From: Tamaricihabitans halophyticus
GTDB lineage: Bacteria > Actinomycetota > Actinomycetes > Mycobacteriales > Pseudonocardiaceae
Length of the DNA stretch: 64,000 bases
NCBI RefSeq assembly: GCF_004340875.1
Contig: NZ_SLXQ01000008.1
Span: 124,001 to 188,000, forward strand
Direction: 5' to 3'
In this document: positions 1 to 64,000 of the stretch, in pieces
Layout of the letters: the number at the start of each line of letters is the position of its first letter
Numbering within the stretch: the first letter of the stretch is position 1
Position numbers and translations under genes: made by a program
Notes under the pieces: model-generated
Seen by the model: only the letters and a program-made list of their open reading frames with translations
What the model was told of the DNA's origin: nothing
The model's database searches: none

Positions 1-698
1 CCTACAGCGTGGAGAAATCGGTATCGCGTACCCCGGAAAAGTTCGGGAAGGGGGCGATGCCCGGCCTGGCCGGACCGGAGGCGGCGAACAACGCGGCGAG
101 TTCCGGTGCCATGGTCCCATTGCTGACACTGGGGATACCTGGCTCGGCCTCCACCGCGGTGCTGCTCGCCGCCTTCCTCATGTGGGGTCTGCAACCCGGC
201 CCACTGCTGATGGACCAGGAACCCGAACTCGCCTGGGGCCTGATCGGCAGCATGTACCTGGGCAACATCATGTTGGTGGTGCTGAACATTTTCTGCATCC
301 CGCTGTTCGCGAGCATGGCGAAGGTACCGTTCCGCATCCTCGGCCCGATCGTCATCGTGCTGTGCACCCTGGGTACGTTCAGCGTGCACGGGAGCATCGT
401 CGAGGTCGGGATCATGTTCGCCTGCGGCGTGCTTGGCTTCGTGATGCGGTTGTACGGGCTTTCCCCCGCTGCGCTGGTGATCGCGCTGGTGCTTGGCCCG
501 CTCGCGGAGCAGACCCTGCGACAGTCGATGATCATCTCCGGCGGCAGTTTCGACGTGTTCCTTTCCCGGCCGGTCTCGCTGGTACTGCTCTGCGTGATTC
601 CGCTGATCGCGATGCTGCCAATGATCAGCAAACTGACGCGGAACCGGTTGGCGCGCAAGCGCGCCACCGAGTCACCGACTCCAACGGGCCGCCACTAG
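1..698 (+). CDS. tctA: TctA-family permease, C-terminal part (5' truncated by window edge)
   Basis: Large membrane subunit of a tripartite tricarboxylate transporter (TTT), which imports organic acids with a TctC binding protein and TctB. The reading frame is open from base 3 with no start needed inside the window; about 231 residues are visible, the C-terminal half of a protein normally about 500 aa. The family hallmarks PEAANNAA, PLLTLGIPGSASTA and LQPGPLL are all present in order, followed by several hydrophobic segments to the end. TctB and TctC must lie upstream, outside the window. The stop overlaps the end of the convergent VOC gene by 4 bp. The substrate cannot be told from sequence; the amidohydrolase and hydantoinase genes that follow would fit a carboxylate or amide nutrient. 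Confidence 0.93.
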   Translation, partial: YSVEKSVSRTPEKFGKGAMPGLAGPEAANNAASSGAMVPLLTLGIPGSASTAVLLAAFLMWGLQPGPLLMDQEPELAWGLIGSMYLGNIMLVVLNIFCIPLFASMAKVPFRILGPIVIVLCTLGTFSVHGSIVEVGIMFACGVLGFVMRLYGLSPAALVIALVLGPLAEQTLRQSMIISGGSFDVFLSRPVSLVLLCVIPLIAMLPMISKLTRNRLARKRATESPTPTGRH

Positions 699-1474
699 CC
701 GGTGCCCACATTCGGTCCGTTGAGTTTGAAGCGCGCGCCGGTTGGATCGGCGGCCGTCGCGAGCCTGCCGTACGGGGTGTCCATCGCTACGTCCACGACC
801 GTGCCGCCGAGTTCGACGATCCGGGTCAGGGCGGCGTCGGTGTCCTCCGTACCGAAGTAGACCGACCAGTGCGCGGGGACACCCTCGGGCAGCACAGCCT
901 CCGCGGCCATCACCCCAGCAAGCCAGTTGCCGTTGTCGTCCAGCACGGTGTACCGGAAGTCCGGAGTATCACTGACGGTATGCGTCCGCCAACCGAACAC
1001 GGTCCGGTAGAACTCGAGCGCGGACTGGTAGTCGCGGGTGTGTAGTTCGAACCAGGCTGGCGCACCCGGCTCGGTGATAATGCCGAAACCCTGGTGTTCC
1101 TGTGGCTGCCAGCCGCCGATCGTGGCACCGCCGGGATCGGTAACCACGGTCATCGCGCCGAAGTCCCCAACGGGCATTGCCGGCACCACCACCTGCCCGC
1201 CGTTCGTACCGGCCGTCTCGGCGGCCTTCGCGGCGTCTGGGACCGCGAGGTAGACCGACCAGACGTCCGGATGATCAGCTTCCTGAGACCGCATACAGCC
1301 GGCAATCCGGATACCGTCCTTGCGGAAGTTGAAGTAGCCGCCGAACTCTTCGTTGGGTGGCTCCGCGGTCCAGCCAAACAGGCTGCCATAGAAATCCGCG
1401 CTGCGCTGTGGATCAGCGGTCATCAGATCGATCCAGCAGGGCGCGCCCTGCGGCGCGCTTTCTCGAATGGGCAT
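695..1474 (-). CDS. Two-domain VOC (glyoxalase/bleomycin-resistance fold) protein, Cfp30B-like
   Basis: 259 aa made of two vicinal-oxygen-chelate domains, roughly residues 10-120 and 135-255. Each begins with the typical entry strand and helix (CWIDLMTADPQRSADFY; AWFELHTRDYQSALEFYRTV) and ends with a D-P-x-G-A motif. The arrangement and length match the mycobacterial 27-kDa antigen Cfp30B type (Rv0577), for which a methylglyoxal or small-electrophile role has been discussed; the substrate here is unknown. The ATG at 1474 has a GGAAGGGG ribosome-binding site 5 bases upstream. It is a single-gene unit that converges on tctA and is divergent from the M20 gene. Confidence 0.88.
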   Translation of the reverse strand: MPIRESAPQGAPCWIDLMTADPQRSADFYGSLFGWTAEPPNEEFGGYFNFRKDGIRIAGCMRSQEADHPDVWSVYLAVPDAAKAAETAGTNGGQVVVPAMPVGDFGAMTVVTDPGGATIGGWQPQEHQGFGIITEPGAPAWFELHTRDYQSALEFYRTVFGWRTHTVSDTPDFRYTVLDDNGNWLAGVMAAEAVLPEGVPAHWSVYFGTEDTDAALTRIVELGGTVVDVAMDTPYGRLATAADPTGARFKLNGPNVGTG

Positions 1475-1702
1475 GACGTCCCCTTCCTGTGTTTCGCCTA
1501 CCGGCGGGAAACGAACGGGCCGGTGTCTACGGGTAGACGCACGGGCGCGGCGAAACTCAGCTGCCCGTCGACGGGTATGTCGCTGCGTCGAACGCGGGCG
1601 TAACGCTTCGCGAGGGTGAGTTCCACGGCGTGCGCCGTGCTTGTGGTGCTCGACCGTGCCGTCGTGGTAAAGCTAGCCCCAAAGCGGACGAAAGGACGGG
1701 TT

Positions 1703-2938
1703 ATGACGTCGATTCGGGCAGGGCGCCAGCTGGCTGACGAGCTCACCACGGAACTGCACGCGCTGTATCGGCGGTTGCACGCCGAGCCCGAGCTGTCCAT
1801 GCGGGAATACCGGACCGCCGAGCTGATCCAGCAACGGATGACCGAGTTGGGCTTCGAGACGTTCAGCTGCGGGGGTACCGGCGTGGTCGCGGTACTGCGC
1901 AATGGCACCGGTCCGGTGGTCGGCTTCCGCGCGGACACCGACGCGCTTCCCGTCCAGGAAGACACCGGGCTCGATTACGCCAGTGTGGCGCGGGGAAACC
2001 TGCCGGACGGCACCGAGGTGCCGGTGATGCACGCATGCGGACACGACACACATATCACGTGTGCCATTGGAGCCGCGCGGCTGCTCAGCGAGGACCGCGA
2101 CGGCTGGGCGGGCACCGTGGTGTTCCTGTTCCAACCGGGAGAGGAGACCGCGCAGGGTGCCAAGGCGATGGTGGACGACGGGCTGTGGGATCGTGCGCCG
2201 CTGCCGGAGGTGATCTTCGGGCAGCATGTGTGGCCCGGCCGTGCCGGCACCATCGACATCTCCACGGGTCCCGCGATGGCCATGGCGGACAGCTGGCGGG
2301 TCACCGTACGCGGCCGCGGCGGGCACGGTTCCCGCCCGGAGGACACCATCGACCCGGTGGTGCTCGCCGCGCATATGGTGGTGCGCATCCAGTCGGTGGT
2401 GGCAAGGGAAGTACCCGCGCAGCAGGCGGCAGTGGTGACGATCGGCAGTTTCCACGCGGGGTTGAAGGAGAACATCATCCCCGCCGACGCGGAATTCACC
2501 ATCAACGTGCGCAGCCTGGACGCCGCGGTGCGGGAACGGGTGCTCACCGCGCTGCGCAGGGTGATCTCGGCGGAGGCACAGGCCTCTGGCGCGCCCGAGC
2601 CCGAGGTGGCCGAGCTCTACACGTTCCCGCTGTTGTACAACGCGCCGGCACAGACCGCCGAGGTCCGCGCGACGCTCGGCGAAGCGATCGGCGCGGACAA
2701 CGTGCTCGACGCGCAGCCCCGGATGGGTAGCGAGGACTTCGGTCATCTACCGGACGCCGCCGGTGTGCCCGGGGTGTACTGGTTCTTCGGCGGGATGCCG
2801 GACGAGGTGATGGACGGGCCGGATCCGGTGCCGTCCAACCATTCGCCGCAGTTCGCCCCGGTGCTCGAACCGACCCTGTCCACCGGGGTTACGGCCGCGC
2901 ACGCGGTGCTGATGTCCCGGCTCGGCACCGGCGGCTGA
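1703..2938 (+). CDS. M20D-family amidohydrolase (hippurate / N-acyl-amino-acid hydrolase type)
   Basis: 411-aa zinc-type amidohydrolase expected to cut the amide bond of an N-acylated amino acid or related compound in the cytoplasm. Metal and catalytic motifs are visible: FRADTDALPVQE near residue 80, HACGHDTH near 115, QPGEET near 150 and SNHSPQFAP near the C terminus; the dimerisation (lid) domain lies between, around residues 185-300. The frame is open further upstream, but ATG 1703 follows AAAGGACGGG and begins at the usual family N terminus, so the upstream part is left out. It lies in the same direction as the M24 gene 90 bp downstream. With hyuA/hyuB nearby it may belong to an amide-degradation locus (inference). 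Confidence 0.9.
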   Translation: MTSIRAGRQLADELTTELHALYRRLHAEPELSMREYRTAELIQQRMTELGFETFSCGGTGVVAVLRNGTGPVVGFRADTDALPVQEDTGLDYASVARGNLPDGTEVPVMHACGHDTHITCAIGAARLLSEDRDGWAGTVVFLFQPGEETAQGAKAMVDDGLWDRAPLPEVIFGQHVWPGRAGTIDISTGPAMAMADSWRVTVRGRGGHGSRPEDTIDPVVLAAHMVVRIQSVVAREVPAQQAAVVTIGSFHAGLKENIIPADAEFTINVRSLDAAVRERVLTALRRVISAEAQASGAPEPEVAELYTFPLLYNAPAQTAEVRATLGEAIGADNVLDAQPRMGSEDFGHLPDAAGVPGVYWFFGGMPDEVMDGPDPVPSNHSPQFAPVLEPTLSTGVTAAHAVLMSRLGTGG

Positions 2939-3031
2939 GTGCACGGGCCGCGCAGCGGCGGAGTGATCGTCTCAGCCTTCGGAGATCGCGGGGATTCCCA
3001 GTTGTAGCCCGCTTTCCGATACGGCACGATC

Positions 3032-4324
3032 ATGCTCGAAGATGGCGGATCGGGTGCCGAGGAGGCGAGAGCAACGACTACCGAGCAGCGGGTGGATGCC
3101 CACCCAGAGGTCACCGCGCTGGGCGCGGGCGCGCAGCGGAGCTGGTTGACCACGACGGCGATCGCCGACGTGGTCGCGGCGGAACAACGTCCGTTCCCTG
3201 CGGAGGAGTACGAACGGCGACTCAGCGCGGTCCGCGCCAGGATGGCCGAGGCCGGCCTGGCCGCGATGATCGTGTTCCGGCCGTCGAGCGTGGAGTATCT
3301 CTGCGGGTACCACACGGCGGAGACCGCCCCGCAACCCTTGCTGGTCACCGAAACGGACACCTACCTCTACGTGCCGGACCTGGAACTCGGCCGGTCATTG
3401 GCCAGCTCCCGGGTGGGCAACCTGCTCTACTGCGGTTACGCGGACGCGCTGCGCAGCCTCGACGTGTTCTTCGACCACGCGATCGGCGAGCTGCCCAAGG
3501 CCGCCAGGGTGGGCATCGAACTGGACCACACCTCCACGCCGCCGCGCGCGCTCGAACTGTTGCGGGAGAAGGGAATCGAGGTCGTCGCGGGCGAGCATCT
3601 GGTCGAACGGGTTCGCCTGGTGCTCTCCGCAGCCGAGATCGACTGCATGGAACGAGCCGCGGAACACACCGAAGCCGGTGTACGGGCGGGCTTCGCCGCG
3701 GCGAGCGAGCCGGGCGCCACCGATTCCAGCGTTGCCGCGGCGATCGCGGCCGCGCTGTACCGGGAGGCGAACTCGCCGTCGGTGTGGGGCCCGGTGGTGG
3801 CCACCGGTCAACGTGGCGGGATTCCGCATTCCAGCTGGCAGCATGGCCCGCTAGGGCAGGGGCTGACCTTCGTGGAGTTCGCCGGTACGCACCACCGTTA
3901 TCACGCGCCGGTGATGCGTACGTTCACCCGCGCCGCGCTGGACGCGCCGGATCGGCGGCTGGTTGAGATGTCGAAGGCCGCGCTGACCGGGGTGCTGGAG
4001 ACCGCGAAAGCGGGTATCTCGGCCGCCGAGGTCGCCCGCGCCGGTCGGGCCGCGATCGGCGTGATCCCCGATGACGTGGTGTTTCACCAGTTGTTCGGCT
4101 ATCCGGTCGGCTTGGCGCACAAACCACACTGGATGGACGGCGCGCCGTTCTACCTGACGGTGGACAACGAGCAGCCACTCGAAGCGGGCATGGCGTTTCA
4201 CGTGCCAGCCTCGTTTCGCATCTTCGGGCGGTCCGTGGTGGGACTCAGTCACACCTTCCTGGTCACCGAATCGGGCACCCGGGTACTGACCAAGGGTGAC
4301 GCGGAGCTGGTCGAGCTGCCCTGA
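3032..4324 (+). CDS. M24-fold hydrolase, creatinase / ectoine-hydrolase (DoeA/EutD)-like
   Basis: About 430 aa with a creatinase N-terminal domain (residues about 55-185, including SSVEYLCGY) and a C-terminal pita-bread M24 domain (about 190-420). The region that holds two metal-binding aspartates in methionine aminopeptidases reads VEFAGTHHRYHAPVMRTF: no aspartates. That pattern is known in ectoine hydrolases and in other non-metal creatinase-type members, so a C-N hydrolase of a small cyclic or guanidino compound is more likely than a true peptidase. The start is uncertain: ATG 3032 lacks a clear ribosome-binding site, and the TTG that opens LTTTAIADVV (near 3146) sits closer to the usual N terminus. 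Neighbours are an M20 amidohydrolase and the hydantoinase pair. Confidence 0.85.
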   Translation: MLEDGGSGAEEARATTTEQRVDAHPEVTALGAGAQRSWLTTTAIADVVAAEQRPFPAEEYERRLSAVRARMAEAGLAAMIVFRPSSVEYLCGYHTAETAPQPLLVTETDTYLYVPDLELGRSLASSRVGNLLYCGYADALRSLDVFFDHAIGELPKAARVGIELDHTSTPPRALELLREKGIEVVAGEHLVERVRLVLSAAEIDCMERAAEHTEAGVRAGFAAASEPGATDSSVAAAIAAALYREANSPSVWGPVVATGQRGGIPHSSWQHGPLGQGLTFVEFAGTHHRYHAPVMRTFTRAALDAPDRRLVEMSKAALTGVLETAKAGISAAEVARAGRAAIGVIPDDVVFHQLFGYPVGLAHKPHWMDGAPFYLTVDNEQPLEAGMAFHVPASFRIFGRSVVGLSHTFLVTESGTRVLTKGDAELVELP

Positions 4325-4344
4325 GGCCGCGCACCGCCAGACCC

Positions 4345-4944
4345 GTGGTGCGCCGCCGTTCGGCCCGTGCGATGCTGGCAACGGTGCGCGCCCGGCCGAC
4401 TACCGGATGGCGTACCGGGTCAGCCGAGGCGACGATGTGGTCGCCGGTGTCCAAGAAGGGGTTTGGTGCGGTCATGGCGGCGGTCTGGCGGCTAGTCGTG
4501 ATGCAGCCCGACGGCGATGATCCGCTCGCGGTCGTCGCCGTCTGGCCTGGTTCGGCACGGCTGCGCGCGCCATTGCTGGAACATGCCGAGTTCACCCCGG
4601 CGAGTGCGGGCCCGTGGCCGATGGCGCGCAACTGTGTGGTGTACGTGGCACAGCATGCGATCACCGGGTTGCGCAACGGGCGCACCTGCGTGTACGCGAC
4701 CCCGCCGGCCACCGCACCAGGACGCTGGTGGGATGTGGCCGGCCGGCGGGGTCAGGTGCTGGTCACGCTGGGCGCGGAGCCGGCAGCTGGTCTGGTCACG
4801 GCGACAACCAGCAACACCGAACCGATCACCGACCTCGCCGAGCTCGGCACGGATCTGCGAGTCGGGCTCGCCAGGTTGGCGCCGGATCGCGGACCGCTGA
4901 TCACACCTCGTCCCATCGTGTACAACTCGATGTCGCCGAGCTAG
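4345..4944 (+). CDS. Hypothetical protein, no recognised family
   Basis: Up to 199 aa. I recognise no domain. From about 4474 on (MAAVWRLVVMQPDGD...) codon third positions are strongly G/C, as in real genes here, and the residues look protein-like (CVVYVAQHA, CVYATPP). The first 40 codons are less convincing, so the ATG at 4432 or 4474 may be the true start. There is no signal peptide or membrane segment. It lies 20 bp after the M24 gene in the same direction, and its TAG stop overlaps the stop of hyuB on the other strand. A sequence search on the 4474-4944 part would show whether this is conserved. Confidence 0.5.
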   Translation: MVRRRSARAMLATVRARPTTGWRTGSAEATMWSPVSKKGFGAVMAAVWRLVVMQPDGDDPLAVVAVWPGSARLRAPLLEHAEFTPASAGPWPMARNCVVYVAQHAITGLRNGRTCVYATPPATAPGRWWDVAGRRGQVLVTLGAEPAAGLVTATTSNTEPITDLAELGTDLRVGLARLAPDRGPLITPRPIVYNSMSPS

Positions 4945-6911
4945 GTCCAGTGCTGGGCCGAGCGGCGCCAGACCAGTTCCCGGAACTGTCGGGTGGTTTC
5001 CGGGTAGAGCTCACCGGTACCCCAGTCGACGATCACCGCGTACTTCCGGATGAGGTCGAACATGTCCAGTTCACCCGCGCGGAAGCGCTCCGCGACCTCG
5101 TCCGGATCGGCGGACAACCAGCCCTTGCGCTCAGCGCGAATCCGATCCCTGGCCACCGTCGTGGCTGAGGTGTCGAGCTCGTAGGCGTCCACTTCGGGAT
5201 CGATCGCGGTGATCACCACGCCGTAATCGCGTTCCGCGCCCCTGATCGAGACATAGCCGTCGATCACGTCCTCGAGTACCTGCTCGGGGCTGCGCTCCAG
5301 CGGGTCCCCATAACCACCGCCGCCCGCTGATGGCCGGACGAAACTGTCCCCGGACTGCACCGGAACCCCCGCGAAGACCGAACCGAGGAACCGCTCGTCC
5401 GGAGTGTCCTTGTTCAACCAGACACCGTGCGGAATGGACGGTAGCCCACCCTCGATGCCCCAGGTGATCGAGCGCGCGCGGTCACAGCAATAGGACATCA
5501 CGGTTTTCGCGCAGTCGGTGAGCGTGCCACCCTTGTGTACTCCGCAGCCGCCCCGGTTACGGCCGGGCCCGCCGGAATCGGTGATCAGCTGATGGGTGCT
5601 GGTAAGTACCGGGGTGAGCCGTTCCTGGCCTTCCAACGGCTGCACCGCAAGGCCCACGCCGAATACCGGGGACGTGGCGTTCGAACCGTCCTTGCTGCCG
5701 CGGCCACCCCAGCCGCCGGCCATCCAGTCGTACCACATGAAATACGGATGTTGCGGCGCGCGGGCGTCATGCCCACCAATCAGTAGGTATTCCAGATTGA
5801 ACGAACAGGCGATGGCCCGTTCGGGCATGATCTCCGACCACAGTTCAAAGATCGAGTTCATGATCTTCTCGTACGGTCCGGAGCAGAACCCGGTTACCGC
5901 ATGCGGCCAGCCGGCGTTCACCACGGTGCCTTCCGGACCGAGGTCGGTGTTGATCGCGTTGTACAGACCGGAGTTGAGTGGTACGTCCGGGAAGAACGTC
6001 TTGGTGCCAGCCACGATCCCGGAAAAGGCGGTGCCGTAGCCCGCGTTCAGGAAACTGGCGACCGCGGGCGCGCAGCCACTGAGGTCGTAGCTGGCCTGAT
6101 CGCCCGAGATGGTCAGCCGGACCTGTACCGGTACCAGGCCTTCGCCATGTGCCGGGTCGAAATCGATGTAGTCCCTGGTTGTCCAGGTGCCGTCCGGTAG
6201 ACCAGCCACCCTGCTGCGCACGATGCGTTCCACATAGTCCTGTACGCCCTGCATCGCCTCCACCACGGAGGCCTTGCCGTACCTGCCAACCAGCCGGTGG
6301 ATCTCCCGCTCGCAGACACTGGTGGCCTCGGCCTGGGCGTGCAGATCCCCCAAGCTGATATCCGGCGACCTGGTGTTGGCGACGAGTAGCTTGGCCACAT
6401 CCCGCAGGAACTCGCCGCCGCGCCAGACCCGCAGCGGGGTGATCCGCAGGCCCTCGCTGAAATGCGCCGTGGCGTTCACATCGAACGATCCCGGTACGTT
6501 CCCGCCGATATCGGCCCAGTGGCCCTTGTTCTGCGCGAAGGCGATGAGCTCGCCATCGGCGAAGATCGGTTTGATGAAACTGACGTCGTTGAGGTGGGTG
6601 CCGCCGAGGTAGGGGCAGTTGATCGCGAATACGTCACCGGGATTGATATCCGAACCGAACTCCTCGAGCACCGCCTTACACTGGAAATGCAGCGTTCCCA
6701 CGTGCACCGCGATGTCCTGGCTGCCCTGCATCACCGTGTTGCCGTTGGCGTCGCAGAGTGCCGAGGAGAAATCGCGCGCGTAGATCACGAACGAGTAGCA
6801 GGTTCGCAGGATCTGCTCGGACATCAGATCCACCGAGGTGGCGAAGGCGTTCTTGAGTACCTCGAAGGTCACCGGGTCCAGCGAGGTTCGGGATTCGGTG
6901 CTCTGGTTCAT
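4941..6911 (-). CDS. hyuB: Hydantoinase B / oxoprolinase family subunit (HyuB)
   Basis: 656-aa B subunit of an ATP-dependent hydantoinase/5-oxoprolinase/acetone-carboxylase-type enzyme; it works as a complex with HyuA. It begins LDPVTFEVLKNAF, the standard family N terminus, and carries NCPYLGGTHLNDVSFIKP and SAGGGGYGDPLERSPE near the C terminus. The frame is open upstream to 7376, but ATG 6911 with GGAGGAG six bases before it matches the family start. The ATGA at 6911-6908 overlaps the stop of a small repeat-bearing ORF that separates it from hyuA. Substrate (hydantoin, N-methylhydantoin, 5-oxoproline or another lactam) is not readable; the creatinase-like neighbour makes a lactam/imide reasonable. 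Confidence 0.92.
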   Translation of the reverse strand: MNQSTESRTSLDPVTFEVLKNAFATSVDLMSEQILRTCYSFVIYARDFSSALCDANGNTVMQGSQDIAVHVGTLHFQCKAVLEEFGSDINPGDVFAINCPYLGGTHLNDVSFIKPIFADGELIAFAQNKGHWADIGGNVPGSFDVNATAHFSEGLRITPLRVWRGGEFLRDVAKLLVANTRSPDISLGDLHAQAEATSVCEREIHRLVGRYGKASVVEAMQGVQDYVERIVRSRVAGLPDGTWTTRDYIDFDPAHGEGLVPVQVRLTISGDQASYDLSGCAPAVASFLNAGYGTAFSGIVAGTKTFFPDVPLNSGLYNAINTDLGPEGTVVNAGWPHAVTGFCSGPYEKIMNSIFELWSEIMPERAIACSFNLEYLLIGGHDARAPQHPYFMWYDWMAGGWGGRGSKDGSNATSPVFGVGLAVQPLEGQERLTPVLTSTHQLITDSGGPGRNRGGCGVHKGGTLTDCAKTVMSYCCDRARSITWGIEGGLPSIPHGVWLNKDTPDERFLGSVFAGVPVQSGDSFVRPSAGGGGYGDPLERSPEQVLEDVIDGYVSIRGAERDYGVVITAIDPEVDAYELDTSATTVARDRIRAERKGWLSADPDEVAERFRAGELDMFDLIRKYAVIVDWGTGELYPETTRQFRELVWRRSAQHWT

Positions 6912-7070
6912 CGGGACTCCTCCTGTGTTTTGCCGGCACCCGCACCCGGTCGGATCAATGAGCTGGTTCGGGATTGTGTGCTCATTGGTCCTCCTCCTGT
7001 GTTGTGCGGGGCACCCGCACCCGGTCGGGCCAATGAGCTGGTTCGGGATTGTGTGCTCATTGGTCCTCCT
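6886..7070 (-). repeat. Tandem repeat (80 bp, 75 bp, partial 30 bp) carrying RBS plus start codon
   Basis: Unit copies are 6886-6965, 6966-7040 and the partial 7041-7070. Each begins (plus strand) GTTCGGGATT and holds the complement of an AGGAGGA ribosome-binding site with an ATG. The 75-bp unit is a multiple of three, so the small ORF stays open through it. The copy next to hyuB has diverged most. Confidence 0.9.
6908..7060 (-). CDS. 50-aa ORF of two 25-aa repeats, coupled to both hyuA and hyuB
   Basis: The ORF starts at ATG 7060, overlapping the hyuA stop (ATGA), and ends in TGA at 6908, overlapping the hyuB start (ATGA). It encodes two copies of a 25-residue unit (MSTQSRTSSL-x-RPGAGA...), and the second copy has its own in-frame ATG at 6985 behind GGAGGAGGACCA. 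The first codons resemble those of hyuB (MNQSTESRTSL). So the hyuB initiation region seems to have been duplicated twice in tandem, leaving three strong ribosome-binding sites and three starts in a row. Whether the peptide is made, or the sequence only tunes hyuB translation, is unknown. Confidence 0.55.
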   Translation of the reverse strand: MSTQSRTSSLARPGAGAPHNTGGGPMSTQSRTSSLIRPGAGAGKTQEESR

Positions 7071-9102
7071 CGAAGACGTGAATGCGGATGTTCTGCCATT
7101 CGTCGATGACCGCGGGGGTGTTGGGTGGGATGACCGTCGTGGAGTCGAGCTGTTCCAGGATGGCCGGGCCGAGAATGCGGGTGCCGGCCGCCAGCGTGGC
7201 GCGGTCGTATACCGGGGTGTCCACCCTGGCGCCGAGCTCGTCGAAGTAGGTACGCCGGTGCCCGGTTGGCTCTGGCGGGTCCTGTTCGCGTAGTTCCTGC
7301 CGGGGAAACTGGGGCTTTGGCGTCGCACCGGTTGCCCGCAGGGCGAGCTGGTACAGCTCAACCGGGGTGTCATCACGGCGGAACGAGTACTCGCGTTCGT
7401 GTTCCTCGTGGAAGTGCTCGACCGCGGCGCTCAACGCGTCCGGTCCCGGTGAGATCGGCACGCTCAGCGAGCGCCACTGTCCGGCGTAGCGCATGCTGAT
7501 CGAACGTTCCAGCACCATATCGGCATCCGCCACACCTTCGCGGCGCAACCTGTGCGTGGCCTCGGTTTCCAGCTTGCCGAACTCGGCGGTCAACCGGTCG
7601 GTGTCCGCGACCGACGCCTCGGTCTGGTACATGGCGGTCAGGTCGTGCCGGATATCCACCAGCAGGCAGCCCTGCGCGGAGGTGATACCCGGATGCGGCG
7701 GGACCACGACGACGGGGATCGACAGCTCCTTCGCCAACGCCGCACCGTGCAGGCCGCCGGCGCCGCCGAAGACGACGAGGGCGAAATCGCGCGGATCGTA
7801 TCCCCGGCGGATCGAGATGAGCCGGACCGCGTCGGCCATGTTCGCGTTCGCGACCTGCAGGATATCGCTGGCCGCCTCGTCCACGTCCAGCCCGAGTGGG
7901 GTGCCTACGCGATCGCTGATGGCGTGCTCGGCCGCCGTGCGATCCAGGGTCATCGCACCGCCGACGAGCTCGGTGCCCAACCGGTCGAGTACCAGGCTCG
8001 CATCGGTGTTCGTGGGTTCCTTACCGCCCAGCCGGTAGCAGGCCGGCCCAGGGTCGGCTCCGGCGGATGCTGGGCCATTGCGCAGCGAGCCGGCCTCGTC
8101 CAGCCAGGCCAGTGAACCACCGCCGGCGCCGATGGTGAGCACCTCGATGCTCGGAAAGCAGATCGGGAAGCCGTACTCCACGTGCCATTCCTTGGTCACC
8201 CGGATCTCGTTGTTGTGCACCAGCGAGATATCCGTGCTCGTGCCACCCATGTCCAGGCCGATCGCGTTGCCGTAGCCGCAGCGCTGGGCGAGATCGCGGA
8301 CGGCGATGGCGCCGGCGGCGATCCCCGAGGCGGCCAGCCGCACGGGGTAGCGCTCGGCCATCCGGGGTGTCATGGATCCGCCGCCGGAATGCAGCAACAG
8401 CAAGTCACCGTCGTAGCCGCCATCGGAAAGCTCGTTTTCCAGCCGGTTCACGTAATCGCTAACCAGCGGTCCGAGCACGGTGTTGGCGACGGTGGTGGAG
8501 AACCGGTCGTACTCGAAGATCTCCGGCAGCACCTCGCTCGAGGTCGAGATGCGCACACCGGGTAGCTCTTCGGTGAGGATCTCCTGCATCCGGCGCTCGT
8601 GCGCGTCGTTCGCGTAGGAGTTGATGAACCCGATGGCGACCGTGCGCACACCCTTGCGGCGGAGCACCCCAGCCAGTCGTCGTGCTTCGTCCTCGTCCAG
8701 CGGGGTGACCACGTCACCGGTGTAGTTGACGCGCTCGGTCACCTCGTACCGATCCCGCCGGCGGATGTACGGACGGCCAACGTCCTGATAGGCGTCCCAG
8801 AGGTCGTCCTTGGTGCCGTTGCGGATCTCCAGCACGTCTCGGAAGCCTCGGGTGGTGACCATCGCCGCGGGTGGGAACCGGCGTGTGATCAGCGCGTTGG
8901 TGGCCACCGTTGTGCCGTGGGAGAACAGAGCGACATCAGTGAGCCGGATTCCCGCGGCGCGCACCCCGTCGAGCACGGCCCGCATTGGATCCTCGGGAGT
9001 CGAGGCGACCTTGGCCACGCTGGTGGTCGCGGTCTCGGTATTGAACACGCATACATCGGTAAACGTTCCGCCAACGTCCACCGCTACCCGGAGTTCTCGC
9101 AC
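7057..9102 (-). CDS. hyuA: Hydantoinase A / oxoprolinase family subunit (HyuA)
   Basis: 681-aa ATP-binding partner of HyuB. N terminus RELRVAVDVGGTFTDVCVF holds the actin/ASKHA-type phosphate-binding loop; further hallmarks are FSHGTTVATNALI near residue 75, LDMGGTSTDISLV near 280 and IGAGGGSLAWLD near 310. The frame is open to 9165, but GTG 9102 directly precedes the conserved start and has AGAGGTG six bases upstream, so it is preferred. It is first gene of a minus-strand operon (hyuA, small ORF, hyuB) and divergent from the PucR regulator, which probably controls it. It could act on a hydantoin, N-methylhydantoin or 5-oxoproline; the family alone does not decide. Confidence 0.92.
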   Translation of the reverse strand: MRELRVAVDVGGTFTDVCVFNTETATTSVAKVASTPEDPMRAVLDGVRAAGIRLTDVALFSHGTTVATNALITRRFPPAAMVTTRGFRDVLEIRNGTKDDLWDAYQDVGRPYIRRRDRYEVTERVNYTGDVVTPLDEDEARRLAGVLRRKGVRTVAIGFINSYANDAHERRMQEILTEELPGVRISTSSEVLPEIFEYDRFSTTVANTVLGPLVSDYVNRLENELSDGGYDGDLLLLHSGGGSMTPRMAERYPVRLAASGIAAGAIAVRDLAQRCGYGNAIGLDMGGTSTDISLVHNNEIRVTKEWHVEYGFPICFPSIEVLTIGAGGGSLAWLDEAGSLRNGPASAGADPGPACYRLGGKEPTNTDASLVLDRLGTELVGGAMTLDRTAAEHAISDRVGTPLGLDVDEAASDILQVANANMADAVRLISIRRGYDPRDFALVVFGGAGGLHGAALAKELSIPVVVVPPHPGITSAQGCLLVDIRHDLTAMYQTEASVADTDRLTAEFGKLETEATHRLRREGVADADMVLERSISMRYAGQWRSLSVPISPGPDALSAAVEHFHEEHEREYSFRRDDTPVELYQLALRATGATPKPQFPRQELREQDPPEPTGHRRTYFDELGARVDTPVYDRATLAAGTRILGPAILEQLDSTTVIPPNTPAVIDEWQNIRIHVFEEDQ

Positions 9103-9226
9103 GTCAGCACCTCTTGGTCGGGTTCGATTTCCTGACACTATGAGGCGCCCGTCACATGGCGACAATTGTGTGAAGTGAGAGCATGCGAGCCACGGCTTGT
9201 TCGATCAGACAAGAATCCGAGGTTTC
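9103..9226. promoter_or_regulatory. Divergent hyuA / PucR intergenic region
   Basis: This 124-bp spacer must hold both promoters. Two symmetric elements are visible: ACAATTGT (9162-9169) inside a wider TCACA...TGTGA frame, and CTTGT-N8-ACAAG (9196-9213), which lies just before the PucR start. Either could be the regulator's operator; there is no independent support. Confidence 0.4.
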
Positions 9227-10888
9227 ATGGGCACCGACCACGGGCTGCGCCTGGTGGATCTACTCGCCGCCAGGGAACTCGGCCTACGCATGCTCACCGA
9301 CGCCGACCCGGATACGCCGATCGCTGGCGCGCACGCGATCGAGATCGAGCGGCCGCAGCGCTGGCTCGAGCCCGGCTGGCTGATGTTGACCACCGGATCG
9401 CGATTCAGCGGGCCGGGTTCGGCCGATGAGTCGTTGCGCGCCCTGGTGCGGCAACTGCACGAGGCGGGTATCGCCGGGCTCGCGTTCGGCGTGGGTGTCT
9501 GCCTGCCCGCCGTACCGCGTGCATTGGTGGATGAGGCTCGCCGTCGTGGCTTCCCGGTGCTGTCCGTGCCGCTCGAAGTGCCCTTCCTGCGGATCGAGAG
9601 CTTCGTGCACGAGGCCACCCGCACCTCGGACGTGCGAGCGCTCAAACGCACCGTCAGCTTCCAGGACTATCTGCTTGAGTCGCTCGCCGCCGAACACGCG
9701 GAAGGCGCGCTGGTCGGCAGGCTGGCCGAACTGCTACGCGGCACCGTCGTGCTGTACGACGACGCCGGCACCGTGTTGGCTTCCTCCGGTGTTGGTCCAC
9801 TGCGGCTGATCCGCGACGAGATCATCAGCCACCCGGCCACCGGCCGACGGTTCACCGTCGGCAGGTGGCATGTGCGAACAGATCCGGTGCGGACCGGATA
9901 TCTGCGGCATTGGCTCGCGATCGCCGCGCGCCGCAAGGAGATCTCGGACGAGCTGGCCGATCCAGCGCTGGAGGCCGCCCGCCGACTGGTCGCGATGATC
10001 GTGCGATCCAGGGAAGCGATCAGGGCCGAGGACCGGCTCCGGCGTACCGAACTGGTTCGCATGCTGATCGGCGCGGCGAGCGCGGAGGCCAACTACCTGT
10101 GGGACCGGCTCGCCGCGCACCGATTCCGGCCACACGGGGAAATCCGGCTACTGCTGCTCGCCACGCCCGATATGGCTGAACAGTCAGATCCGCGGCAGGC
10201 TGAACCGCCAGCCACACCCGAGAAACCGGCAAGCGGGGCGCCGCTGGAGCCAGCGGCCCAGTTGGCCAAGGCGGCCGCCGAACTCGACCTACCTCTGGTG
10301 GTCGCGGTGCACGAGGGACGGCTCGTGGCCGTGGTCGAAGCCGGCTGGACACCGCTTTCCCGCTGGCTCGAACGTCTGCCACCCGGAATGTGTTGCGGGG
10401 CAAGTGAGGCCTATACCGATCTGAGCCAGGGCGCCGCGCGGTTCCGGGAGGCCACGCTTGCCTGCACGGCGGCGCTACGCGGTGGCGAGCCCGTGCGACG
10501 CTTCGAGGACGTCGGCCTGGTCGACTGGCTGGTCGCCGGCCGGACCACCAGCCAATCCCGCGACAAGGCCGATCAGGTGCTCGAACCGGTGCTGGACAAC
10601 CCGATGCTCGCCGAGGCGCTGGCCGAGTATTTCCGGAGTGCCTGCGATATCCGGCGGACCGCGCGCCGGCTGGCCCTGCATCCGAACTCGGTGCGCTACC
10701 GGCTGCGCCGAGTCGGCGAGCTGCTCGGCCGGGATCTGCGCGAGCCGGCCACCGTCGCGGAGCTGTACCTTGCCCTGCGGTTGAGTTCGGCCCGCGATCC
10801 CGGCTCGGCTGGCGAGCCTCAGCGGTCTCCGGGGCGGCCATCCGGCCCGGTACCACCAGGCCCGCCGCGGCCCGGTCCAGACCGCTGA
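9227..10888 (+). CDS. PucR-family transcriptional regulator
   Basis: 553 aa. Residues about 5-120 form the PucR N-terminal (purine-catabolism-type) sensory domain (VDLLAARELGLRMLTDADPD; EPGWLMLTTGSRF); a central linker domain follows; the C terminus (about 455-520) is the PucR/CdaR-type helix-turn-helix (DIRRTARRLALHPNSVRYRL). Such proteins usually activate nearby catabolic genes in response to a nitrogen-rich metabolite. ATG 9227 has GAGG just upstream; a TTG at 9197 in the same frame is less likely. The last about 35 residues are Pro/Gly/Arg-rich and overlap the convergent gene by 70 bp. By position it most likely controls hyuA-hyuB and perhaps the nearby amidohydrolases (inference). Confidence 0.9.
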   Translation: MGTDHGLRLVDLLAARELGLRMLTDADPDTPIAGAHAIEIERPQRWLEPGWLMLTTGSRFSGPGSADESLRALVRQLHEAGIAGLAFGVGVCLPAVPRALVDEARRRGFPVLSVPLEVPFLRIESFVHEATRTSDVRALKRTVSFQDYLLESLAAEHAEGALVGRLAELLRGTVVLYDDAGTVLASSGVGPLRLIRDEIISHPATGRRFTVGRWHVRTDPVRTGYLRHWLAIAARRKEISDELADPALEAARRLVAMIVRSREAIRAEDRLRRTELVRMLIGAASAEANYLWDRLAAHRFRPHGEIRLLLLATPDMAEQSDPRQAEPPATPEKPASGAPLEPAAQLAKAAAELDLPLVVAVHEGRLVAVVEAGWTPLSRWLERLPPGMCCGASEAYTDLSQGAARFREATLACTAALRGGEPVRRFEDVGLVDWLVAGRTTSQSRDKADQVLEPVLDNPMLAEALAEYFRSACDIRRTARRLALHPNSVRYRLRRVGELLGRDLREPATVAELYLALRLSSARDPGSAGEPQRSPGRPSGPVPPGPPRPGPDR

Positions 10889-11406
10889 TCGCCGTCTGCG
10901 CCGTCGTCGGTCACCGTGCGGGCGGTCGCGGTCTCGCCGTCGACGTCCGCGACGACCATCACCGAGTCGCCCGTGGACACGTGGGTCGGATCGAACCCGG
11001 CCTCGCCCGATTCATCGATCTGGTAGGTCCGCTGGAAGCCGTCGGCGCTGCGGACCGTGAACTCGGTTGCGGTCAATTCGGTGATCTCCCCGCGTTGCAG
11101 CTGCTCGGTGCGGTACCCGTCAGCATCCGGCACGGTGTATTCCCCGTGTACGGCCGCATCCAACGTCGGGTCGACGTGCTGGGCACCAAGCCGACCACCG
11201 ACCCGTTGTTGCTCAGCTGACGCCGACTCATCCGAGCTGAGGTAGATGATCGTCCCACCGGCGACGGCAATGCCGGCGGCGATGGCGATCGCGGTCAGCG
11301 TTCGGCGGGGCGACCATGGTGGCGGAGCGGTCTCGGTCGGCGCACCCCACGGGCGCGGTTGGTCGGCCCCTGGTTCCTGATCGGTTTGTCCTCGGTTGTC
11401 GGTCAT
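10819..11406 (-). CDS. Small membrane-anchored protein with extracytoplasmic beta-rich domain
   Basis: 195 aa. A Pro-rich cytoplasmic N terminus is followed by one transmembrane segment (about residues 36-58, TLTAIAIAAGIAVAGGTIIY), a short linker, and a domain of about 95 residues (GEITELTATEFTVRSADG... DSVMVVADVDGETATARTV) resembling the OB/SH3-like DUF5666 proteins. It ends in a Gly/Pro/Asp/Arg-rich tail. The start is ATG 11406, four bases after GGAGG; a GTG directly before it is too close. Role unknown; outside the membrane by topology. The 3' end overlaps the PucR gene by 70 bp on the opposite strand. Confidence 0.8.
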   Translation of the reverse strand: MTDNRGQTDQEPGADQPRPWGAPTETAPPPWSPRRTLTAIAIAAGIAVAGGTIIYLSSDESASAEQQRVGGRLGAQHVDPTLDAAVHGEYTVPDADGYRTEQLQRGEITELTATEFTVRSADGFQRTYQIDESGEAGFDPTHVSTGDSVMVVADVDGETATARTVTDDGADGDQRSGPGRGGPGGTGPDGRPGDR

Positions 11407-11580
11407 CACGCCTCCGCTAGCCCAGTCATGGTCGGTATCGAGCGTTCGCGGTGCTGCTGTGTTCCGGCTGTGCCCGTGATGGGCATTGGCTGTGCGTGCT
11501 AACCGGGTGCCGTTCCAGGCGGATCGCGACGAGATGTCACGCGGAGTCAGCCGGCCTCTATGAACACGGCGGGTGGCGAG

Positions 11581-11599
11581 TTAGGTTAGCCTAAGTATA
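11581..11599 (+). promoter_or_regulatory. Iron box (IdeR/DtxR-type operator)
   Basis: TTAGGTTAGCCTAAGTATA matches the 19-bp DtxR/IdeR consensus TTAGGTTAGCCTAACCTAA at 15 positions, including the first 14 without a break. It lies 21 bp before the start of the VOC gene at 11621, a normal position for an iron-dependent repressor. Confidence 0.75.
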
Positions 11600-11620
11600 G
11601 CTGTGTCGCTGGGAGGATCG

Positions 11621-12361
11621 ATGTCAGAGCATTCCGCCGCGTTCGATCATCTGATCCACTGGGTCGACGATCTCGAAGCCGCGAGATCGGCCTACGACGA
11701 GGCTGGCTTCCCGATTCAGGCCACGCTCACGATGCCGGGGTTCCGCAACGCCGCCTGGGGCGTCGATGACGAACGGTATGTGGAGCTTGCCACGGTCGAT
11801 GACTGGGAGGCCGTGGCCAGCTCGAAGTACGCCGCGGGCCTTCAGGTGCTGAGGCCCGCGATCGAGTCGCGCCCCGCCTCGGGCCTGGTGACCTTCGCCG
11901 TCGACGTACCCGACGTGCGGGCCACCGCGGCGAGGCTCCGCGAGGCCGGGCACGACGTGGCCGAGGTCGAGGTGCGCTTCGAGGAACGCAACGCCGGGTT
12001 CGTGGAGGTCTTCGTCCTGGACCTCCCGTCGTACTTTCCCTTCTTCATTAGCTACGACCCGCCGCGCGCCGAGATCGGCCGGATGCGCGCCGAGTACCGG
12101 GCCGCTGAGGGCATCACGTTCGACGGCCGCCCCGAGTTGACCGCGCTCCTGGTGCGCAGCAACGCTCCCGAGGCCGACGCGCGCCGCCTGGCCGAACTGA
12201 CCGGCTGCGATGTTCACGGCTTGACTGTCGCGCTGCCCGGCGCCGAGGTCCGCTTCCAGAAGGGGACACCGGCCGGTCTGTACGGGATCGCGGTACACGG
12301 GCTCGACCCGGCCACCGCGCCCGGTGAGGTAGCCGGAATGACCGTGCACGCTGAGGCGTGA
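11621..12361 (+). CDS. Glyoxalase-like (VOC superfamily) protein under a probable iron box
   Basis: 246 aa. The N terminus FDHLIHWVDDLEAARSAYDE is the usual opening of glyoxalase-like (Glyoxalase_3) proteins, and a second half (about 165-246) resembles a degenerate VOC repeat. The start is ATG 11621 with GGGAGG five bases upstream; the frame is open a few codons further. Its substrate is unknown. The iron box 21 bp upstream suggests that expression rises under iron limitation, so a role in iron or siderophore metabolism, or in iron-linked oxidative stress, is possible but not shown. Confidence 0.82.
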   Translation: MSEHSAAFDHLIHWVDDLEAARSAYDEAGFPIQATLTMPGFRNAAWGVDDERYVELATVDDWEAVASSKYAAGLQVLRPAIESRPASGLVTFAVDVPDVRATAARLREAGHDVAEVEVRFEERNAGFVEVFVLDLPSYFPFFISYDPPRAEIGRMRAEYRAAEGITFDGRPELTALLVRSNAPEADARRLAELTGCDVHGLTVALPGAEVRFQKGTPAGLYGIAVHGLDPATAPGEVAGMTVHAEA

Positions 12362-12449
12362 CCGAGCGCGTCCGCAGCCGGCGGCATCCGGCCGACCTGT
12401 CACGACGTCGGCCAGCCCGCGAACGGCTCGTGCTGGCGCCTTCGTTATC

Positions 12450-12503
12450 CACAGTGAACGCACAGGATCAGCACAGCGTGGACATATCCGGTCAGGTCAT
12501 GAT
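12450..12503 (+). promoter_or_regulatory. Triple 11-bp direct repeat and probable promoter of the response regulator
   Basis: CACAG occurs at 12450, 12461 and 12472, exactly one 11-bp step apart, the spacing used by OmpR/PhoP-type regulators. A weak -10 (CATGAT, 12498-12503) lies 26 bp after the last repeat start and 7 bp before ATG 12510, suggesting leaderless transcription. The same geometry recurs at 14714 and 16641, so autoregulation is likely. Confidence 0.75.
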
Positions 12504-12509
12504 CACCGC

Positions 12510-13247
12510 ATGACATGGGGCAAAGCCGAGCGAGCCGCAGCGCTGCGCCGGCCAGATGGTCAGCCGGTGCGGGTGCTTGTCGTGGACGACGAGCTCACGT
12601 TGACCGAACTGCTGGCCATGGCGCTGCGAATGGAGTCATGGGAGGTCCGCTCCGCCGGCGACGGGGTGAGCGCCGTGCGGATCGCCCGAACATTCCGGCC
12701 GGACGCGGTGGTGCTTGACGTGATGTTGCCCGACCAGTCCGGGCTCGAACTGCTGCGCGCATTGCGCGCCGAGCTTCCCGATTTACCAGTGTTGCTGCTG
12801 ACCGCGAAGGACTCCGTGGAGGATCGGATCGCCGGGCTGACCGCTGGCGGCGATGACTATGTGACCAAGCCGTTCAGCCTGGAAGAGGTGGTGCTTCGGC
12901 TGCGGGCGCTGATGCGCCGGACCGGGATCACCGCCGCCGATGCCGGCGCGTTGCTGGTCGTCGGTGACCTGACGCTCGATGAGGACACCCGCGAGGTACA
13001 TCGGGCCGGCTCTGCGATCCAACTCACCGCGACCGAGTTCGAGCTGTTGCGGTTTCTCATGCGCAACCCCCGGCGCGTGCTCAGCAAAGCACAGATCCTC
13101 GATCGCGTGTGGCGCTACGACTTCGGCGGCCAGGCGAATATCGTCGAGCTCTATATTTCCTACCTGCGCAAGAAGATCGAAGCCGACTGGGCGCCGATGA
13201 TCCACACCAAGCGCGGCGCCGGATATGTGCTCAAGCCGGCGGATTAG
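12510..13247 (+). CDS. OmpR-family response regulator
   Basis: 245 aa. Receiver domain about residues 20-135 with acidic pocket VVDDE, phosphoacceptor Asp in VVLDVMLPD, and the conserved Lys in GGDDYVTKPF; C-terminal winged-helix DNA-binding domain about 150-243 (TATEFELLRFLMRNPRRVLS; YISYLRKKI; TKRGAGYVL). It acts in the cytoplasm as a transcription factor phosphorylated by the histidine kinase encoded next. There is no ribosome-binding site before ATG 12510, in line with a leaderless message. A triple CACAG repeat precedes it and the two glycosyltransferase starts downstream, so it probably binds all three. Confidence 0.95.
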   Translation: MTWGKAERAAALRRPDGQPVRVLVVDDELTLTELLAMALRMESWEVRSAGDGVSAVRIARTFRPDAVVLDVMLPDQSGLELLRALRAELPDLPVLLLTAKDSVEDRIAGLTAGGDDYVTKPFSLEEVVLRLRALMRRTGITAADAGALLVVGDLTLDEDTREVHRAGSAIQLTATEFELLRFLMRNPRRVLSKAQILDRVWRYDFGGQANIVELYISYLRKKIEADWAPMIHTKRGAGYVLKPAD

Positions 13248-14703
13248 GCCACACGCATGGCCATTGCGTACCAAGTTGATCGCCTTGCTGACCAGCCTGC
13301 TCGCCGCGGTCTGCGTGGTGATCGGGGTACTCACCGAAGTGTCCCTACACACCTTTCTGATGCGCCAGCTTGACGAGCAGGTAGCCGGCGCGAGTGAACG
13401 GGCGGCGCGGTTCGCCGGGCCGCACCGGGAATCGCGGACGGCCACGAGCCCGGGAGCGGCCGACCCACTGAACGCGCCAGGGCAGGCAGCCGGAACCCTC
13501 ACCGCGCGGATCATCGAAGACGAAGTGGTAGTGGGCGGACGGTTGTCGGTGGCCGCCGGCGACCGGGAACCGCTCAATTCGGCGCAGCGCGCCGCGGTGC
13601 GCGCGATACCCGCGGATGGCTCGCCACGCACCATTGACCTCGACGAGTTCGGCTCCTACCGGTTGGTGGCCAGGTCCACCGAGCCCGATGAGGTCGTGGT
13701 TACCGGGCTGCCACTGAGTTCGGTCAACGACACGATGATCAATATCGGACTGTTGGTCGCCGGCGTGACCCTTGCCGGTCTGGTAGCGGCGGGCGCCACC
13801 GGTGCCGTCCTGGTCCGGCGTACGCTTCGGCCGCTGGACCGGGTTGCCGCGACGGCAAGCGAAGTGACCCAGCTGCCGCTGGACCGGGGTGAGGTGACGC
13901 TTCCGGTGCGGGTGCCGGATCTAGGCGCCGCACCGAACACCGAAGTGGGCAAGGTGCGCGCGGCGTTGAATCACATGCTCGGACATGTGGCTGGAGCCCT
14001 GGCCGCGCGGCACGCCAGCGAGACCAGGGTCCGGCAGTTCGTCGCGGATGCCAGCCACGAACTGCGCACCCCGCTCGCCGCGATTCGCGGGTACGCCGAG
14101 CTGACCAGGCGAACCCGAACCGAACTGCCGGCGGATGTCGCCTATGCGATGTGCCGGGTGGAATCCGAGGCCGCGCGGATGACCGAGCTGGTGGAGGATC
14201 TGCTGCTGCTGGCCAGATTGGACTCCGGTCGGCCGCTGGCTTCGGCCGAAGTCGAGTTGAGCCGGTTGGTGGCCGACGCGGTCAACGACGCGCATATCGC
14301 CGGGGGCGAGCATCGCTGGCTGCTCGAGCTTCCGCCGGAGCCGGTGACGATGCGCGGTGACTCCGCCCGGCTGCATCAGGTGCTCGCGAACCTGCTTGGC
14401 AACGCGCGAACGCATACCCCGCCTGGCACCACGGTATGTACCACTGTGGACAGATTGGCGGACGAGGTGCTGATCTCGGTTGTCGACAACGGCGGCGGGA
14501 TCGCGGCGGAGTTGCTGCCGAACGTGTTCGAGCGATTCGCGCGCGGCACCTCGTCGCGATCGCGCGGGCAGGGCAGCACCGGGCTCGGGCTGGCGATCGT
14601 GGCGGCGGTGGTCGCCGCGCACCGCGGTTCGGTCGAGGTGGACAGTGCCGAAGGACGCACCGCGTTCCGAGTTCGGCTGCCTACCGGCGACACGGGGCGG
14701 TAG
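13225..14703 (+). CDS. Sensor histidine kinase of the two-component system
   Basis: Up to 492 aa. Two transmembrane segments (about residues 17-40 and 170-195) enclose an extracytoplasmic sensor of about 130 residues. A HAMP linker follows, then the H-box FVADASHELRTPLAAIRGYA, an N-box LLGNARTHTP, and the G-boxes DNGGGI and STGLGLAIV. It should phosphorylate the response regulator encoded just upstream. The start is unclear: ATG 13225 overlaps the regulator by 23 bp, whereas TTG 13264 directly opens the typical LRTKLIALLTSLLA membrane start. The sensor ligand is not readable; the adjacent glycosyltransferases point to an envelope signal. Confidence 0.93.
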   Translation: MCSSRRIRPHAWPLRTKLIALLTSLLAAVCVVIGVLTEVSLHTFLMRQLDEQVAGASERAARFAGPHRESRTATSPGAADPLNAPGQAAGTLTARIIEDEVVVGGRLSVAAGDREPLNSAQRAAVRAIPADGSPRTIDLDEFGSYRLVARSTEPDEVVVTGLPLSSVNDTMINIGLLVAGVTLAGLVAAGATGAVLVRRTLRPLDRVAATASEVTQLPLDRGEVTLPVRVPDLGAAPNTEVGKVRAALNHMLGHVAGALAARHASETRVRQFVADASHELRTPLAAIRGYAELTRRTRTELPADVAYAMCRVESEAARMTELVEDLLLLARLDSGRPLASAEVELSRLVADAVNDAHIAGGEHRWLLELPPEPVTMRGDSARLHQVLANLLGNARTHTPPGTTVCTTVDRLADEVLISVVDNGGGIAAELLPNVFERFARGTSSRSRGQGSTGLGLAIVAAVVAAHRGSVEVDSAEGRTAFRVRLPTGDTGR

Positions 14704-14713
14704 GCAGCGTCGA

Positions 14714-14767
14714 CACAGCCAACGCACAGCGTGGGCACATCGGATACCAAGCCAGACTGGCCAGGCT
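14714..14767 (+). promoter_or_regulatory. Triple 11-bp direct repeat before the first GT39 gene
   Basis: CACAG at 14714 and 14725 and CACAT at 14736 repeat the pattern found upstream of the response regulator. A matching -10 position (CAGGCT, 14762-14767) is 26 bp after the last repeat start and 7 bp before ATG 14774. The identical distance (38 bp from last repeat to ATG) supports a shared activator site. Confidence 0.72.
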
Positions 14768-14773
14768 CGCGGT

Positions 14774-16630
14774 ATGACGACTACCCGGCTTCTGCCGCGC
14801 GGCGCCCAGCCGGTCGCCGCGACCGCTCAGCTCATCGGGCGGGCCACCACGCGCGCCCGGTTGGCCCTGATCGTACTGCTGGCCGCCACCGCGCTGCTGT
14901 ACCTGGTCGGGCTGGACGCCTCCGGCTGGGCGAATGCCTACTACTCGGCGGCCGCCCAAGCGGCGAGCGAAAGCTGGCTGGCGCTGCTGTTCGGATCCAC
15001 CGACGCGGCCAATGCGATCACGGTGGACAAGCCGCCGGCCGCGTTGTGGCTGATGGGATTGGCGACCCGACTGTTCGGCGTGAGCTCGTTCGTGATCCTG
15101 CTGCCGCAGGCGCTCCTCGGGGTCGCCTCGGTCGGGATGCTGTACGTGACGGTCGCCAGGTACGTGGGCCGGCGCGCCGGACTGCTCGCCGGAGTGGTAC
15201 TCGCGCTGACCCCGGTCGCCACGCTGATCTTCCGGTTCAACAACCCGGACGCGCTGCTGGTGCTGCTGCTGATCATCGCGGCTTATTGCGTGTCGCGCGC
15301 CGTGGAAACCGCCAGCGTGCGCTGGCTGGTACTCGCCGGCGTGCTGCTCGGTACCGCGTTTCTGACCAAGATGCTGCAAGCTTTCCTTGTCGTACCCGGC
15401 TTCGCGCTGGTGTATCTGCTCGCCGCGCCAACCACCGTGGCTCGCCGGATAGGGCAGCTACTCGCCGCAGGTGCTGCCGTCATCGCCGCGGCAGGCTGGT
15501 ATGTGCTGCTCGTTGAGCTGTGGCCAGCCGAGCAGCGGCCGTACATCGGTGGCTCGCAGACGAACAGCTTCATCGAGTTGATCGTTGGCTACAACGGTTT
15601 CGGTCGGATCACCGGCGACGAGGTCGGCAGCCTCGGTGGCGGGGGGTTCGGGAGCGATCCTGGACCGCTGCGATTGTTCGGTACCGAGTTTGGCGGCCAG
15701 ATTGCCTGGCTGCTACCTGCCGCGCTGCTCGCCTTCGGTATCGGACTGTGGCTGACCCGAGGCGCGCCGCGCACCGATCGGACGAGGGCGAGCCTGCTGC
15801 TCTGGGGCGGCTGGTTGGTGAGCACCGCGCTGGTGTTCAGCGTGATGAACGGGATCATGCATGCCTATTACATGGTCGCCCTGGCGCCGGCGATCGCGGC
15901 GCTGACGGGTATCGGTGGGGCGTTGTGCTGGCCTCGCCGCGACGATCCCGTGGTTTCCGGAGTACTCGCCGGCGTCGTGGCCTGGACCGGGGTAACCGGC
16001 TACGTACTGCTGGAACGTGCCGGCACGGCGCTTGCCTGGCTCGGCCCGATCGTGCTGTTTGGCTGCCTGTGCACCGCCACGCTGCTACTGGTGGCACCCC
16101 GGCGAACGCGTGGCATCGCGGTACTGACCAGCACCGCGCTGTTGCTTGCCCCGCTTGGCTTCTCGGTCGCTACCGCGGCGAGCCCACAGAGCGGGGCGCT
16201 GCCATCGGCCGGGCCGGGCAGGGCTCAGGGCGATGCTGGAGCCGGAAACCGAGCGCGGGGTGGCGGCGCGGCTGGCATGCTGCATGCCCCCGAACCGGGC
16301 GAACGGCTGGTATCGATGTTGCGCGCGGCCGAGGCTACGAGTACCTGGGTAGCCGCCACGGTCGGCTCGAACAGCGCGGCGGGTTACCAGCTCGCCACCG
16401 GCGCGCCGGTGCTCGCGCTCGGTGGTTTCAACGGCACTGATCCTGCCCCCACGCTTGCCGAGTTCCAACGCTATGTGGCCGAAGGGCAGGTACGGTACTT
16501 CATTGGCTCCGGTGTGGACCTGACCCCGAACGGGGGGAGTGACGCGGCGAACCAGATCGCCGGGTGGGTTGCTGACAACTTCGCGTCGACCACAGTGGAC
16601 GGAGTCGACGTTTACGAGTTGCCGCGATGA
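14774..16630 (+). CDS. GT39-family membrane glycosyltransferase (ArnT/YkcB-like)
   Basis: 618-aa polytopic protein of the PMT/ArnT superfamily, which moves a sugar from a polyprenyl-phosphate carrier to a target on the outer face of the membrane. The N-terminal domain (about residues 30-230) has the family-typical VDKPPAALWLMGLA, FRFNNPDALLVLLL and RPYIGGSQTNS segments and about a dozen membrane helices. The last about 150 residues (after PQSGALPSAG) form a soluble extracytoplasmic domain. The frame is open upstream over the kinase, but ATG 14774 is set by the repeat-bearing promoter 38 bp before it. It is a paralogue of the gene at 17970; both flank a GT2-GtrA gene that probably makes the polyprenyl-phosphate sugar donor. 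Confidence 0.9.
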   Translation: MTTTRLLPRGAQPVAATAQLIGRATTRARLALIVLLAATALLYLVGLDASGWANAYYSAAAQAASESWLALLFGSTDAANAITVDKPPAALWLMGLATRLFGVSSFVILLPQALLGVASVGMLYVTVARYVGRRAGLLAGVVLALTPVATLIFRFNNPDALLVLLLIIAAYCVSRAVETASVRWLVLAGVLLGTAFLTKMLQAFLVVPGFALVYLLAAPTTVARRIGQLLAAGAAVIAAAGWYVLLVELWPAEQRPYIGGSQTNSFIELIVGYNGFGRITGDEVGSLGGGGFGSDPGPLRLFGTEFGGQIAWLLPAALLAFGIGLWLTRGAPRTDRTRASLLLWGGWLVSTALVFSVMNGIMHAYYMVALAPAIAALTGIGGALCWPRRDDPVVSGVLAGVVAWTGVTGYVLLERAGTALAWLGPIVLFGCLCTATLLLVAPRRTRGIAVLTSTALLLAPLGFSVATAASPQSGALPSAGPGRAQGDAGAGNRARGGGAAGMLHAPEPGERLVSMLRAAEATSTWVAATVGSNSAAGYQLATGAPVLALGGFNGTDPAPTLAEFQRYVAEGQVRYFIGSGVDLTPNGGSDAANQIAGWVADNFASTTVDGVDVYELPR

Positions 16631-16640
16631 ACGGCGTACC

Positions 16641-16694
16641 CACAGCTGGCGCACAGCTCAGGCACACGAGCAACCCAGCCAGTGCCGCGAACGT
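16641..16694 (+). promoter_or_regulatory. Triple 11-bp direct repeat before the GT2-GtrA gene
   Basis: CACAG at 16641 and 16652 and CACAC at 16663; a -10-like GAACGT (16689-16694) is again exactly 26 bp from the last repeat start. The ATG at 16702 follows 8 bp later. This third copy of the geometry supports 16702, not the earlier ATG at 16627, as the start. Confidence 0.7.
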
Positions 16695-16701
16695 GGTGTC
16701 C

Positions 16702-17973
16702 ATGACCGCAATCCAGCCCACGGAGGATATCAGCGCGCCGCTCGGCGCGAGCCCGATCGACACCGATACGGCGAGTCCAGTCCTGGATGTCGTTGTTCCG
16801 GTATACAACGAGCAGGAGGACCTGGCGCCCTGCGTGCGCAGGCTGCACGCGCACCTGACGAGCCAGTTCCATTTCCCGTTCCGGATCACCCTCGCGGACA
16901 ACGCGAGTACCGATGGCACGCTGGCGATCGCCAAGGCACTCGCCATGGAGTTCGACGAGGTCACGGTACGGCACCTCGAGCGTAAGGGGCGAGGCCATGC
17001 GCTGCGCTCCGTGTGGTCTACATCGGACGCTCAAGTAATGGCCTATATGGACGTGGACCTGTCCACGGATCTGGCCGCGTTGCTGCCGCTCGTCGCGCCA
17101 CTGCTTTCCGGGCACTCGGATCTGGCCATTGGCAGCCGACTTTCCCGTGGCGCTCGGGTGGTGCGCGGCGCCAAGCGAGAAGTGATCTCGCGCTGCTACA
17201 ACCTGCTGCTCCGGTCCACACTGGCCGCTCGGTTCTCCGACGCGCAGTGTGGCTTCAAAGCGATTCGGGCCGATGTCGCGGCCAAGCTGCTACCGCATAT
17301 CAGTGATCCGGAGTGGTTCTTCGATACCGAGTTGCTGGTCGTGGCGCAGCGTTGTGGGCTACGCATCCATGAGGTCCCGGTCGACTGGGTGGATGATCCG
17401 GACAGCCGGGTGGATATCGTGGCGACCGCGATCGCGGATCTGAAGGGGATCGCCCGGTTGGCAAGGGCGTTCACCACCGGGCAGGTGCCGGTCCGCTCGC
17501 TGCGTGCCCAGCTTGGCCGTGCGCCCATCGGGGTGCAGGCGCCCGGTGTGCCGACCAGCCTGCCGCGGCAGCTCGTCCGGTTCGCCGCGATCGGGGTGTG
17601 CAGCACCTTGGCCTACGTGCTGCTTTTCCTGCTACTGAGACAAGGTCTGGGCGCCCAGGCGGCCAACTTCACCGCATTGGCCGGTACCGCGATAGCCAAC
17701 ACCGCGGCCAACCGGCGGCTCACCTTCGGCGTACGCGGTTGGCGGCATGCCGGGCGGCACCAGTTCGAGGGTTTGCTGATCTTCGGGCTCGGCCTGGTGC
17801 TCACCAGCGGCGCGCTGACCGTGCTGCACGCGCTGGCCGATCCGGATCGAGTGTGGGAGGTGGCCGTACTGGTGTTGGCCAACCTGGTCGCCACGATCCT
17901 GCGGTTCGTGCTGTTGCGCGGCTGGGTATTCAACCCGCGCCGGCTACCGGACTCGGCTGGAAAGGCGCGGTGA
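16702..17973 (+). CDS. GT2 glycosyltransferase fused to a GtrA-like membrane domain
   Basis: 423 aa. The N-terminal GT-A domain (about residues 25-255) resembles polyprenyl-phosphate sugar synthases: VVVPVYNEQEDLAPCVRRLH, ADNASTDGTLAIA, DVDLSTDLAAL and DAQCGFKAIRADVAAKLL. After a linker, a GtrA-like domain (about 290-420, four membrane helices: RFAAIGVCSTLAYVLLFLLL, then NTAANRRLTFGVRG) should move or flip the lipid-linked sugar. Fusion of the two makes one synthase/flippase protein. It is encoded between two GT39 transferases that would use its product. An ATG at 16627 in the same frame is less likely than 16702, which fits both the conserved start and the promoter spacing. Confidence 0.9.
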   Translation: MTAIQPTEDISAPLGASPIDTDTASPVLDVVVPVYNEQEDLAPCVRRLHAHLTSQFHFPFRITLADNASTDGTLAIAKALAMEFDEVTVRHLERKGRGHALRSVWSTSDAQVMAYMDVDLSTDLAALLPLVAPLLSGHSDLAIGSRLSRGARVVRGAKREVISRCYNLLLRSTLAARFSDAQCGFKAIRADVAAKLLPHISDPEWFFDTELLVVAQRCGLRIHEVPVDWVDDPDSRVDIVATAIADLKGIARLARAFTTGQVPVRSLRAQLGRAPIGVQAPGVPTSLPRQLVRFAAIGVCSTLAYVLLFLLLRQGLGAQAANFTALAGTAIANTAANRRLTFGVRGWRHAGRHQFEGLLIFGLGLVLTSGALTVLHALADPDRVWEVAVLVLANLVATILRFVLLRGWVFNPRRLPDSAGKAR

Positions 17974-19811
17974 ACGTGGCAACGATGATCGTGGACAGTG
18001 CGCGCGATCGAGCCGAGGTGCGGCAGCCACACTGGTCGAGCCGGCTCGGGCTGCCGCTGCTGCTGTTCGGTACCGCGCTACTCTACCTGTGGAACTTGGG
18101 TTCGGCCGGTTACGCGAACGGGTTCTACGCGGCCGCCGCGCAGGCCGGCAGCCAGGACTGGACGGCGTGGCTGTTCGGCTCGTTGGATCCGGAAAACACC
18201 ATCACCGTGGACAAACCGCCGGCCTCGCTCTGGTTGATGGGATTGTCCGGCAGGGTGTTCGGATTTTCCCCACTGAGCATGTTGCTGCCCCAGGCGCTCG
18301 CTGGGGTCGCGGCCGTCTGGTTGCTACACGCCGCGGTGCGCCGGACTTCCGGTACGGCCGCCGCGCTGATCGCCGGTGCCGCGCTGGCGTTGACCCCGGT
18401 CGCCGCGCTGATGTTCCGGTACAACAACCCGGACGCGCTACTGGTGCTGCTGCTGGTCGCCGCCGCGTACTGCCTGGTCCGGGCGATCGAGCAGGCCGGG
18501 ACGCGATGGCTGGTGCTGGCCGGCACACTCGTCGGATTCGCGTTCCTCGCCAAGATGTCTCAGGCCCTCCTTGTGGTCCCCGCGCTGGTGCTGACCTACC
18601 TGCTGGCCGCGCCGGTGGGACTGGCCAGGCGCATCGGGCAACTACTTGCCGCCGGGGTCGCGCTGGTCTGTTCGGCTGGTTGGTACGTGCTACTCGTGGA
18701 ACTCTGGCCGGCGGGGCAGCGCCCGTACATCGGCGGTTCGACCGGCGACAGCATCGTGGAACTCGCGCTCGGGCACAACGGTGGCAGCCGCATCCTCGGC
18801 GGCGGCAGCGGGCCGGGCGCCGGCCAGTCATTCAGCGGAGACACCGGGATGACCCGGTTGTTCGGGGCGGAGTTCGGCACCGAGGTTGCCTGGCTACTGC
18901 CGGCGGCACTGATCGGTCTTGCCGGCGGGCTGTGGTTCACCCGATCGGCATCGCGTACCGACCGGGGCCGGGCCGCGCTGGTGCTGTGGGGGACCTGGCT
19001 GCTCGGTGGTGGTGCGGTGCTGAGCTTCATGGCCGGTTCCACGCACTCCTACTATGTGCTGGTGATCGCGCCGCCGCTGGCCGCGCTCGTGGGTATCGGC
19101 GGGTACGAACTCTGGTGCGGCAGGCGATATCTGCCGAGCCGGCTGTTACTCGCCGCGGTCGTTGCCAGCACGGGTGTCACCGCGTTCGTGCTGCTGGCCA
19201 GGACTCCCGACTGGCTGCCGGCGCTGCGGTGGGCGGTGCTGATCGCGAGCGTGCTGCTGGCGAGTGGAATCGCGCTCGGCGCCCATCGATTCCGGCGAAC
19301 GAGTCTGGTGATCGCGGTGGCTACGCTGCTGACCGGGTTCGCCGCTACCGGCGCCTATGCCGTGGCTACCGTGGCCACGCCCAAGGCCGGCACGCTGCCC
19401 GTTTCCGGTGCCGCGTCGCAGAACAGTGGGCGAGCGGTGGTTCGCGATGACCCCGAGTTGATCGCCGCCTTGCGTGCCACGACCGAGCGGTGGGCTGCCG
19501 CGACCGTCGGCGTCGACCTCGGCGCGGGAATGCAGCTGACCAGCGAGCGGGCGGTCATGCCGATCGGTGGCTTCTTCGGTAAGGATCCCGCGCCCACTCT
19601 CGAGCGGTTCCAGGAGTACGTGGCAGCCGGTGAGATCGGCTATTTCGTGCTCGATCCGGCCGGTTCGAGCACGCGCGGTAGTGGTGCCGGTGGAGGCCAG
19701 CGTGCCCAGCTCGGCGAGGCCGCGCGGATCAGCGAATGGGTAGCGGCGAACTTCACCAGCGACACCATCGGCGGGTACACCGTGTACGACTTGCAACCGC
19801 ATTACTCTTGA
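17970..19811 (+). CDS. Second GT39-family membrane glycosyltransferase (ArnT/YkcB-like)
   Basis: 613-aa paralogue of the protein encoded at 14774, with the same landmarks: TVDKPPASLWLMGLSG, FRYNNPDALLVLLL, RPYIGGSTGDSIVEL, and a soluble C-terminal domain of about 150 residues after the last membrane helix (ends GGYTVYDLQPHYS). GTG 17970 overlaps the stop of the GT2-GtrA gene (GTGA) and has GGAAAGG just upstream, implying translational coupling. It should use the polyprenyl-phosphate sugar made by that enzyme to decorate an envelope polymer or lipid. The two paralogues may differ in acceptor. No separate repeat-type promoter is seen before it. Confidence 0.9.
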   Translation: MNVATMIVDSARDRAEVRQPHWSSRLGLPLLLFGTALLYLWNLGSAGYANGFYAAAAQAGSQDWTAWLFGSLDPENTITVDKPPASLWLMGLSGRVFGFSPLSMLLPQALAGVAAVWLLHAAVRRTSGTAAALIAGAALALTPVAALMFRYNNPDALLVLLLVAAAYCLVRAIEQAGTRWLVLAGTLVGFAFLAKMSQALLVVPALVLTYLLAAPVGLARRIGQLLAAGVALVCSAGWYVLLVELWPAGQRPYIGGSTGDSIVELALGHNGGSRILGGGSGPGAGQSFSGDTGMTRLFGAEFGTEVAWLLPAALIGLAGGLWFTRSASRTDRGRAALVLWGTWLLGGGAVLSFMAGSTHSYYVLVIAPPLAALVGIGGYELWCGRRYLPSRLLLAAVVASTGVTAFVLLARTPDWLPALRWAVLIASVLLASGIALGAHRFRRTSLVIAVATLLTGFAATGAYAVATVATPKAGTLPVSGAASQNSGRAVVRDDPELIAALRATTERWAAATVGVDLGAGMQLTSERAVMPIGGFFGKDPAPTLERFQEYVAAGEIGYFVLDPAGSSTRGSGAGGGQRAQLGEAARISEWVAANFTSDTIGGYTVYDLQPHYS

Positions 19812-19844
19812 CGATTGCGGTGACAGAGAGTTGGTGAACTGAGG

Positions 19845-20312
19845 ATGGTAGCCCGGCGCAGCGCTGGCGTGCTGGTCTTTCGTGAGCGATCCGGGGAGAC
19901 CCAGGTACTACTCGGACATATGGGTGGCCCGTTCTGGGCACACCAGGATGACGGTGCCTGGTCGATCCCGAAAGGTGAGTACGAGGACGACGAATCGGCA
20001 TGGGACGCGGCCCGGCGAGAGTTCACCGAGGAGCTTGGTTTGCCCGTACCGGTGGGTGAATTTCTCGAGTTGGGCACCATCCGGCAACCAGGTGGCAAAC
20101 TCGTCACGATCTGGGCGGTGCGCGGTGACCTCGATCCAGCGACCGTGGAGCCGGGGACCTTCGAACTCGAATGGCCACCCCGATCGGGGCGGTTCGAGGA
20201 GTTCCCCGAGTTGGACAGGGTCGAGTGGTTCTCGCTCGACGCGGCGCGGCCGAAGCTGGTACGCGGCCAGCCGGAATTCCTGGCGCGGCTGGCCGAGCGG
20301 CTGGCCGCCTAG
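19845..20312 (+). CDS. NUDIX hydrolase
   Basis: 155 aa. The Nudix box fits GX5EX7REUXEEXGU exactly: GEYEDDESAWDAARREFTEE followed by LGL, about residues 46-69. The N terminus (RRSAGVLVFRERSGETQVLLGHMGGPFW) is typical of a branch close to bis-nucleoside polyphosphate hydrolases. It hydrolyses a nucleoside diphosphate linked to another group; substrate not readable. ATG 19845 follows GAGG very closely. Its stop overlaps the stop of recQ on the opposite strand by 4 bp. Confidence 0.9.
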   Translation: MVARRSAGVLVFRERSGETQVLLGHMGGPFWAHQDDGAWSIPKGEYEDDESAWDAARREFTEELGLPVPVGEFLELGTIRQPGGKLVTIWAVRGDLDPATVEPGTFELEWPPRSGRFEEFPELDRVEWFSLDAARPKLVRGQPEFLARLAERLAA

Positions 20313-22147
20313 TCCTCGGCGAGGGCGGTGAGGATGTCCTCGCCGTACTTGGCGAGCTTGTTCTCGCCGACGCCGCCGATCGAGCCAAGCTCGGGTAGCG
20401 AACGTGGCCGGTCGGTGGCGATCTGCCGGAGGGTCGCGTCGTGGAAGATCACGTAGGCGGGAACACCCTGCTCCCGTGCCGCCGATGCCCGCCATGCGCG
20501 GAGTCGTTCGAACACCGGAGCGGCCTCGGCGGAGAGCTCGACCTGGTTGGCGCGCCGGTTCCCGCGCGAGCTTGGCGTGCTCGATTCGCGTTTGGGCTCA
20601 TGCCGCAGCCGCACCGTGCGCCGCTGACCTAGTACCTCGCCGCTTGACTCGGTGAGCACCAGCGTGCCGTGCACCCCTTCCACGCTGAGCAGCCCCTGTG
20701 CGAGCAGCTGGCGGATCACCCCACGCCATTCGGCTTCGGCCAGCTCGGTGCCCACGCCGAACACGGTCAGTGAGTCGTGTCCGAACTGACTGACCTTGCT
20801 CGTGGTCTTGCCGAGCAAGATATCCACGATATGCCCGACACCGAAACGTTGATTCCGCTCCCGGTCCAATCGGTACACTGTGGACAGGGCTTTCTGTGCG
20901 GCGACGGTGCCATCCCAGGACTGGGGCGGTTTCAGGCAGGTGTCACAGTTGCCACATGCTTCGCCGGGTTGCCCGAAGTAGCCGAGTAGCTGGATACGCC
21001 GGCATTCCACGGTTTCGCACAGCGCGAGCATCGCGTCGAGGTGATTGCCGAGTTTGCGCCGATGCGCCTCATCGCCCTCCGAGGTCGCGATCATCTTGCG
21101 ATGCTGGACGACATCGGAGAGTCCATAAGCGAGCCATGCGGTGGACGGTTGACCGTCTCGCCCGGCTCTTCCGGTTTCCTGGTAGTAGCCTTCCACCGAT
21201 TTCGGCAGGTCCAGATGCGCGACGAAGCGAACGTCCGGCTTGTCGATGCCCATCCCGAACGCGATCGTGGCCACCACGACCAGGCCGTCTTCCCGGAGAA
21301 AGCGAGCCTGGTTCGCCGCGCGGGTCTGGTTGTCCAGCCCGGCGTGGTAGGGCACCGCTTCGATGCCGTTCTCGGTCAGCATCCGCGCGGTCTTTTCCAC
21401 TGAAGCACGGGACAGGCAGTAGACGATGCCGGCCTCGCCATGGTGCTCGGCCCTGAGCAAGTCGAGCAGTTGTTGTTCCGGCCGGTTCTTCTGCGCGATC
21501 CGGTATTGGATGTTGGGCCGGTCGAAGCTCGCCACGAAATGCTTGGCTTCGGTGAGGTTCAGCCGGTTGGCGATCTCGGCCCTGGTCGCCTCGGTGGCCG
21601 TCGCGGTGAGCGCGATCCGTGGTACCGATGGCCAGCGCTGGTGTAGCACGGAAAGGGTCAGATAGTCGGGGCGGAAGTCGTGCCCCCACTGCGCGACGCA
21701 GTGTGCCTCATCGATCGCGAACAGCGCGATGTCGGCGCGGTCGAGCAGCCGCAGGGTGCCCTCCATCTGCAGCCGTTCCGGCGCGAGGTAGAGCAAGTCC
21801 AACTCGCCGTCCAGGAGTGCCTGCTCGACCCGCGCGCGCTCCGCCGACTGCTGGGTGGAGTTCAGGAAGCCGGCGCGCACGCCGAGGGTGTGCAACGCGT
21901 CCACCTGGTCCTGCATCAGCGCGATCAACGGTGAGATCACGATCCCGGTGCCAGGGCGTACCAGGGCGGGCGTCTGATAGCAGAGCGATTTGCCGCCACC
22001 CGTTGGCATCAGCACCAGCGCGTCGCCGCCGGTCACCACGTGATCGACGATGTCGCGTTGGCCAGGCCGAAACGAGTCATAGCCGAAGACCCGGCGTAGT
22101 ACGTCCAGCGCCGGGTCGGTCTCCGCAGTGTCTCCGGGGCAAGTCAC
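20309..22147 (-). CDS. recQ: ATP-dependent DNA helicase RecQ
   Basis: 612-aa 3'-5' DNA helicase of superfamily 2 acting in recombination and repair. Helicase domain 1: Walker A LMPTGGGKSLCYQ near residue 50 and DEAHCVAQWGHDFRP near 145. Helicase domain 2: YCLSRASVEKTARML near 245, and QETGRAGRDGQPS near 330. A zinc-binding part (C-RRIQLLGYFG... CGNCDTC, about 385-405), a winged-helix RQC domain and a C-terminal HRDC domain (about 535-610) complete the long RecQ form. The GTG start at 22147 is the first plausible one, without a strong ribosome-binding site. Monocistronic; convergent with the NUDIX gene. Confidence 0.96.
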   Translation of the reverse strand: MTCPGDTAETDPALDVLRRVFGYDSFRPGQRDIVDHVVTGGDALVLMPTGGGKSLCYQTPALVRPGTGIVISPLIALMQDQVDALHTLGVRAGFLNSTQQSAERARVEQALLDGELDLLYLAPERLQMEGTLRLLDRADIALFAIDEAHCVAQWGHDFRPDYLTLSVLHQRWPSVPRIALTATATEATRAEIANRLNLTEAKHFVASFDRPNIQYRIAQKNRPEQQLLDLLRAEHHGEAGIVYCLSRASVEKTARMLTENGIEAVPYHAGLDNQTRAANQARFLREDGLVVVATIAFGMGIDKPDVRFVAHLDLPKSVEGYYQETGRAGRDGQPSTAWLAYGLSDVVQHRKMIATSEGDEAHRRKLGNHLDAMLALCETVECRRIQLLGYFGQPGEACGNCDTCLKPPQSWDGTVAAQKALSTVYRLDRERNQRFGVGHIVDILLGKTTSKVSQFGHDSLTVFGVGTELAEAEWRGVIRQLLAQGLLSVEGVHGTLVLTESSGEVLGQRRTVRLRHEPKRESSTPSSRGNRRANQVELSAEAAPVFERLRAWRASAAREQGVPAYVIFHDATLRQIATDRPRSLPELGSIGGVGENKLAKYGEDILTALAED

Positions 22148-22230
22148 CTGGCGATTCTATGGTGCCGAGCCGGGGTAGCCGTGCACCGGTCGTGACCACG
22201 CGTGCCACGACCGGTGCCGGCACAGGAGAC

Positions 22231-23505
22231 TCAGCCCAGGTTGGGGTACAGCGGTCGGTTGCTGGCCAGCCGTTCCACCCTGGTGCGCAGTTCCCGCTCG
22301 GCGGCCTCGTCGAACTCGGGGCGAAGCGCGGCGGCCAGGATCTCGGCCACTTCGGTGAAGTCTTCCGCGGTGAAGCCGCGGGTGGCCAGTGCCGGGGTGC
22401 CGATCCGCAGCCCGGAGGTGACCATGGGCGGGCGTGGATCGAACGGAACCGCGTTGCGGTTCACGGTGATGCCCACCGAGTGCAGCCGATCCTCCGCCTG
22501 CTTGCCGTCGATTGTGGACTCAACGAGATCGACGAGGATGAGGTGCACATCGGTACCGCCGGTGAGCACTCGCACGCCAGCCGCGGTGCAGTCCGGCTGG
22601 GACAACCGATCCGCGAGGATTCGCGCGCCGTCCAGGGTGCGCTGCTGGCGCTCCCGGAAGTCGTCGCCGGCGGCGATCTTCAGCGCCACCGCCTTGGCGG
22701 CGATGACGTGCTCGAGCGGGCCGCCCTGCTGGCCGGGGAACACCGCGGAGTTGATCTTCTTGGCCAGTTCCTGCTTGCACAGGATGATCCCACCGCGCGG
22801 CCCGCCAAGCGTTTTGTGCGTGGTGGTGGTGACGATATCCGCGTACGGCACCGGGCTCGGATGCAAACCGGCGGCGACCAGCCCGGCGAAGTGGGCCATG
22901 TCCACCATCAGCTTGGCGCCGCTGGCGTCGGCGATCCGGCGGAATTCGGCGAAGTCCAGCTGCCGGGCGTGCGCCGACCAGCCAGCGATGATCAGTTTCG
23001 GCTGGTTCTCGATGGCAAGGCGCTCGACCTCGGCCATATCGACGAGCCCGGTTTCCTTGTCCACGTGGTAGGCGGCCACGTTGTAGAGACGGCCGGAGAA
23101 GTTGATCCGCATGCCGTGCGTCAGGTGTCCGCCGTGTGCGAGGTCGAGGCCGAGGATCGTGTCGCCTGGCTCGAGTACGGCGGTCATCGCCGCGGCGTTG
23201 GCCTGCGCGCCGGAATGCGGCTGGACGTTGGCGTGCTCGGCACCGAACAGCTCCTTGGCGCGGTCGATCGCCAGCTGCTCGATCACGTCGACGTGTTCGC
23301 AACCACCGTAGTACCGACGGCCCGGGTAGCCCTCGGCGTACTTGTTGGTCAGCACCGATCCCTGTGCCTCGAGAACGCTTACTGGCGCGAAGTTCTCCGA
23401 GGCGATCATTTCCAATGTGGACTGCTGGCGGGCCAGCTCCGAGTTGATCGCGCCGGCGACCTCGGGATCGAGAGTGGACAGTTCCGCGGTGAACGCGTTC
23501 GACAC
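22231..23505 (-). CDS. glyA: Serine hydroxymethyltransferase GlyA
   Basis: 424-aa PLP enzyme interconverting serine and glycine with tetrahydrofolate. The PLP lysine lies in [14 protein letters not shown], and other hallmarks are [22 protein letters not shown] and [13 protein letters not shown]. The frame extends to 23586, but GTG 23505 ([15 protein letters not shown]) has AAGGAG five bases before it and matches the family start; it lies 2 bp after the gcvH stop. As last gene of gcvT-gcvH-glyA, behind the glycine riboswitch, it links glycine breakdown to serine and one-carbon supply. Confidence 0.96.
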
Positions 23506-23507
23506 GG

Positions 23508-23879
23508 TTACTCCTTGATTAGTTCGGCGTAGGCGGTGGCGGTTAGCAGTTCTGGCTGTCCGGTCACCCGGATCTTCAGCAGCCAACCCTGTCCGTAGGG
23601 GTCGGTGTTCACCAGTTCGGGCTCGCTCAGTACTCGTTCGTTGACCTCGACGACCTCGCCGCTGGCCGCGGCGTAGAGCTCACTGACCGATTTCGTGGAC
23701 TCGATCTCGCCGCAGGACTGGCCCTCGGTGAGCTGGCTACCGGTTTCCGGCAGCTCCACGAAGACGACCTCGCCGAGGGAATCCTGGGCGAAGTCGGTCA
23801 AGCCCATCGTGGCGATTTCCTCCGTCACGTCGAGCCATTCGTGTTCCTTGGTGTAGGAGAGATGTTCCGGAACTCGCAC
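23508..23879 (-). CDS. gcvH: Glycine cleavage system H protein
   Basis: 123-aa lipoyl carrier that shuttles the aminomethyl group between the P, T and L proteins. The lipoylated lysine is in [17 protein letters not shown], and the N terminus [14 protein letters not shown] is standard. GTG start at 23879, with AAAAGG upstream; 11 bp after gcvT. The stop is 2 bp from the glyA start. gcvP is not in the window. Confidence 0.96.
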
Positions 23880-23890
23880 GGGGCACCTTT

Positions 23891-24991
23891 TCAGTTGGGA
23901 CGGCGGTAGAAGGGAGTTGGCACGACGGTGTATGGCTCGTGGCGACCGCGGATATCGGCAACTAGCTCGGTCCCCGGGGTTGCCGAGGACGCGGCCACGT
24001 ACGCAAGGGCAACGGGATGGCCGAGCGTGGGGGACAGCGCGCCGCTGGTGATCTCGCCGAGCTGGGTGCCATCGGACGCGCAGACCGGATAGCCGTGTCT
24101 GGCCGCCCTGCGGCCGGAGCCGGTCAGCCCGACGAGGGTCCGCTCTGGTTCAACTCGGGCACGTTCGGCGAGCGCGGCCTTGCCGACGAACTCGCCCGGT
24201 TTGTCGAGTTTGACGACCCTGCCGAGCCCGGCCTCGAACGGCGTTCGGTCCGCGGTGAGCTCGTTGCCGTACAACGGCATCGCCGCTTCGAGCCGCAGCG
24301 TGTCGCGACAGGCGAGCCCGGCCGCGTGCAGTTCGTGCTCCGCGCCGGCCGTGCTGAGCAGGTTCCACAAGTGTGGGGCGAAATCCGCCGCGCAGTACAG
24401 TTCGAAGCCGTCTTCACCGGTGTAGCCGGTGCGGGCGAGTAGCACATCGGTGCCGTCGATCTGGGTGGGCGTGCTGGCGTAATACCGCAGCGCGGACAGC
24501 TCCGCGTCGGTGAGCTTTCCGACGATCGCGGCCGAGCGCGGTCCCTGCACGGCGATCAGCGCGTACTCCGCGGAACGGTCCGTGACCGTGGCTTCCGGGA
24601 AGCCTTCCGCACGCGCGGTCAGCGCGGCCAGGACCGTCGCGGCGTTGGCGGCGTTGGCCACGACAAGAAAGCGGCGCTCGGCCAGCCGGTACACGACGAG
24701 ATCGTCGAGTACGCCGCCGTCTTCCTGGCAGAGCATCGTGTACCGAGCTCTGCCGATCTTCACCGCGGACAGGTTGCCGACCAGCGCGTAGTCGAGCGCG
24801 GCCGCCGCCTGTTCGCCAGTGATGTCGATCTCAGCCATATGCGAGAGGTCGAAGAGGCCGGCTGTTCGCCGGACCGCGTGGTGTTCGGCGAGTTCGCTGG
24901 TGTACTTGACCGGCATCCGCCAGCCGGCGAAGTCGGTGAACTGCGCGCCAAGTTGCTCGTGCACGGCGTGCAGTGGTGATGGTGTGCTCAA
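23891..24991 (-). CDS. gcvT: Glycine cleavage system T protein (aminomethyltransferase)
   Basis: 366-aa tetrahydrofolate-dependent aminomethyltransferase. The N-terminal FTDFAGWRMPVKY and LFDLSHMAEIDITG, the central ARTGYTGEDGFELYC and the C-terminal GEITSGALSPTLG are all family landmarks. Start TTG 24991, seven bases after GAGGAG; the TTGA overlaps the stop of a small upstream ORF. It is the first enzyme gene of a gcvT-gcvH-glyA operon under a tandem glycine riboswitch located about 230 bp upstream. Confidence 0.95.
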   Translation of the reverse strand: MSTPSPLHAVHEQLGAQFTDFAGWRMPVKYTSELAEHHAVRRTAGLFDLSHMAEIDITGEQAAAALDYALVGNLSAVKIGRARYTMLCQEDGGVLDDLVVYRLAERRFLVVANAANAATVLAALTARAEGFPEATVTDRSAEYALIAVQGPRSAAIVGKLTDAELSALRYYASTPTQIDGTDVLLARTGYTGEDGFELYCAADFAPHLWNLLSTAGAEHELHAAGLACRDTLRLEAAMPLYGNELTADRTPFEAGLGRVVKLDKPGEFVGKAALAERARVEPERTLVGLTGSGRRAARHGYPVCASDGTQLGEITSGALSPTLGHPVALAYVAASSATPGTELVADIRGRHEPYTVVPTPFYRRPN

Positions 24992-25182
24992 CGATCACTC
25001 CTCGATACTCGACCTTGCCGTGTCGGCGCCTGTTCGGCTGGCGGCGATAAGCCAATGGTGCGCGAGTGCCTGCCGGGGCGCGCGGGTGGGTGTGGCCGCC
25101 GAGCCCGCTGCTGGGTGGGGCACGGCTGGCGGGCTCGCGTCGGCGAGCGTGGCGGAGTGTCGGCGGTGCGGCGTGCGGGCAT
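24988..25182 (-). CDS. Possible 64-aa leader ORF between glycine riboswitch and gcvT
   Basis: An open frame from ATG 25182, preceded by GGAGCTCCG, to a TGA at 24988 that overlaps the gcvT TTG start. The product would be very rich in Arg and Pro (MPARRTADTPPRSPTRARQP...) and matches no family I know. Its coupling geometry suggests that its translation could affect gcvT initiation; it may also be a chance frame in GC-rich leader RNA. Confidence 0.35.
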   Translation of the reverse strand: MPARRTADTPPRSPTRARQPCPTQQRARRPHPPARPGRHSRTIGLSPPAEQAPTRQGRVSRSDR

Positions 25183-25224
25183 CGGAGCTCCTTCGGTCGG
25201 CGCGTGGGACGTGTCCCATCGCGT

Positions 25225-25408
25225 CAGGAACTCCCCCTCTGTCATCGCACCTGAGAGCTTCACCGCGATTTCGCGGCTTGCACCGTGGGTGAGGCGCTGG
25301 CGCGCCTGCTTTCCAGAGTGGCCTGACCACTGGCGGTATGGGTACCTGAGAGTTTCTGGGGAGTTTGCTCCTTCGGTGCCCCGTGTGTCCGCACGGAGAC
25401 TCTCCCGC
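25225..25408 (-). ncRNA. Tandem glycine riboswitch (gcvT element)
   Basis: Read on the minus strand, two glycine aptamers follow each other. The first runs from GGCGGGAGAG (25408) through CCGAAGGAGCAA (about 25376) to CTCTCAGGTAC (about 25352-25342); the second ends with CTCTCAGGTGCGATGACAGA followed by GGGG (about 25257-25232). The two CTCTCAGG arms and the GACAGAGGGG end are the classical consensus. In actinobacteria such tandem aptamers usually turn on glycine-cleavage genes when glycine is plentiful, and here gcvT-gcvH-glyA follow. Confidence 0.93.
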
Positions 25409-25560
25409 CAAGGTTTCCACGGCCAAGTATTCGGTTGTTCGGGTCGTTGTGTCGCCGTACCAGGTTCGTACGGTGCGTGACCGTGCCGGCCGCGCCCAGG
25501 CAGCCTAGCAAGCTGGCGCCACTCGGGGCCAGGGTCGACAGCCGTACGCGATCAACCGCG
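25409..25560. other. Spacer between the M20 gene end and the riboswitch
   Basis: No gene seen. It should hold the promoter for the riboswitch-gcv transcript. A perfect inverted repeat, CCGTAC-N7-GTACGG (25455-25473), may be an operator or a weak terminator of the M20 gene. Confidence 0.4.
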
Positions 25561-26838
25561 TCACTGGGTGGTGCAATAGTCGAGCGCGAGCACCGCGAGC
25601 GCGCGGGCGGTGGTGAGTACCTCGGCTACCGGGACGAACTCGTCCGGACCGTGCGCCACTCCGGCATCGCCGGGGCCGTAGTGCAGCGTGGGTATCCCGC
25701 CGATCCCGGTGAGCAGTCGGAGGTCACTGCCATAGGGCGCGCCCCAGGTCTGTTGCGGCGCGCCACCAGTGACCGCGGCGTGCGCGGCGCTCACTCGATC
25801 CGGTAGATCACTGTGCTCGGCGAGCTTGCCGGCGGCGAACTGGCCGCCCCACCATTCGACGGTGACCGGGTGCTCGCGTAGCCACGGATCCTCGGCATTG
25901 ACGGCGGCGATGGCGTTCTCGAGTTGCGCGCGGGCTTGCGCCACCGGTTCGTCCAGTGCGACGCCGAGCCGGCCCTCGGCGACCAGCAGATCGGGTACCG
26001 AGGAAGCCCAGTCGCCCGCCTGCACGGTGCCGATGGCCAACGGATAGGCGATATCCCAGCGGGACATCAGCGGGTCGACCGCGGCGTTGCGGGCGCGCTC
26101 CAACTCGCCAAGCGCACGCCATACCGGCCAGAACTTCTCGATCGCGCTGACTCCGGAGGTGCGACGGGAAGCGTGCGTGGCGTGGCCGCGCACCCGAAGC
26201 CGGAACGTCAGCGCGCCACCGTTCGCGGGCACCAGATCCAGACTGGTTGGTTCGGGGATCACGCAGGCATCCGCGCGCCATCCCCGTGCCAGCATCGCGT
26301 AGCTACCCAGCCCGCCGTCCTCCTCACCCTGCACGCTGGCCAGCAGCAGATCACCGCGCAATGGCACCGCGCAGCGACGCAGGGCGCGTACCGCCCATAC
26401 GGCGGCGAGCAGCCCCGCCTTCATGTCGCAGGAACCCCGGCCATGCACGGTTTCCCCGTCGAGTTGGCCGGAGAAGGGCTCGCCGCGGACCCAGGAGGCG
26501 CGGTCACCGGGTGGCACCACATCGATATGCCCGTTCAACAGCAGAGTCGGACCACCGCCGGTACCCGGTAGTCGCCCGACGAGCCCCCATGCCTCGTCGC
26601 GGTCGACCTCGACGCCGGGAAAGTCCGGCGCGGCGAGTGTTTCGGCCAACGGGATCCGCCAGTGATCGGTGTCCAGGCCGATCGTGCCGAACGTATCGGC
26701 GAGTTGCTGTTGTGCCTCGTGCTCCGCCGCGCTGCCGCCAACGCTCGGTACGCGCACCAGTGCGCTCAGGGAGCTGAGCAGTTCGTCCGCTGTCGCATCG
26801 ATCTCCCGCAGTACGCGTGCTCGCCAGTCGATCCCCAT
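25561..26838 (-). CDS. M20-family deacylase (ArgE/DapE-like)
   Basis: 425-aa metallopeptidase-fold deacylase acting in the cytoplasm. Metal ligands: LLLNGHIDVVPPGD near residue 105, GRGSCDMKAGLLA near 135 and ASVQGEEDGGLG near 170 (catalytic Glu pair), with the C-terminal histidine in GPGDAGVAHGPDEF. The dimerisation domain lies at about 205-320. This is the acetylornithine/succinyl-diaminopimelate deacylase type; the actual substrate is unknown because no arginine or lysine genes are adjacent. ATG 26838 has AAGGTG upstream. Divergent from the crotonase gene at 26989. Confidence 0.9.
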   Translation of the reverse strand: MGIDWRARVLREIDATADELLSSLSALVRVPSVGGSAAEHEAQQQLADTFGTIGLDTDHWRIPLAETLAAPDFPGVEVDRDEAWGLVGRLPGTGGGPTLLLNGHIDVVPPGDRASWVRGEPFSGQLDGETVHGRGSCDMKAGLLAAVWAVRALRRCAVPLRGDLLLASVQGEEDGGLGSYAMLARGWRADACVIPEPTSLDLVPANGGALTFRLRVRGHATHASRRTSGVSAIEKFWPVWRALGELERARNAAVDPLMSRWDIAYPLAIGTVQAGDWASSVPDLLVAEGRLGVALDEPVAQARAQLENAIAAVNAEDPWLREHPVTVEWWGGQFAAGKLAEHSDLPDRVSAAHAAVTGGAPQQTWGAPYGSDLRLLTGIGGIPTLHYGPGDAGVAHGPDEFVPVAEVLTTARALAVLALDYCTTQ

Positions 26839-26988
26839 CCGGGCACCTTAACGGTGCTCCGCGGATGATCGCCGTGCCGGCAACCAGTCGGCCTTGACCG
26901 TTTTTCGTTGGCAGCACAAACTGTTCCCGCGCGGGCAACCGCTCGCCGACCAACGCCGAGTGTCGCGTGGCGACTGGAGGAGAGCAGC

Positions 26989-27756
26989 GTGAGTGACGAG
27001 AGTGTGCTGACCGAGTTCGGCGACGGCATCGCGGTTATCACGATCAATCGACCGCACGCGCGCAACGCGGTGAACAAGGCCGTCGCCGAGGGCCTGGCCG
27101 CCGCGATCAACGAGTTCGACAGCCGAGCCGACCTGGTGATCGGCATTCTGACTGGAGCGGGCGGCACGTTCTGTTCCGGTATGGACTTGAAGGCCTTCAC
27201 CAAGGGGGAGTCGCCCGTCGTGGACGGGCGTGGCTTCGGTGGGCTGGCCCAGGCACCGCCAGGCAAACCGCTGATCGCCGCCGTCGAGGGCTGGGCGCTC
27301 GCCGGCGGATGTGAACTCGCGCTCAGCGCGGATCTGATCGTCGCCGCGAACGACGCCAAGTTCGGTATCCCGGAAGTCAAACGCGGACTGGTCGCCGCCG
27401 CGGGCGGGCTGCTGCGACTGCCAAAGGCCCTGCCGTATCAACTTGCCATGGAGGTGGCACTTACTGGTGATCCGCTGACCGCCACCGTCGCCCATCAGCA
27501 CGGACTGGTGAACACCGTGACCGAACCGGGTGAGGCGCTGACCGGTGCCAAGGAACTGGCCGGCCGGATCGCCAGGAACGGGCCGCTCGCGGTACGGGCG
27601 AGCAAGGAAATCCTGTCCGGTGCGGTCAACTGGACCGACGCCGAAGCGTTCGAACGGCAAGGGCCGATCGTCGGCAAGGTGATGACGTCGGCGGACGCGC
27701 TGGAAGGCGCGCGGGCTTTCGCCGAGAAGCGTGACCCGGTCTGGCGCGGCGAGTGA
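26989..27756 (+). CDS. Enoyl-CoA hydratase (both catalytic glutamates present)
   Basis: 255-aa crotonase. ITINRPHARNAVN opens the fold; TGAGGTFCSGMDL forms part of the oxyanion hole; GGCELAL carries the first catalytic Glu and KFGIPEVKRGL the second, so a true hydratase of an enoyl-CoA is likely. GTG 26989 follows GGAGGAG; an earlier in-frame start at 26908 lacks support. Its stop overlaps the start of the thioesterase gene (GTGA), implying one operon. The pair could hydrate and then release an acyl chain, but substrate length is not readable. Confidence 0.92.
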   Translation: MSDESVLTEFGDGIAVITINRPHARNAVNKAVAEGLAAAINEFDSRADLVIGILTGAGGTFCSGMDLKAFTKGESPVVDGRGFGGLAQAPPGKPLIAAVEGWALAGGCELALSADLIVAANDAKFGIPEVKRGLVAAAGGLLRLPKALPYQLAMEVALTGDPLTATVAHQHGLVNTVTEPGEALTGAKELAGRIARNGPLAVRASKEILSGAVNWTDAEAFERQGPIVGKVMTSADALEGARAFAEKRDPVWRGE

Positions 27757-28448
27757 CTCAGCAAGAGGATCAGCAGGAGGAGCTGGCCGAGCGGCGCGCC
27801 GCGGTTGCCGAGCTGGGAGCCGCGGTGCGCGCGCTGACCGATGCGGCGGTGGTCAGCGAGGTGGACGATGCGACGCTGCGCTCGGTCGCGGCCGCGGTTG
27901 CCGAGCTGGTTCCGTCCCTGACCGCGGCCAGGCGGGAGCGGCATGAGCGACCGGCAACCGACCCGCCTGGCTCTGGGCACCGGTGGTACAACCCGGTGAT
28001 CGGGGCCGGTAACCCGATGGCCCCACCGGTGCACGTCGAGCTGGTGGACGGCCGGGCGGTGGGCACCTGCGTGCTCGGCCTCGCCTACGAGGGTCCGCGC
28101 GGCTACGTGCACGGTGGGATCAGCGCCTTGCTGCTCGATCAGATTCTTGGGCACGCGCATGGCGCGAGCGGGCGGCCAGGGATGACGATCTCGTTGTCCC
28201 TGCGTTATCGCGGTCCGGTCCCGCTGAACACACCGCTGCGGATCACCGGATGGTTGGGTGAATCCGATCCCGGTCGTCCCAGTGATGCCGATGATCATGG
28301 CGATGACAGACAGCCGTCGCATGCTATTGGCACGATCAGCACCGCGGATGAACCCGATTCGGTGCTCGTGGAGGCCCGAGGTAAGTTCATCGTGCCCAAC
28401 CGCAAGCAGGTACAGCGGATCTTCGGGGGTGAGGACTTCGCGCGGTAG
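27753..28448 (+). CDS. PaaI-like hotdog-fold acyl-CoA thioesterase
   Basis: 231 aa. The C-terminal two thirds form a 4HBT hotdog domain: GPRGYVHGGISALLLDQILG contains the usual helix with HGG and Asp, followed by TISLSLRYRGPVPLNTPL. The N-terminal about 75 residues are a Glu/Ala-rich helical extension. Overlaps the crotonase stop by 4 bp and is convergent with a fadD gene (7 bp between stops). Likely hydrolyses a short or aromatic acyl-CoA; substrate uncertain. Confidence 0.85.
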   Translation: MTQQEDQQEELAERRAAVAELGAAVRALTDAAVVSEVDDATLRSVAAAVAELVPSLTAARRERHERPATDPPGSGHRWYNPVIGAGNPMAPPVHVELVDGRAVGTCVLGLAYEGPRGYVHGGISALLLDQILGHAHGASGRPGMTISLSLRYRGPVPLNTPLRITGWLGESDPGRPSDADDHGDDRQPSHAIGTISTADEPDSVLVEARGKFIVPNRKQVQRIFGGEDFAR

Positions 28449-28455
28449 GTGCGGC

Positions 28456-30051
28456 TCAGCCGGTTGACTCCGATGGCAGCCGGCCTGCCGCACGTTCGGC
28501 ACGCAGTTCGGTCTTGAGCACCTTGCCGCTGGGATTGCGCGGTAGTGCCGACACGATGGCGAGTTCCCGGGGCCGCTTGTAACCGGCGAGCCGGTCCGCG
28601 CACCATTCGCGCAACTCGGTGATTTCCGGCGGATCGGCCGGATCGCGCGGCGTGACCACCGCAAGCGGAGTCTCGCCCCAGGTGTCGTGCGGTACCCCGA
28701 TCAGCGATACCTCGGCGATCTTGTCGTGTCCGGCGAGCACGTCCTCAACTTCGGCACAGTAGATGTTCTCCCCGCCGGAGATGATCATGTCCTTCTTTCT
28801 GTCCACAACATACAGATAGCCGTCCTCGTCTTCCCTGACCAGGTCGCCGGAATGGAACCAGCCGCCGGCAAAGGCCTCGGCGGTCTCCCGCGGTTTGCCC
28901 CAGTACTCCTTCATCACCATGGGCCCGCGGTAGACGATCTCGCCGACCTGTCCGCGTGGTACGTCCCGCATCTGGTCGTCCACGACCCGTACTTCGACGT
29001 TGAGCATGGGCGTACCCACCGAACCGATCTTGCGGACCGCGTCCTCGCCGCGCAGCAGCGTCGTGACCGGACTGCACTCGGTCTGCCCGAATGCCGTGTT
29101 CACTTCGGCCTGCGGGAAGGTATCGATCATCGTGCGCAGCAGTGTGGTGGACGCGGGTGCGGCGCCCCAGGAAATGCGGCGCAGCGCGGAAAGGTCGCGG
29201 TTGGCGATGTCCGGAACCGCGCAGACCGCTTGCCACTGCGCGGGTACCAGGAAACAGGCCGATACCTGTTCGCGTTCCAGTATGTCCACTGTGGTCACCG
29301 GGTCGAACTGGCCGGAGGGCAGCAACACGGTACGTCCGCCGGTGAGCAGCGTGGGCAGTAGGCCGGAGAGCCCGGCGATGTGGAACAGCGGCGCCGCCGC
29401 GAGCCATACCCGGTCATCCTCCGAGGTGCCGAGATGCACCAGGTTGCTGAAGGCATGCAGCAGCAGGTTCTGGTGGGTGAGCACCGCGCCCTTCGGGCGG
29501 CCCGTGGTGCCCGAGGTGTACATGATGAAGGCTGGTTCGTGTTCGTCCACGGTCAGTTCGTCGAACGAGGCGTCCGCGGAGGCGAGTGCTCGCGCGTAGT
29601 CCTCGCCGGCCGGACTGTCCGGCGGTCGCTCGCCGTTCACGATCAGGCAGTCGCGGACCTCGGGCGCCTGGGCGAGCGCTTTCGCCAGTACCTCGGCATG
29701 TGCCGCGTCCACGACGACGACGCGGCTGCCGCTGTCGGTCAACGCGTAGGCGATCTCGTCGGCAACCAGCCGGAAGTTGATCGGTACGCCGATCGCGCCG
29801 AGCCGCGTGACGGCCAGGAAGCTTTCGATGACCTCGAGGCAGTTGAAGCCGAGTACGGCAACCCGGTCGCCGCGGCCGACCCCGCGATCCCGCAGGGCGT
29901 TCGCCAGACGACTGACGCGTTCGTCGCAGTCCCGGTAGCTCAGGGTCGTGTCACCGAACCGGAAGGCGATCTCGTCGGGAATCTTCCTGGCGTGCCGCGC
30001 GAGCTGATCGCTCATCGTCATCCCACGGCCAGTCATATGTGCTGTGCTCAT
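28456..30051 (-). CDS. Acyl-CoA ligase (FadD / AMP-binding), first of three
   Basis: 531-aa adenylate-forming enzyme that activates a carboxylic acid to its CoA thioester using ATP. Core motifs: IMYTSGTTGRPKGAV near residue 165, NTAFGQTECSP near 310, YLYVVDRKKDMIISGGENIY near 405, and the C-terminal lysine region LPRNPSGKVLKTEL. Several in-frame starts exist; ATG 30051 (MSTAHMTGRG) has AAGG five bases before it, and a later one at MSDQLARH is possible. It is divergent from the racemase gene; a perfect 15-bp palindrome lies 44 bp upstream. Chain type not predictable; short/medium or branched acids fit the neighbours. Confidence 0.9.
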   Translation of the reverse strand: MSTAHMTGRGMTMSDQLARHARKIPDEIAFRFGDTTLSYRDCDERVSRLANALRDRGVGRGDRVAVLGFNCLEVIESFLAVTRLGAIGVPINFRLVADEIAYALTDSGSRVVVVDAAHAEVLAKALAQAPEVRDCLIVNGERPPDSPAGEDYARALASADASFDELTVDEHEPAFIMYTSGTTGRPKGAVLTHQNLLLHAFSNLVHLGTSEDDRVWLAAAPLFHIAGLSGLLPTLLTGGRTVLLPSGQFDPVTTVDILEREQVSACFLVPAQWQAVCAVPDIANRDLSALRRISWGAAPASTTLLRTMIDTFPQAEVNTAFGQTECSPVTTLLRGEDAVRKIGSVGTPMLNVEVRVVDDQMRDVPRGQVGEIVYRGPMVMKEYWGKPRETAEAFAGGWFHSGDLVREDEDGYLYVVDRKKDMIISGGENIYCAEVEDVLAGHDKIAEVSLIGVPHDTWGETPLAVVTPRDPADPPEITELREWCADRLAGYKRPRELAIVSALPRNPSGKVLKTELRAERAAGRLPSESTG

Positions 30052-30094
30052 CGGCATCCTTGGCGATGGAGGGGACACTGGTTGATACGGGCGG

Positions 30095-30109
30095 GTTGGT
30101 ACTACCAAC
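30095..30109. promoter_or_regulatory. Perfect palindrome GTTGGTA-c-TACCAAC in the fadD/racemase divergent region
   Basis: Fifteen bases with 7-bp perfect arms around one base, placed 44-58 bp upstream of the fadD start. Size and position fit a TetR-type operator. No second copy was noticed in the window. Confidence 0.55.
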
Positions 30110-30223
30110 AAGTGGGGGAGATATGTCACATCCTCGGCGAGTCATGCGGCACGGTCAACCCTGACTGTTCCGCGCACTTGCGGGGGAGTGTGCCGGTGTC
30201 GTAGAAACGGTCATTATTGACTG

Positions 30224-31354
30224 TTGACTGTGGCCGAGGTTCTGCTCGGTCGGAAATGGGGCGCGGTGCCGGGACCATTGGCGGGCCTACGAGTGATTGA
30301 GCTGGCCGGAATCGGCCCCGGGCCGCATGCCGCGATGCAGTTCGCCGATCTGGGCGCGGATGTTGTGCGCATCGAACGGCCCAGCAAGGGCGACGCGTCA
30401 CCGGGAGACGCGACGCTGCGTGGCCGCCGGCGCGCCGGAGTGAACCTCCGCGACGAGGAAGGCAAGCGGCTCGTGCTCGATCTCGTCGAACGGGCCGACG
30501 TGCTACTGGAAGGTTTCCGGCCCGGCGTCACCGAACGACTCGGGCTCGGCCCTGATGACTGTTTCGCGCGCAATCCGCGGTTGATCTATGGCCGGATGAC
30601 CGGCTGGGGCCAGCACGGTCCGCTCGCCGAGCGTGCCGGCCACGACATCAACTACATCGCGATGACCGGGATCCTGCACGCGATCGGTCGGGCCGACCAG
30701 CGGCCAGTACCACCACTGAACATGGTCGGTGACTTCGGCGGAGGTTCGATGTTCCTCCTGACCGGGGTACTTGCCGCGTTGTGGGAGCGGGAGCGTTCTG
30801 GCAAGGGTCAGGTGGTCGACGCCGCCATGGTGGACGGTGCCGGGGTGCTCAGCCAGATGGTCTGGGCGTTTCGCGGCCAGGGTGGCTGGTCGGACGAGCG
30901 CGGGGTCAACCTGCTCGACGGCGCCGCACCGTTCTACGACACCTACGAATGCGCGGACGGCCGCTATATGGCGGTTGGCTCGCTGGAGCCGCAGTTCTAC
31001 GCGGCGCTGCTCGATGGTCTCGGGCTTGCCGACGCGGAGTTGCCGGCGCAGGGCGATCGGGACGGATGGCCCATTCTGCGCAAGCGGTTTACTGAGGTTT
31101 TCGCCAGTCGTACCAGGGACGAATGGACGGCGGTGTTCGAGGGCACGGACGCCTGTGTGGCCCCGGTGTTGACTTTCGCCGAGGCGCCCACGCATCCGCA
31201 TGCCGCCGAGCGCGCCGGTTTTCTGGAGATCGACGGAGTTACCCAACCCGCACCGGCGCCACGTTTCTCCCGGACCGTGCCCGCCGAACCCGTCGCGCCG
31301 GCCGCGCTGGACACCGAAGCCAGTGCGGTGCTCGCGGAGTGGTCGACGGACTGA
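30224..31354 (+). CDS. Alpha-methylacyl-CoA racemase (CaiB/BaiF family III)
   Basis: 376 aa, family III CoA-transferase fold but with racemase features. [23 protein letters not shown] is the usual opening; [23 protein letters not shown] carries the His and Asp that act as acid/base pair in the mycobacterial enzyme [11 protein letters not shown] and APFYDTYEC follow. It interconverts the 2R and 2S isomers of 2-methylacyl-CoA esters, needed to degrade methyl-branched chains. The start is uncertain: TTG 30224, GTG 30230 and GTG near 30266 (PGPLAGLRV) are possible. A direct repeat TTGACTG-TTGACTG lies at the 5' end. It is followed 74 bp later by an HSD10-like SDR. Confidence 0.9.
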
Positions 31355-31428
31355 TCGTTCCGGCGTTGGCCGGCAAGGGACCCGAAGTGCCGCGAGCGCG
31401 CCGCGCGCCGCGTGAGTGAGGAGGACGT

Positions 31429-32190
31429 ATGGATGTCGCAGGCGGCGTTGCCCTGATCACCGGTGGCGCCTCAGGACTTGGCCTGGCTACCGCCAAGCGG
31501 TTACTTGCGGCCGGCGCCAAGGTCACGATCCTGGATCTGCCGACCTCGGCGGGCGCGGAGGTAGCGGCCGAGCTCGGCGCGGATGTGGCGTTCGCGCCCG
31601 GGGACGTGACCGACGAGCAGCAGGTCGCCGCCGCGCTGGATGTCGCGGCGGGGCAGGGCCCATTGCGGGTCGTGGTGAACTGCGCCGGTACGGGCAACGC
31701 GATGCGGGTGGTGGGTAAGAAGGGACCGTTCCCGCTGGACGCGTTCAACAAGATCGTGCAGATCAACCTGATCGGCACGTTCAACGTGATCCGGCTGGGC
31801 GCCGAACGGATGCTGGCGCACGATCCGGTCGGTGAGGAACGCGGCGTCATCGTGAACACCGCCTCGGCGGCCGCCTTTGACGGCCAGATCGGTCAGGCGG
31901 CCTACTCGGCGTCGAAGGGCGGCGTAGTCGGGATGACGCTGCCGATCGCGCGGGACCTCGCCAGCCACGCGATTCGCGTGGTGACCATCGCGCCGGGACT
32001 GTTCGACACCCCACTGCTGGCGGGGGCCTCGGAGGAGGTGAAGGCTTCGCTCGGCCAGCAGGTGCCTCATCCCGCGCGGCTCGGCGTGCCGGACGAGTTC
32101 GGCGCGCTCGCCGCGCATATCGTGGCGAATCCGATGCTCAATGGCGAAGTGATCCGGCTCGACGGCGCGATCCGGATGGCACCGCGCTAG
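31429..32190 (+). CDS. SDR: 3-hydroxyacyl-CoA dehydrogenase type 2 (HSD10-like)
   Basis: 253-aa short-chain dehydrogenase. NAD site [15 protein letters not shown] at the start, NCAGTGNA, catalytic YSASKGG near residue 160, and PGLFDTPLL, which is typical of the HSD17B10/2-methyl-3-hydroxybutyryl-CoA dehydrogenase type. Expected to oxidise a 3-hydroxyacyl-CoA to the 3-oxo form. ATG 31429 follows GAGGAGG. With the racemase just upstream it suggests breakdown of alpha-methyl-branched acyl-CoAs (inference). Confidence 0.9.
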
Positions 32191-32220
32191 CGGCGATCAG
32201 CCAACCCGTCGCCTCGCTCC

Positions 32221-32319
32221 CAGTGACCGCGAGATCCCTCAAGATTGCGGTTCAGCGGAGCCCGGCTACCGCACCCTCACCCACGTTTCTCTTCAGAACG
32301 CGGTCACTGAGGGTGCGGT
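32221..32319. terminator. Two interlocking inverted repeats between convergent genes
   Basis: Repeat 1: CAGTGACCGCG (32221-32231) with CGCGGTCACTG (32299-32309). Repeat 2: ACCGCACCCTCA (32268-32279) with TGAGGGTGCGGT (32308-32319). Both are perfect, and the two right arms overlap by two bases, so the hairpins compete. Location between a plus-strand SDR and a minus-strand TetR gene suggests bidirectional termination, although the loops are long. Confidence 0.5.
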
Positions 32320-32322
32320 TGG

Positions 32323-32952
32323 TTACTCGTCGAACAACATCCGGCGTGCGGTTGCCTTCCACAGCTCGACGTGTGGGTCGGTGCTCGGTGGACGGTCTTC
32401 GAAGGTGTACGGCATCGCCGCCCCACGCATACTGGTGAACAACAGCTTGCGCATCTCGTCATAGCGTGCGTTGGCGCGGATCTCCGGCCCCCAGATCCGG
32501 TCGGTGACCGAACGGATCGCGGCGTGCAGGCCGCGTTCCTCCGGGCGTAGTGCCGACGCGAGCGCAGGATTGGTCCGTGCGGCGGTCCACAATTCCATCG
32601 CCGCCCAGAAATGTGGTTCGTGGAAGGTGGTCCAGAGCAACTCGATGCACCGGTCGACGCGCTCCGGGCCTTCCGGGGCGTCCTCCAGCCGGGCGGCCGC
32701 CCGTTCCTCGGTCTGCTTGAGGCGATTGGTCGCCAGATGGTTGGCCGCGGCCACGAGCAGGCCGTCCCTGGAAGGAAAGTGATGCAGCAGCCTTCCTCGA
32801 GAGACTCCGGCCTTGGCTTGGATGACCAGGGTCGACGCACCCGAATAGCCGTGCTCGACAAGGCAGTCCACCGCCGCGTCCAGGATCAACGCCCGGCTGT
32901 CGGCAGTGCGTTCTTGTCGGGTGCGCGGGGCATGCGAGTAAGTCCGAACCAC
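32323..32952 (-). CDS. TetR-family regulator
   Basis: 209 aa. N-terminal helix-turn-helix domain about residues 18-65 (ALILDAAVDCLVEHGYSGAS; AGVSRGRLLHHFPSRDGLL), then an all-helical ligand domain. GTG start at 32952. Divergent from the second fadD gene with 118 bp between the starts, so it probably regulates that fadD-thiolase-LLM operon, as TetR proteins for acyl-CoA genes often do. I did not find a clear long palindrome in the shared spacer. Confidence 0.9.
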   Translation of the reverse strand: MVRTYSHAPRTRQERTADSRALILDAAVDCLVEHGYSGASTLVIQAKAGVSRGRLLHHFPSRDGLLVAAANHLATNRLKQTEERAAARLEDAPEGPERVDRCIELLWTTFHEPHFWAAMELWTAARTNPALASALRPEERGLHAAIRSVTDRIWGPEIRANARYDEMRKLLFTSMRGAAMPYTFEDRPPSTDPHVELWKATARRMLFDE

Positions 32953-33070
32953 CCGGACAGCGTACTTGGCCGGCCTTGTTCGGAGCTAGAAACAGTCGGG
33001 ATTGACCGCTAAGACCGAGAATGCGAGGCTCGACGTAGGCGCGCCGCGCACAGGGTTCGAGGAGGAGCCG

Positions 33071-34618
33071 ATGTATCCGGGTACTCATGCCGCCGTCACT
33101 CCCGAGCGCCCCGCGGTGATTATCGCGGGTTCCGGCGACCGGCTCAGCTACGGCGAACTGGACGAACGTTCCGCGCGCCTCGCCGATGTGTTCCGCCAGG
33201 CGGGTTTACGCCGAGGGGACACGGTGGCTCTGCTTTCGGACAACTCGATCCACGCCTACGAGGTGTACTGGGCCGGATTGCGTTCTGGGCTGTACGTCAG
33301 CGCGGTGAACAGTCACCTCAGCGCCGAGGAGATCGCCTACATCATCGATGACTCCCAGGCAAGTGCCCTGGTGGTATCGGCGGCCGTGGCAGACGTCGCC
33401 GAGCAACTGACCGACCGGCTCCCCGAGGTCCGGCTGCGGCTCGCCTACGGCGGTTCGGTGGCCGGCTTCGCGGATTACCTGAGCACGCTCGCCACCGGCT
33501 CGCCGGAGCCGCCCGCGGATCAGCCCTGTGGCGCGGATCTGCTGTATTCCTCGGGCACCACCGGGCGGCCGAAGGGGATCCGGATTGAGCTTCCTGATCG
33601 GCAGGTGGATGAACCGGGCGATCAGCTCAGCGTACTGATGTCGCATCTGTACGGGTTCGACGCGGACAGTGTCTACCTCTCGCCCGCGCCGGTCTATCAC
33701 GCCGCGCCACTACGGTTCGGCGCTTCGGTACACCGCATCGGTGGCACCGTGGTGATGATGGAGCGCTTCACCGCTGAGGATGCGCTCGCCGCGATCGAAC
33801 GATACGGCGTGACACACAGCCAGTGGGTGCCCACGATGTTCGTGCGCATGCTCAAACTGCCGGAATCGGTGCGAAACAGTTACGACCTGTCCAGCCACCA
33901 GGTCGCGGTGCACGCCGCCGCCCCGTGCCCGACGGAGGTCAAGCACGCGATGATCGACTGGTGGGGGCCGATCCTGCGGGAGTACTACTCGTCCACCGAG
34001 GGGATCGGGATGACGTTCATCTCCGCGGAACAGTGGTTGGTCAAGCCGGGTTCGGTGGGGCTGCCGGTGCTCGGCACACTGCGGATCTGCGCGGATGACG
34101 GCACCGAGCTACCTGCCGGGGAGATCGGCACCATCTACTTCGAACGCGATGAGCTGCCCTTTCAGTATCACGGTGATCCGGCGAAGACAAAGTCCGCGCA
34201 ACACCCAGACAATCCACTGTGGACTACGACAGGCGATGTCGGGTATGTCGACGAGGACGGCTATCTGTTCCTCACCGACCGCAAGGCTTTCATGATTATC
34301 TCGGGCGGAGTGAACATCTACCCGCAGGAGACCGAGGACGTACTTGCGTTGCATCCGGCGGTACTGGACGTCGCGGTCATCGGCGTGCCGGACGAGGAGA
34401 TGGGCGAGTCGGTCAAGGCCGTGGTGCAGTGCCCGCCGGGTGTGGTTGGCGGAGCCGAACTGGAAGCCGAACTGCTCGACTACGTCCGGGAGCGCATCGC
34501 ACACTACAAGGCGCCGCGCAGTATCGACTTCGTTGCCGAACTACCGAGGACACCAACCGGAAAGCTGATCAAGGGCGAACTGAAGAAGCGTTACGCCGCA
34601 CCGACGGTATCGGCCTAG
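33071..34618 (+). CDS. Acyl-CoA ligase (FadD / AMP-binding), second of three
   Basis: 515-aa adenylate-forming acyl-CoA synthetase. LLYSSGTTGRPKGIR near residue 155, REYYSSTEGIGMTF near 305, YLFLTDRKAFMIISGGVNIY near 400, and PRTPTGKLIKGEL at the end. The frame is open to 33002, but ATG 33071 directly after GGAGGAG opens the normal N terminus (MYPGTHAAVTPERPAV). It leads an operon with a thiolase and an F420-type oxidoreductase and is divergent from a TetR gene. Similar to the mycobacterial FadD4 type by overall look; substrate unknown. Confidence 0.9.
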   Translation: MYPGTHAAVTPERPAVIIAGSGDRLSYGELDERSARLADVFRQAGLRRGDTVALLSDNSIHAYEVYWAGLRSGLYVSAVNSHLSAEEIAYIIDDSQASALVVSAAVADVAEQLTDRLPEVRLRLAYGGSVAGFADYLSTLATGSPEPPADQPCGADLLYSSGTTGRPKGIRIELPDRQVDEPGDQLSVLMSHLYGFDADSVYLSPAPVYHAAPLRFGASVHRIGGTVVMMERFTAEDALAAIERYGVTHSQWVPTMFVRMLKLPESVRNSYDLSSHQVAVHAAAPCPTEVKHAMIDWWGPILREYYSSTEGIGMTFISAEQWLVKPGSVGLPVLGTLRICADDGTELPAGEIGTIYFERDELPFQYHGDPAKTKSAQHPDNPLWTTTGDVGYVDEDGYLFLTDRKAFMIISGGVNIYPQETEDVLALHPAVLDVAVIGVPDEEMGESVKAVVQCPPGVVGGAELEAELLDYVRERIAHYKAPRSIDFVAELPRTPTGKLIKGELKKRYAAPTVSA

Positions 34619-34669
34619 GCATTCCGGTGACGCGGTCGTGCCAGCGACCGCCCGAACTGAGGAGGACAC

Positions 34670-35815
34670 GTGCGAGACGCGGTGATCGTAGCGGCCATGC
34701 GTAGCCCGGTAGGTAAGCGCGACGGAGCACTATCCGGGATACATCCGGCGGAACTGTCGGCGCAAGTACTGAACGGGCTCGCGAAGCGCGCGGGCATCGA
34801 CCCCGCGGAGATCGAAGACGTGATCTGGGGCTGTGTCAGCCAGGTTGGCGAGCAGACGATGGATATCGGCCGCACCGCCGCGCTTTCCGCCGGCTGGCCG
34901 GAGTCGGTAACCGGTGTGACGGTGGATCGACAGTGTGGCTCGTCCCAGCAGTCGGTGCATTTCGCGGCGGCAGGGCTGATCGCCGGCCACTACGATGTCG
35001 TGGTCGCCGGTGGAGTTGAATCGATGAGCAGGGTACCGATGGGTAGCTCGTCGAAAGGCGCGAGCCCGCTTGGTTCCAGCCTGCTCGAACGCTATGGCGG
35101 GGTGCGGCCGAACCAGGGGATCGGCGCGGAGATGGTCGTTGACCGGTGGGGGTTCAGCCGGACACAGGTGGACGAGTTCAGCCTTGCTTCGCATGAGAAA
35201 GCCGCCGCGGCGATCGATGGCGGAGCTTTCGTGGACGAGATCGTACCGATCACACTGGACGACGGCACGGTTGTCACGACTGATGAAGGCGTTCGGCGTG
35301 GTGGCACGGTGGAGAAGCTGGCCGGCCTCAAGCCCGCGTTCCGGGAGAACGGCACGATCACCGCGGGCAACAGCTCGCAGATCAGCGACGGATCCGCGGC
35401 ACTGCTGATGACGACCAGCGCGACCGCAACGCGACTTGGCCTGACTCCGCTTGCTCGGGTACACACCGCGGTGCTCGCCGGCGACGATCCGATCATCATG
35501 TTGACCGCGCCGATTCCGGCCACTCGCAAGGCGTTGGACCGGGCGGGTCTTGCCCTGGACGATATCGGCGTGTTCGAGGTCAACGAAGCCTTCGCGTCGG
35601 TGCCGCTCGCCTGGCTCGCCGAGCTTGGCGCGGATCCGAAATTGCTGAACCCGAACGGCGGTGCCGTGGCGCTCGGCCATCCGCTCGGCGCGAGCGGGGC
35701 GCGGCTGATGACCACGATGGTGCACCAGATGCGCGCAGCCAATCTTCGCTATGGGCTACAGACGATGTGTGAGGGTGGAGGGCAGGCGAACGCGACGATC
35801 CTGGAGTTGCTGTGA
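34670..35815 (+). CDS. Thiolase (acetyl-CoA acyltransferase, FadA type)
   Basis: 381 aa. Nucleophilic cysteine in VDRQCGSSQQ near residue 90, histidine in NGGAVALGHPLGASGARL near 338, and second cysteine in MCEGGGQANATI near the end: a complete degradative thiolase that splits a 3-oxoacyl-CoA. GTG 34670 follows GAGGAC. Lies 51 bp after the fadD and overlaps the next gene (GTGA), so all three are probably one operon. The DRQCGSSQQ form is common in steroid/long-chain-type actinobacterial thiolases. Confidence 0.93.
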   Translation: MRDAVIVAAMRSPVGKRDGALSGIHPAELSAQVLNGLAKRAGIDPAEIEDVIWGCVSQVGEQTMDIGRTAALSAGWPESVTGVTVDRQCGSSQQSVHFAAAGLIAGHYDVVVAGGVESMSRVPMGSSSKGASPLGSSLLERYGGVRPNQGIGAEMVVDRWGFSRTQVDEFSLASHEKAAAAIDGGAFVDEIVPITLDDGTVVTTDEGVRRGGTVEKLAGLKPAFRENGTITAGNSSQISDGSAALLMTTSATATRLGLTPLARVHTAVLAGDDPIIMLTAPIPATRKALDRAGLALDDIGVFEVNEAFASVPLAWLAELGADPKLLNPNGGAVALGHPLGASGARLMTTMVHQMRAANLRYGLQTMCEGGGQANATILELL

Positions 35816-36774
35816 CCGCGCGCTGGGGTCTCACCGTCCCGCTCGATGGGCTCGATCCCGCCGAGCGGCGTGCCCTGATCGAGGAGCTGCCGGATCTCGG
35901 CTACACCGACGTATGGTCTGCCGAGGCAAACGGTGCGGACGCGTTTACCCCGCTGGCACTGGCCAGCCAGTGGGCGCCGGCGTTGCGGCTGGGCACCGCG
36001 ATCGTGCCGGTGTACACGCGTGGGCCGGCGACGCTGGCGATGTCTGCCGCCACCCTGGCCGAGGCGGCGCCCGGCCGCTTCGCCCTGGGAATCGGCACGT
36101 CTTCGGATGTCATCGTGCGGCGGTGGAACGGGATCCCGTTCACCGAGCCATACCGGCGCGTTCGCGACACGATCAGCTTCCTGCGTGCGGCGCTCGCCGG
36201 GGAGAAGGTCAGCGCGGACTACGACACCTTCCAGGTACACGGGTTCACTCCCGGGGTGGTTCCAGAGTTCGCCCCGCCGATTCTGGTCGCCGCGCTGCGC
36301 CCGGGTATGTTGCGCCTGGCCGGTCGGCGCGCGGATGGCGCGATCATCAACTGGCTGTCGGCCGAGGATGTCCGGTCGGTCGTTCCGTACGTGCACGAGG
36401 GCGGTGCGGGCAAGGAGATCGTGGCCCGGATCTTCGTGCTTCCGGACACCGACGAGGTCACCGCGCGAGCCATCGGTCGTCGAGCGATCGCCGCCTATCT
36501 CAACGTGCCGGTGTACCGCGCTTTCCACGAGTGGCTTGGTCGCGCTGAACTTCTTGGTCCAATGTGGAAGGCATGGGACGAGGGCGACCGCAAGGCCGCG
36601 GTCGCCGCGATTCCGGATCCGGTCGTCGACGACCTGGTGCTGCATGGGCCAGCGGAGTACTGCCGCGAACAGGTACAGCGGTATGTCGATGCCGGGGTGA
36701 GCACGCCGGCGATCGCACTGCTCGGCGCCGCGGACCCGGTCGCCGCGGTGCGCGCGCTGGCACCGCGGCGATAA
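35812..36774 (+). CDS. LLM-class (probable F420-dependent) oxidoreductase
   Basis: 320-aa luciferase-like TIM-barrel protein. WGLTVPLDGLDPAERRALIE, YTDVWSAEANGADAFTPLAL, TAIVPVYTRGPATLAMSA and ALGIGTSSDVIVRRWNG are landmarks of the actinobacterial F420-binding subgroup, often near fatty-acid genes. Cofactor and substrate are inferred from family only. GTG 35812 overlaps the thiolase stop by 4 bp. Ends 2 bp before the stop of the convergent ABC binding protein. Confidence 0.87.
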   Translation: MTARWGLTVPLDGLDPAERRALIEELPDLGYTDVWSAEANGADAFTPLALASQWAPALRLGTAIVPVYTRGPATLAMSAATLAEAAPGRFALGIGTSSDVIVRRWNGIPFTEPYRRVRDTISFLRAALAGEKVSADYDTFQVHGFTPGVVPEFAPPILVAALRPGMLRLAGRRADGAIINWLSAEDVRSVVPYVHEGGAGKEIVARIFVLPDTDEVTARAIGRRAIAAYLNVPVYRAFHEWLGRAELLGPMWKAWDEGDRKAAVAAIPDPVVDDLVLHGPAEYCREQVQRYVDAGVSTPAIALLGAADPVAAVRALAPRR

Positions 36775-36776
36775 CG

Positions 36777-38348
36777 TCAGCCAGATTTACCCAGGGTGCG
36801 GAAATCCGGCTGACCGGTGATCAGGCTCTGAAAGCCGACCACGTCGGTAGTCGTCGCGTAGGTTGTTTGATCGCTCGCGACGGGTACCTGGAACGCCTGC
36901 TCGACGATCTCGCCGACGTTGCGGCGCAGCACTTCGGTGCGGGCGTCCTCGTCGATAGTGTTCAGCGCCGTAGTGTGTAGTTCGGTCATTTCCGGAGTGG
37001 TGTGCCCGCCCGGATTGGAGAAACCGTTCGCGGTGAACTGCAGTTCAATCGTCATGGACGGGTCCGGCCGGCCGCCCCACTGGGCGAGTAGCGCGTCGCC
37101 CTGTTCCTGCGCGTAGTACACATCCGCGGTCTGTGCGGCCTCGACCGCGCGGATCCGGGCATCGATGCCGACCTCGCCCAGCATGTTCTGCACCGCCTCG
37201 CCGACCTGGGTGTACGGCGGCAGCGCGGCGACCAGCATCTCGAAAGAGAAGCCGTTCGGTACACCAGCCTGGCGAAGTAGCTGACGGGCTAATCGTGGGT
37301 TGTACTCGTAATAGTCGCCTGGATAGTCCGGGTTGTGCGCGAAGTACCCTTCCGGGAAGGGTTGCACCGACGGCTCGGAAGCACCGAAGGTGATTCCGTT
37401 GGCGATGGCCTCGCGATCGATCGCGTGATTCAGCGCGCGCCGCACCAGTAACTTGTCGAACTCCGCGCGAGCCCTGTTGAGGTACAGCACCAGATAGGTC
37501 AGCGAGCGGTCCTGCTGGATCACCAGTCCGGCCTGCTCCGCTTCGGCGATCTGCCTGCCGCCGATCAGCGCGATATCCACTTCACCGGTGCGGATCGCGT
37601 TGAGCCGAGTCACGTCGTCGGACAGGATGTCCAGTTCGATCTGCCTGGCACCGACAACGGACTCGTCCCAGTAGTCCTCGTTGCGTTCGTAGACGATCAC
37701 ATCGTCCTTGTGATACTGGGTGACTCGATACATGCCCGCGCCCACCGGGGCGGAGTCGAGATTGGGCTTGTCGAAGGCCGCCGGGCTGACGATCGCCCCC
37801 GCGCGATGCGAAAGCAGGCCGGGCAACATACTGCTGCGTTTGGACAGATGTAGCCGGACGGTGGCATCGTCAACCACGTCGACGCGGTCGATCACTTCGA
37901 GATCGGCGCTGACCGAGGAACCGGTCAGGGTCTGGCCGCGGTGAATATTCGCCCGTACCGCCTCGGCATTGAACGCGGTGCCGTCGTGGAAACGGACTCC
38001 TTCGCGCAACCACATCGTGAGCACCGTTCCGCTGTCGTCCCACTCCCAGTCGCGTGCGAGACCACCGGTGAGCTCGCCGTCTGGTCTGATGTGCACCAAC
38101 CGGTCGTACACCGGGGCGAGGAACCGGATGTCCTGTCCCACGGTCGATCGGTGCGGATCGAACCGGCTCGGTCCGGTCGCGTCGGCATACCGGATCGTCG
38201 CGTTCGGATCGGCATCCGCCGGGTCCGCGGCCTGGGCGGAATCCTGCTCGGTCGAGTCGACTTCGATTGGTGCACAACCGGTTGCCACCGCGAGCGCGAT
38301 ACACATGGTGATCGCGCCACACAGCCGGTGCAGAACGCGGTGTTGCAT
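36777..38348 (-). CDS. ABC importer substrate-binding lipoprotein, family 5 (DppA/OppA type)
   Basis: 523 aa. Signal peptide with lipobox ending VATGC (about residues 10-24), so a lipid-anchored extracytoplasmic protein. The mature part has the SBP_bac_5 layout: TIRYADATGPSRFDPH, LARDWEWDDSGTVLTMWLRE, VRFHDGTAFNAEAV, and YLVLYLNRARAEFDKLLVRR. ATG 38348 has GAAGGTGA five bases upstream; earlier in-frame codons are ignored. It is divergent from the permease-ATPase operon and surely belongs to it. Family members bind peptides, nickel, or small polar solutes; the acyl-CoA genes around do not reveal the ligand. Confidence 0.93.
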   Translation of the reverse strand: MQHRVLHRLCGAITMCIALAVATGCAPIEVDSTEQDSAQAADPADADPNATIRYADATGPSRFDPHRSTVGQDIRFLAPVYDRLVHIRPDGELTGGLARDWEWDDSGTVLTMWLREGVRFHDGTAFNAEAVRANIHRGQTLTGSSVSADLEVIDRVDVVDDATVRLHLSKRSSMLPGLLSHRAGAIVSPAAFDKPNLDSAPVGAGMYRVTQYHKDDVIVYERNEDYWDESVVGARQIELDILSDDVTRLNAIRTGEVDIALIGGRQIAEAEQAGLVIQQDRSLTYLVLYLNRARAEFDKLLVRRALNHAIDREAIANGITFGASEPSVQPFPEGYFAHNPDYPGDYYEYNPRLARQLLRQAGVPNGFSFEMLVAALPPYTQVGEAVQNMLGEVGIDARIRAVEAAQTADVYYAQEQGDALLAQWGGRPDPSMTIELQFTANGFSNPGGHTTPEMTELHTTALNTIDEDARTEVLRRNVGEIVEQAFQVPVASDQTTYATTTDVVGFQSLITGQPDFRTLGKSG

Positions 38349-38468
38349 GGAATCACCTTCCGGCTCCGCGACATTGCGGGCGTGACCACGCCCTATCACG
38401 GCGTGGCGGTTTCCTTGCGACGGTGCTTCCCGGCGAACTCGGTTTATCGCCGGCTGATGGCTTGTCAG

Positions 38469-38497
38469 TTGACCTGACCTTGTTGCCGAGATACTTT
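38469..38497 (+). promoter_or_regulatory. Sigma-70-type promoter of the ABC permease operon
   Basis: TTGACC (38469-38474), a 17-bp spacer, and TACTTT (38492-38497). The permease start is 229 bp downstream, so the leader would be long; a further promoter nearer the gene is possible. Confidence 0.5.
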
Positions 38498-38500
38498 ACA

Positions 38501-38512
38501 ATCGATCGTTAA
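38501..38512. promoter_or_regulatory. Probable repressor site (reverse complement TTAACGATCGAT)
   Basis: ATCGATCGTTAA starts 3 bp after the -10 of the promoter just upstream, where a bound protein would block transcription. The same 12 bases in the other orientation lie before the acyl-CoA dehydrogenase operon at 42684, which suggests one regulator for both. Confidence 0.55.
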
Positions 38513-38725
38513 GTTTCGGAAGGCAGCAACCGACACCACGTTTTCAGTTCGCGATTCGGGTTTCCCGGCGCGAAGCGATCTCACGCCACATCAACAGGTT
38601 CTCGCGCGGCAAACGGCCATTCGGTGGTATGCGGCGTCATTCGATCATGACGGGTAGCCGCGATCCGGCTCAAGGTCATTCTTTCGCGGTTACGGGCAGG
38701 CGAGCTCGGGAGGCGAGGCGATTCG

Positions 38726-39670
38726 ATGATTACCTACGCGCTCCGCCGAATCGCAATGATCATTCCACTGATCATTATGGTCTCGTTTGGGGTCTACGCC
38801 CTGGTACTGATGATCCCGGGAGATCCGGCGATCACCATCGCCGGAGAGAACGCGACCGAAGAACAGATCCAGGCGACCAGGGAACGGCTTGGCTTGACCG
38901 ATTCGTTCTTCGTGCAGTACTGGAATTGGATCTCCGGTGCGGTGCGTGGGGACTTGGGACAATCGCTGTTCAGCAGTCAGACGGTCACCGGCGCGATTCT
39001 GGATCGGTTTCCGGTGACCCTTGCGCTCACCGCGGCAGCGGTCACCGTTGCGTTGCTGATCGCCGTACCCGCCGGGATTATCGCGGCACTGCACCGTGGA
39101 CGCTGGCCGGACCGCGCGGTAACGCTGCTGACCTCGATCGGTATTTCGATGCCCAGCTTCTGGTTGGGCATCCTGCTGGTGATGGTGCTCGCGCTGGCAA
39201 CGCCGATCTTCCCCGCTGTCGGGTATACGCCGCTGTCGGAAAGCGTGCTTGGCTGGGCACATAATCTCGTGTTGCCCGCTTTCACCCTCGGTCTGGCGGT
39301 GTGCGCGGAAATCACTCGGCAGTTGCGCGGCTCGCTGTCCGATGTGCTGCATCAGGATTACATCCGTACGGCGCGCGCGGCCGGGCTGCGTGGTCGGATC
39401 GTCGTTGTCAAGCACGGGATGAAAAATGCCGCCGTTCCAGTGGTGACCGTGCTTGGTTTCCAGGTCGGTTTCCTGCTCGGCGGTTCGGTCGTGGTTGAAC
39501 GTGTCTTCGGCATACCCGGCCTCGGTGACCTCGCGATTCGCGCGGTGCTTGAACGAGATATTCCGATGATCCAGGGGATCGTGGTCGTCAGCGCGGCGAT
39601 CGTGATGCTGGTGAACCTGGTCGTGGACCTCAGCTATGGCTACCTCAACCCGAAGGTGCGGCAGTCATGA
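38726..39670 (+). CDS. ABC importer permease, DppB type
   Basis: 314-aa inner-membrane protein with six predicted helices. N-terminal YALRRIAMIIPLIIMVSFGV and the GDLGQSLFSSQTV segment are usual for DppB/OppB; the ATPase-coupling EAA-like loop reads YIRTARAAGLRGRIVVVKHG. ATG 38726 has GAGG nine bases upstream. First gene of a four-gene operon (two permeases, two ATPases) linked by 4-bp overlaps. Confidence 0.95.
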   Translation: MITYALRRIAMIIPLIIMVSFGVYALVLMIPGDPAITIAGENATEEQIQATRERLGLTDSFFVQYWNWISGAVRGDLGQSLFSSQTVTGAILDRFPVTLALTAAAVTVALLIAVPAGIIAALHRGRWPDRAVTLLTSIGISMPSFWLGILLVMVLALATPIFPAVGYTPLSESVLGWAHNLVLPAFTLGLAVCAEITRQLRGSLSDVLHQDYIRTARAAGLRGRIVVVKHGMKNAAVPVVTVLGFQVGFLLGGSVVVERVFGIPGLGDLAIRAVLERDIPMIQGIVVVSAAIVMLVNLVVDLSYGYLNPKVRQS

Positions 39671-40584
39671 CGACACAACACACGGGCAGCGAGCCGGGCT
39701 CGGCGGCTGGTGGAACCGAGGAGATCAGCGGGCCGGCACTGAGCGGGCGGGCCCGATTCTGGCGTCGATTCCGCCGGCAGTGGCCGGCGCAGATCGCGCT
39801 GGGCTATCTCATCGTCATCGTGGCGGTCGCGGTATGCGCGCCATTGCTGGCGACGTATTCGCCCTTTGACCAGAACCTGAACGGGGTACTGGCACGCCCG
39901 TCCGGCGAGCACTGGCTGGGCACCGACGATCTCGGCAGGGATGTCTACAGCAGATTGCTATACGCGGCGCGAATCTCGCTGCTGGCTGCCGCCCAGGCTG
40001 TCGCGGTGAGCCTGGTGCTCGGGGTGCTTCCCGGTCTTCTTGCCGGATACGCTGGCAAGAAGACCGATGCGGTGATCATGCGTATCACCGACGCGGTGAT
40101 GAGTTTCCCACCGCTGATCCTGGCGATCGCGGTGGTTGGCGTGCTTGGTCCGAGTCTGACCAACGCGATGTTCGTGATCGGCATTATTTTCGCGCCGCGG
40201 TTCCTGCGGTTGGTGCGCGGCAGTGTGCTCAGCCTGCGCGCGGAAACGTTCATCGAGGCTTCGCGGTCGATCGGCACGCCGCGCTGGCGCATCATCCAAC
40301 GGCATGTCCTGCCGAACGTGCTTTCCCCGCTGGTCGTCCAGATCTCACTGGCCTCGGCGCTTGCCATGCTGGCGGAAGCCAGCCTGAGCTTCCTCGGTCT
40401 GGGCGTGCAACCACCCGAGGCCAGTTGGGGCGCGATGATCGAGCGCGGCTTCCGCTACACCGCGGCCGCTCCGTGGATGACGGTGTTCCCCGGTCTGCTG
40501 ATCGCGTTGACCGTACTGGCTTTCAACGTGCTCGGTGACGGCCTGCGCGATTCCCTTGGTCGGGAGGTGAGGAAGGCGTCATGA
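39667..40584 (+). CDS. ABC importer permease, DppC type
   Basis: 305 aa. A Gly/Ser-rich cytoplasmic N terminus, then six helices; LGTDDLGRDVYSRLLYAARI is the DppC/OppC hallmark and FIEASRSIGTPRWRIIQRHV the coupling loop. ATG overlaps the upstream permease stop (ATGA), and its own stop overlaps the ATPase start, so translation is coupled. Confidence 0.95.
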   Translation: MTTQHTGSEPGSAAGGTEEISGPALSGRARFWRRFRRQWPAQIALGYLIVIVAVAVCAPLLATYSPFDQNLNGVLARPSGEHWLGTDDLGRDVYSRLLYAARISLLAAAQAVAVSLVLGVLPGLLAGYAGKKTDAVIMRITDAVMSFPPLILAIAVVGVLGPSLTNAMFVIGIIFAPRFLRLVRGSVLSLRAETFIEASRSIGTPRWRIIQRHVLPNVLSPLVVQISLASALAMLAEASLSFLGLGVQPPEASWGAMIERGFRYTAAAPWMTVFPGLLIALTVLAFNVLGDGLRDSLGREVRKAS

Positions 40585-41618
40585 CGGCCATGTCAGTGGC
40601 ACCAGGGACAGAGGCCCCGGTACTCGAGGTGACCGACCTGCGGGTGCAGTTCGCCACGGATCGTGGCTGGGCGACGGTGGTGGACGGAGTGTCCTTTTCG
40701 GTGGGGCGGGCGGAAACCGTCGGAGTCGTGGGGGAGTCGGGTTCGGGCAAGACCGTGACGAGCCTGGCCGTACTCGGCTTGCTGCCCAGCCCGCCAGCGC
40801 GGGTGGTCGGCGGCAGTATCCGGCTCGGCGATACCGAACTGCTCGGGCTGCGCCGCAGGGAGCTGGAGGAGATTCGTGGGGATGAGGTGGCGATGATCTT
40901 CCAGGAACCGATGACCAGCCTCAATCCCGCGTTTCCCGTCGGGGATCAGATCGCCGAGGTATTCCGCCGCCATCGGCGCTGTTCGCGGTCCCGCGCGCGG
41001 GCAAGGGCGGTGGAAATGTTGGGCAAAGTCGGTATTCCCGACGCCGCGCGCCGGGCGCGGGCCTACCCGCACGAGTTCTCCGGAGGTATGCGCCAACGCG
41101 CGATGATCGCGCTGGCGATGTGCTGCGACCCGCGGGTACTGCTCGCCGATGAGCCAACTACGGCGCTGGACGGCACTATCCAGGCGCAGATTCTGGATCT
41201 GATGCGGTCGATGCGCGACGAGTTCGACACCGCGATCGTCTTCGTCACCCATGATCTCGGTGTGGTCGCGGATATCTGCGATCGGGCGGTCGTGATGTAT
41301 GCCGGACAGGTCGTGGAGAAAGCACCTATCGACGATCTGTACTACCACCCGAGGCATCCGTACACCGAGGCATTGCTTGGTGCCCTGCCGCAGTTGGATG
41401 GCGGCACCGAGGTGCTTGCCACGATTCCGGGGACCGCGCCGACCCCCGGTGCCCTTCCCGCCGGATGTCGGTTCCATCCACGGTGCGCGCACGCGCGGCC
41501 GGAATGCGCGCACCCAACGGAATCCGCCGCGGACGGGGTGGCACTGCGCTGGCTGTCCGATTCGGTGGCAAGTCGTTGTGTCCGGGTGGACGAACTGCGT
41601 CTGCGAGGTGCGCGATGA
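40581..41618 (+). CDS. ABC importer ATPase, DppD type
   Basis: 345 aa. Walker A GESGSGKT, signature EFSGGMRQRAMIAL, Walker B VLLADEPTTALD and the H-loop VTHDLGVV are intact. The C-terminal oligopeptide-transporter extension has CRFHPRCAHARPEC, a cysteine motif that in some members binds an iron-sulfur cluster. ATG 40581 overlaps the permease stop; a second ATG lies two codons in. Confidence 0.95.
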   Translation: MTAMSVAPGTEAPVLEVTDLRVQFATDRGWATVVDGVSFSVGRAETVGVVGESGSGKTVTSLAVLGLLPSPPARVVGGSIRLGDTELLGLRRRELEEIRGDEVAMIFQEPMTSLNPAFPVGDQIAEVFRRHRRCSRSRARARAVEMLGKVGIPDAARRARAYPHEFSGGMRQRAMIALAMCCDPRVLLADEPTTALDGTIQAQILDLMRSMRDEFDTAIVFVTHDLGVVADICDRAVVMYAGQVVEKAPIDDLYYHPRHPYTEALLGALPQLDGGTEVLATIPGTAPTPGALPAGCRFHPRCAHARPECAHPTESAADGVALRWLSDSVASRCVRVDELRLRGAR

Positions 41619-42649
41619 CCACCGAGCAGTCACCCGTGCTCGAAGCCCGGGGTCTGGACGTGACGTTTCGGGTGCGGCGGGGGTTGGTCCGCCGGGTGCC
41701 ATTGCGCGCCGTGCGATCCGTCGACCTCAGTATCGGCGCTGGCGAAACCCTTGGACTGGTCGGTGAATCCGGCTCCGGCAAATCCACCACGGGTAGGGCG
41801 TTGCTGCGCCTGATCGAGCCGGAACGCGGCACGATCCGATTGGACGGGGTGGACATCACCAACGCGTCCGGAGCCGAACTGCGTGCCGTGCGCCGCCGGA
41901 TGCAGATGGTCTTCCAGGATCCGTACTCGTCGCTCGACCCGTCCATGGTGATCGGGGAAAGCATCGGTGAACCGCTTGACGTCCACGAACGGTTACCGGC
42001 GGCACGGCGACAGCAGCGGATCATCGAACTACTCGAACACGTACGGCTGTCCGGCCGGCATCTGGACCGCTACCCCTACGAGTTCTCCGGCGGGCAGCGC
42101 CAGCGAATCGCTATCGCCAGGGCGATCGCGCTGAACCCGCGGCTGGTGGTGTGCGACGAGGCGGTCAGCGCGCTTGACGTGTCGACGCAGAACCAGGTGA
42201 TCAATCTGCTCGAGCGGATCCAGCGGGAGTTCGGTATCTCCTATCTGTTCATCGCGCACGATCTCGCGGTTGTCAGGCATATCGCCGATCGGGTCGCCGT
42301 GATGTATCTCGGCGAGCTGGTGGAGACCGGACCGAAGGACCGGCTGTTCGATCGGCCGGCGCACCCCTATACCGAGGCCCTGCTTTCCGCGGTGCCGATT
42401 CCGGACCCACAACGCCAGCGGGCCCGCGAGCGGATCGTGCTGCAGGGCGACGTTCCCGATGCGCTGAACCCGCCGTCCGGTTGCACCTTCCATACCCGCT
42501 GCCCGTACGCCATGCCGGTGTGCCGCGAGGTAGTGCCGGAGCCGACGGAGGTAACCGGCGGCGGCATGGTGCGCTGCCATTTGCAAACCGAGGGACCAAC
42601 GCTGGCCGGTGGGCCGGTCACCGAGATTTCCGGCAGGGTCAGCGGATGA
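41615..42649 (+). CDS. ABC importer ATPase, DppF type
   Basis: 344 aa. Walker A GESGSGKS, signature EFSGGQRQRIAIAR, Walker B LVVCDEAVSALD, H-loop IAHDLAVV; C-terminal CTFHTRCPYAMPVC extension as in the partner ATPase. The frame is open upstream over the end of the neighbouring gene, but ATG 41615 overlaps that stop (ATGA) and begins the family N terminus. Completes a five-component family-5 importer (binding protein on the opposite strand). Confidence 0.95.
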   Translation: MTTEQSPVLEARGLDVTFRVRRGLVRRVPLRAVRSVDLSIGAGETLGLVGESGSGKSTTGRALLRLIEPERGTIRLDGVDITNASGAELRAVRRRMQMVFQDPYSSLDPSMVIGESIGEPLDVHERLPAARRQQRIIELLEHVRLSGRHLDRYPYEFSGGQRQRIAIARAIALNPRLVVCDEAVSALDVSTQNQVINLLERIQREFGISYLFIAHDLAVVRHIADRVAVMYLGELVETGPKDRLFDRPAHPYTEALLSAVPIPDPQRQRARERIVLQGDVPDALNPPSGCTFHTRCPYAMPVCREVVPEPTEVTGGGMVRCHLQTEGPTLAGGPVTEISGRVSG

Positions 42650-42683
42650 CTGACCTTTCTCCACGGGTCCGTCGGGTGCTATT

Positions 42684-42695
42684 TTAACGATCGAT
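42684..42695. promoter_or_regulatory. TTAACGATCGAT, probable repressor site before the acyl-CoA dehydrogenase operon
   Basis: Twelve bases identical (in reverse orientation) to the site at 38501-38512. The central CGATCG is self-complementary and flanks are partly symmetric, as for TetR operators. It lies 49 bp upstream of the acyl-CoA dehydrogenase start and overlaps TATTTT, a possible -10. Confidence 0.55.
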
Positions 42696-42743
42696 CAGTT
42701 TCGCTGGTCGCGGCCGAGCGCCGCTTGGCGAAGGGAGACGGGG

Positions 42744-43952
42744 ATGGCTGCAGCCGGGGAATCCGCGGAACAGTTCCGGGCGCGAGTTCGCGCCTGGCTG
42801 GCGGCACAGGCGACTGGGCTGACCGGAAGCGGTAGTGACGACGTGGTGGAGCAGGCGAAGCGGTTTCAGGCCGCGCTCTATGACGCGGGCTTCGCGGGGA
42901 TCAGCTGGCCAGCGGAGTACGGCGGACAGGGCAAGGACGCGACGCTGCAGCAGGTGTTCAACGAAGAGGCCAGTGGCTACGAACTGCCTACCTCGCCGTT
43001 CATGATCGGTATGGGTATGTGTGGCCCGACGCTGGTGGATCTGGGCACGCCTGAGCAGAAAACCCGGCACCTGCGGCCATTGCTACGCGGCGAGGAAATC
43101 TGGTGTCAGCTGTTCTCCGAACCGGGAGCCGGCTCCGATGTAGCCAGTTTGCAAACCAAGGCCGTGGCGGACGGCGACGGCTGGCTGCTCAACGGGCAGA
43201 AGGTGTGGACGTCCAACGCGCAGTGGGCGGATTTTGGCGCGGTCCTCGCCAGGACGAATACCGATGTGCCGAAACACAAGGGCATCACGATGTTCATCGT
43301 GGACATGCGCGCGCCCGGTGTCGAGGTACGCCCGCTGCGTGATATGACGGGCAAATCGCCGTTCAACGAAGTGTACTTCGACGATGTCCGGCTTCCCGGC
43401 AACGCGGTGATCGGCGCGGTGGACGCCGGATGGCAGGCGGCGGTCACCATGCTCGGCCATGAGCGAGTGTCCATCGGCTCCTCGGCGCGTCGCCGGTACG
43501 ACCCGCTGGCCAGCCAGAATCTGGTGGAGCTTGCCGCCGAGTTGGATACGGGTACCGAACCGGACGTACGAGCCGGGCTGGTCGATCTCTATGCCGCCGA
43601 GCGGGTGCTCTCGTTGTTTAACACGCGCCTGCAGCAGGAAGCCGATGCCGGTAAAGCGCCTGGCGCGCGGGGTTCGGTCAGCAAGCTGGCTGGCGCGTTG
43701 TTGTTGTGGCGTGCGGTGGAGGTCGCCGGATCGGTGGCCGGCCCGAGGGCCATCGCCTGGGACCCGGAGGACGAAGGGGACCAGCTCGCGGTGGCGATCA
43801 ACGGCACCCCGGCTTCGAGTATCGCCGGCGGTACCAACCAGATTCAGCGCGGCATCATCGGCGAGCGGATTCTCGGGCTGCCGAAGGAGCCGCAGGTCGA
43901 TCGGGATGTGCCGTTCCGCGAGTTGCGGGTCGGCACGCAAACATCCGGTTAG
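42744..43952 (+). CDS. Acyl-CoA dehydrogenase, subunit with AGGT-type C terminus
   Basis: 402-aa FAD-dependent dehydrogenase. Landmarks: ISWPAEYGGQGKD, LFSEPGAGSDVASLQT (flavin region), WTSNAQWADFGAVLART, and the C-terminal ASSIAGGTNQIQRGIIGERI. The glutamate that precedes GT in medium-chain enzymes is Gly here, as in mycobacterial FadE types that work as alpha2beta2 pairs, where the base lies elsewhere. ATG 42744 follows AGGGAGA. The second FadE gene starts 51 bp downstream; together with two crotonases they form an operon. Confidence 0.93.
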   Translation: MAAAGESAEQFRARVRAWLAAQATGLTGSGSDDVVEQAKRFQAALYDAGFAGISWPAEYGGQGKDATLQQVFNEEASGYELPTSPFMIGMGMCGPTLVDLGTPEQKTRHLRPLLRGEEIWCQLFSEPGAGSDVASLQTKAVADGDGWLLNGQKVWTSNAQWADFGAVLARTNTDVPKHKGITMFIVDMRAPGVEVRPLRDMTGKSPFNEVYFDDVRLPGNAVIGAVDAGWQAAVTMLGHERVSIGSSARRRYDPLASQNLVELAAELDTGTEPDVRAGLVDLYAAERVLSLFNTRLQQEADAGKAPGARGSVSKLAGALLLWRAVEVAGSVAGPRAIAWDPEDEGDQLAVAINGTPASSIAGGTNQIQRGIIGERILGLPKEPQVDRDVPFRELRVGTQTSG

Positions 43953-44003
43953 CGGCGGCGATCCGTACCGCCACTGTCCACCGCCACCGCTAAGGAGCGC
44001 ACC

Positions 44004-45128
44004 ATGCGGCTCATCCTCGATGACGAGCAACAGCAGCTTTCCGCCACCGTGCACAAGGTCCTCGCGGATCACGCGCCCGCGACGAGGGTTCGGGAGGTGA
44101 TGACGAGTGACGTGGGCGAGGACACCGACCTCTGGCGACGGTTGAGCAGTGAGCTCGGGGTGGCTGGATTGGTCGTGCCAGAACGGTTCGGCGGTTCGGG
44201 CGCGGGTCATGTGGAGCGGTGTGTGGTCGCCGAGGAGCTTGGTGCGGCACTGACGCCAGTGCCGTTCTTCGCCTCCGCGGTACTTGCCGTGGACACGCTA
44301 CTCGGGCTGGGAGACGACGAGGCCTGCGCCGAATTTCTGCCCACGGTGGTCAGTGGCGAGTCGGTCGCCGCGGTCGCCATGGCAACCGCGGACGGGATGT
44401 GGGGCGCGAAACCCCTGCCGGTGCAAGCCGAATCGACCGGGGATGGCTGGCAGCTCACCGGCACGGCTCCATACGTCCTTTCCGGCATGCTGGCCGATGT
44501 GCTACTGGTCTATGCCCGAACGCCGGACGGCACCGGCGTTTTCGCCGTGCGGCCCGATGCCAGTGGGATGACGCGGGTCGCGGCGCGGACCCTGGATCCC
44601 ACCCGGCGGATCGCACGGCTGGACTTTGCCGCTGCGCCCGCCCGCAGACTCGGTACCGGTGATGCCGGCGAGCTGCGTCGTTCTGTCGGCGAGCTGGCCG
44701 CGATCGCGCTGGCCGCCGAACAGGTTGGTGGGATGCGCAGGGTACTGGATATGACCGTGGACTACGCCAAGGTTCGAGTGCAGTTCGGCAGGGCGATCGG
44801 TTCATACCAAGCCGTCAAGCACACCTGCGCGGATATGTACAGCGACACCGAGCAGGCGATTTCCGCACTGCGTTACGCGGCGTGGGCGGCTGATCATGAC
44901 CGGGACGCGCTGCCCGGCGCCGCCGCGTTGGCTCAGCTCTACATTGGTCCCAGTTACTTCCGGGCCGCGGCGAACGCCGTACAGCTACACGGGGGTATCG
45001 GGTACACCTGGGAACACGACGCGCACCTCTACTACAAGCGGGCCAAATCCAGTGAGCTGCTCTTCGGTGGGGCGCGGCAGGCGCGGGAGCGTCTTGCCGG
45101 GCTGCTTGACCTACCCGGCGGTTCCTGA
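44004..45128 (+). CDS. Acyl-CoA dehydrogenase, partner subunit
   Basis: 374 aa. Shorter FadE with LVVPERFGGSGAGHVERCVV at the front and VQLHGGIGYTWEHDAHLYYK near the end, the signature of the second subunit in actinobacterial heterotetrameric acyl-CoA dehydrogenases. ATG 44004 has AAGGAG seven bases upstream. Most likely combines with the product of the preceding gene to oxidise a branched or ring-bearing acyl-CoA; the exact substrate cannot be read. Confidence 0.92.
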   Translation: MRLILDDEQQQLSATVHKVLADHAPATRVREVMTSDVGEDTDLWRRLSSELGVAGLVVPERFGGSGAGHVERCVVAEELGAALTPVPFFASAVLAVDTLLGLGDDEACAEFLPTVVSGESVAAVAMATADGMWGAKPLPVQAESTGDGWQLTGTAPYVLSGMLADVLLVYARTPDGTGVFAVRPDASGMTRVAARTLDPTRRIARLDFAAAPARRLGTGDAGELRRSVGELAAIALAAEQVGGMRRVLDMTVDYAKVRVQFGRAIGSYQAVKHTCADMYSDTEQAISALRYAAWAADHDRDALPGAAALAQLYIGPSYFRAAANAVQLHGGIGYTWEHDAHLYYKRAKSSELLFGGARQARERLAGLLDLPGGS

Positions 45129-45242
45129 TCATCTAGCCTGTGCGCCGCGTCGAGCGGCAACGGTAACAACGGCGCCGGGACCACAAGATGGGACGACCTG
45201 TATGAACTGGTTACCTGGCGCGACGATGGAAGGACTTCCACG

Positions 45243-46037
45243 ATGACCGGGGAACCAGCGTCGACCGTACTACTGAGCGTCGAGGACCACGTCGCGACGA
45301 TCACCATCAACCGCCCGAGCGTGAAGAACGCGATCGACGTCGCGACCTGGGAGGCACTGCACGACGCGCTGAGTACGGTGGCGACCGACGACGCCGTCCG
45401 AACCGTGGTGGTGACCGGAGCCGGTGGGGACTTCTGCGCTGGCGCCGATCTCAGTGGCAGCCGCCGCGACATCCATCCGCTGGAGCGGATGAAGCGCGTC
45501 AACCAGGTCGCCATCCGGCTGCACGAGCTGGACAAGCCGACGATTGCCAAGGTGGACGGCGTCGCGGTGGGCGCCGGCTGGAATCTCGCGCTCGGTTGCG
45601 ATCTGGTCGCCGCATCCACCCGAGCCCGGTTCAGCCAGATCTTCGCGCGGCGTGGCCTTTCGCTGGACTTCGGCGGCTCCTGGCTACTGCCCAAACTGGT
45701 TGGCCTGCAACAGGCGAAGCGGATCGCCCTGCTCGCGGACTTCCTCGACGTGACCGAGGCGAAGGAGCTGGGGCTGGTCACCTGGGTGGCCGAGCCGGAT
45801 GAGCTGGACGGCGTCGTCACGGAGATCGCCAAGCAGCTCGCCGCTGGACCGCCGGTGGCGCTCGCGCAGTCGAAGGCACTACTCAATGCCGGGGCGGACA
45901 GCACCTTGCGGGAGGCGTTGACCGGCGAGGCACGGGCGCAGGCGGTCAACTTCGCCACCGCGGACGCGCCAGCCGCATTCGCGGCTTTCCGTGACAAGAC
46001 CGAGCCCGAGTTCACCGGACGCTGGATGGTGCCATGA
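45243..46037 (+). CDS. Crotonase-family protein lacking hydratase glutamates (isomerase-like)
   Basis: 264 aa. TINRPSVKNAIDVATWEAL and VVVTGAGGDFCAGADLSGS are normal, but the first catalytic Glu position reads GAGWNLAL (Asn) and the second SQIFARRGL (Phe). LSLDFGGSWLLPKLVG has an Asp where PaaG-type isomerases carry their base. A double-bond isomerase (or a related role) is therefore more likely than hydration. ATG 45243 follows GGAAGGA. Overlaps the next crotonase gene by 4 bp. Confidence 0.9.
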   Translation: MTGEPASTVLLSVEDHVATITINRPSVKNAIDVATWEALHDALSTVATDDAVRTVVVTGAGGDFCAGADLSGSRRDIHPLERMKRVNQVAIRLHELDKPTIAKVDGVAVGAGWNLALGCDLVAASTRARFSQIFARRGLSLDFGGSWLLPKLVGLQQAKRIALLADFLDVTEAKELGLVTWVAEPDELDGVVTEIAKQLAAGPPVALAQSKALLNAGADSTLREALTGEARAQAVNFATADAPAAFAAFRDKTEPEFTGRWMVP

Positions 46038-46939
46038 GTGAGAGCACATTGGACGGACCACCGTACACCGAGATCGACTACACCAGCGCGGATGGCATCG
46101 CTACGATTACCCTGCGGCGACCTGATCGGCTGAACGCGTTCACCACCACGATGGCAACCGAACTGATCGACGCGTTCAACGTGGCCGATGCGGACGATGC
46201 GGTGCGTGTGGTGCTGGTGACCGGTGCAGGGCGTGGGTTCTGCGCCGGAGCCGATCTTGGTGGAGGTGCCGCGACGTTCGACGCGGAGGAAAACGGGCGA
46301 GCCAGCCAAACCCCGCTCGGCACGGTAGACGGAGTGCCTCGGGACGGCGGGGGCACGGTGTCGCTGCGTATCGCCGAGATGCGCAAACCGGTGATCGGCG
46401 CGATCAACGGTCCCGCGGTCGGAGTCGGCGTGACGATGACGCTGCCGATGGATATCCGGATCGCCGCCGAGGAAGCCAGGTTCGGCTTCGTCTTCGCCCG
46501 GCGCGGTATCATCCCGGAAGCGGCGTCCAGCTGGTTTCTGCCCCGAGTCGTGGGTATCTCGCAAGCGATGGAATGGGTGGCAACGGGGCGGGTGTTCGAC
46601 GCGGCCGAGGCATTGGCAGGTGGCCTCGTCTCCAGAGTTGTCCCTGCCGACGAGTTGCTGCCGGTGGCACGGGAGATCGCCGGCGAGATCGTGACCAACA
46701 CCTCGGCGATCTCGGTTGGCGTGGCGCGGCAGTTGCTCTGGAGCATGCTCGGATCGCCGACACCCTGGGACGCGCATCGCTACGACTCGAAGGCGATGGT
46801 CGAACTGGGAGCCGGGGCGGACGCCGCGGAAGGGGTCACGGCGTTCCTGGAGAAGCGTGCCGCGCGGTTTCCAATGCGACTCAGCGCCGACTACCCGGCC
46901 GCCATCCCACGGTGGCCGGCACGGCCCAGTGACTGGTAG
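46034..46939 (+). CDS. Crotonase-family protein, enoyl-CoA isomerase-like
   Basis: 301 aa. LRRPDRLNAFTTTMATEL, VTGAGRGFCAGADLGGG with an inserted loop of about 35 residues, then GVGVTMTL where a hydratase would show GG-x-E, and FARRGIIPEAASSWFLPRVV, which places a Glu at the position used by enoyl-CoA isomerases. Last gene of the FadE-FadE-crotonase-crotonase operon; ATG 46034 overlaps the previous stop. The final 15 bases, including the stop, are repeated directly afterwards. Confidence 0.9.
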   Translation: MSESTLDGPPYTEIDYTSADGIATITLRRPDRLNAFTTTMATELIDAFNVADADDAVRVVLVTGAGRGFCAGADLGGGAATFDAEENGRASQTPLGTVDGVPRDGGGTVSLRIAEMRKPVIGAINGPAVGVGVTMTLPMDIRIAAEEARFGFVFARRGIIPEAASSWFLPRVVGISQAMEWVATGRVFDAAEALAGGLVSRVVPADELLPVAREIAGEIVTNTSAISVGVARQLLWSMLGSPTPWDAHRYDSKAMVELGAGADAAEGVTAFLEKRAARFPMRLSADYPAAIPRWPARPSDW

Positions 46940-46955
46940 CCCCAGTGACTGGTAG
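46925..46955 (+). repeat. 15-bp direct repeat over the crotonase stop codon
   Basis: CCCAGTGACTGGTAG occurs at 46925-46939 and again at 46941-46955. The first copy contains the stop codon; the second is non-coding. Looks like a recent short tandem duplication. Confidence 0.85.
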
Positions 46956-46990
46956 TCCACATCGGAAGCGGGGCCGGATTCAGCACTTGG

Positions 46991-47764
46991 CTAGAACATG
47001 ACATAACCGCCGTCGATGGTGAGGCTGTCCCCGGTGTGGAACGCGCTGGCCGGGCTGGCGAGATAGACGGCGATCGTCCGGAAATCCGTGGGATCACCCC
47101 AACGGCGCACGGGCATCCTTGGCAAGACCCTGCGCTGGAACCCCTCGGACTCCAGGGCAGGGTCGGCCAGGGGTGTGCTCACCCAACCGGGCAGGATCGA
47201 GTTCGCCCGGATCTTGTGTTTGGCGAGTTCGACGGCAATTGCCTGCATCATGGCCACCAGGCCGGCCTTGCTCGCGGCGTACGCCTGCCCACGGGGCTGG
47301 CCCTGCCGCGCGGCGAGACTCGCCGTACCGACCAGACTTCCGCCCGTGCCCTGTGCCACCATCTGGGCAGCCGCGGCCTGTAGGGTGAGAAACGCGCCAT
47401 CCAGGTTCACTCGGGTCACCCGACGGAACTCGCTGAGCTCGGTGTTCAGGAACGGTTTCCCGGCACTGCCCACGCCGGCGTTGGCGAAACAGGAATCCAC
47501 TCGGCCGAACTCCTCGATGGTGCGCGCCATGGCCCGTTCAACCTGATCGGGTTCACCCACATCGCATTGCACGGCCTGTGCCGTGCCGTACTCGCGCAAT
47601 CGCGTAACCGCGCGATCGTTGCGTTCCGCGTTCGTTCCCCAGATACATACCTTCGCGCCGGCGGCGGCAAGACCCTCCGCCATGCCAAGCCCAATACCCG
47701 AGTTTCCCCCGGTTACCAGGCTCACGTGGTCAGTCAGGTCAAAGGGGCTGGGCACATTCGGCAC
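46991..47764 (-). CDS. Short-chain dehydrogenase/reductase
   Basis: 257 aa. NAD(P)-binding VTGGNSGIGLGMAEGL, ANAGVGSAGKP, catalytic YAASKAGLVAMMQAIA and the C-terminal SAFHTGDSLTIDGGYVMF of classical SDRs. GTG 47764 has GGGAGT five bases before it. Encoded just after a crotonase on the same strand (49 bp). A hydroxyacyl- or ketoacyl-CoA oxidoreductase role fits; if the neighbouring ligase-kinase-dehydrogenase operon handles 4-oxo acids, this could be the reductase (speculative). Confidence 0.88.
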   Translation of the reverse strand: MPNVPSPFDLTDHVSLVTGGNSGIGLGMAEGLAAAGAKVCIWGTNAERNDRAVTRLREYGTAQAVQCDVGEPDQVERAMARTIEEFGRVDSCFANAGVGSAGKPFLNTELSEFRRVTRVNLDGAFLTLQAAAAQMVAQGTGGSLVGTASLAARQGQPRGQAYAASKAGLVAMMQAIAVELAKHKIRANSILPGWVSTPLADPALESEGFQRRVLPRMPVRRWGDPTDFRTIAVYLASPASAFHTGDSLTIDGGYVMF

Positions 47765-47813
47765 GATTACTCCCTGTCGGTCGGTTCGCCGTCGACAATG
47801 TGCACGATGGCGG

Positions 47814-48650
47814 CTAGTCCGCTGGTGGATCGACGAATGTCGGGGTTTCCTTGGCCAGGTTGGCGCGGACCGCCTCGATTTGGTTCGGGCTCCCGATCAG
47901 GGCACCGATCTCGCGCTGTTCGGCGGCGAAGCCTTCCTCGAGGCCGGCACAGCCGGCCATGTCCAGTAGGCGCTTCGCGCCGCGTATGGCATGTGGGTTC
48001 TTCCCGGCGATCTCACCAGCCAGCTGGTGTGCCGCGCCGAAGGCGTCCTCGGCCAACCTGGTTGCCAGTCCAATCTGGACGGCCTCATGGCCGTCGAACA
48101 CCCGGGCGGTGAAGGTGAGTTCCTTGGCGACATCGCGACCGACGAGCTCGGGTAGCAGCTGGGTGCCGGTCATGTCCGGAACCAAGCCCCAATGCAGTTC
48201 CATTACGGATAGTTTCGCGTCCGGGGCGACGATCCGGATATCCGCGCCAAGAGCGATCTGTAATCCGCCGCCCAGCGCATGGCCGTGTACCGCGGCGATC
48301 ACCGGAACCGGAAGCTGGGCCCAGACGTGTGCGGCTTGCTGGCCGAGAGCGCGCGCCGGACCGACCGCGGCAGGGGTGGCACCGCTCGGCGCGGTGCGGC
48401 TGCCATCAGCCATCGCGCGGAAGCTGTCGAAGTCCAAGCCAGCGCAGAATCCGCGTCCGATGCCGGAGAGCACCACGGCGCGAACGGTCGGCTCCGCGGC
48501 GAGTCGTAGCCCGGTGTGTACGAGCGCTTCGAACATGGCCTGGTCGAGAGCGTTGATCTTCTCGGGTCGATTCAACCGAACGTCGGCAACGCCTTCGGTG
48601 ATCTCGCAGGTAACCCGGTCGGTAGCCGTTTCAGGGCCCTGTTCGGTCAC
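47814..48650 (-). CDS. Crotonase-family enoyl-CoA hydratase/isomerase
   Basis: 278 aa. LNRPEKINALDQAMFEAL, LSGIGRGFCAGLDFDSF, ALGGGLQIALGADI (Gln at the first Glu position) and LSVMELHWGLVPDMTG (second Glu kept). So one of the two hydratase residues is missing and the reaction may differ. The frame extends to 48674, but GTG 48650 with AAGGAAG upstream is the better start. Co-directional with the SDR gene; a palindrome CAATAC-N5-GTATTG lies 66 bp upstream. Confidence 0.88.
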   Translation of the reverse strand: MTEQGPETATDRVTCEITEGVADVRLNRPEKINALDQAMFEALVHTGLRLAAEPTVRAVVLSGIGRGFCAGLDFDSFRAMADGSRTAPSGATPAAVGPARALGQQAAHVWAQLPVPVIAAVHGHALGGGLQIALGADIRIVAPDAKLSVMELHWGLVPDMTGTQLLPELVGRDVAKELTFTARVFDGHEAVQIGLATRLAEDAFGAAHQLAGEIAGKNPHAIRGAKRLLDMAGCAGLEEGFAAEQREIGALIGSPNQIEAVRANLAKETPTFVDPPAD

Positions 48651-49003
48651 GGGACACTTCCTTTGCGACGGCACGGTTCCTCAATCGGACGCTAGAGCTC
48701 CGACACCGAAGGAGTCAATACTGACCGTATTGGAAGTGCGCGGTTTCGTTCGGCGACTTCGGGGTGAGCACTTGTGCTTAGCGCGCCGGTCATGCTGCAA
48801 TCGTAACTGAACAACTGTTAAGGAGCTCGCGAAGGGGGAGATCGGAGTTTTCCGTGTCCGAAATCCTCCATTGTGGACCACGAAGGGCGCCAGTCGAGGG
48901 TGTGCTGGCTTCGGGCGGGTTAGCTGAAGTGCGTCGCCGATGAGTACACGTTGGATGCGGCAGCGGACCTCGGTAGCCGCCTGGGGGAGAGGTTACCTGC
49001 GTG
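48651..49003. other. Divergent intergenic region, crotonase / TetR
   Basis: 353 bp without a supported gene. It holds the palindrome at 48716-48732, a second short one (AGCAC-TT-GTGCT, 48767-48778), and presumably both promoters. Confidence 0.6.
48716..48732. promoter_or_regulatory. Palindrome CAATAC-N5-GTATTG, candidate TetR operator
   Basis: Perfect 6-bp arms around TGACC, located between the divergent crotonase and TetR genes. Size fits a TetR dimer; the regulator encoded at 49004 is the obvious candidate. Confidence 0.5.
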
Positions 49004-49648
49004 ATGAGTGCAGCCGAACAGGAAGCGGGACGGCGTCGCAGGGGCAGGCGTACCGTGAACAGCGAGCTTGGCCCCGCGGGAGTCGATACGTTGCTCGCCG
49101 CGAGCATCGAAGTGATGTCCGAGCATGGCTATCACGGCACCTCGGTACGCGATATCGCCCATCGGGCAGGGGTCAGTCCTGCCGCGCTGTACCACCACTT
49201 CCCTTCCAAGCACGATGTGCTGGTCACGATCATGGACCGGGGTATCGAGGAGCTGCTGGAGCGCACTGGCGAGGCGTTGTCCGCCGCCGGTCCGCGCGCG
49301 ATCGACCAGCTGTGCGGGATCGTCGACGTACACGTGCGGTTCCATTTGGAGGATCAGCACGGCACGATGCTCGGTACCAGCGAAGTACGTGCCCTCGCCG
49401 AACCCTTCCGCGGCGAACATCTGGCGAAACGCCGCAAACAGCAACGATTCTTCGATCGCGTACTGCTCGGCGGTACCCGGGAAGGCGTGTTTCACACGGC
49501 ATATCCGCGCGATGCGGCGCGCGCGATCGTGGTGATGTGCACCGGAGTGGCCAGCTGGTATCGCCCGGAGGGGCCGCATTCACGCACCGAAATCGCTCGT
49601 CGCTACCAGGAACTGGCCCTGGATCTTGCCGGCCGACGGATCGGCTGA
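49004..49648 (+). CDS. TetR-family regulator
   Basis: 214 aa. Arg-rich N terminus, then a helix-turn-helix (IEVMSEHGYHGTSVRDIAHR; AGVSPAALYHHFPSKHDVL) and a ligand domain of the TetR_C type found with acyl-CoA genes. ATG 49004 directly follows a GTG in frame; neither has a strong ribosome-binding site. It is first in an operon with fadD, an APH-like kinase and an acyl-CoA dehydrogenase, which it probably represses together with the divergent crotonase-SDR pair. Confidence 0.9.
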   Translation: MSAAEQEAGRRRRGRRTVNSELGPAGVDTLLAASIEVMSEHGYHGTSVRDIAHRAGVSPAALYHHFPSKHDVLVTIMDRGIEELLERTGEALSAAGPRAIDQLCGIVDVHVRFHLEDQHGTMLGTSEVRALAEPFRGEHLAKRRKQQRFFDRVLLGGTREGVFHTAYPRDAARAIVVMCTGVASWYRPEGPHSRTEIARRYQELALDLAGRRIG

Positions 49649-49712
49649 GCATCGTTCGGCGGCTTCCGGCGGCGATAACCATACGGGTACGCCGAACGCG
49701 CAAGGAGGCACT

Positions 49713-51470
49713 GTGGCCGGACTCAGCGAACCGCGCGACCTGGACGCTCCTGTCGACACCGGCGTACGTGACCCGGTCGTTGCCCGGCTGACCGCGAACG
49801 GCGGGCAGTTCGAGATCGTGCCCGCCGAGATACGCGGTATTCCGATGCGGGTGTATTCCGGCGGGCCACAGACGTTACGCGAGGTCGCGATAGCCAGCCG
49901 GGAGTTCGGCGATCGGGACTTCCTCGTATACGCGGACCTACGATGGAGCTTCGCCGAACATTACCGAATCGCCGTGGGGCTGGCTCAGTTGCTGCGCCAG
50001 GACTACGGTCTGCGCCCCGGTGATCGGGTGGCCATCGCGATGCGGAACTACCCGGAATGGGGCCCGGTGTTCTGGGCGACACAACTGGCTGGGCTGATCG
50101 CCGTACCGCTGAACGCATGGTGGCTTGCCGAGGAACTGGTCTTCGCGTTGCGGGACAGCGGCGCCACGCTGCTCGTCGCCGACGCGGAACGCATCCGGCT
50201 GCTCGCCAGCCGGCGCGCCGACCTCGACGGCCTGGCGATGATCGAGGTGCGTGGGGAAGGGGATACCGGCGCGCGGAACTGGCGTGACGTACTGGGCGCG
50301 CTCGATCTGGACGCGCCGCTCCCGGACGTAGGCGTGCAACCCGAAGACGATGCGACCATTCTGTACACCTCGGGTACCACCGGGCGTCCGAAAGGCGCGA
50401 TCGGTAGCCATCGCAACCATTGCACCAACATCCAGAACACGCTGCTCGGCCACACGGTGAACGCGATTGTCAACAACGGTGGCGCACCGCCGGAGCCGGC
50501 GGGCCCGGAGGCGGTGCAACCCGGAGCACTGCTGACCTTCCCGATCTTCCACATCGCGGGCATTACTGGGCTCTGCTTCGCCACCTTCAGCGGCACCAAA
50601 CTGGTCACCATGTATCGCTGGGACTCGCGCCTGGCGCTCGACCTGGTCGTTCGAGAACGACTGAGCGGGGTCAACGGGGTGCCCACGGTGATCCGCGAGC
50701 TCCTCGCCGAGGCGGCCGGGCGGCGCGCGGGGTTGGATGTCCTCGGTGGACTCGCGATGGGCGGCGCACCGATTCCGCCTGACCTGGTCCGACGGATCGA
50801 CGGGATGTTCGCGACTACCGTGGCGCCCTCGAACGGGTATGGGCTCACCGAAACCACCTCGGCGGTGGTGAGCAATTCCGCCGCGGACTATGTGTCGCAT
50901 CCGGACAGTGTGGGCCGGTGCATGCCCGGCGCGGACCTGCGGGTGGTGGATCCCGCGACCGAGCGGGATGTGCCGGAGGAGACCGTGGGCGAGCTGTGGT
51001 TTCGCGGCCCCAATGTGGTGCGTGGTTACTGGAACAACCCGGATGCTTCCGCCGCTGCTTTCGTCGACGGTTGGTTTCGTACCGGCGATCTGGGTTACCA
51101 GCGCGGAGGTTGGGTCTATGTCGTGGACCGGCTCAAGGACGTGGTGGTGCGCGGTGGCGAGAACGTCTACTGTGCCGAAGTCGAGGCGGTGTTGTTCGAG
51201 CATCCCGCGGTCGCGGACGTCGCGATCGTCGGCATCCCCGATGACCGGCTCGGCGAGGAGGTGGCCGCGGTGATCCGACTCGAGGCAGGGCGGGAGCTGA
51301 GCGAGGACGCCGTGCGGGAGTACGTGGCAGGCCAGCTCGCCAGCTTCAAAGTGCCGAGCACGGTGCTGTTCTGGACGAACCCGCTGCCCCGAACACCGAC
51401 CGGCAAGGTACTCAAACGCGATCTGCGTACCGAGATCACCGTTCGTCGAGAGGCCGGCCATGTCGGATGA
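49713..51470 (+). CDS. Acyl-CoA ligase (FadD / AMP-binding), third of three
   Basis: 585-aa ligase. Motifs: ILYTSGTTGRPKGAIGSHRN near residue 215, GYGLTETTSAVV near 370, WVYVVDRLKDVVVRGGENVY near 470, and PRTPTGKVLKRDL near the end. The frame continues upstream over the TetR gene, but GTG 49713 stands five bases after AAGGAGG and is preferred. Its end overlaps the kinase start by 11 bp. In the proposed 4-hydroxy-acid scheme it would make the CoA thioester. Confidence 0.9.
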   Translation: MAGLSEPRDLDAPVDTGVRDPVVARLTANGGQFEIVPAEIRGIPMRVYSGGPQTLREVAIASREFGDRDFLVYADLRWSFAEHYRIAVGLAQLLRQDYGLRPGDRVAIAMRNYPEWGPVFWATQLAGLIAVPLNAWWLAEELVFALRDSGATLLVADAERIRLLASRRADLDGLAMIEVRGEGDTGARNWRDVLGALDLDAPLPDVGVQPEDDATILYTSGTTGRPKGAIGSHRNHCTNIQNTLLGHTVNAIVNNGGAPPEPAGPEAVQPGALLTFPIFHIAGITGLCFATFSGTKLVTMYRWDSRLALDLVVRERLSGVNGVPTVIRELLAEAAGRRAGLDVLGGLAMGGAPIPPDLVRRIDGMFATTVAPSNGYGLTETTSAVVSNSAADYVSHPDSVGRCMPGADLRVVDPATERDVPEETVGELWFRGPNVVRGYWNNPDASAAAFVDGWFRTGDLGYQRGGWVYVVDRLKDVVVRGGENVYCAEVEAVLFEHPAVADVAIVGIPDDRLGEEVAAVIRLEAGRELSEDAVREYVAGQLASFKVPSTVLFWTNPLPRTPTGKVLKRDLRTEITVRREAGHVG

Positions 51471-52503
51471 CACGGCGCCGGCCGGAATCGACAGCGCGGC
51501 CGTGAACGCCTGGTTGGCCGAGCACGTCCCAGGTTTGCGAGCGCCGGTGACATTCGAGCTGATCGCGGGTGGACGGTCCAATCTCACCTATCGGGTGACC
51601 GACGCCGACGGTGTGGCGCGTGCCCTGCGGCGCCCACCCACCGGCGGAGTGCTTGCCACGGCACACGATATGAGCAGGGAATGGCGGTTCATCAGCGCGG
51701 TATCCGGCACCGACGTGCCCGTGCCCGAGCCACTCGCGTACTGCGCGGACAGCACGGTCACCGGGGCGGAGTTCTACGTCATGGGCTACGTCGCCGGGCT
51801 GGTGCTCGCTGATCGGGATGCGGCCGGTGAACTCGACGAGTTGGCGCGCAGGCGCGCGGCGGAACAGACGATCGACGTCCTCGCCGCATTGCACCAGATC
51901 GAGCCGCGTGCGGTTGGTCTCGCCGGTACGGCGAAGCAGGATGGCTATCTGGCCAGGCAGCTGCGTCGCTGGCAGCGGCAGGTGCACCAATCCGGTGCTC
52001 CCGACCTCGCCTTGCTCGACGAGGTGCACGACGCACTGGTCGCGCATATTCCGGAGCAGCGGGACGGGATCGTGCACGGAGACTACCGGCCCGGCAATAT
52101 CGCGTACGGCCCCGATGGGCACGTCCTCGCCGTCTTCGATTGGGAGCTCGCTACCCTCGGCGATTCGCTGGCCGACCTCGGCTGGCTGCTGTCCACATGG
52201 GAGCAGGAAGGCGATGTGGTGCCGCCGGCGACGCCCGGGCCCACCGCGGCGCCGGGGTTTCCTGGCCGAACCGAGGTTGCCGAACGGTACGCGCGGCTGA
52301 CCGCGACGGAGGTGTCCGACCTGCCGTACTACGTGGCCTTCGCCCGGTGGCGTTCAGCGTGCATCGGCGCCGGCGTGTACGCGCGCTATCGCGCCGGCGT
52401 GATGGGCGACGATGGCTATCTCGCGCAGGCAAGGGAACAGAGCGTGCGTAGTCAGGGCGAAGCGGCGCGGGACGCGGTGCGGGAGCTGGGTCTACTGAGG
52501 TGA
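51460..52503 (+). CDS. APH-fold kinase, LvaA / ACAD10-11 kinase-domain-like
   Basis: 347-aa aminoglycoside-phosphotransferase-fold protein. LIAGGRSNLTYRVTDADG near the start forms the nucleotide loop; the Brenner motif is HGDYRPGNI near residue 207 and the metal-binding DWELATLGDSLADLGW follows near 228. Drug resistance is unlikely: this subgroup sits beside acyl-CoA dehydrogenases, as in bacterial LvaA and the kinase domain of human ACAD10/11, where it phosphorylates the 4-hydroxyl of a hydroxyacyl-CoA. Here it overlaps fadD by 11 bp and precedes an ACAD11-type dehydrogenase by 20 bp. Function is inferred from family and context. Confidence 0.88.
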   Translation: MSDDTAPAGIDSAAVNAWLAEHVPGLRAPVTFELIAGGRSNLTYRVTDADGVARALRRPPTGGVLATAHDMSREWRFISAVSGTDVPVPEPLAYCADSTVTGAEFYVMGYVAGLVLADRDAAGELDELARRRAAEQTIDVLAALHQIEPRAVGLAGTAKQDGYLARQLRRWQRQVHQSGAPDLALLDEVHDALVAHIPEQRDGIVHGDYRPGNIAYGPDGHVLAVFDWELATLGDSLADLGWLLSTWEQEGDVVPPATPGPTAAPGFPGRTEVAERYARLTATEVSDLPYYVAFARWRSACIGAGVYARYRAGVMGDDGYLAQAREQSVRSQGEAARDAVRELGLLR

Positions 52504-52523
52504 CGTGACTGTGGAGGTGCCCG

Positions 52524-53810
52524 ATGGCATGGGATTTCTCGACCGAACCGGAGTTCGAGGAGAAGTTGGCGTGGATGCGCGAGTTCGTGCGAACCGAGAT
52601 CATCCCGCTGGAGACCGTCGAACTGGGACCCGAGGCCTTCGCGGAGGCGACCAGGCCGCTGTCCGAGGAGGTTAAGCGCCAGGGTTTGTGGGCGGCGCAT
52701 CTCCCACCGGAACTCGGCGGTGGCGGGTTCGGCCAGGTCAAACTGGGCCTGATGCACGAGATTCTTGGCCAGTGTGGCTACGCGCCAGCGATCTTCGGGA
52801 ACAACGCGCCGGATTCCGGTAATGCCGAGCTACTTGCGGTCGGCGGCGACGAGGAGCAGCGCGCGAAGTGGATGCGGCCCTTGCTGGACGGCGATCTGCG
52901 CAGCGCTTTCTCCATGACCGAACCGGGAGCCGGCGCCGACCCGACACTGCTGACGACGCGCGCCGTGCGCGATGGTGATCAGTGGGTGATCAACGGGCAC
53001 AAATGGTTCACCTCCAACGCTTCGGTTGCTGATTTCCTGATTGTCATGGCGGTCACCGATCCGGATGCCGAACCACACCGGCGCGCTTCGATGATCATCG
53101 TGCCGACGGACACGCCGGGCGTGCGGATACTGCGGGACGTCCCGACGATGGCCGAACCGCACCGGCGAGCCGGCCTGCCGGGCGGCCATGCGGAGGTTCG
53201 CTACGACGACGTTCGGGTGCCCGCGGAGTATCTTGTCGGTGGTGCGGGCGAAGGCTTCGCACTGGCCCAGAAACGCCTTGGCCCTGGCCGGATTCACCAC
53301 TGCATGCGCTGGCTGGGACAGTCCAAACGCGCCTTCGATATGCTCTGCGAGCGAGCGGTGAGCCGGTACACGCATGGATCGGTACTGGCGGACAAGCAGC
53401 TCGTGCAGGACTGGGTGGCAAGCTCGGCGGCCGAGATGCACGCCGCGCGGCTGATGACGTTGCACGCGGCGTGGAAAATGGATACCGAAGGGGTCGCCGC
53501 GGCTCGTACGGATATCGCGATGATCAAGTTCTGGGGCGCTTCGGTGCTGTACAACGTGATCGACCGAGCGATCCAGGCGCATGGCTCACTTGGCTTCACC
53601 ACCGACCTACCGTTGGAGTCGATGTACCGCAACGCGCGTGCGGCGCGGATCTATGACGGGCCAGACGAAGTGCACAAGGTCAGCGTTGCCCGGCGGATCC
53701 TGCGCGGCTACCAGCCGAGGGAGGTCCCCACCGAGCATGTGCCAACCAGAACGGCGGCCGCGCGCGAGAAATTCGCGGAGCTGCTCGATGGCGCGGCGAC
53801 AAACTCCTAG
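52524..53810 (+). CDS. Acyl-CoA dehydrogenase, ACAD11/LvaC-like
   Basis: 428-aa acyl-CoA-dehydrogenase-fold protein. LPPELGGGGFGQVKLGLMHE, FSMTEPGAGADPTLLTTRAV, GHKWFTSNASVADFLIVM and, near the end, AARIYDGPDEVHKVSVARRI. The catalytic Glu of ordinary enzymes is Asp in IYDGPDE, as in ACAD10/11-type proteins. With the APH kinase just upstream it may remove phosphate from a 4-phosphoacyl-CoA rather than carry out plain dehydrogenation. ATG 52524 follows GGAGGTG. Last gene of the operon; an imperfect hairpin (about 53818-53844) follows. Confidence 0.9.
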   Translation: MAWDFSTEPEFEEKLAWMREFVRTEIIPLETVELGPEAFAEATRPLSEEVKRQGLWAAHLPPELGGGGFGQVKLGLMHEILGQCGYAPAIFGNNAPDSGNAELLAVGGDEEQRAKWMRPLLDGDLRSAFSMTEPGAGADPTLLTTRAVRDGDQWVINGHKWFTSNASVADFLIVMAVTDPDAEPHRRASMIIVPTDTPGVRILRDVPTMAEPHRRAGLPGGHAEVRYDDVRVPAEYLVGGAGEGFALAQKRLGPGRIHHCMRWLGQSKRAFDMLCERAVSRYTHGSVLADKQLVQDWVASSAAEMHAARLMTLHAAWKMDTEGVAAARTDIAMIKFWGASVLYNVIDRAIQAHGSLGFTTDLPLESMYRNARAARIYDGPDEVHKVSVARRILRGYQPREVPTEHVPTRTAAAREKFAELLDGAATNS

Positions 53811-54108
53811 CCTCCCGAACCGCGATCTTCAGGGGATCGTGCGGTCGCTGTCAGTCGCTCCGCGTATCCAGCCTTAGCCGGCAGCCGAATGAGTTGACGG
53901 TGTGCGCGGCCGCTAACGCCGTGAAACTGCCTCGGCACCAGCAAGTCGGTCGACATGCGCGATGTCATCATGCGTGGCGAACTGGGCCGAGGCATGCAAC
54001 TGCCGTCTACTGTGCAGCTGGTCGAGCGATACGATTCAGTACGTTGCTCGAGGCAGGGGTTGAGCAACGTCAGCGATCCGTACGCTAGGGCCACACCAAG
54101 GAGGACTC
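53811..54108. other. Non-coding stretch with degraded regulator
   Basis: 298 bp between the dehydrogenase operon and the TPR gene. The first part has an imperfect hairpin (about 53818-53844) that could end transcription; the second holds the GntR remnant at 53922-54088. Confidence 0.5.
53922..54088 (+). pseudogene. Frameshifted remnant of a GntR-family DNA-binding domain
   Basis: Reading through two frames gives a GntR-like order: VKLPRHQQVGRH, then (one frame over) MRDVIMRGELGRGMQLPST and VQLVERYDSVR, then, back in the first frame, TLLEAGVEQRQRSVR. Normal GntR domains read roughly Y-x-Q-I-A... I-x-x-G-E-L-x-x-G-x-x-LPS, then ALLEAEGLV. Two frameshifts and missing residues between the recognition helix and LLE mark it as decayed. 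No ligand domain follows. Confidence 0.5.
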
Positions 54109-54618
54109 ATGACCATCGATACCGACCTGGAAGCTGAACTTGCCAGAATCTTTAGCGCCAGGGATCGGGAGGACATGGCACCGACGATTGAAGCTCTTCA
54201 TGGGATCCTTGAACAACATCCGGATAACGCTCGTGTCCTTTATGATGTTGGCGGAGCATACGACACTGCTGGCCAAGAAGAAGTCGCCGCAGGCTACTAC
54301 GAACGAGCCATTGAGGCCGGTCTGGACGGGAGGTGGCTTCGGCAGTGCTTGCTGCAATACGGAAGCACTCTCCGTAATCTCGACCGTATCGGTGACAGTC
54401 TGGCTGTCTTCGACTGCGGATTGAAGCAGTTTCCGGAATCCGAGTCACTCGGAATATTCCGGGCACTGACGCTCCACGCCGCAGGCCGATCGCATGCTGC
54501 ACTTGGATCGGTCCTCAATCTCATAGCCGATCGATTCCGCACCGACGAAGTGTTGCGGTACGAGGCTGCGATCCGTGGCAATGGGTCGTATTTGGAGTCG
54601 CTCGACGCCAACGTTTAG
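54109..54618 (+). CDS. TPR-like helical-repeat protein of lower GC content
   Basis: 169 aa. Repeats of a tetratricopeptide kind: ALHGILEQHPDNARVLYDVG, AYDTAGQEEVAAGYYERAIE, GSTLRNLDRIGDSLAVFDCG, ALTLHAAGRSHAAL. This resembles small stand-alone TPR proteins of Gram-positive bacteria with no known biochemical role. ATG 54109 follows AAGGAGGA. Counted lines inside the gene have about 52-57% G+C, well below the surrounding genes, and codon use is less GC-biased, which suggests transfer from elsewhere. The GntR remnant directly upstream may have arrived with it. Confidence 0.8.
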   Translation: MTIDTDLEAELARIFSARDREDMAPTIEALHGILEQHPDNARVLYDVGGAYDTAGQEEVAAGYYERAIEAGLDGRWLRQCLLQYGSTLRNLDRIGDSLAVFDCGLKQFPESESLGIFRALTLHAAGRSHAALGSVLNLIADRFRTDEVLRYEAAIRGNGSYLESLDANV

Positions 54619-54831
54619 TGGGTGAGGTCGGTTCGGCTCACCCATACAGTGAAGACGGTGTTAGCGTGTTCGTCGAGCCAGATGTGGGCAGCGGTCGGCT
54701 GCCTATGTCGGCACCGCACGTTGTCGCCCTGCCGAGGCTAGCGCGGTCTACCAGCACAGTCCGATTGGTGACATACCCGTGGTCGGGGAGTGTCAGGAAC
54801 AGCGGACAGTCCCGGTTTAGGGCAACTGCGG
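54619..54831. other. Spacer after the TPR gene
   Basis: 213 bp between convergent genes. Open frames exist on both strands but show no recognisable protein or codon bias; I see nothing supportable. Confidence 0.5.
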
Positions 54832-55461
54832 TTATTGGACGTTGCGGGTGTAGCCGACCAGGCGCAGCGCGATATCGGCATAGCGGTCGGCGAGCTGGTC
54901 CGCGGTAATCTCGCCTGCAGGGTCGTACCAATCCGCGATCGCATTGCAGGCCGCTTCCAGCGACCGCCGCGAATCATCCGGATGCTCGCAGTCGAATACG
55001 CCCTGCCTGATTCCATCGGCGATGACATCCCGAAACAGATCAGTGGCCGCCCGGCGTAGCTCAACCAACCGGTTGGCTTGCGCCGGTTCCAGATTGAGGA
55101 TCTCGCGGGTGGCGATGATGCTCTCCAGCCGTCGACGTACCCGGTAGTCCACGGTGGCCTGGACGAGCACCCGCAGCCGATCCTGGGGAGTGTCGGCTGC
55201 CTCCCGCAGTGCGGCATCGCAAGTTTCGAAGTAATCCTGCACGCTGTCCTCGAGGAGCGCGGCGAACAGTTCCTGCTTGCTCGCGTACCAGTAATACAGC
55301 GCGGACAGGCTCAGCCCAGCACGTTTGGCGATATCCCTGATCGACGCGCCGTGATAGCCGCGTTCGGCGAAAACCTCCCGCGCTGCCTCGCGAAGCGCCG
55401 CACCGCCTGCGCCGCGCTGAATGGGTGCGAGCGATCCAGCCTTCTCGAACGCGGTTGCCAC
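54832..55461 (-). CDS. TetR-family regulator, probable repressor of eutH
   Basis: 209 aa. Helix-turn-helix about residues 25-70 (AREVFAERGYHGASIRDIAK; AGLSLSALYYWYASKQELF), followed by a TetR_C-type ligand domain. GTG start at 55461 without a strong ribosome-binding site. It follows the eutH permease gene on the same strand after 47 bp, so both are probably one transcript, and the palindrome at the eutH promoter is a natural autoregulatory site. Confidence 0.88.
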   Translation of the reverse strand: MATAFEKAGSLAPIQRGAGGAALREAAREVFAERGYHGASIRDIAKRAGLSLSALYYWYASKQELFAALLEDSVQDYFETCDAALREAADTPQDRLRVLVQATVDYRVRRRLESIIATREILNLEPAQANRLVELRRAATDLFRDVIADGIRQGVFDCEHPDDSRRSLEAACNAIADWYDPAGEITADQLADRYADIALRLVGYTRNVQ

Positions 55462-55508
55462 CAGGACAGCATACGTCCGCGTCGATCGCGCCGCAGACTG
55501 GACGCGGG

Positions 55509-56744
55509 TCAGACGCGTATGTACTCATCTTCGGCGATCACCCAGGAGGCTCTGTCCTGGGCTTCCAGGCGGCGCGCCGTGGGTACGGCAATCCAGCTGG
55601 CCAGTGCGATACCGAGGATGCCCGCGGTGAGTTTGCCGAGCAACAACGCCAGGATCATGTTCGGCTGGAAGTTCGCGGTAAAGGCCAGATGGTCGCCAAG
55701 CAGGAATGCGGAACACACCGCGAAGGCGATGCAGCGCACCTTGTCCTTCGGTGGAATGTTCTTCACCAGATGGAACAGGGCCAGCACATTGGCGGCCGCG
55801 GCGAGAATCCCCGCCGAGCCCGCCGGGCTGATGCCGACCAGCCCGCCGATCTTGCTCAACGGTTTGGCCAGGTAGGTTCTGATCGCATAGACCATCGGGA
55901 ACGCGCCGGCGAGCATAATCCCTATGTAGCCCGCGATCTCGAGCGCACGGAACTGGTCATCCGCGTCGGCGATAATCGGATCGAACCCCCACGCGCCGAA
56001 TACTTTCGTGAACACGCCAGTAAAGTATTCTACAATGGACAAAGCAAGGACGATTTTGAGCACGGCGTCAAGTACCTTGCCCAGCCAGATGAACGCGGTG
56101 ACCATCAGCTTGGGCACGAACCGCAGGCCAAGCGCGATGAGGACTACCACGATCGTCAACGGGACCAGGTTCAGCAGGATTGTCGACCATGGCAACGAGA
56201 ATCGATAGCTGGCCGCCGCATCGGTGGACACCTCGGCGCGCAGCGCGGTCTGGTTCGCCGCGAGGATCGCGGTGGTGACGAAGACGCCGATCGGAATGGT
56301 CAGTACACCGGACATCACGCCGAGCGCCATGTACTTGTGGTCTCGCGCCTGCAACATGGCAAGGCCGACCGGGATGCTGAAGACGATCGTGGCGCCGGCC
56401 ATGTATCCGGTTACCGCCGCCATCAACCAGTTTCCCGGGTCCGCGGCCACGGATTCGGCCAGCTGGTAGCCGCCCATATCGACCGCGATAAAGGTGGTCG
56501 CGGCCATCGCAGGGTCGGCGCCGAGCAGGTTGAAGAGTGGGCCGATCGCCCATTCGGTGAACTGCGACAGGTATGGAATAGACGCCATGATTCCGGCGAC
56601 CGGAAGGAAGATCGGCCCGATCGAATGGAGGCCCTCGGTGAACTCCTTGCCGATCCCCTTACCGCTGTCCCGGATCGCGGCGATCGCGCCGACCAGCACG
56701 AAGACCATGATGATGCCAATAACCACGTTGCCGACGACGGCCAT
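55509..56744 (-). CDS. eutH: EutH-family permease (ethanolamine permease type)
   Basis: 411-aa membrane protein with about ten helices. Order and motifs follow EutH: FIAVDMGGYQLAESVA, ATIVFSIPVGLAML, YMALGVMSGVLTIPIGVF, ALGLRFVPKLMVTAFIWLGK, AIRTYLAKPLSKIGGLVG and AFLLGDHLAFTANFQPNM. EutH lets ethanolamine enter the cell when it is scarce or at low pH. ATG 56744 with GAGGAGG upstream is preferred over earlier codons. No ethanolamine ammonia-lyase (eutBC) or other eut gene is near, so a different amine or nucleoside-like solute is possible. It is followed by a TetR gene. Confidence 0.85.
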   Translation of the reverse strand: MAVVGNVVIGIIMVFVLVGAIAAIRDSGKGIGKEFTEGLHSIGPIFLPVAGIMASIPYLSQFTEWAIGPLFNLLGADPAMAATTFIAVDMGGYQLAESVAADPGNWLMAAVTGYMAGATIVFSIPVGLAMLQARDHKYMALGVMSGVLTIPIGVFVTTAILAANQTALRAEVSTDAAASYRFSLPWSTILLNLVPLTIVVVLIALGLRFVPKLMVTAFIWLGKVLDAVLKIVLALSIVEYFTGVFTKVFGAWGFDPIIADADDQFRALEIAGYIGIMLAGAFPMVYAIRTYLAKPLSKIGGLVGISPAGSAGILAAAANVLALFHLVKNIPPKDKVRCIAFAVCSAFLLGDHLAFTANFQPNMILALLLGKLTAGILGIALASWIAVPTARRLEAQDRASWVIAEDEYIRV

Positions 56745-56850
56745 CGCAGCCTCCTCGCCTTCTCGCCGCGGGTGATGCTCCGGTTGCCGGGCTCTGGTGC
56801 GCCAACGGCGTTGTGCGGATCGCGTCCGCACGAGCTTCGCGACTGCAGCG

Positions 56851-56884
56851 ATGGTAGAGGGCCGATCGCAAACGGTCTAGACCG
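56851..56884 (-). promoter_or_regulatory. eutH promoter with overlapping palindromic operator
   Basis: On the minus strand TAGACC (plus 56874-56879), a 17-bp spacer and TACCAT (plus 56851-56856) make a plausible promoter. The perfect 12-bp palindrome CGGTCTAGACCG (56873-56884) covers its -35, where a TetR repressor would block polymerase. Confidence 0.55.
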
Positions 56885-56933
56885 AAAAATTCGTGGCGAG
56901 ATGGTGTGGCTGGGAAGCGGTGCCGTAGAGACG

Positions 56934-56965
56934 ACTACGGGCCCACCGATCGGCGGGCCCGTAGT
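56934..56965 (-). terminator. Strong hairpin after the secreted CHAP-like gene
   Basis: ACTACGGGCCC (56934-56944) pairs with GGGCCCGTAGT (56955-56965), an 11-bp perfect stem with a 10-base loop, 14 bp after the stop of the gene at 56979. There is no clear U-tract, as is common in actinobacteria. It would separate that gene from eutH. Confidence 0.8.
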
Positions 56966-56978
56966 CGCGAGCTGACGT

Positions 56979-57488
56979 TCAGCTACCTGGAACTTTCCCT
57001 TCGCTCCAGCCGAGGTAGTTGCTGAAATAGGACAGATCGTCGCCATGTCCGATCGCGCCGTTGACGCTGGTGGAGTAGAAGCCACCCTCGCCGTCGGCAA
57101 TGCCGACGTGGCCGTACTGGCTGGTGTTCCAGAAGACGAACGCGCCACGTGGTGGGTTCGTGTCGCCCTCGTGCGCGTTGCCGGAGTCCTTCTCGTTCTG
57201 CCAGTGCGCGATGGCCGACGGCCAGATCCCGGTGGTGCCCCAGGCGTTCTCCACGGCCTTTTCGCAGAGTCCCTCGTAGGAGGTATCGCCGTCCTTGCTT
57301 TCGAACCATTCAATGGCACCGTCGATGGTGCCGTCCGCGGCGTCCGCGATGCGAACCTGCTCGGTGCCCGCGGCGGGTGCCGGTTCGGCGATGGCCGTTG
57401 TGGACAGCGCGAGTGGGGCCATAGCGAGTACCGAGGCGATCCCGGTCGCCGCCACGGCGCGGGCCATTTTGCTTCGTGATAGCTGCAC
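56979..57488 (-). CDS. Secreted CHAP/NlpC-P60-like small protein
   Basis: 169 aa. A signal peptide of about 34 residues with basic start, hydrophobic core (IASVLAMAPLALSTTAIA) and AEPAPA after the likely cut. The mature part resembles a papain-like CHAP/NlpC fold: candidate nucleophile in YEGLCEKAVENAWG and candidate histidine in SQYGHVGIADGEG, with PPRGAFVFW between, as in amidase domains that cut peptidoglycan peptides. GTG 57488 follows GGAGGG. Single gene closed by a strong hairpin. A symmetric TGGAAA-N5-TTTCCA lies just upstream of the ribosome-binding site. Confidence 0.8.
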   Translation of the reverse strand: MQLSRSKMARAVAATGIASVLAMAPLALSTTAIAEPAPAAGTEQVRIADAADGTIDGAIEWFESKDGDTSYEGLCEKAVENAWGTTGIWPSAIAHWQNEKDSGNAHEGDTNPPRGAFVFWNTSQYGHVGIADGEGGFYSTSVNGAIGHGDDLSYFSNYLGWSEGKVPGS

Positions 57489-57500
57489 AGTGCCCTCCAG

Positions 57501-57517
57501 TGGAAACTAATTTTCCA
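57501..57517 (-). promoter_or_regulatory. Inverted repeat TGGAAA-N5-TTTCCA before the CHAP-like gene
   Basis: Perfect 6-bp arms, ending 13 bp before the GTG start and next to its GGAGGG ribosome-binding site. It could be an operator or an RNA hairpin that affects initiation. Confidence 0.45.
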
Positions 57518-57658
57518 ACTTGCAGAGGTTAACGTTGCATACTGTCTCGTGTGGTGGCTAGCCCATTGCGCTGAAAGGAGTAGCGCGTCGAAGGGCGGTT
57601 CATGCATTCGCTTGAGCGGTTGTGGCTGTCCTTGCGCACATTTCGCCGGGCTGGGGCT

Positions 57659-58420
57659 TCACGCCGATTCGGCCGCGAGTCCACGCAGGATGTACCCCAG
57701 TCCCTGATCGAAGGTCGTTTCCCAGGATCCGGATAGCGGCGGGTCGATGGCCAGGGCGGGATAGGCATCCGGTGCGGACGCGATGCGCGCCCGCACCGCC
57801 GCGCGCGCGGTCTCGGCATCGTGCAACTGCCAGGCGGCTTCCATCATCGTGCTCCCGATCACGAAGTTCGCCAGGCAGTACGCCGCGCTCTGCAGCTGGG
57901 TCGCTGGGATGCCGGCGCGGGCGAGTGCGCGGTACAGCGACTCTTGCCGAGTGAGCACATTCGGGCCGAGTAGCGGGCGGCCGAGGATGGCCGCCGACCA
58001 CGGATGCCCGAGCAGCGCCGCCCGCCAGCGCTGGAGTAGCGCACGAATTCGTGCCCAGTCGGCGGCGTGGTCGCCACCCCCATCGCCCCCGTCGTGCTGA
58101 TCGGCTGGGCACGCCGGGTGCTCGAGATCCTGTTCGGCCAGGTCGACCTCACCGAACACCGCGTCCAGGGCGAGGTCAAGCACGTCGTCCTTGGTTCGCA
58201 CATGCCAGTACAGCGTCGTGGTGCCCGCGTCCAGATGGTCAGCGAGCCGACGCATCGTCAGTTTGCCGACGCCGTGCTCGTCCAGTAGCTCGATGGCCGC
58301 TTGGACGATCCGGTCTCGGGTCAGTGGTGGGTTTTCCCGCGAGGTTGCCGGTTGGTCGCGCAGCCAGATCTGTCCGGCGACACCCTTTGCCCTGCTGGCA
58401 TCCGAATCACGTGCGGTCAC
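57659..58420 (-). CDS. TetR-family repressor of the adjacent MFS pump
   Basis: 253 aa. Helix-turn-helix about residues 35-80 (IVQAAIELLDEHGVGKLTMR; ADHLDAGTTTLYWHVRTKDD) and a TetR_C (tetracycline-repressor class) ligand domain with WRAALLGHPWSAAIL. A Gly/Asp-rich insert lies near residue 120. GTG 58420 is 10 bases after a good -10 (TACTAT, plus 58431-58436) and may be near-leaderless; ATG 58447 is an alternative. Divergent from the MFS gene across a palindromic operator, the standard arrangement for drug-efflux control. Confidence 0.9.
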   Translation of the reverse strand: MTARDSDASRAKGVAGQIWLRDQPATSRENPPLTRDRIVQAAIELLDEHGVGKLTMRRLADHLDAGTTTLYWHVRTKDDVLDLALDAVFGEVDLAEQDLEHPACPADQHDGGDGGGDHAADWARIRALLQRWRAALLGHPWSAAILGRPLLGPNVLTRQESLYRALARAGIPATQLQSAAYCLANFVIGSTMMEAAWQLHDAETARAAVRARIASAPDAYPALAIDPPLSGSWETTFDQGLGYILRGLAAESA

Positions 58421-58452
58421 GGCGACCACTATAGTACGGTGGTCCATCTCTA

Positions 58453-58463
58453 GAACATTGTTC
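58453..58463. promoter_or_regulatory. Operator GAACA-t-TGTTC between TetR and MFS genes
   Basis: Perfect 5-bp arms around one base, inside TAGAACATTGTTCGA; outer TCTAG (58449-58453) and CTAGA (58470-58474) add symmetry. TAGAACA...TGTTCTA-type sites are common between tetracycline-repressor-class regulators and their MFS pumps. Confidence 0.7.
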
Positions 58464-58495
58464 GAGTAACTAGATCGTGGGTCGAGAGGTGTGCC

Positions 58496-59905
58496 GTGAT
58501 ACAAGGTCAGCTGACCGCGCGACGCTGGGGCGCGCTCGCCGTTTTGGGCATGGCCCAGCTGATGGTGGTGCTGGACGCGACGATCGTGAACATCGCGCTG
58601 CCTTCGGCGCAGCGCGGACTCGGTATGTCCGACGCGGACCGGCAGTGGGTCATCACCGCGTACGCGCTTGCGTTCGGCGGTCTACTGCTGCTCGGCGGTC
58701 GGGTATGCGACCTGCTTGGTCGGCGTCAGGCATTGGTGATCGCATTGCTCGGGTTCGCGGCCGCCTCGGTCGTTGGCGGCGCGGCCGCCAGCGGTGGCGT
58801 ACTTGTGGCCGCCCGCGCTCTGCAGGGGGTCTTTGCCGCACTGCTCGCGCCGGCCGCGCTCGCACTGCTGAACACCATATTTTCCCGGCCCGACGAGCGG
58901 GCGCTGGCTTTCGGCGTGTACGGCGCACTCTCCGGCGCGGGTGCGACGGTCGGCCTGCTTGCCGGCGGGGTGTTGACCGAATTTCTCAGCTGGCGCTGGT
59001 GTCTGTACGTGAACGTGCCGATTGCCGTGCTTGCCCTGCTCGCCGCGCGGTGGACGATGCCGAAGGTGGTGCGGGACCCGAAGGTACGTATCGATTCGCT
59101 TGGTGCCGTCCTTGGCTGCGGTGGGCTGGTGCTGCTTGTCTACGCCCTCGGTATCGCCGAACACGGCGACTGGCTGAACCCGTGGCTGCTGTTCCTGTTC
59201 GGCTTGGGCGTGGTGTTGTTGGGTCTGTTCGGGTGGCGGCAGCGGCTGGCTGCGAACCCGTTGCTCCCGCCGCGCATCCTCGCTGACCGGGACCGTGCTG
59301 GTGCGTTGCTCGCCGTCCTGCTGTCCAATGTGGCGCAGTTCGGGTTCTTCCTGTTCGTCACGTACTACGTGCAGGACGTGCTTGGCTATTCACCGGTTGT
59401 CGCCGGCTTGTCCTTTCTGCCGCTTGCCGGCGGTATCGTGATCGGCTCCAGCGTGCTCGCCCGCCGGCTGTTGCCCAGGATCGGCGCGCGGGGAGTACTG
59501 GTTCCCGGGCTACTCAGCACCGCGCTGGGGATGGGCTGGTTGGTGACCCTGCAACCGGAAAGTGGCTATCTGGTGCCGCTGCTTCCCGCGCAGATCCTGA
59601 TCGGGGTCGGTCTTGGTTGCGCGATGATGTCCGCGATGAGCACCGCGACCGCGCGGGTAGCCGAGGAGGACGCCGGTGTGGCAGCCGCAAGCGTGAATGC
59701 CGCGCAGCAGATCGGCGGCTCGATGGGTACGGCGCTGCTGAACTCGATCGCGATCAGTGTGGCCGCCGCCGGCACCGGTCCGGACGCCGTGGTTCACGGT
59801 TACACCACGGCGATCGCGGTGGCCGCGGGAATCCTGGTACTCGCGGCGCTGGTGGTCGCCGGCATGCTCCCCCGCACACGTGCGGCGGAGCATGTTGCCG
59901 GGTAG
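58496..59905 (+). CDS. MFS multidrug transporter, DHA2 (14-helix) family
   Basis: 469-aa proton-driven exporter. Fourteen predicted helices. LMVVLDATIVNIALPSAQRG is the DHA2 motif D1, GGRVCDLLGRRQAL is motif A, and the antiporter motif C region reads GALSGAGATVGLLAGGVLTE. GTG 58496 has GAGAGGTG upstream. Controlled, by arrangement, by the divergent TetR. Substrates of this family are hydrophobic antibiotics, dyes and biocides; the actual one is unknown. Confidence 0.93.
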   Translation: MIQGQLTARRWGALAVLGMAQLMVVLDATIVNIALPSAQRGLGMSDADRQWVITAYALAFGGLLLLGGRVCDLLGRRQALVIALLGFAAASVVGGAAASGGVLVAARALQGVFAALLAPAALALLNTIFSRPDERALAFGVYGALSGAGATVGLLAGGVLTEFLSWRWCLYVNVPIAVLALLAARWTMPKVVRDPKVRIDSLGAVLGCGGLVLLVYALGIAEHGDWLNPWLLFLFGLGVVLLGLFGWRQRLAANPLLPPRILADRDRAGALLAVLLSNVAQFGFFLFVTYYVQDVLGYSPVVAGLSFLPLAGGIVIGSSVLARRLLPRIGARGVLVPGLLSTALGMGWLVTLQPESGYLVPLLPAQILIGVGLGCAMMSAMSTATARVAEEDAGVAAASVNAAQQIGGSMGTALLNSIAISVAAAGTGPDAVVHGYTTAIAVAAGILVLAALVVAGMLPRTRAAEHVAG

Positions 59906-60002
59906 CTGACTGCCGCGCGCGATGAGGCATCTCCAGTGCGGCCTGACCCGAATGGGGGACACCCCGATATGCTGCGGGGCGTTCAGCTGACCCAGAATCG
60001 GA

Positions 60003-61613
60003 GTGACCACAGTGGCGCGGACGCGGCGTGCGCAACCCGACGACCCGACGGCGCGTACCTACCGTGTCGCGGTACTTGGCAGTAGCGGCGGCAATCTGCG
60101 CAGTCATGGCGGCGACGACCCGGCCACGTTGCTCGGCGAGGTGCACCGGCAGTTGACCGCTGCTGGGATCGAGTTGACCGCGATCCAGTTCGTCGCCGCG
60201 GCCGGCTCGATGGATTCGACCGAGGAGAGCGCACCGGCCACGCTCTGGGAACTGGTTGACGGGGTACCGCTGCCGGTCCAGCACGGCTCACTCGCGGAGA
60301 TCAACGAGCTCGCGGCTCGTCGCGACGCCGAACTCGCCGAGGCGGTGCATGCCGGTCGACTGGACGGCTTGGTCCTGATCAGCGCTGATCCAGCGGGGAC
60401 CAACCAGCGGGTCGTGCGGGCAGCGGCGGCAGGCCAGCTCCCGGCAAGCGGTACCGGCGGCACGTCGATCGCGACGGCACAGTCGATGGGTCTGCGGTTG
60501 GTCTCGGCTTCGGGCACCACCGGTACGACAAACGCGACTCGCGCGGTTGCCTACACCTCGGGACTGGCGCGGCACTGGGACCTGCGGTACCGGCCGGTAC
60601 TTGGCGCTTCGAACACGGTCGCCAAGGGCAGCCCGTGGCGCCGGATCAGCGTACGCGGGATCATGGTGAGCAGCATCCCGGCCTTCATCGCGATGGCTCT
60701 GCTGTTGGCGATCAGCAAGATCCCCGGTCTGGACGTCGTGTCCGAGGTCTTCGACACGCTGATCGACGGACTGCCGATCGTCGTCGCGGCGATGGCGGCA
60801 CGCAAAGTGTCTGGTTTGGACGAGGTCGGTGTTGTCGCGGGCGCGATAGCCGGAATCCTCTCGGTTCCCGGTGGCATCGTCGGTGGATTCGTGGGCGGCG
60901 TGCTGGCTGGCGTGCTGGCCAGCTATCTCCTCGCGTGGACGCTGGCGCACCGGTTTCCCGCTACGACGGCGAATATCGCGGCCGGCGGAATCGCCGGACT
61001 AGTACCCGGGCTGCTGGTGTACTACGCGCTGGCGCCCTTGACCAGCGCGCTCGGCGGCGGTGTCAAGGACGGCGTGACACAGCTACTCGAGTTCAGTCCG
61101 TTGCTCGCTGGCGCTGCCGCCGGCCTGGTGATCTGGCCGGCCATTATGGCCGGCGTCTACCACTCGGTGATCCTGCCGCTTGTACTGCTCGAGATGGGGG
61201 AGAAGGGACACAGCTTCTTCGGCGCGATCGACCTGGTCGCGCTGGTGATGGTCAGCCTTGGCATCACGACGGCGAATCTGGTGGCGCCACGGGCTTCCGG
61301 GGAGCGAGCCCTCGCCGCTTCGGGTGCCGCGGTGAACTTTGGGTTTGGCACCTTCGTGGAGGCCTCCTATCCGTTCATGCTGGCGGACAAGAAGGTATTC
61401 GCGGGCGCGCTGCTCAGCGCGGGACTCGGCGGACTCGTCGTCGGTGCGGTAGGTGCCGAAGCCACCGCGTACGTGCCGAGCCTGGTAGCGCCGTTCGTCT
61501 CGACGAACGCGGTGGGCATCGTGCTGGCAATGCTCACCGCCGCGGCGGCCGCGTTCACCTGCACCCTGCTGATCAACCTCCGGGCACGGCGACGCGCGGC
61601 CGCCACCAGCTGA
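60003..61613 (+). CDS. PTS EIIC-like membrane protein with a large soluble N-terminal domain
   Basis: 536 aa. The first about 205 residues are soluble and Gly-rich (AVLGSSGGNLRSHGGDDP, LDGLVLISADPAGTNQRVV, ASGTGGTSIATAQSMG, SGTTGTTNATRAVAY). The rest (about 215-530) has about ten helices, with IMAGVYHSVILPLVLLEMG near 380 and NFGFGTFVEASYPFMLADKK near 440 that recall glucose/fructose-type PTS EIIC domains. I see no EIIB cysteine motif, so phosphate would have to come from a separate protein, or the protein is not a PTS transporter. GTG 60003 is chosen; GTG 60012 is possible. It converges on an ascorbate-type PTS/SIS operon (9 bp between stops). Confidence 0.7.
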   Translation: MTTVARTRRAQPDDPTARTYRVAVLGSSGGNLRSHGGDDPATLLGEVHRQLTAAGIELTAIQFVAAAGSMDSTEESAPATLWELVDGVPLPVQHGSLAEINELAARRDAELAEAVHAGRLDGLVLISADPAGTNQRVVRAAAAGQLPASGTGGTSIATAQSMGLRLVSASGTTGTTNATRAVAYTSGLARHWDLRYRPVLGASNTVAKGSPWRRISVRGIMVSSIPAFIAMALLLAISKIPGLDVVSEVFDTLIDGLPIVVAAMAARKVSGLDEVGVVAGAIAGILSVPGGIVGGFVGGVLAGVLASYLLAWTLAHRFPATTANIAAGGIAGLVPGLLVYYALAPLTSALGGGVKDGVTQLLEFSPLLAGAAAGLVIWPAIMAGVYHSVILPLVLLEMGEKGHSFFGAIDLVALVMVSLGITTANLVAPRASGERALAASGAAVNFGFGTFVEASYPFMLADKKVFAGALLSAGLGGLVVGAVGAEATAYVPSLVAPFVSTNAVGIVLAMLTAAAAAFTCTLLINLRARRRAAATS

Positions 61614-61622
61614 TACCGCCGG

Positions 61623-62372
61623 TTACTCCCTGGTGCCGCTCAGTTCGGGCACCCGGCCGGCATACCGCGCGAACAGTCGAGCGTTCGCCTCGTCACCGCC
61701 GGGCAGGTTCGCGCTGGTCCAGCGTGGCAGCGTGCTGCCCTGCCGGGCGGCAAGGTCGTCCACTTCGGCCAGCAGCCGTCCCCACACATAGCTAGCAAGG
61801 ATGGTGGATACCGCCGCGGTGTGTGGCGCGCCAGCCGGATACACCACATCGCCCGCGGGCACCGCGGTGTCCAGGACGACCGTGGCCCGTTCGGCGAGGG
61901 TGCTCGCCGAACGGGCGGAAGCGCCCGCGCTGGCGGCGCGCGAGGTGACCGCGATCACCGGCAGTCCGCGGGCGGCACCGAGTTCCGCGATCTCCACCGG
62001 GTAGGGATTGCGTCCGCTGGTGGAAAAGACCACGAGCGCATCCGGTGGCGCGGGTTCGGCGGCGGTGAGTACCGCCTCGGCCAGCCCGCTGCGTCGCTCG
62101 GCCACGCTGCTGTGCCGGGCGTCGTTCAGCGGCAACAGCTCCGGGTGCCACAGTGGACGGACGGCCGCAAGGCCGCCAGCACGGTAGAAGGTTTCGCAGA
62201 CCATCGCCAGGGAATGCCCCGCGCCGGCCACATGTAGTACGCCACCGGCGTCCACGGCACTCACGACCAGCTGGGCCGCGTCGGCGAGCGCGGGTCCGCA
62301 GGCGTGATCCGCCTCGGTCAGCAAGGTTCGCACCGAGGCGCCGAATTCGGTGTGGATCTCAGGTTCAGACAC
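61623..62372 (-). CDS. SIS-domain sugar-phosphate protein (UPF0309-like)
   Basis: 249 aa. The SIS fold shows in GGVLHVAGAGHSLAMVCETF, LVVFSTSGRNPYPVEIAELG and VPAGDVVYPAGAPHTAAVST. SIS domains bind phosphosugars as isomerases or regulators; this subgroup is uncharacterised but often sits in sugar PTS operons. GTG 62372 overlaps the end of the IIA gene by 8 bp. As last gene in IIC-IIB-IIA-SIS it probably handles the phosphorylated sugar brought in by the PTS. Confidence 0.88.
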   Translation of the reverse strand: MSEPEIHTEFGASVRTLLTEADHACGPALADAAQLVVSAVDAGGVLHVAGAGHSLAMVCETFYRAGGLAAVRPLWHPELLPLNDARHSSVAERRSGLAEAVLTAAEPAPPDALVVFSTSGRNPYPVEIAELGAARGLPVIAVTSRAASAGASARSASTLAERATVVLDTAVPAGDVVYPAGAPHTAAVSTILASYVWGRLLAEVDDLAARQGSTLPRWTSANLPGGDEANARLFARYAGRVPELSGTRE

Positions 62373-62802
62373 TGGGTAGCGCTTCCCGTAGGGTCGTCGT
62401 CAACTCGTCGTCGTTCGTGGCGGCCCGTAGCCGCTCGGCGAGCCCGCTGGCCAGTGCCTTGGCCACTGTGGACAGCGCCGCGATATGGGCGTCCGAATCA
62501 GGGGTGCAGAAGGCGATCAACAGGTCGACCGGATCGTTGTCCGGATGCCCGAAGGCGACCGGGGTGGTCAGCGTGACCGCCGCGACCCCAACCTTGTTTC
62601 CGCCGTCCTCCGGTCGCGCGTGGACCAGCGCCAGTCCGGGGCCGAGCACGATGTATGGCCCGTGCTCGGTCACCATCCGCACGCAGGCCTCGGGATAATC
62701 CGCGCTCGCCGCCCCTGCCGCGACGAGCGCTTCCGCGGCCTGGCGAACGGCGGCGCGCCAATCCGTCGCGTCCTTGCCGGCGTGGGCGGCGATCGTCGTC
62801 AC
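62365..62802 (-). CDS. PTS EIIA component, mannitol/fructose/ascorbate type
   Basis: 145-aa phosphocarrier that passes phosphate from HPr to EIIB. Active-site histidine in GPGLALVHARPEDGG near residue 63; other family features are MVTEHGPYIVLGPG and VAFGHPDNDPVDLLIAF. GTG 62802 overlaps the IIB stop (GTGA), so it is translationally coupled; the frame continues three codons further upstream without need. Second last gene of the operon. Confidence 0.93.
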   Translation of the reverse strand: MTTIAAHAGKDATDWRAAVRQAAEALVAAGAASADYPEACVRMVTEHGPYIVLGPGLALVHARPEDGGNKVGVAAVTLTTPVAFGHPDNDPVDLLIAFCTPDSDAHIAALSTVAKALASGLAERLRAATNDDELTTTLREALPSV

Positions 62803-63101
62803 GGCAGCCACCCCTGCGCGGTGAACTTCTCCCGCAGCGCGGTTTCCAGGCCGGCCGCGTCCAGAAAGTCGCTGATCGTGACGGTCACCGGCGCGAGGTC
62901 GGGCAGTTCGCTCGTGTGCATGTCCTGGCCGATCACCACGTCCGGTTGCTTGCCTCGGGCGGTGGACACGTCAGTGCACTCCACCCGGGCATCCACACCG
63001 AGTGCCTGCAAGGCCTGCTCGGCGGTCATCTTCAGCATCAGGCTCGATCCCATGCCCACTCCGCAGACGGTGAGCACTTCGAGCGGTCGGTCCAGGCCCA
63101 T
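62799..63101 (-). CDS. PTS EIIB component, ascorbate (UlaB/SgaB) type
   Basis: 100 aa. The phosphorylated cysteine is in LTVCGVGMGSSLMLKM near residue 12, the usual P-loop-like start of lactose/ascorbate-type IIB proteins, and QPDVVIGQDMHTSEL follows. ATG 63101 has GAGG upstream and lies 5 bp after the IIC stop. Its overlap with the IIA gene implies coupled synthesis. Confidence 0.93.
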   Translation of the reverse strand: MGLDRPLEVLTVCGVGMGSSLMLKMTAEQALQALGVDARVECTDVSTARGKQPDVVIGQDMHTSELPDLAPVTVTISDFLDAAGLETALREKFTAQGWLP

Positions 63102-63106
63102 GCGCC

Positions 63107-64000
63107 TCAGCTTTCCTCAGTCGTTGAAACGGATTCCTTGGTGCGGTCCCGCCTACCCACTAGTACCAGGGATACGACGGTAATCAGCAGCGCGATAACG
63201 GGCACCAGCCATACCGCCACCGTGCCACCGACCGCTTCCAGTGGCTTCATCAGCCAGATGATCACGTACCAGTCCGGGTCGGCGAGTGTCGCCAACTCCG
63301 GTGCGCTGCCCTCGAGTGCGCTCCAGCTGATCGCCTGGCCCGCGGCCAGCACGAGTCCGCTGAGCACACCGCCAAGTAGCGCGCCACGCCAGCCGGCTAC
63401 CGCGTTGCCGAACACCGCCGAGGCGCCGCCCACGAAGAACAACATGATCATGGGTGGCACCAGCGTGAACCAGCCGGCCGCCGCGAAGATGCCAAGACAG
63501 GCGAGGAATACGGCGGTCGCGGACACGAAGCCGAGCATGACCGCGGTGGTGGCGACCGGGAAGATCGTCGGAGCGTCCAGCGCTGGCCGGGCACCCGGGA
63601 TGACCTTGTCGGAAAGACCCTTGAAGGCGGGCACGATCTCGGTCAGGAACATCCGGACGCCGTAGAGCAGGATCGCGATGCCGCCGGCGAACCGCAGCCC
63701 GACCAGTAGGCCCCATACCCACGGCGAGAGGTTCTCGTCCATCGACGCGGCTTCCGCGCGGACCACCTCCGAATCGGCGAAGGCGACCGCGAGCAACAGG
63801 ATCACCGAGATGATCAGCGCCGTACTGACGTTGACATCCTTGAAGAAGGACAGCTGGCGCGGCAGTTTGAGCTTCTCCGTGTCGTGCTTTTCCTTGCTGC
63901 CGAGTGGTTTCGCGGCGACGCCGGTAAGCAGGCAGGTGATCGAGCTGGTGTGCCCGAAGCCGAAGCGATCCTCCGGCATCACCTTGCGCATCAGTGGCCG
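63107..64000 (-). CDS. PTS EIIC component, ascorbate (UlaA/SgaT) type, 5' part missing
   Basis: About 297 residues of the C-terminal part; the frame runs off the window end. LMRKVMPEDRFGFGHTSSI near the edge is the UlaA-type region, followed by helices including LIISVILLLAVAFA, GGIAILLYGVRMFLTEIVPA and FGNAVAGWRGALLGG. It is the sugar channel of the IIC-IIB-IIA set. L-ascorbate is the best-known substrate of the family, but other sugars are also transported and the SIS gene suggests a phosphosugar that is isomerised. Confidence 0.92.
   Translation of the reverse strand, partial: RPLMRKVMPEDRFGFGHTSSITCLLTGVAAKPLGSKEKHDTEKLKLPRQLSFFKDVNVSTALIISVILLLAVAFADSEVVRAEAASMDENLSPWVWGLLVGLRFAGGIAILLYGVRMFLTEIVPAFKGLSDKVIPGARPALDAPTIFPVATTAVMLGFVSATAVFLACLGIFAAAGWFTLVPPMIMLFFVGGASAVFGNAVAGWRGALLGGVLSGLVLAAGQAISWSALEGSAPELATLADPDWYVIIWLMKPLEAVGGTVAVWLVPVIALLITVVSLVLVGRRDRTKESVSTTEES

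Follow-up and report, generated by a model that had tools for sequence, protein, structure and literature searches.

A probable two-unit array of a MIRU-like mobile repeat between hyuA and hyuB in Tamaricihabitans halophyticus

The hyuA-hyuB junction and its repeat units

The analysed window is a 64,000-nucleotide stretch of the Tamaricihabitans halophyticus genome (contig NZ_SLXQ01000008.1), in which hyuA and hyuB are separated by a tandem repeat (Table 1). The pair is flanked by a gene for a PucR-type regulator (9197-10888) and an M24 peptidase/creatinase-like gene (3032-4324), neighbours that suggest a purine- or hydantoin-type catabolic cluster. The array ranks first in the window in Tandem Repeats Finder (period 75, 93% match, score 273), and a 62-nt repeat at the junction has 97% identity. 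The ribosome-binding site (RBS), AGGAGGA or AGGAGGAG, occurs three times, each time followed by ATG, with the starts at 7060, 6985 and 6911. The stop codon of hyuA (TGA, 7059-7057) overlaps the ATG of a small ORF (7060-7058), and the stop codon of the small ORF (TGA, 6910-6908) overlaps the ATG of hyuB (6911-6909), all on the minus strand. The initial annotation, which had described tandem RBS and start copies at this place and a chain of ATGA couplings from hyuA through a 50-residue ORF to hyuB, is borne out in both respects. The peptide encoded by the small ORF consists of two 25-residue units (75 + 74 nt) and reads MSTQSRTSSLARPGAGAPHNTGGGP MSTQSRTSSLIRPGAGAGKTQEESR. It had also been said to resemble the first residues of HyuB; the resemblance is real and most likely arises because codons 1-10 of hyuB lie in the partial third copy (GAGCACCGAATCCCGAACC vs. 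GAGCACACAATCCCGAACC in the full units).

From 5′ to 3′, each unit of the element is arranged as T, a loop, T′ (the reverse complement of T), NCCG, the core, RRCAC and T again. T is GGAGG N2-6 RTGA plus a few bases, and the core hairpin, TGCGGG-TGY-CCCGCA, is constant. In unit 2 of the window, the core is decayed, with GTGCCGGCA in place of GTGCCCCGCA. The T copies in the window are also unequal (5′ GGACCAATGA, 3′ GTCCCGATGA), and the duplication here is therefore old or rearranged. The copy number is read from a draft contig. However, the two units are not identical, with differences at several positions, and each matches the family model by itself, which makes a simple duplication in the assembly unlikely.

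Table 1. Positions of the genes, repeat units and sub-features at the junction, in window coordinates
Feature	Position	Strand	Support or remark
hyuA (hydantoinase/oxoprolinase subunit A)	7057..9165	-	Pfam Hydantoinase_A, Hydant_A_N, Hydant_A_C
hyuB (hydantoinase/oxoprolinase subunit B)	4941..6911	-	Pfam Hydantoinase_B, 496 bits
Repeat unit 1, 75 nt: T (RBS + start), loop, T′ arm, core	6997..7071	-	
Unit 1, covariance model match	6999-7065	-	62.9 bits
5′ arm T of unit 1, GGACCAATGAGC; includes the hyuA stop and ATG	7055..7066	-	inverted repeat
3′ arm T′ of unit 1, GCTCATTGGCCC, complementary to T	7027..7038	-	inverted repeat; arm tests
Unit 1, conserved core CCGACCGGGTGCGGGTGCCCCGCAC	7004..7028	-	exact match to family consensus
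Unit 1, core hairpin GTGCGGG-TGC-CCCGCAC	7020-7004	-	
Repeat unit 2, 74 nt	6923..6996	-	repeat and sequence comparison
Unit 2, covariance model match	6925-6990	-	49.6 bits
Partial third copy: hyuB RBS, start and first codons; resembles the element loop	6885..6922	-	
50-aa ORF across both units, ATGA overlap at each end	6908..7060	-	no Pfam match

Distribution of the element and its empty and filled sites

A blastn comparison of the junction with 60 relatives gave matches in 21 genomes, mostly centred on ~7028-6993 and some of them in tandem. With up to two mismatches, the core ACCGGGTGCGGGTGYCCCGCA is present in 259 of 390 genomes and 41 of 46 genera of the family; at this tolerance a lone match in a genome may be due to chance, but high counts are not. 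The richest genomes contain 73, 49 and 46 such matches and the single genome of the same genus in the set contains 12, vs. 0-2 per genome for the reversed pattern, which served as the control. Outside the family, the core with one mismatch was found in 7 of ~320 genomes of the order. The window's own genome has a single core copy (up to three mismatches), at the hyuA-hyuB locus. A covariance model of the repeat (R1), built from 31 units, matched both window units and no further copy in this genome, and it matched 0 of 131 non-family genomes of the order. The closest relatives of hyuB are those of Prauserella and Sciscionella. The repeat was found in 0 of 80 hyuB orthologs, in which hyuA and hyuB abut or overlap directly. 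By this distribution, the unit belongs to a dispersed element, an origin by local duplication of the hyuB start is not supported, and the copy in the window's genome is a lone and partly decayed one.

Empty and filled sites were compared at the junction of two genes that we take, from our reading of the proteins, to be zwf and opcA. Counted by hand from the junction sequences of 59 genomes, 27 sites are empty, 21 contain the core and 11 contain remnants, other spacers or unresolved sequence. At the empty sites, which include that of the window's own genome, the zwf stop directly overlaps the opcA start (e.g. CACTGGAGGCGACCGTGATCATCGAC). At the 21 filled sites, GTGA and TCATCGA are separated by 1-4 units, and in the typical case GGAGGCGNCCGTGA is found on both sides of the insert. 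The upstream T, in which the conserved end of zwf is encoded, is native; the downstream T is a duplicate by which the second gene regains its start. When the two flanks of 31 loci are compared, the five bases ahead of RTGA match at 4.35 of the 5 positions, vs. 2.06 with loci swapped. Comparison of these junctions shows that insertion of the element takes place after RTGA and produces the RBS and the start anew, and that one site can hold 0 to 4 tandem units. Empty and filled species occur even inside one genus: the site is empty in genome G407 and holds two units in G002, with OpcA proteins that are 92% identical, and in another genus it holds three units in G033, none in G292 and G296 and one in the others. 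The suggestion that the repeat number could differ between relatives is supported at an orthologous junction of the same element. Because the window's own genome has one locus only, we infer the mobility of the element, by way of an enzyme, from the relatives. At three zwf-opcA loci (L281, L290 and L293 in G001, G363 and G010), the start region is duplicated and the core is absent, and these loci are apparently deletion remnants of old insertions.

The core was also seen in other arrangements. Among loci L185-L224 of G170, it occurs in a 69-nt repeat type whose stem is fixed (GATGGGGGCATGCG...CGCATGCCCCCATC) and which has CTGAG on its flanks, and mid-way in a palindromic repeat type (GTCGTGAGTGAAAAGTGTT...AACACTTTTCACTCACGAC). 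The core may be the part that the mover recognises. At L106, L113 and L317, the short hairpin of the core is swapped for a longer one (e.g. GGGTTGGGCCCCCGCTG...CAGCAGGGGAGGGTGTCCCGCA). Copies at carA-carB-like junctions (L093, L131 and L137) lie within the end of the upstream gene and apparently lengthen its C-terminus with element-encoded residues. Those at L094 and L103 lie in polyketide-synthase-like genes just after the GTNAHVI motif, where the element apparently can also enter coding sequence in frame.

The target-matching arm and translation through the units

The start-to-start distances range from 69 to 89 nt, with 74 nt the commonest, and most units are 71-77 nt long. The loop is nearly constant among many copies within one genome (ACACTGGCGGAGCCCC in G228 and G170). 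In a test anchored on the start, T′ pairs with the T flanks of its own site at 5.89 of 8 positions vs. 4.00 for swapped sites, and none of 20,000 permutations reached the own-site value (maximum 4.64). This test replaced an unanchored one (22.4 vs. 18.8, above all 10,000 permutations), which was noisy because start sites resemble each other. The covariation between the arms is 0.298 vs. 0.149 after shuffling (0 of 500 shuffles reach it) and at most 0.126 with the partner slid, with pairs counted in one majority register only, as MAFFT misregisters some arms including that of the window. Some complementarity of T′ even reaches into the second codon of the downstream gene (p < 0.001). In one genus, insertions at a shared opcA site have matched pairs, among them CGG/CCG, CCG/CGG and GGG/CCC. 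These comparisons show that the inverted repeat T/T′ follows the local site, a rule that may be new.

Departures from Watson-Crick pairing in the arms are G-T in 59 cases vs. A-C in 12, or 32 vs. 12 when the start-codon T column is left out (p = 0.004), in counts where, as in the other arm tests, related copies are non-independent. The excess of G-T suggests, with moderate strength, selection on the transcribed strand as RNA. It is conceivable, and we put it forward tentatively, that base pairing is the means by which the repeat recognises its target or copies it, with an arm that is the reverse complement of the entered RBS and start. The arm would then either be acquired on insertion, by snap-back copying of the target strand, or guide the insertion, in a guide-like choice of target. 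The constant loops and changing arms within one genome favour an arm that is copied from the target or chosen by pairing; the G-T excess favours an arm adjusted later by compensating changes. To our knowledge, transposition by target copying or target pairing is undescribed for small bacterial repeats. If this is how the element moves, the arm would be kept afterwards as an mRNA hairpin.

In 33 of 46 loci, the longest frame from upstream terminates precisely in the TGA of the upstream RTGA. The unit length modulo 3 is 2 in 55 units, 0 in 23 and 1 in 7. Small ORFs end in a 4-nt overlap in 49 of 85 cases, and most units of length 0 modulo 3 stay in frame. As a pattern across loci, this shows that the small ORFs usually end in the next RTGA overlap (2 modulo 3) or stay in frame. 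All three frames are used to read the core (25/16/5 loci); it is therefore the relay and not the peptide that is conserved, and the peptide is probably a by-product. RNA folding of the window predicts two hairpins in unit 1 (z -3.84), and unit 2 alone folds no better than its shuffles (z -0.06). The unpaired probability is predicted to be 0 for the upstream ATGs of the window and ~0.5 for the ATG of hyuB. Over 41 loci, the masking of the upstream starts is a trend only (p = 0.07), and a general masking is not claimed.

Origin of the array and comparison with known repeats

The spacer between hyuA and hyuB is very probably a two-unit array of a short, mobile, MIRU-like repeat of an actinobacterial family. 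As the comparison of junctions shows, the element enters directly after RTGA at a site where the upstream stop overlaps the downstream start. Such an insertion spares the upstream gene, and the second T copy at the downstream end leaves both genes with their signals. Ribosomes finishing hyuA may be handed on through the relay to hyuB, in which case the insertion would be nearly neutral, and the T/T′ hairpin is predicted to hold the leftover start codons closed.

The three RBS-ATG copies, with the partial third one running into hyuB, could also result from a local tandem duplication of the hyuB start that multiplies the sites of ribosome entry and adjusts the HyuA:HyuB ratio, as the initial annotation had proposed. 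However, loop, arm and core are found again at unrelated genes in most of the family's genera and the 80 orthologs are without the repeat, which places the unit in a dispersed element family. Nor do the extra ATGs look like multiplied initiation sites, as both are predicted to be closed in stems of 8-9 bp. Such an origin is very unlikely. We consider it highly improbable that the translated peptide has a function of its own: the unit lengths do favour an open, coupled frame, but the core is read in three frames, the arm-encoded residues vary by site, and the peptide has no Pfam match.

The arm calls for a comparison with a regulatory leader of the attenuator or riboswitch type, in which T′ pairs with either the upstream or the downstream start copy and switches the second gene. 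The complementarity of T′ to both flanking T copies would suit such a switch, as would the covariation of the arms and the predominance of G-T over A-C departures. Against this, the targets (opcA, carB and others) look unrelated, the presence of the element is patchy within genera, and a search of Rfam 15 gave no family above the gathering score, the only match being a chance one of 13.7 bits (E 0.88). A leader of this kind is therefore unlikely. A draft contig with a short tandem repeat might also raise the suspicion of an assembly artefact or a chance repeat, which is hardly credible for units that differ and score independently with the family model, and tandem units are also found in the single-contig genomes G364 and G373.

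As an array of a mobile MIRU-like repeat, the junction would represent a second family of start-codon-inserting repeats, one that is common in Pseudonocardiaceae-type actinomycetes. MIRUs underlie standard tuberculosis typing, and as far as we know their movement and their effect on translation are unresolved. The orthologous empty and filled sites, together with an arm that mirrors the target, would provide a natural data set for the choice of start sites and their preservation. Annotators should be aware that the repeats create short ORFs and change protein ends. A search of the open-access literature found no paper on such repeats in Pseudonocardiaceae.

REP elements are moved by RAYT (Y1) transposases. 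The present element resembles them in its constant small hairpin, a shared recognition-like feature, and several repeat types of G170 share the core; however, the present element inserts at start codons and duplicates the RBS, which is not known as a trait of REP elements. MITEs and enterobacterial small mobile sequences of the RU type are described as short and dispersed and can add residues to adjacent proteins (PMC2759123), and the present element has the same properties. In contrast to MITEs, it is without fixed terminal inverted repeats, and its sole long inverted repeat, T/T′, varies with the target.

The closest likeness in these comparisons is to the MIRUs, which, as a 2025 review (PMC12548453, citing Supply et al. 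1997) presents them, appear mobile and insert at start codons. The same review describes an internal ORF coupled at -4 nt, by which insertion would hardly affect the gene. The senX3-regX3 spacer of M. tuberculosis contains three MIRUs, of 77 bp or 77 + 53 bp depending on the strain (PMC4213456). The present element is similar in unit length (77/53 bp in senX3-regX3 vs. mostly 71-77 here), in its insertion at start codons of operon junctions with an ORF that has a 4-nt overlap (the 33 of 46 loci and 49 of 85 ORFs given above), in the variable tandem copy number (0-4 here at zwf-opcA) and in its presumed mobility. A published MIRU20 typing primer gave one chance match, without a repeat, in 396 genomes of presumed Mycobacterium. 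The differences, in a comparison that takes MIRUs by description only, are the other host family and the restriction of model R1, which matched none of the 131 non-family genomes. For the present element, two features are defined: an arm that is complementary to its particular target, and the constant TGCGGG-TGY-CCCGCA core. Judged by host range and sequence model, the element is thus MIRU-like but not a MIRU, and constitutes a separate family.
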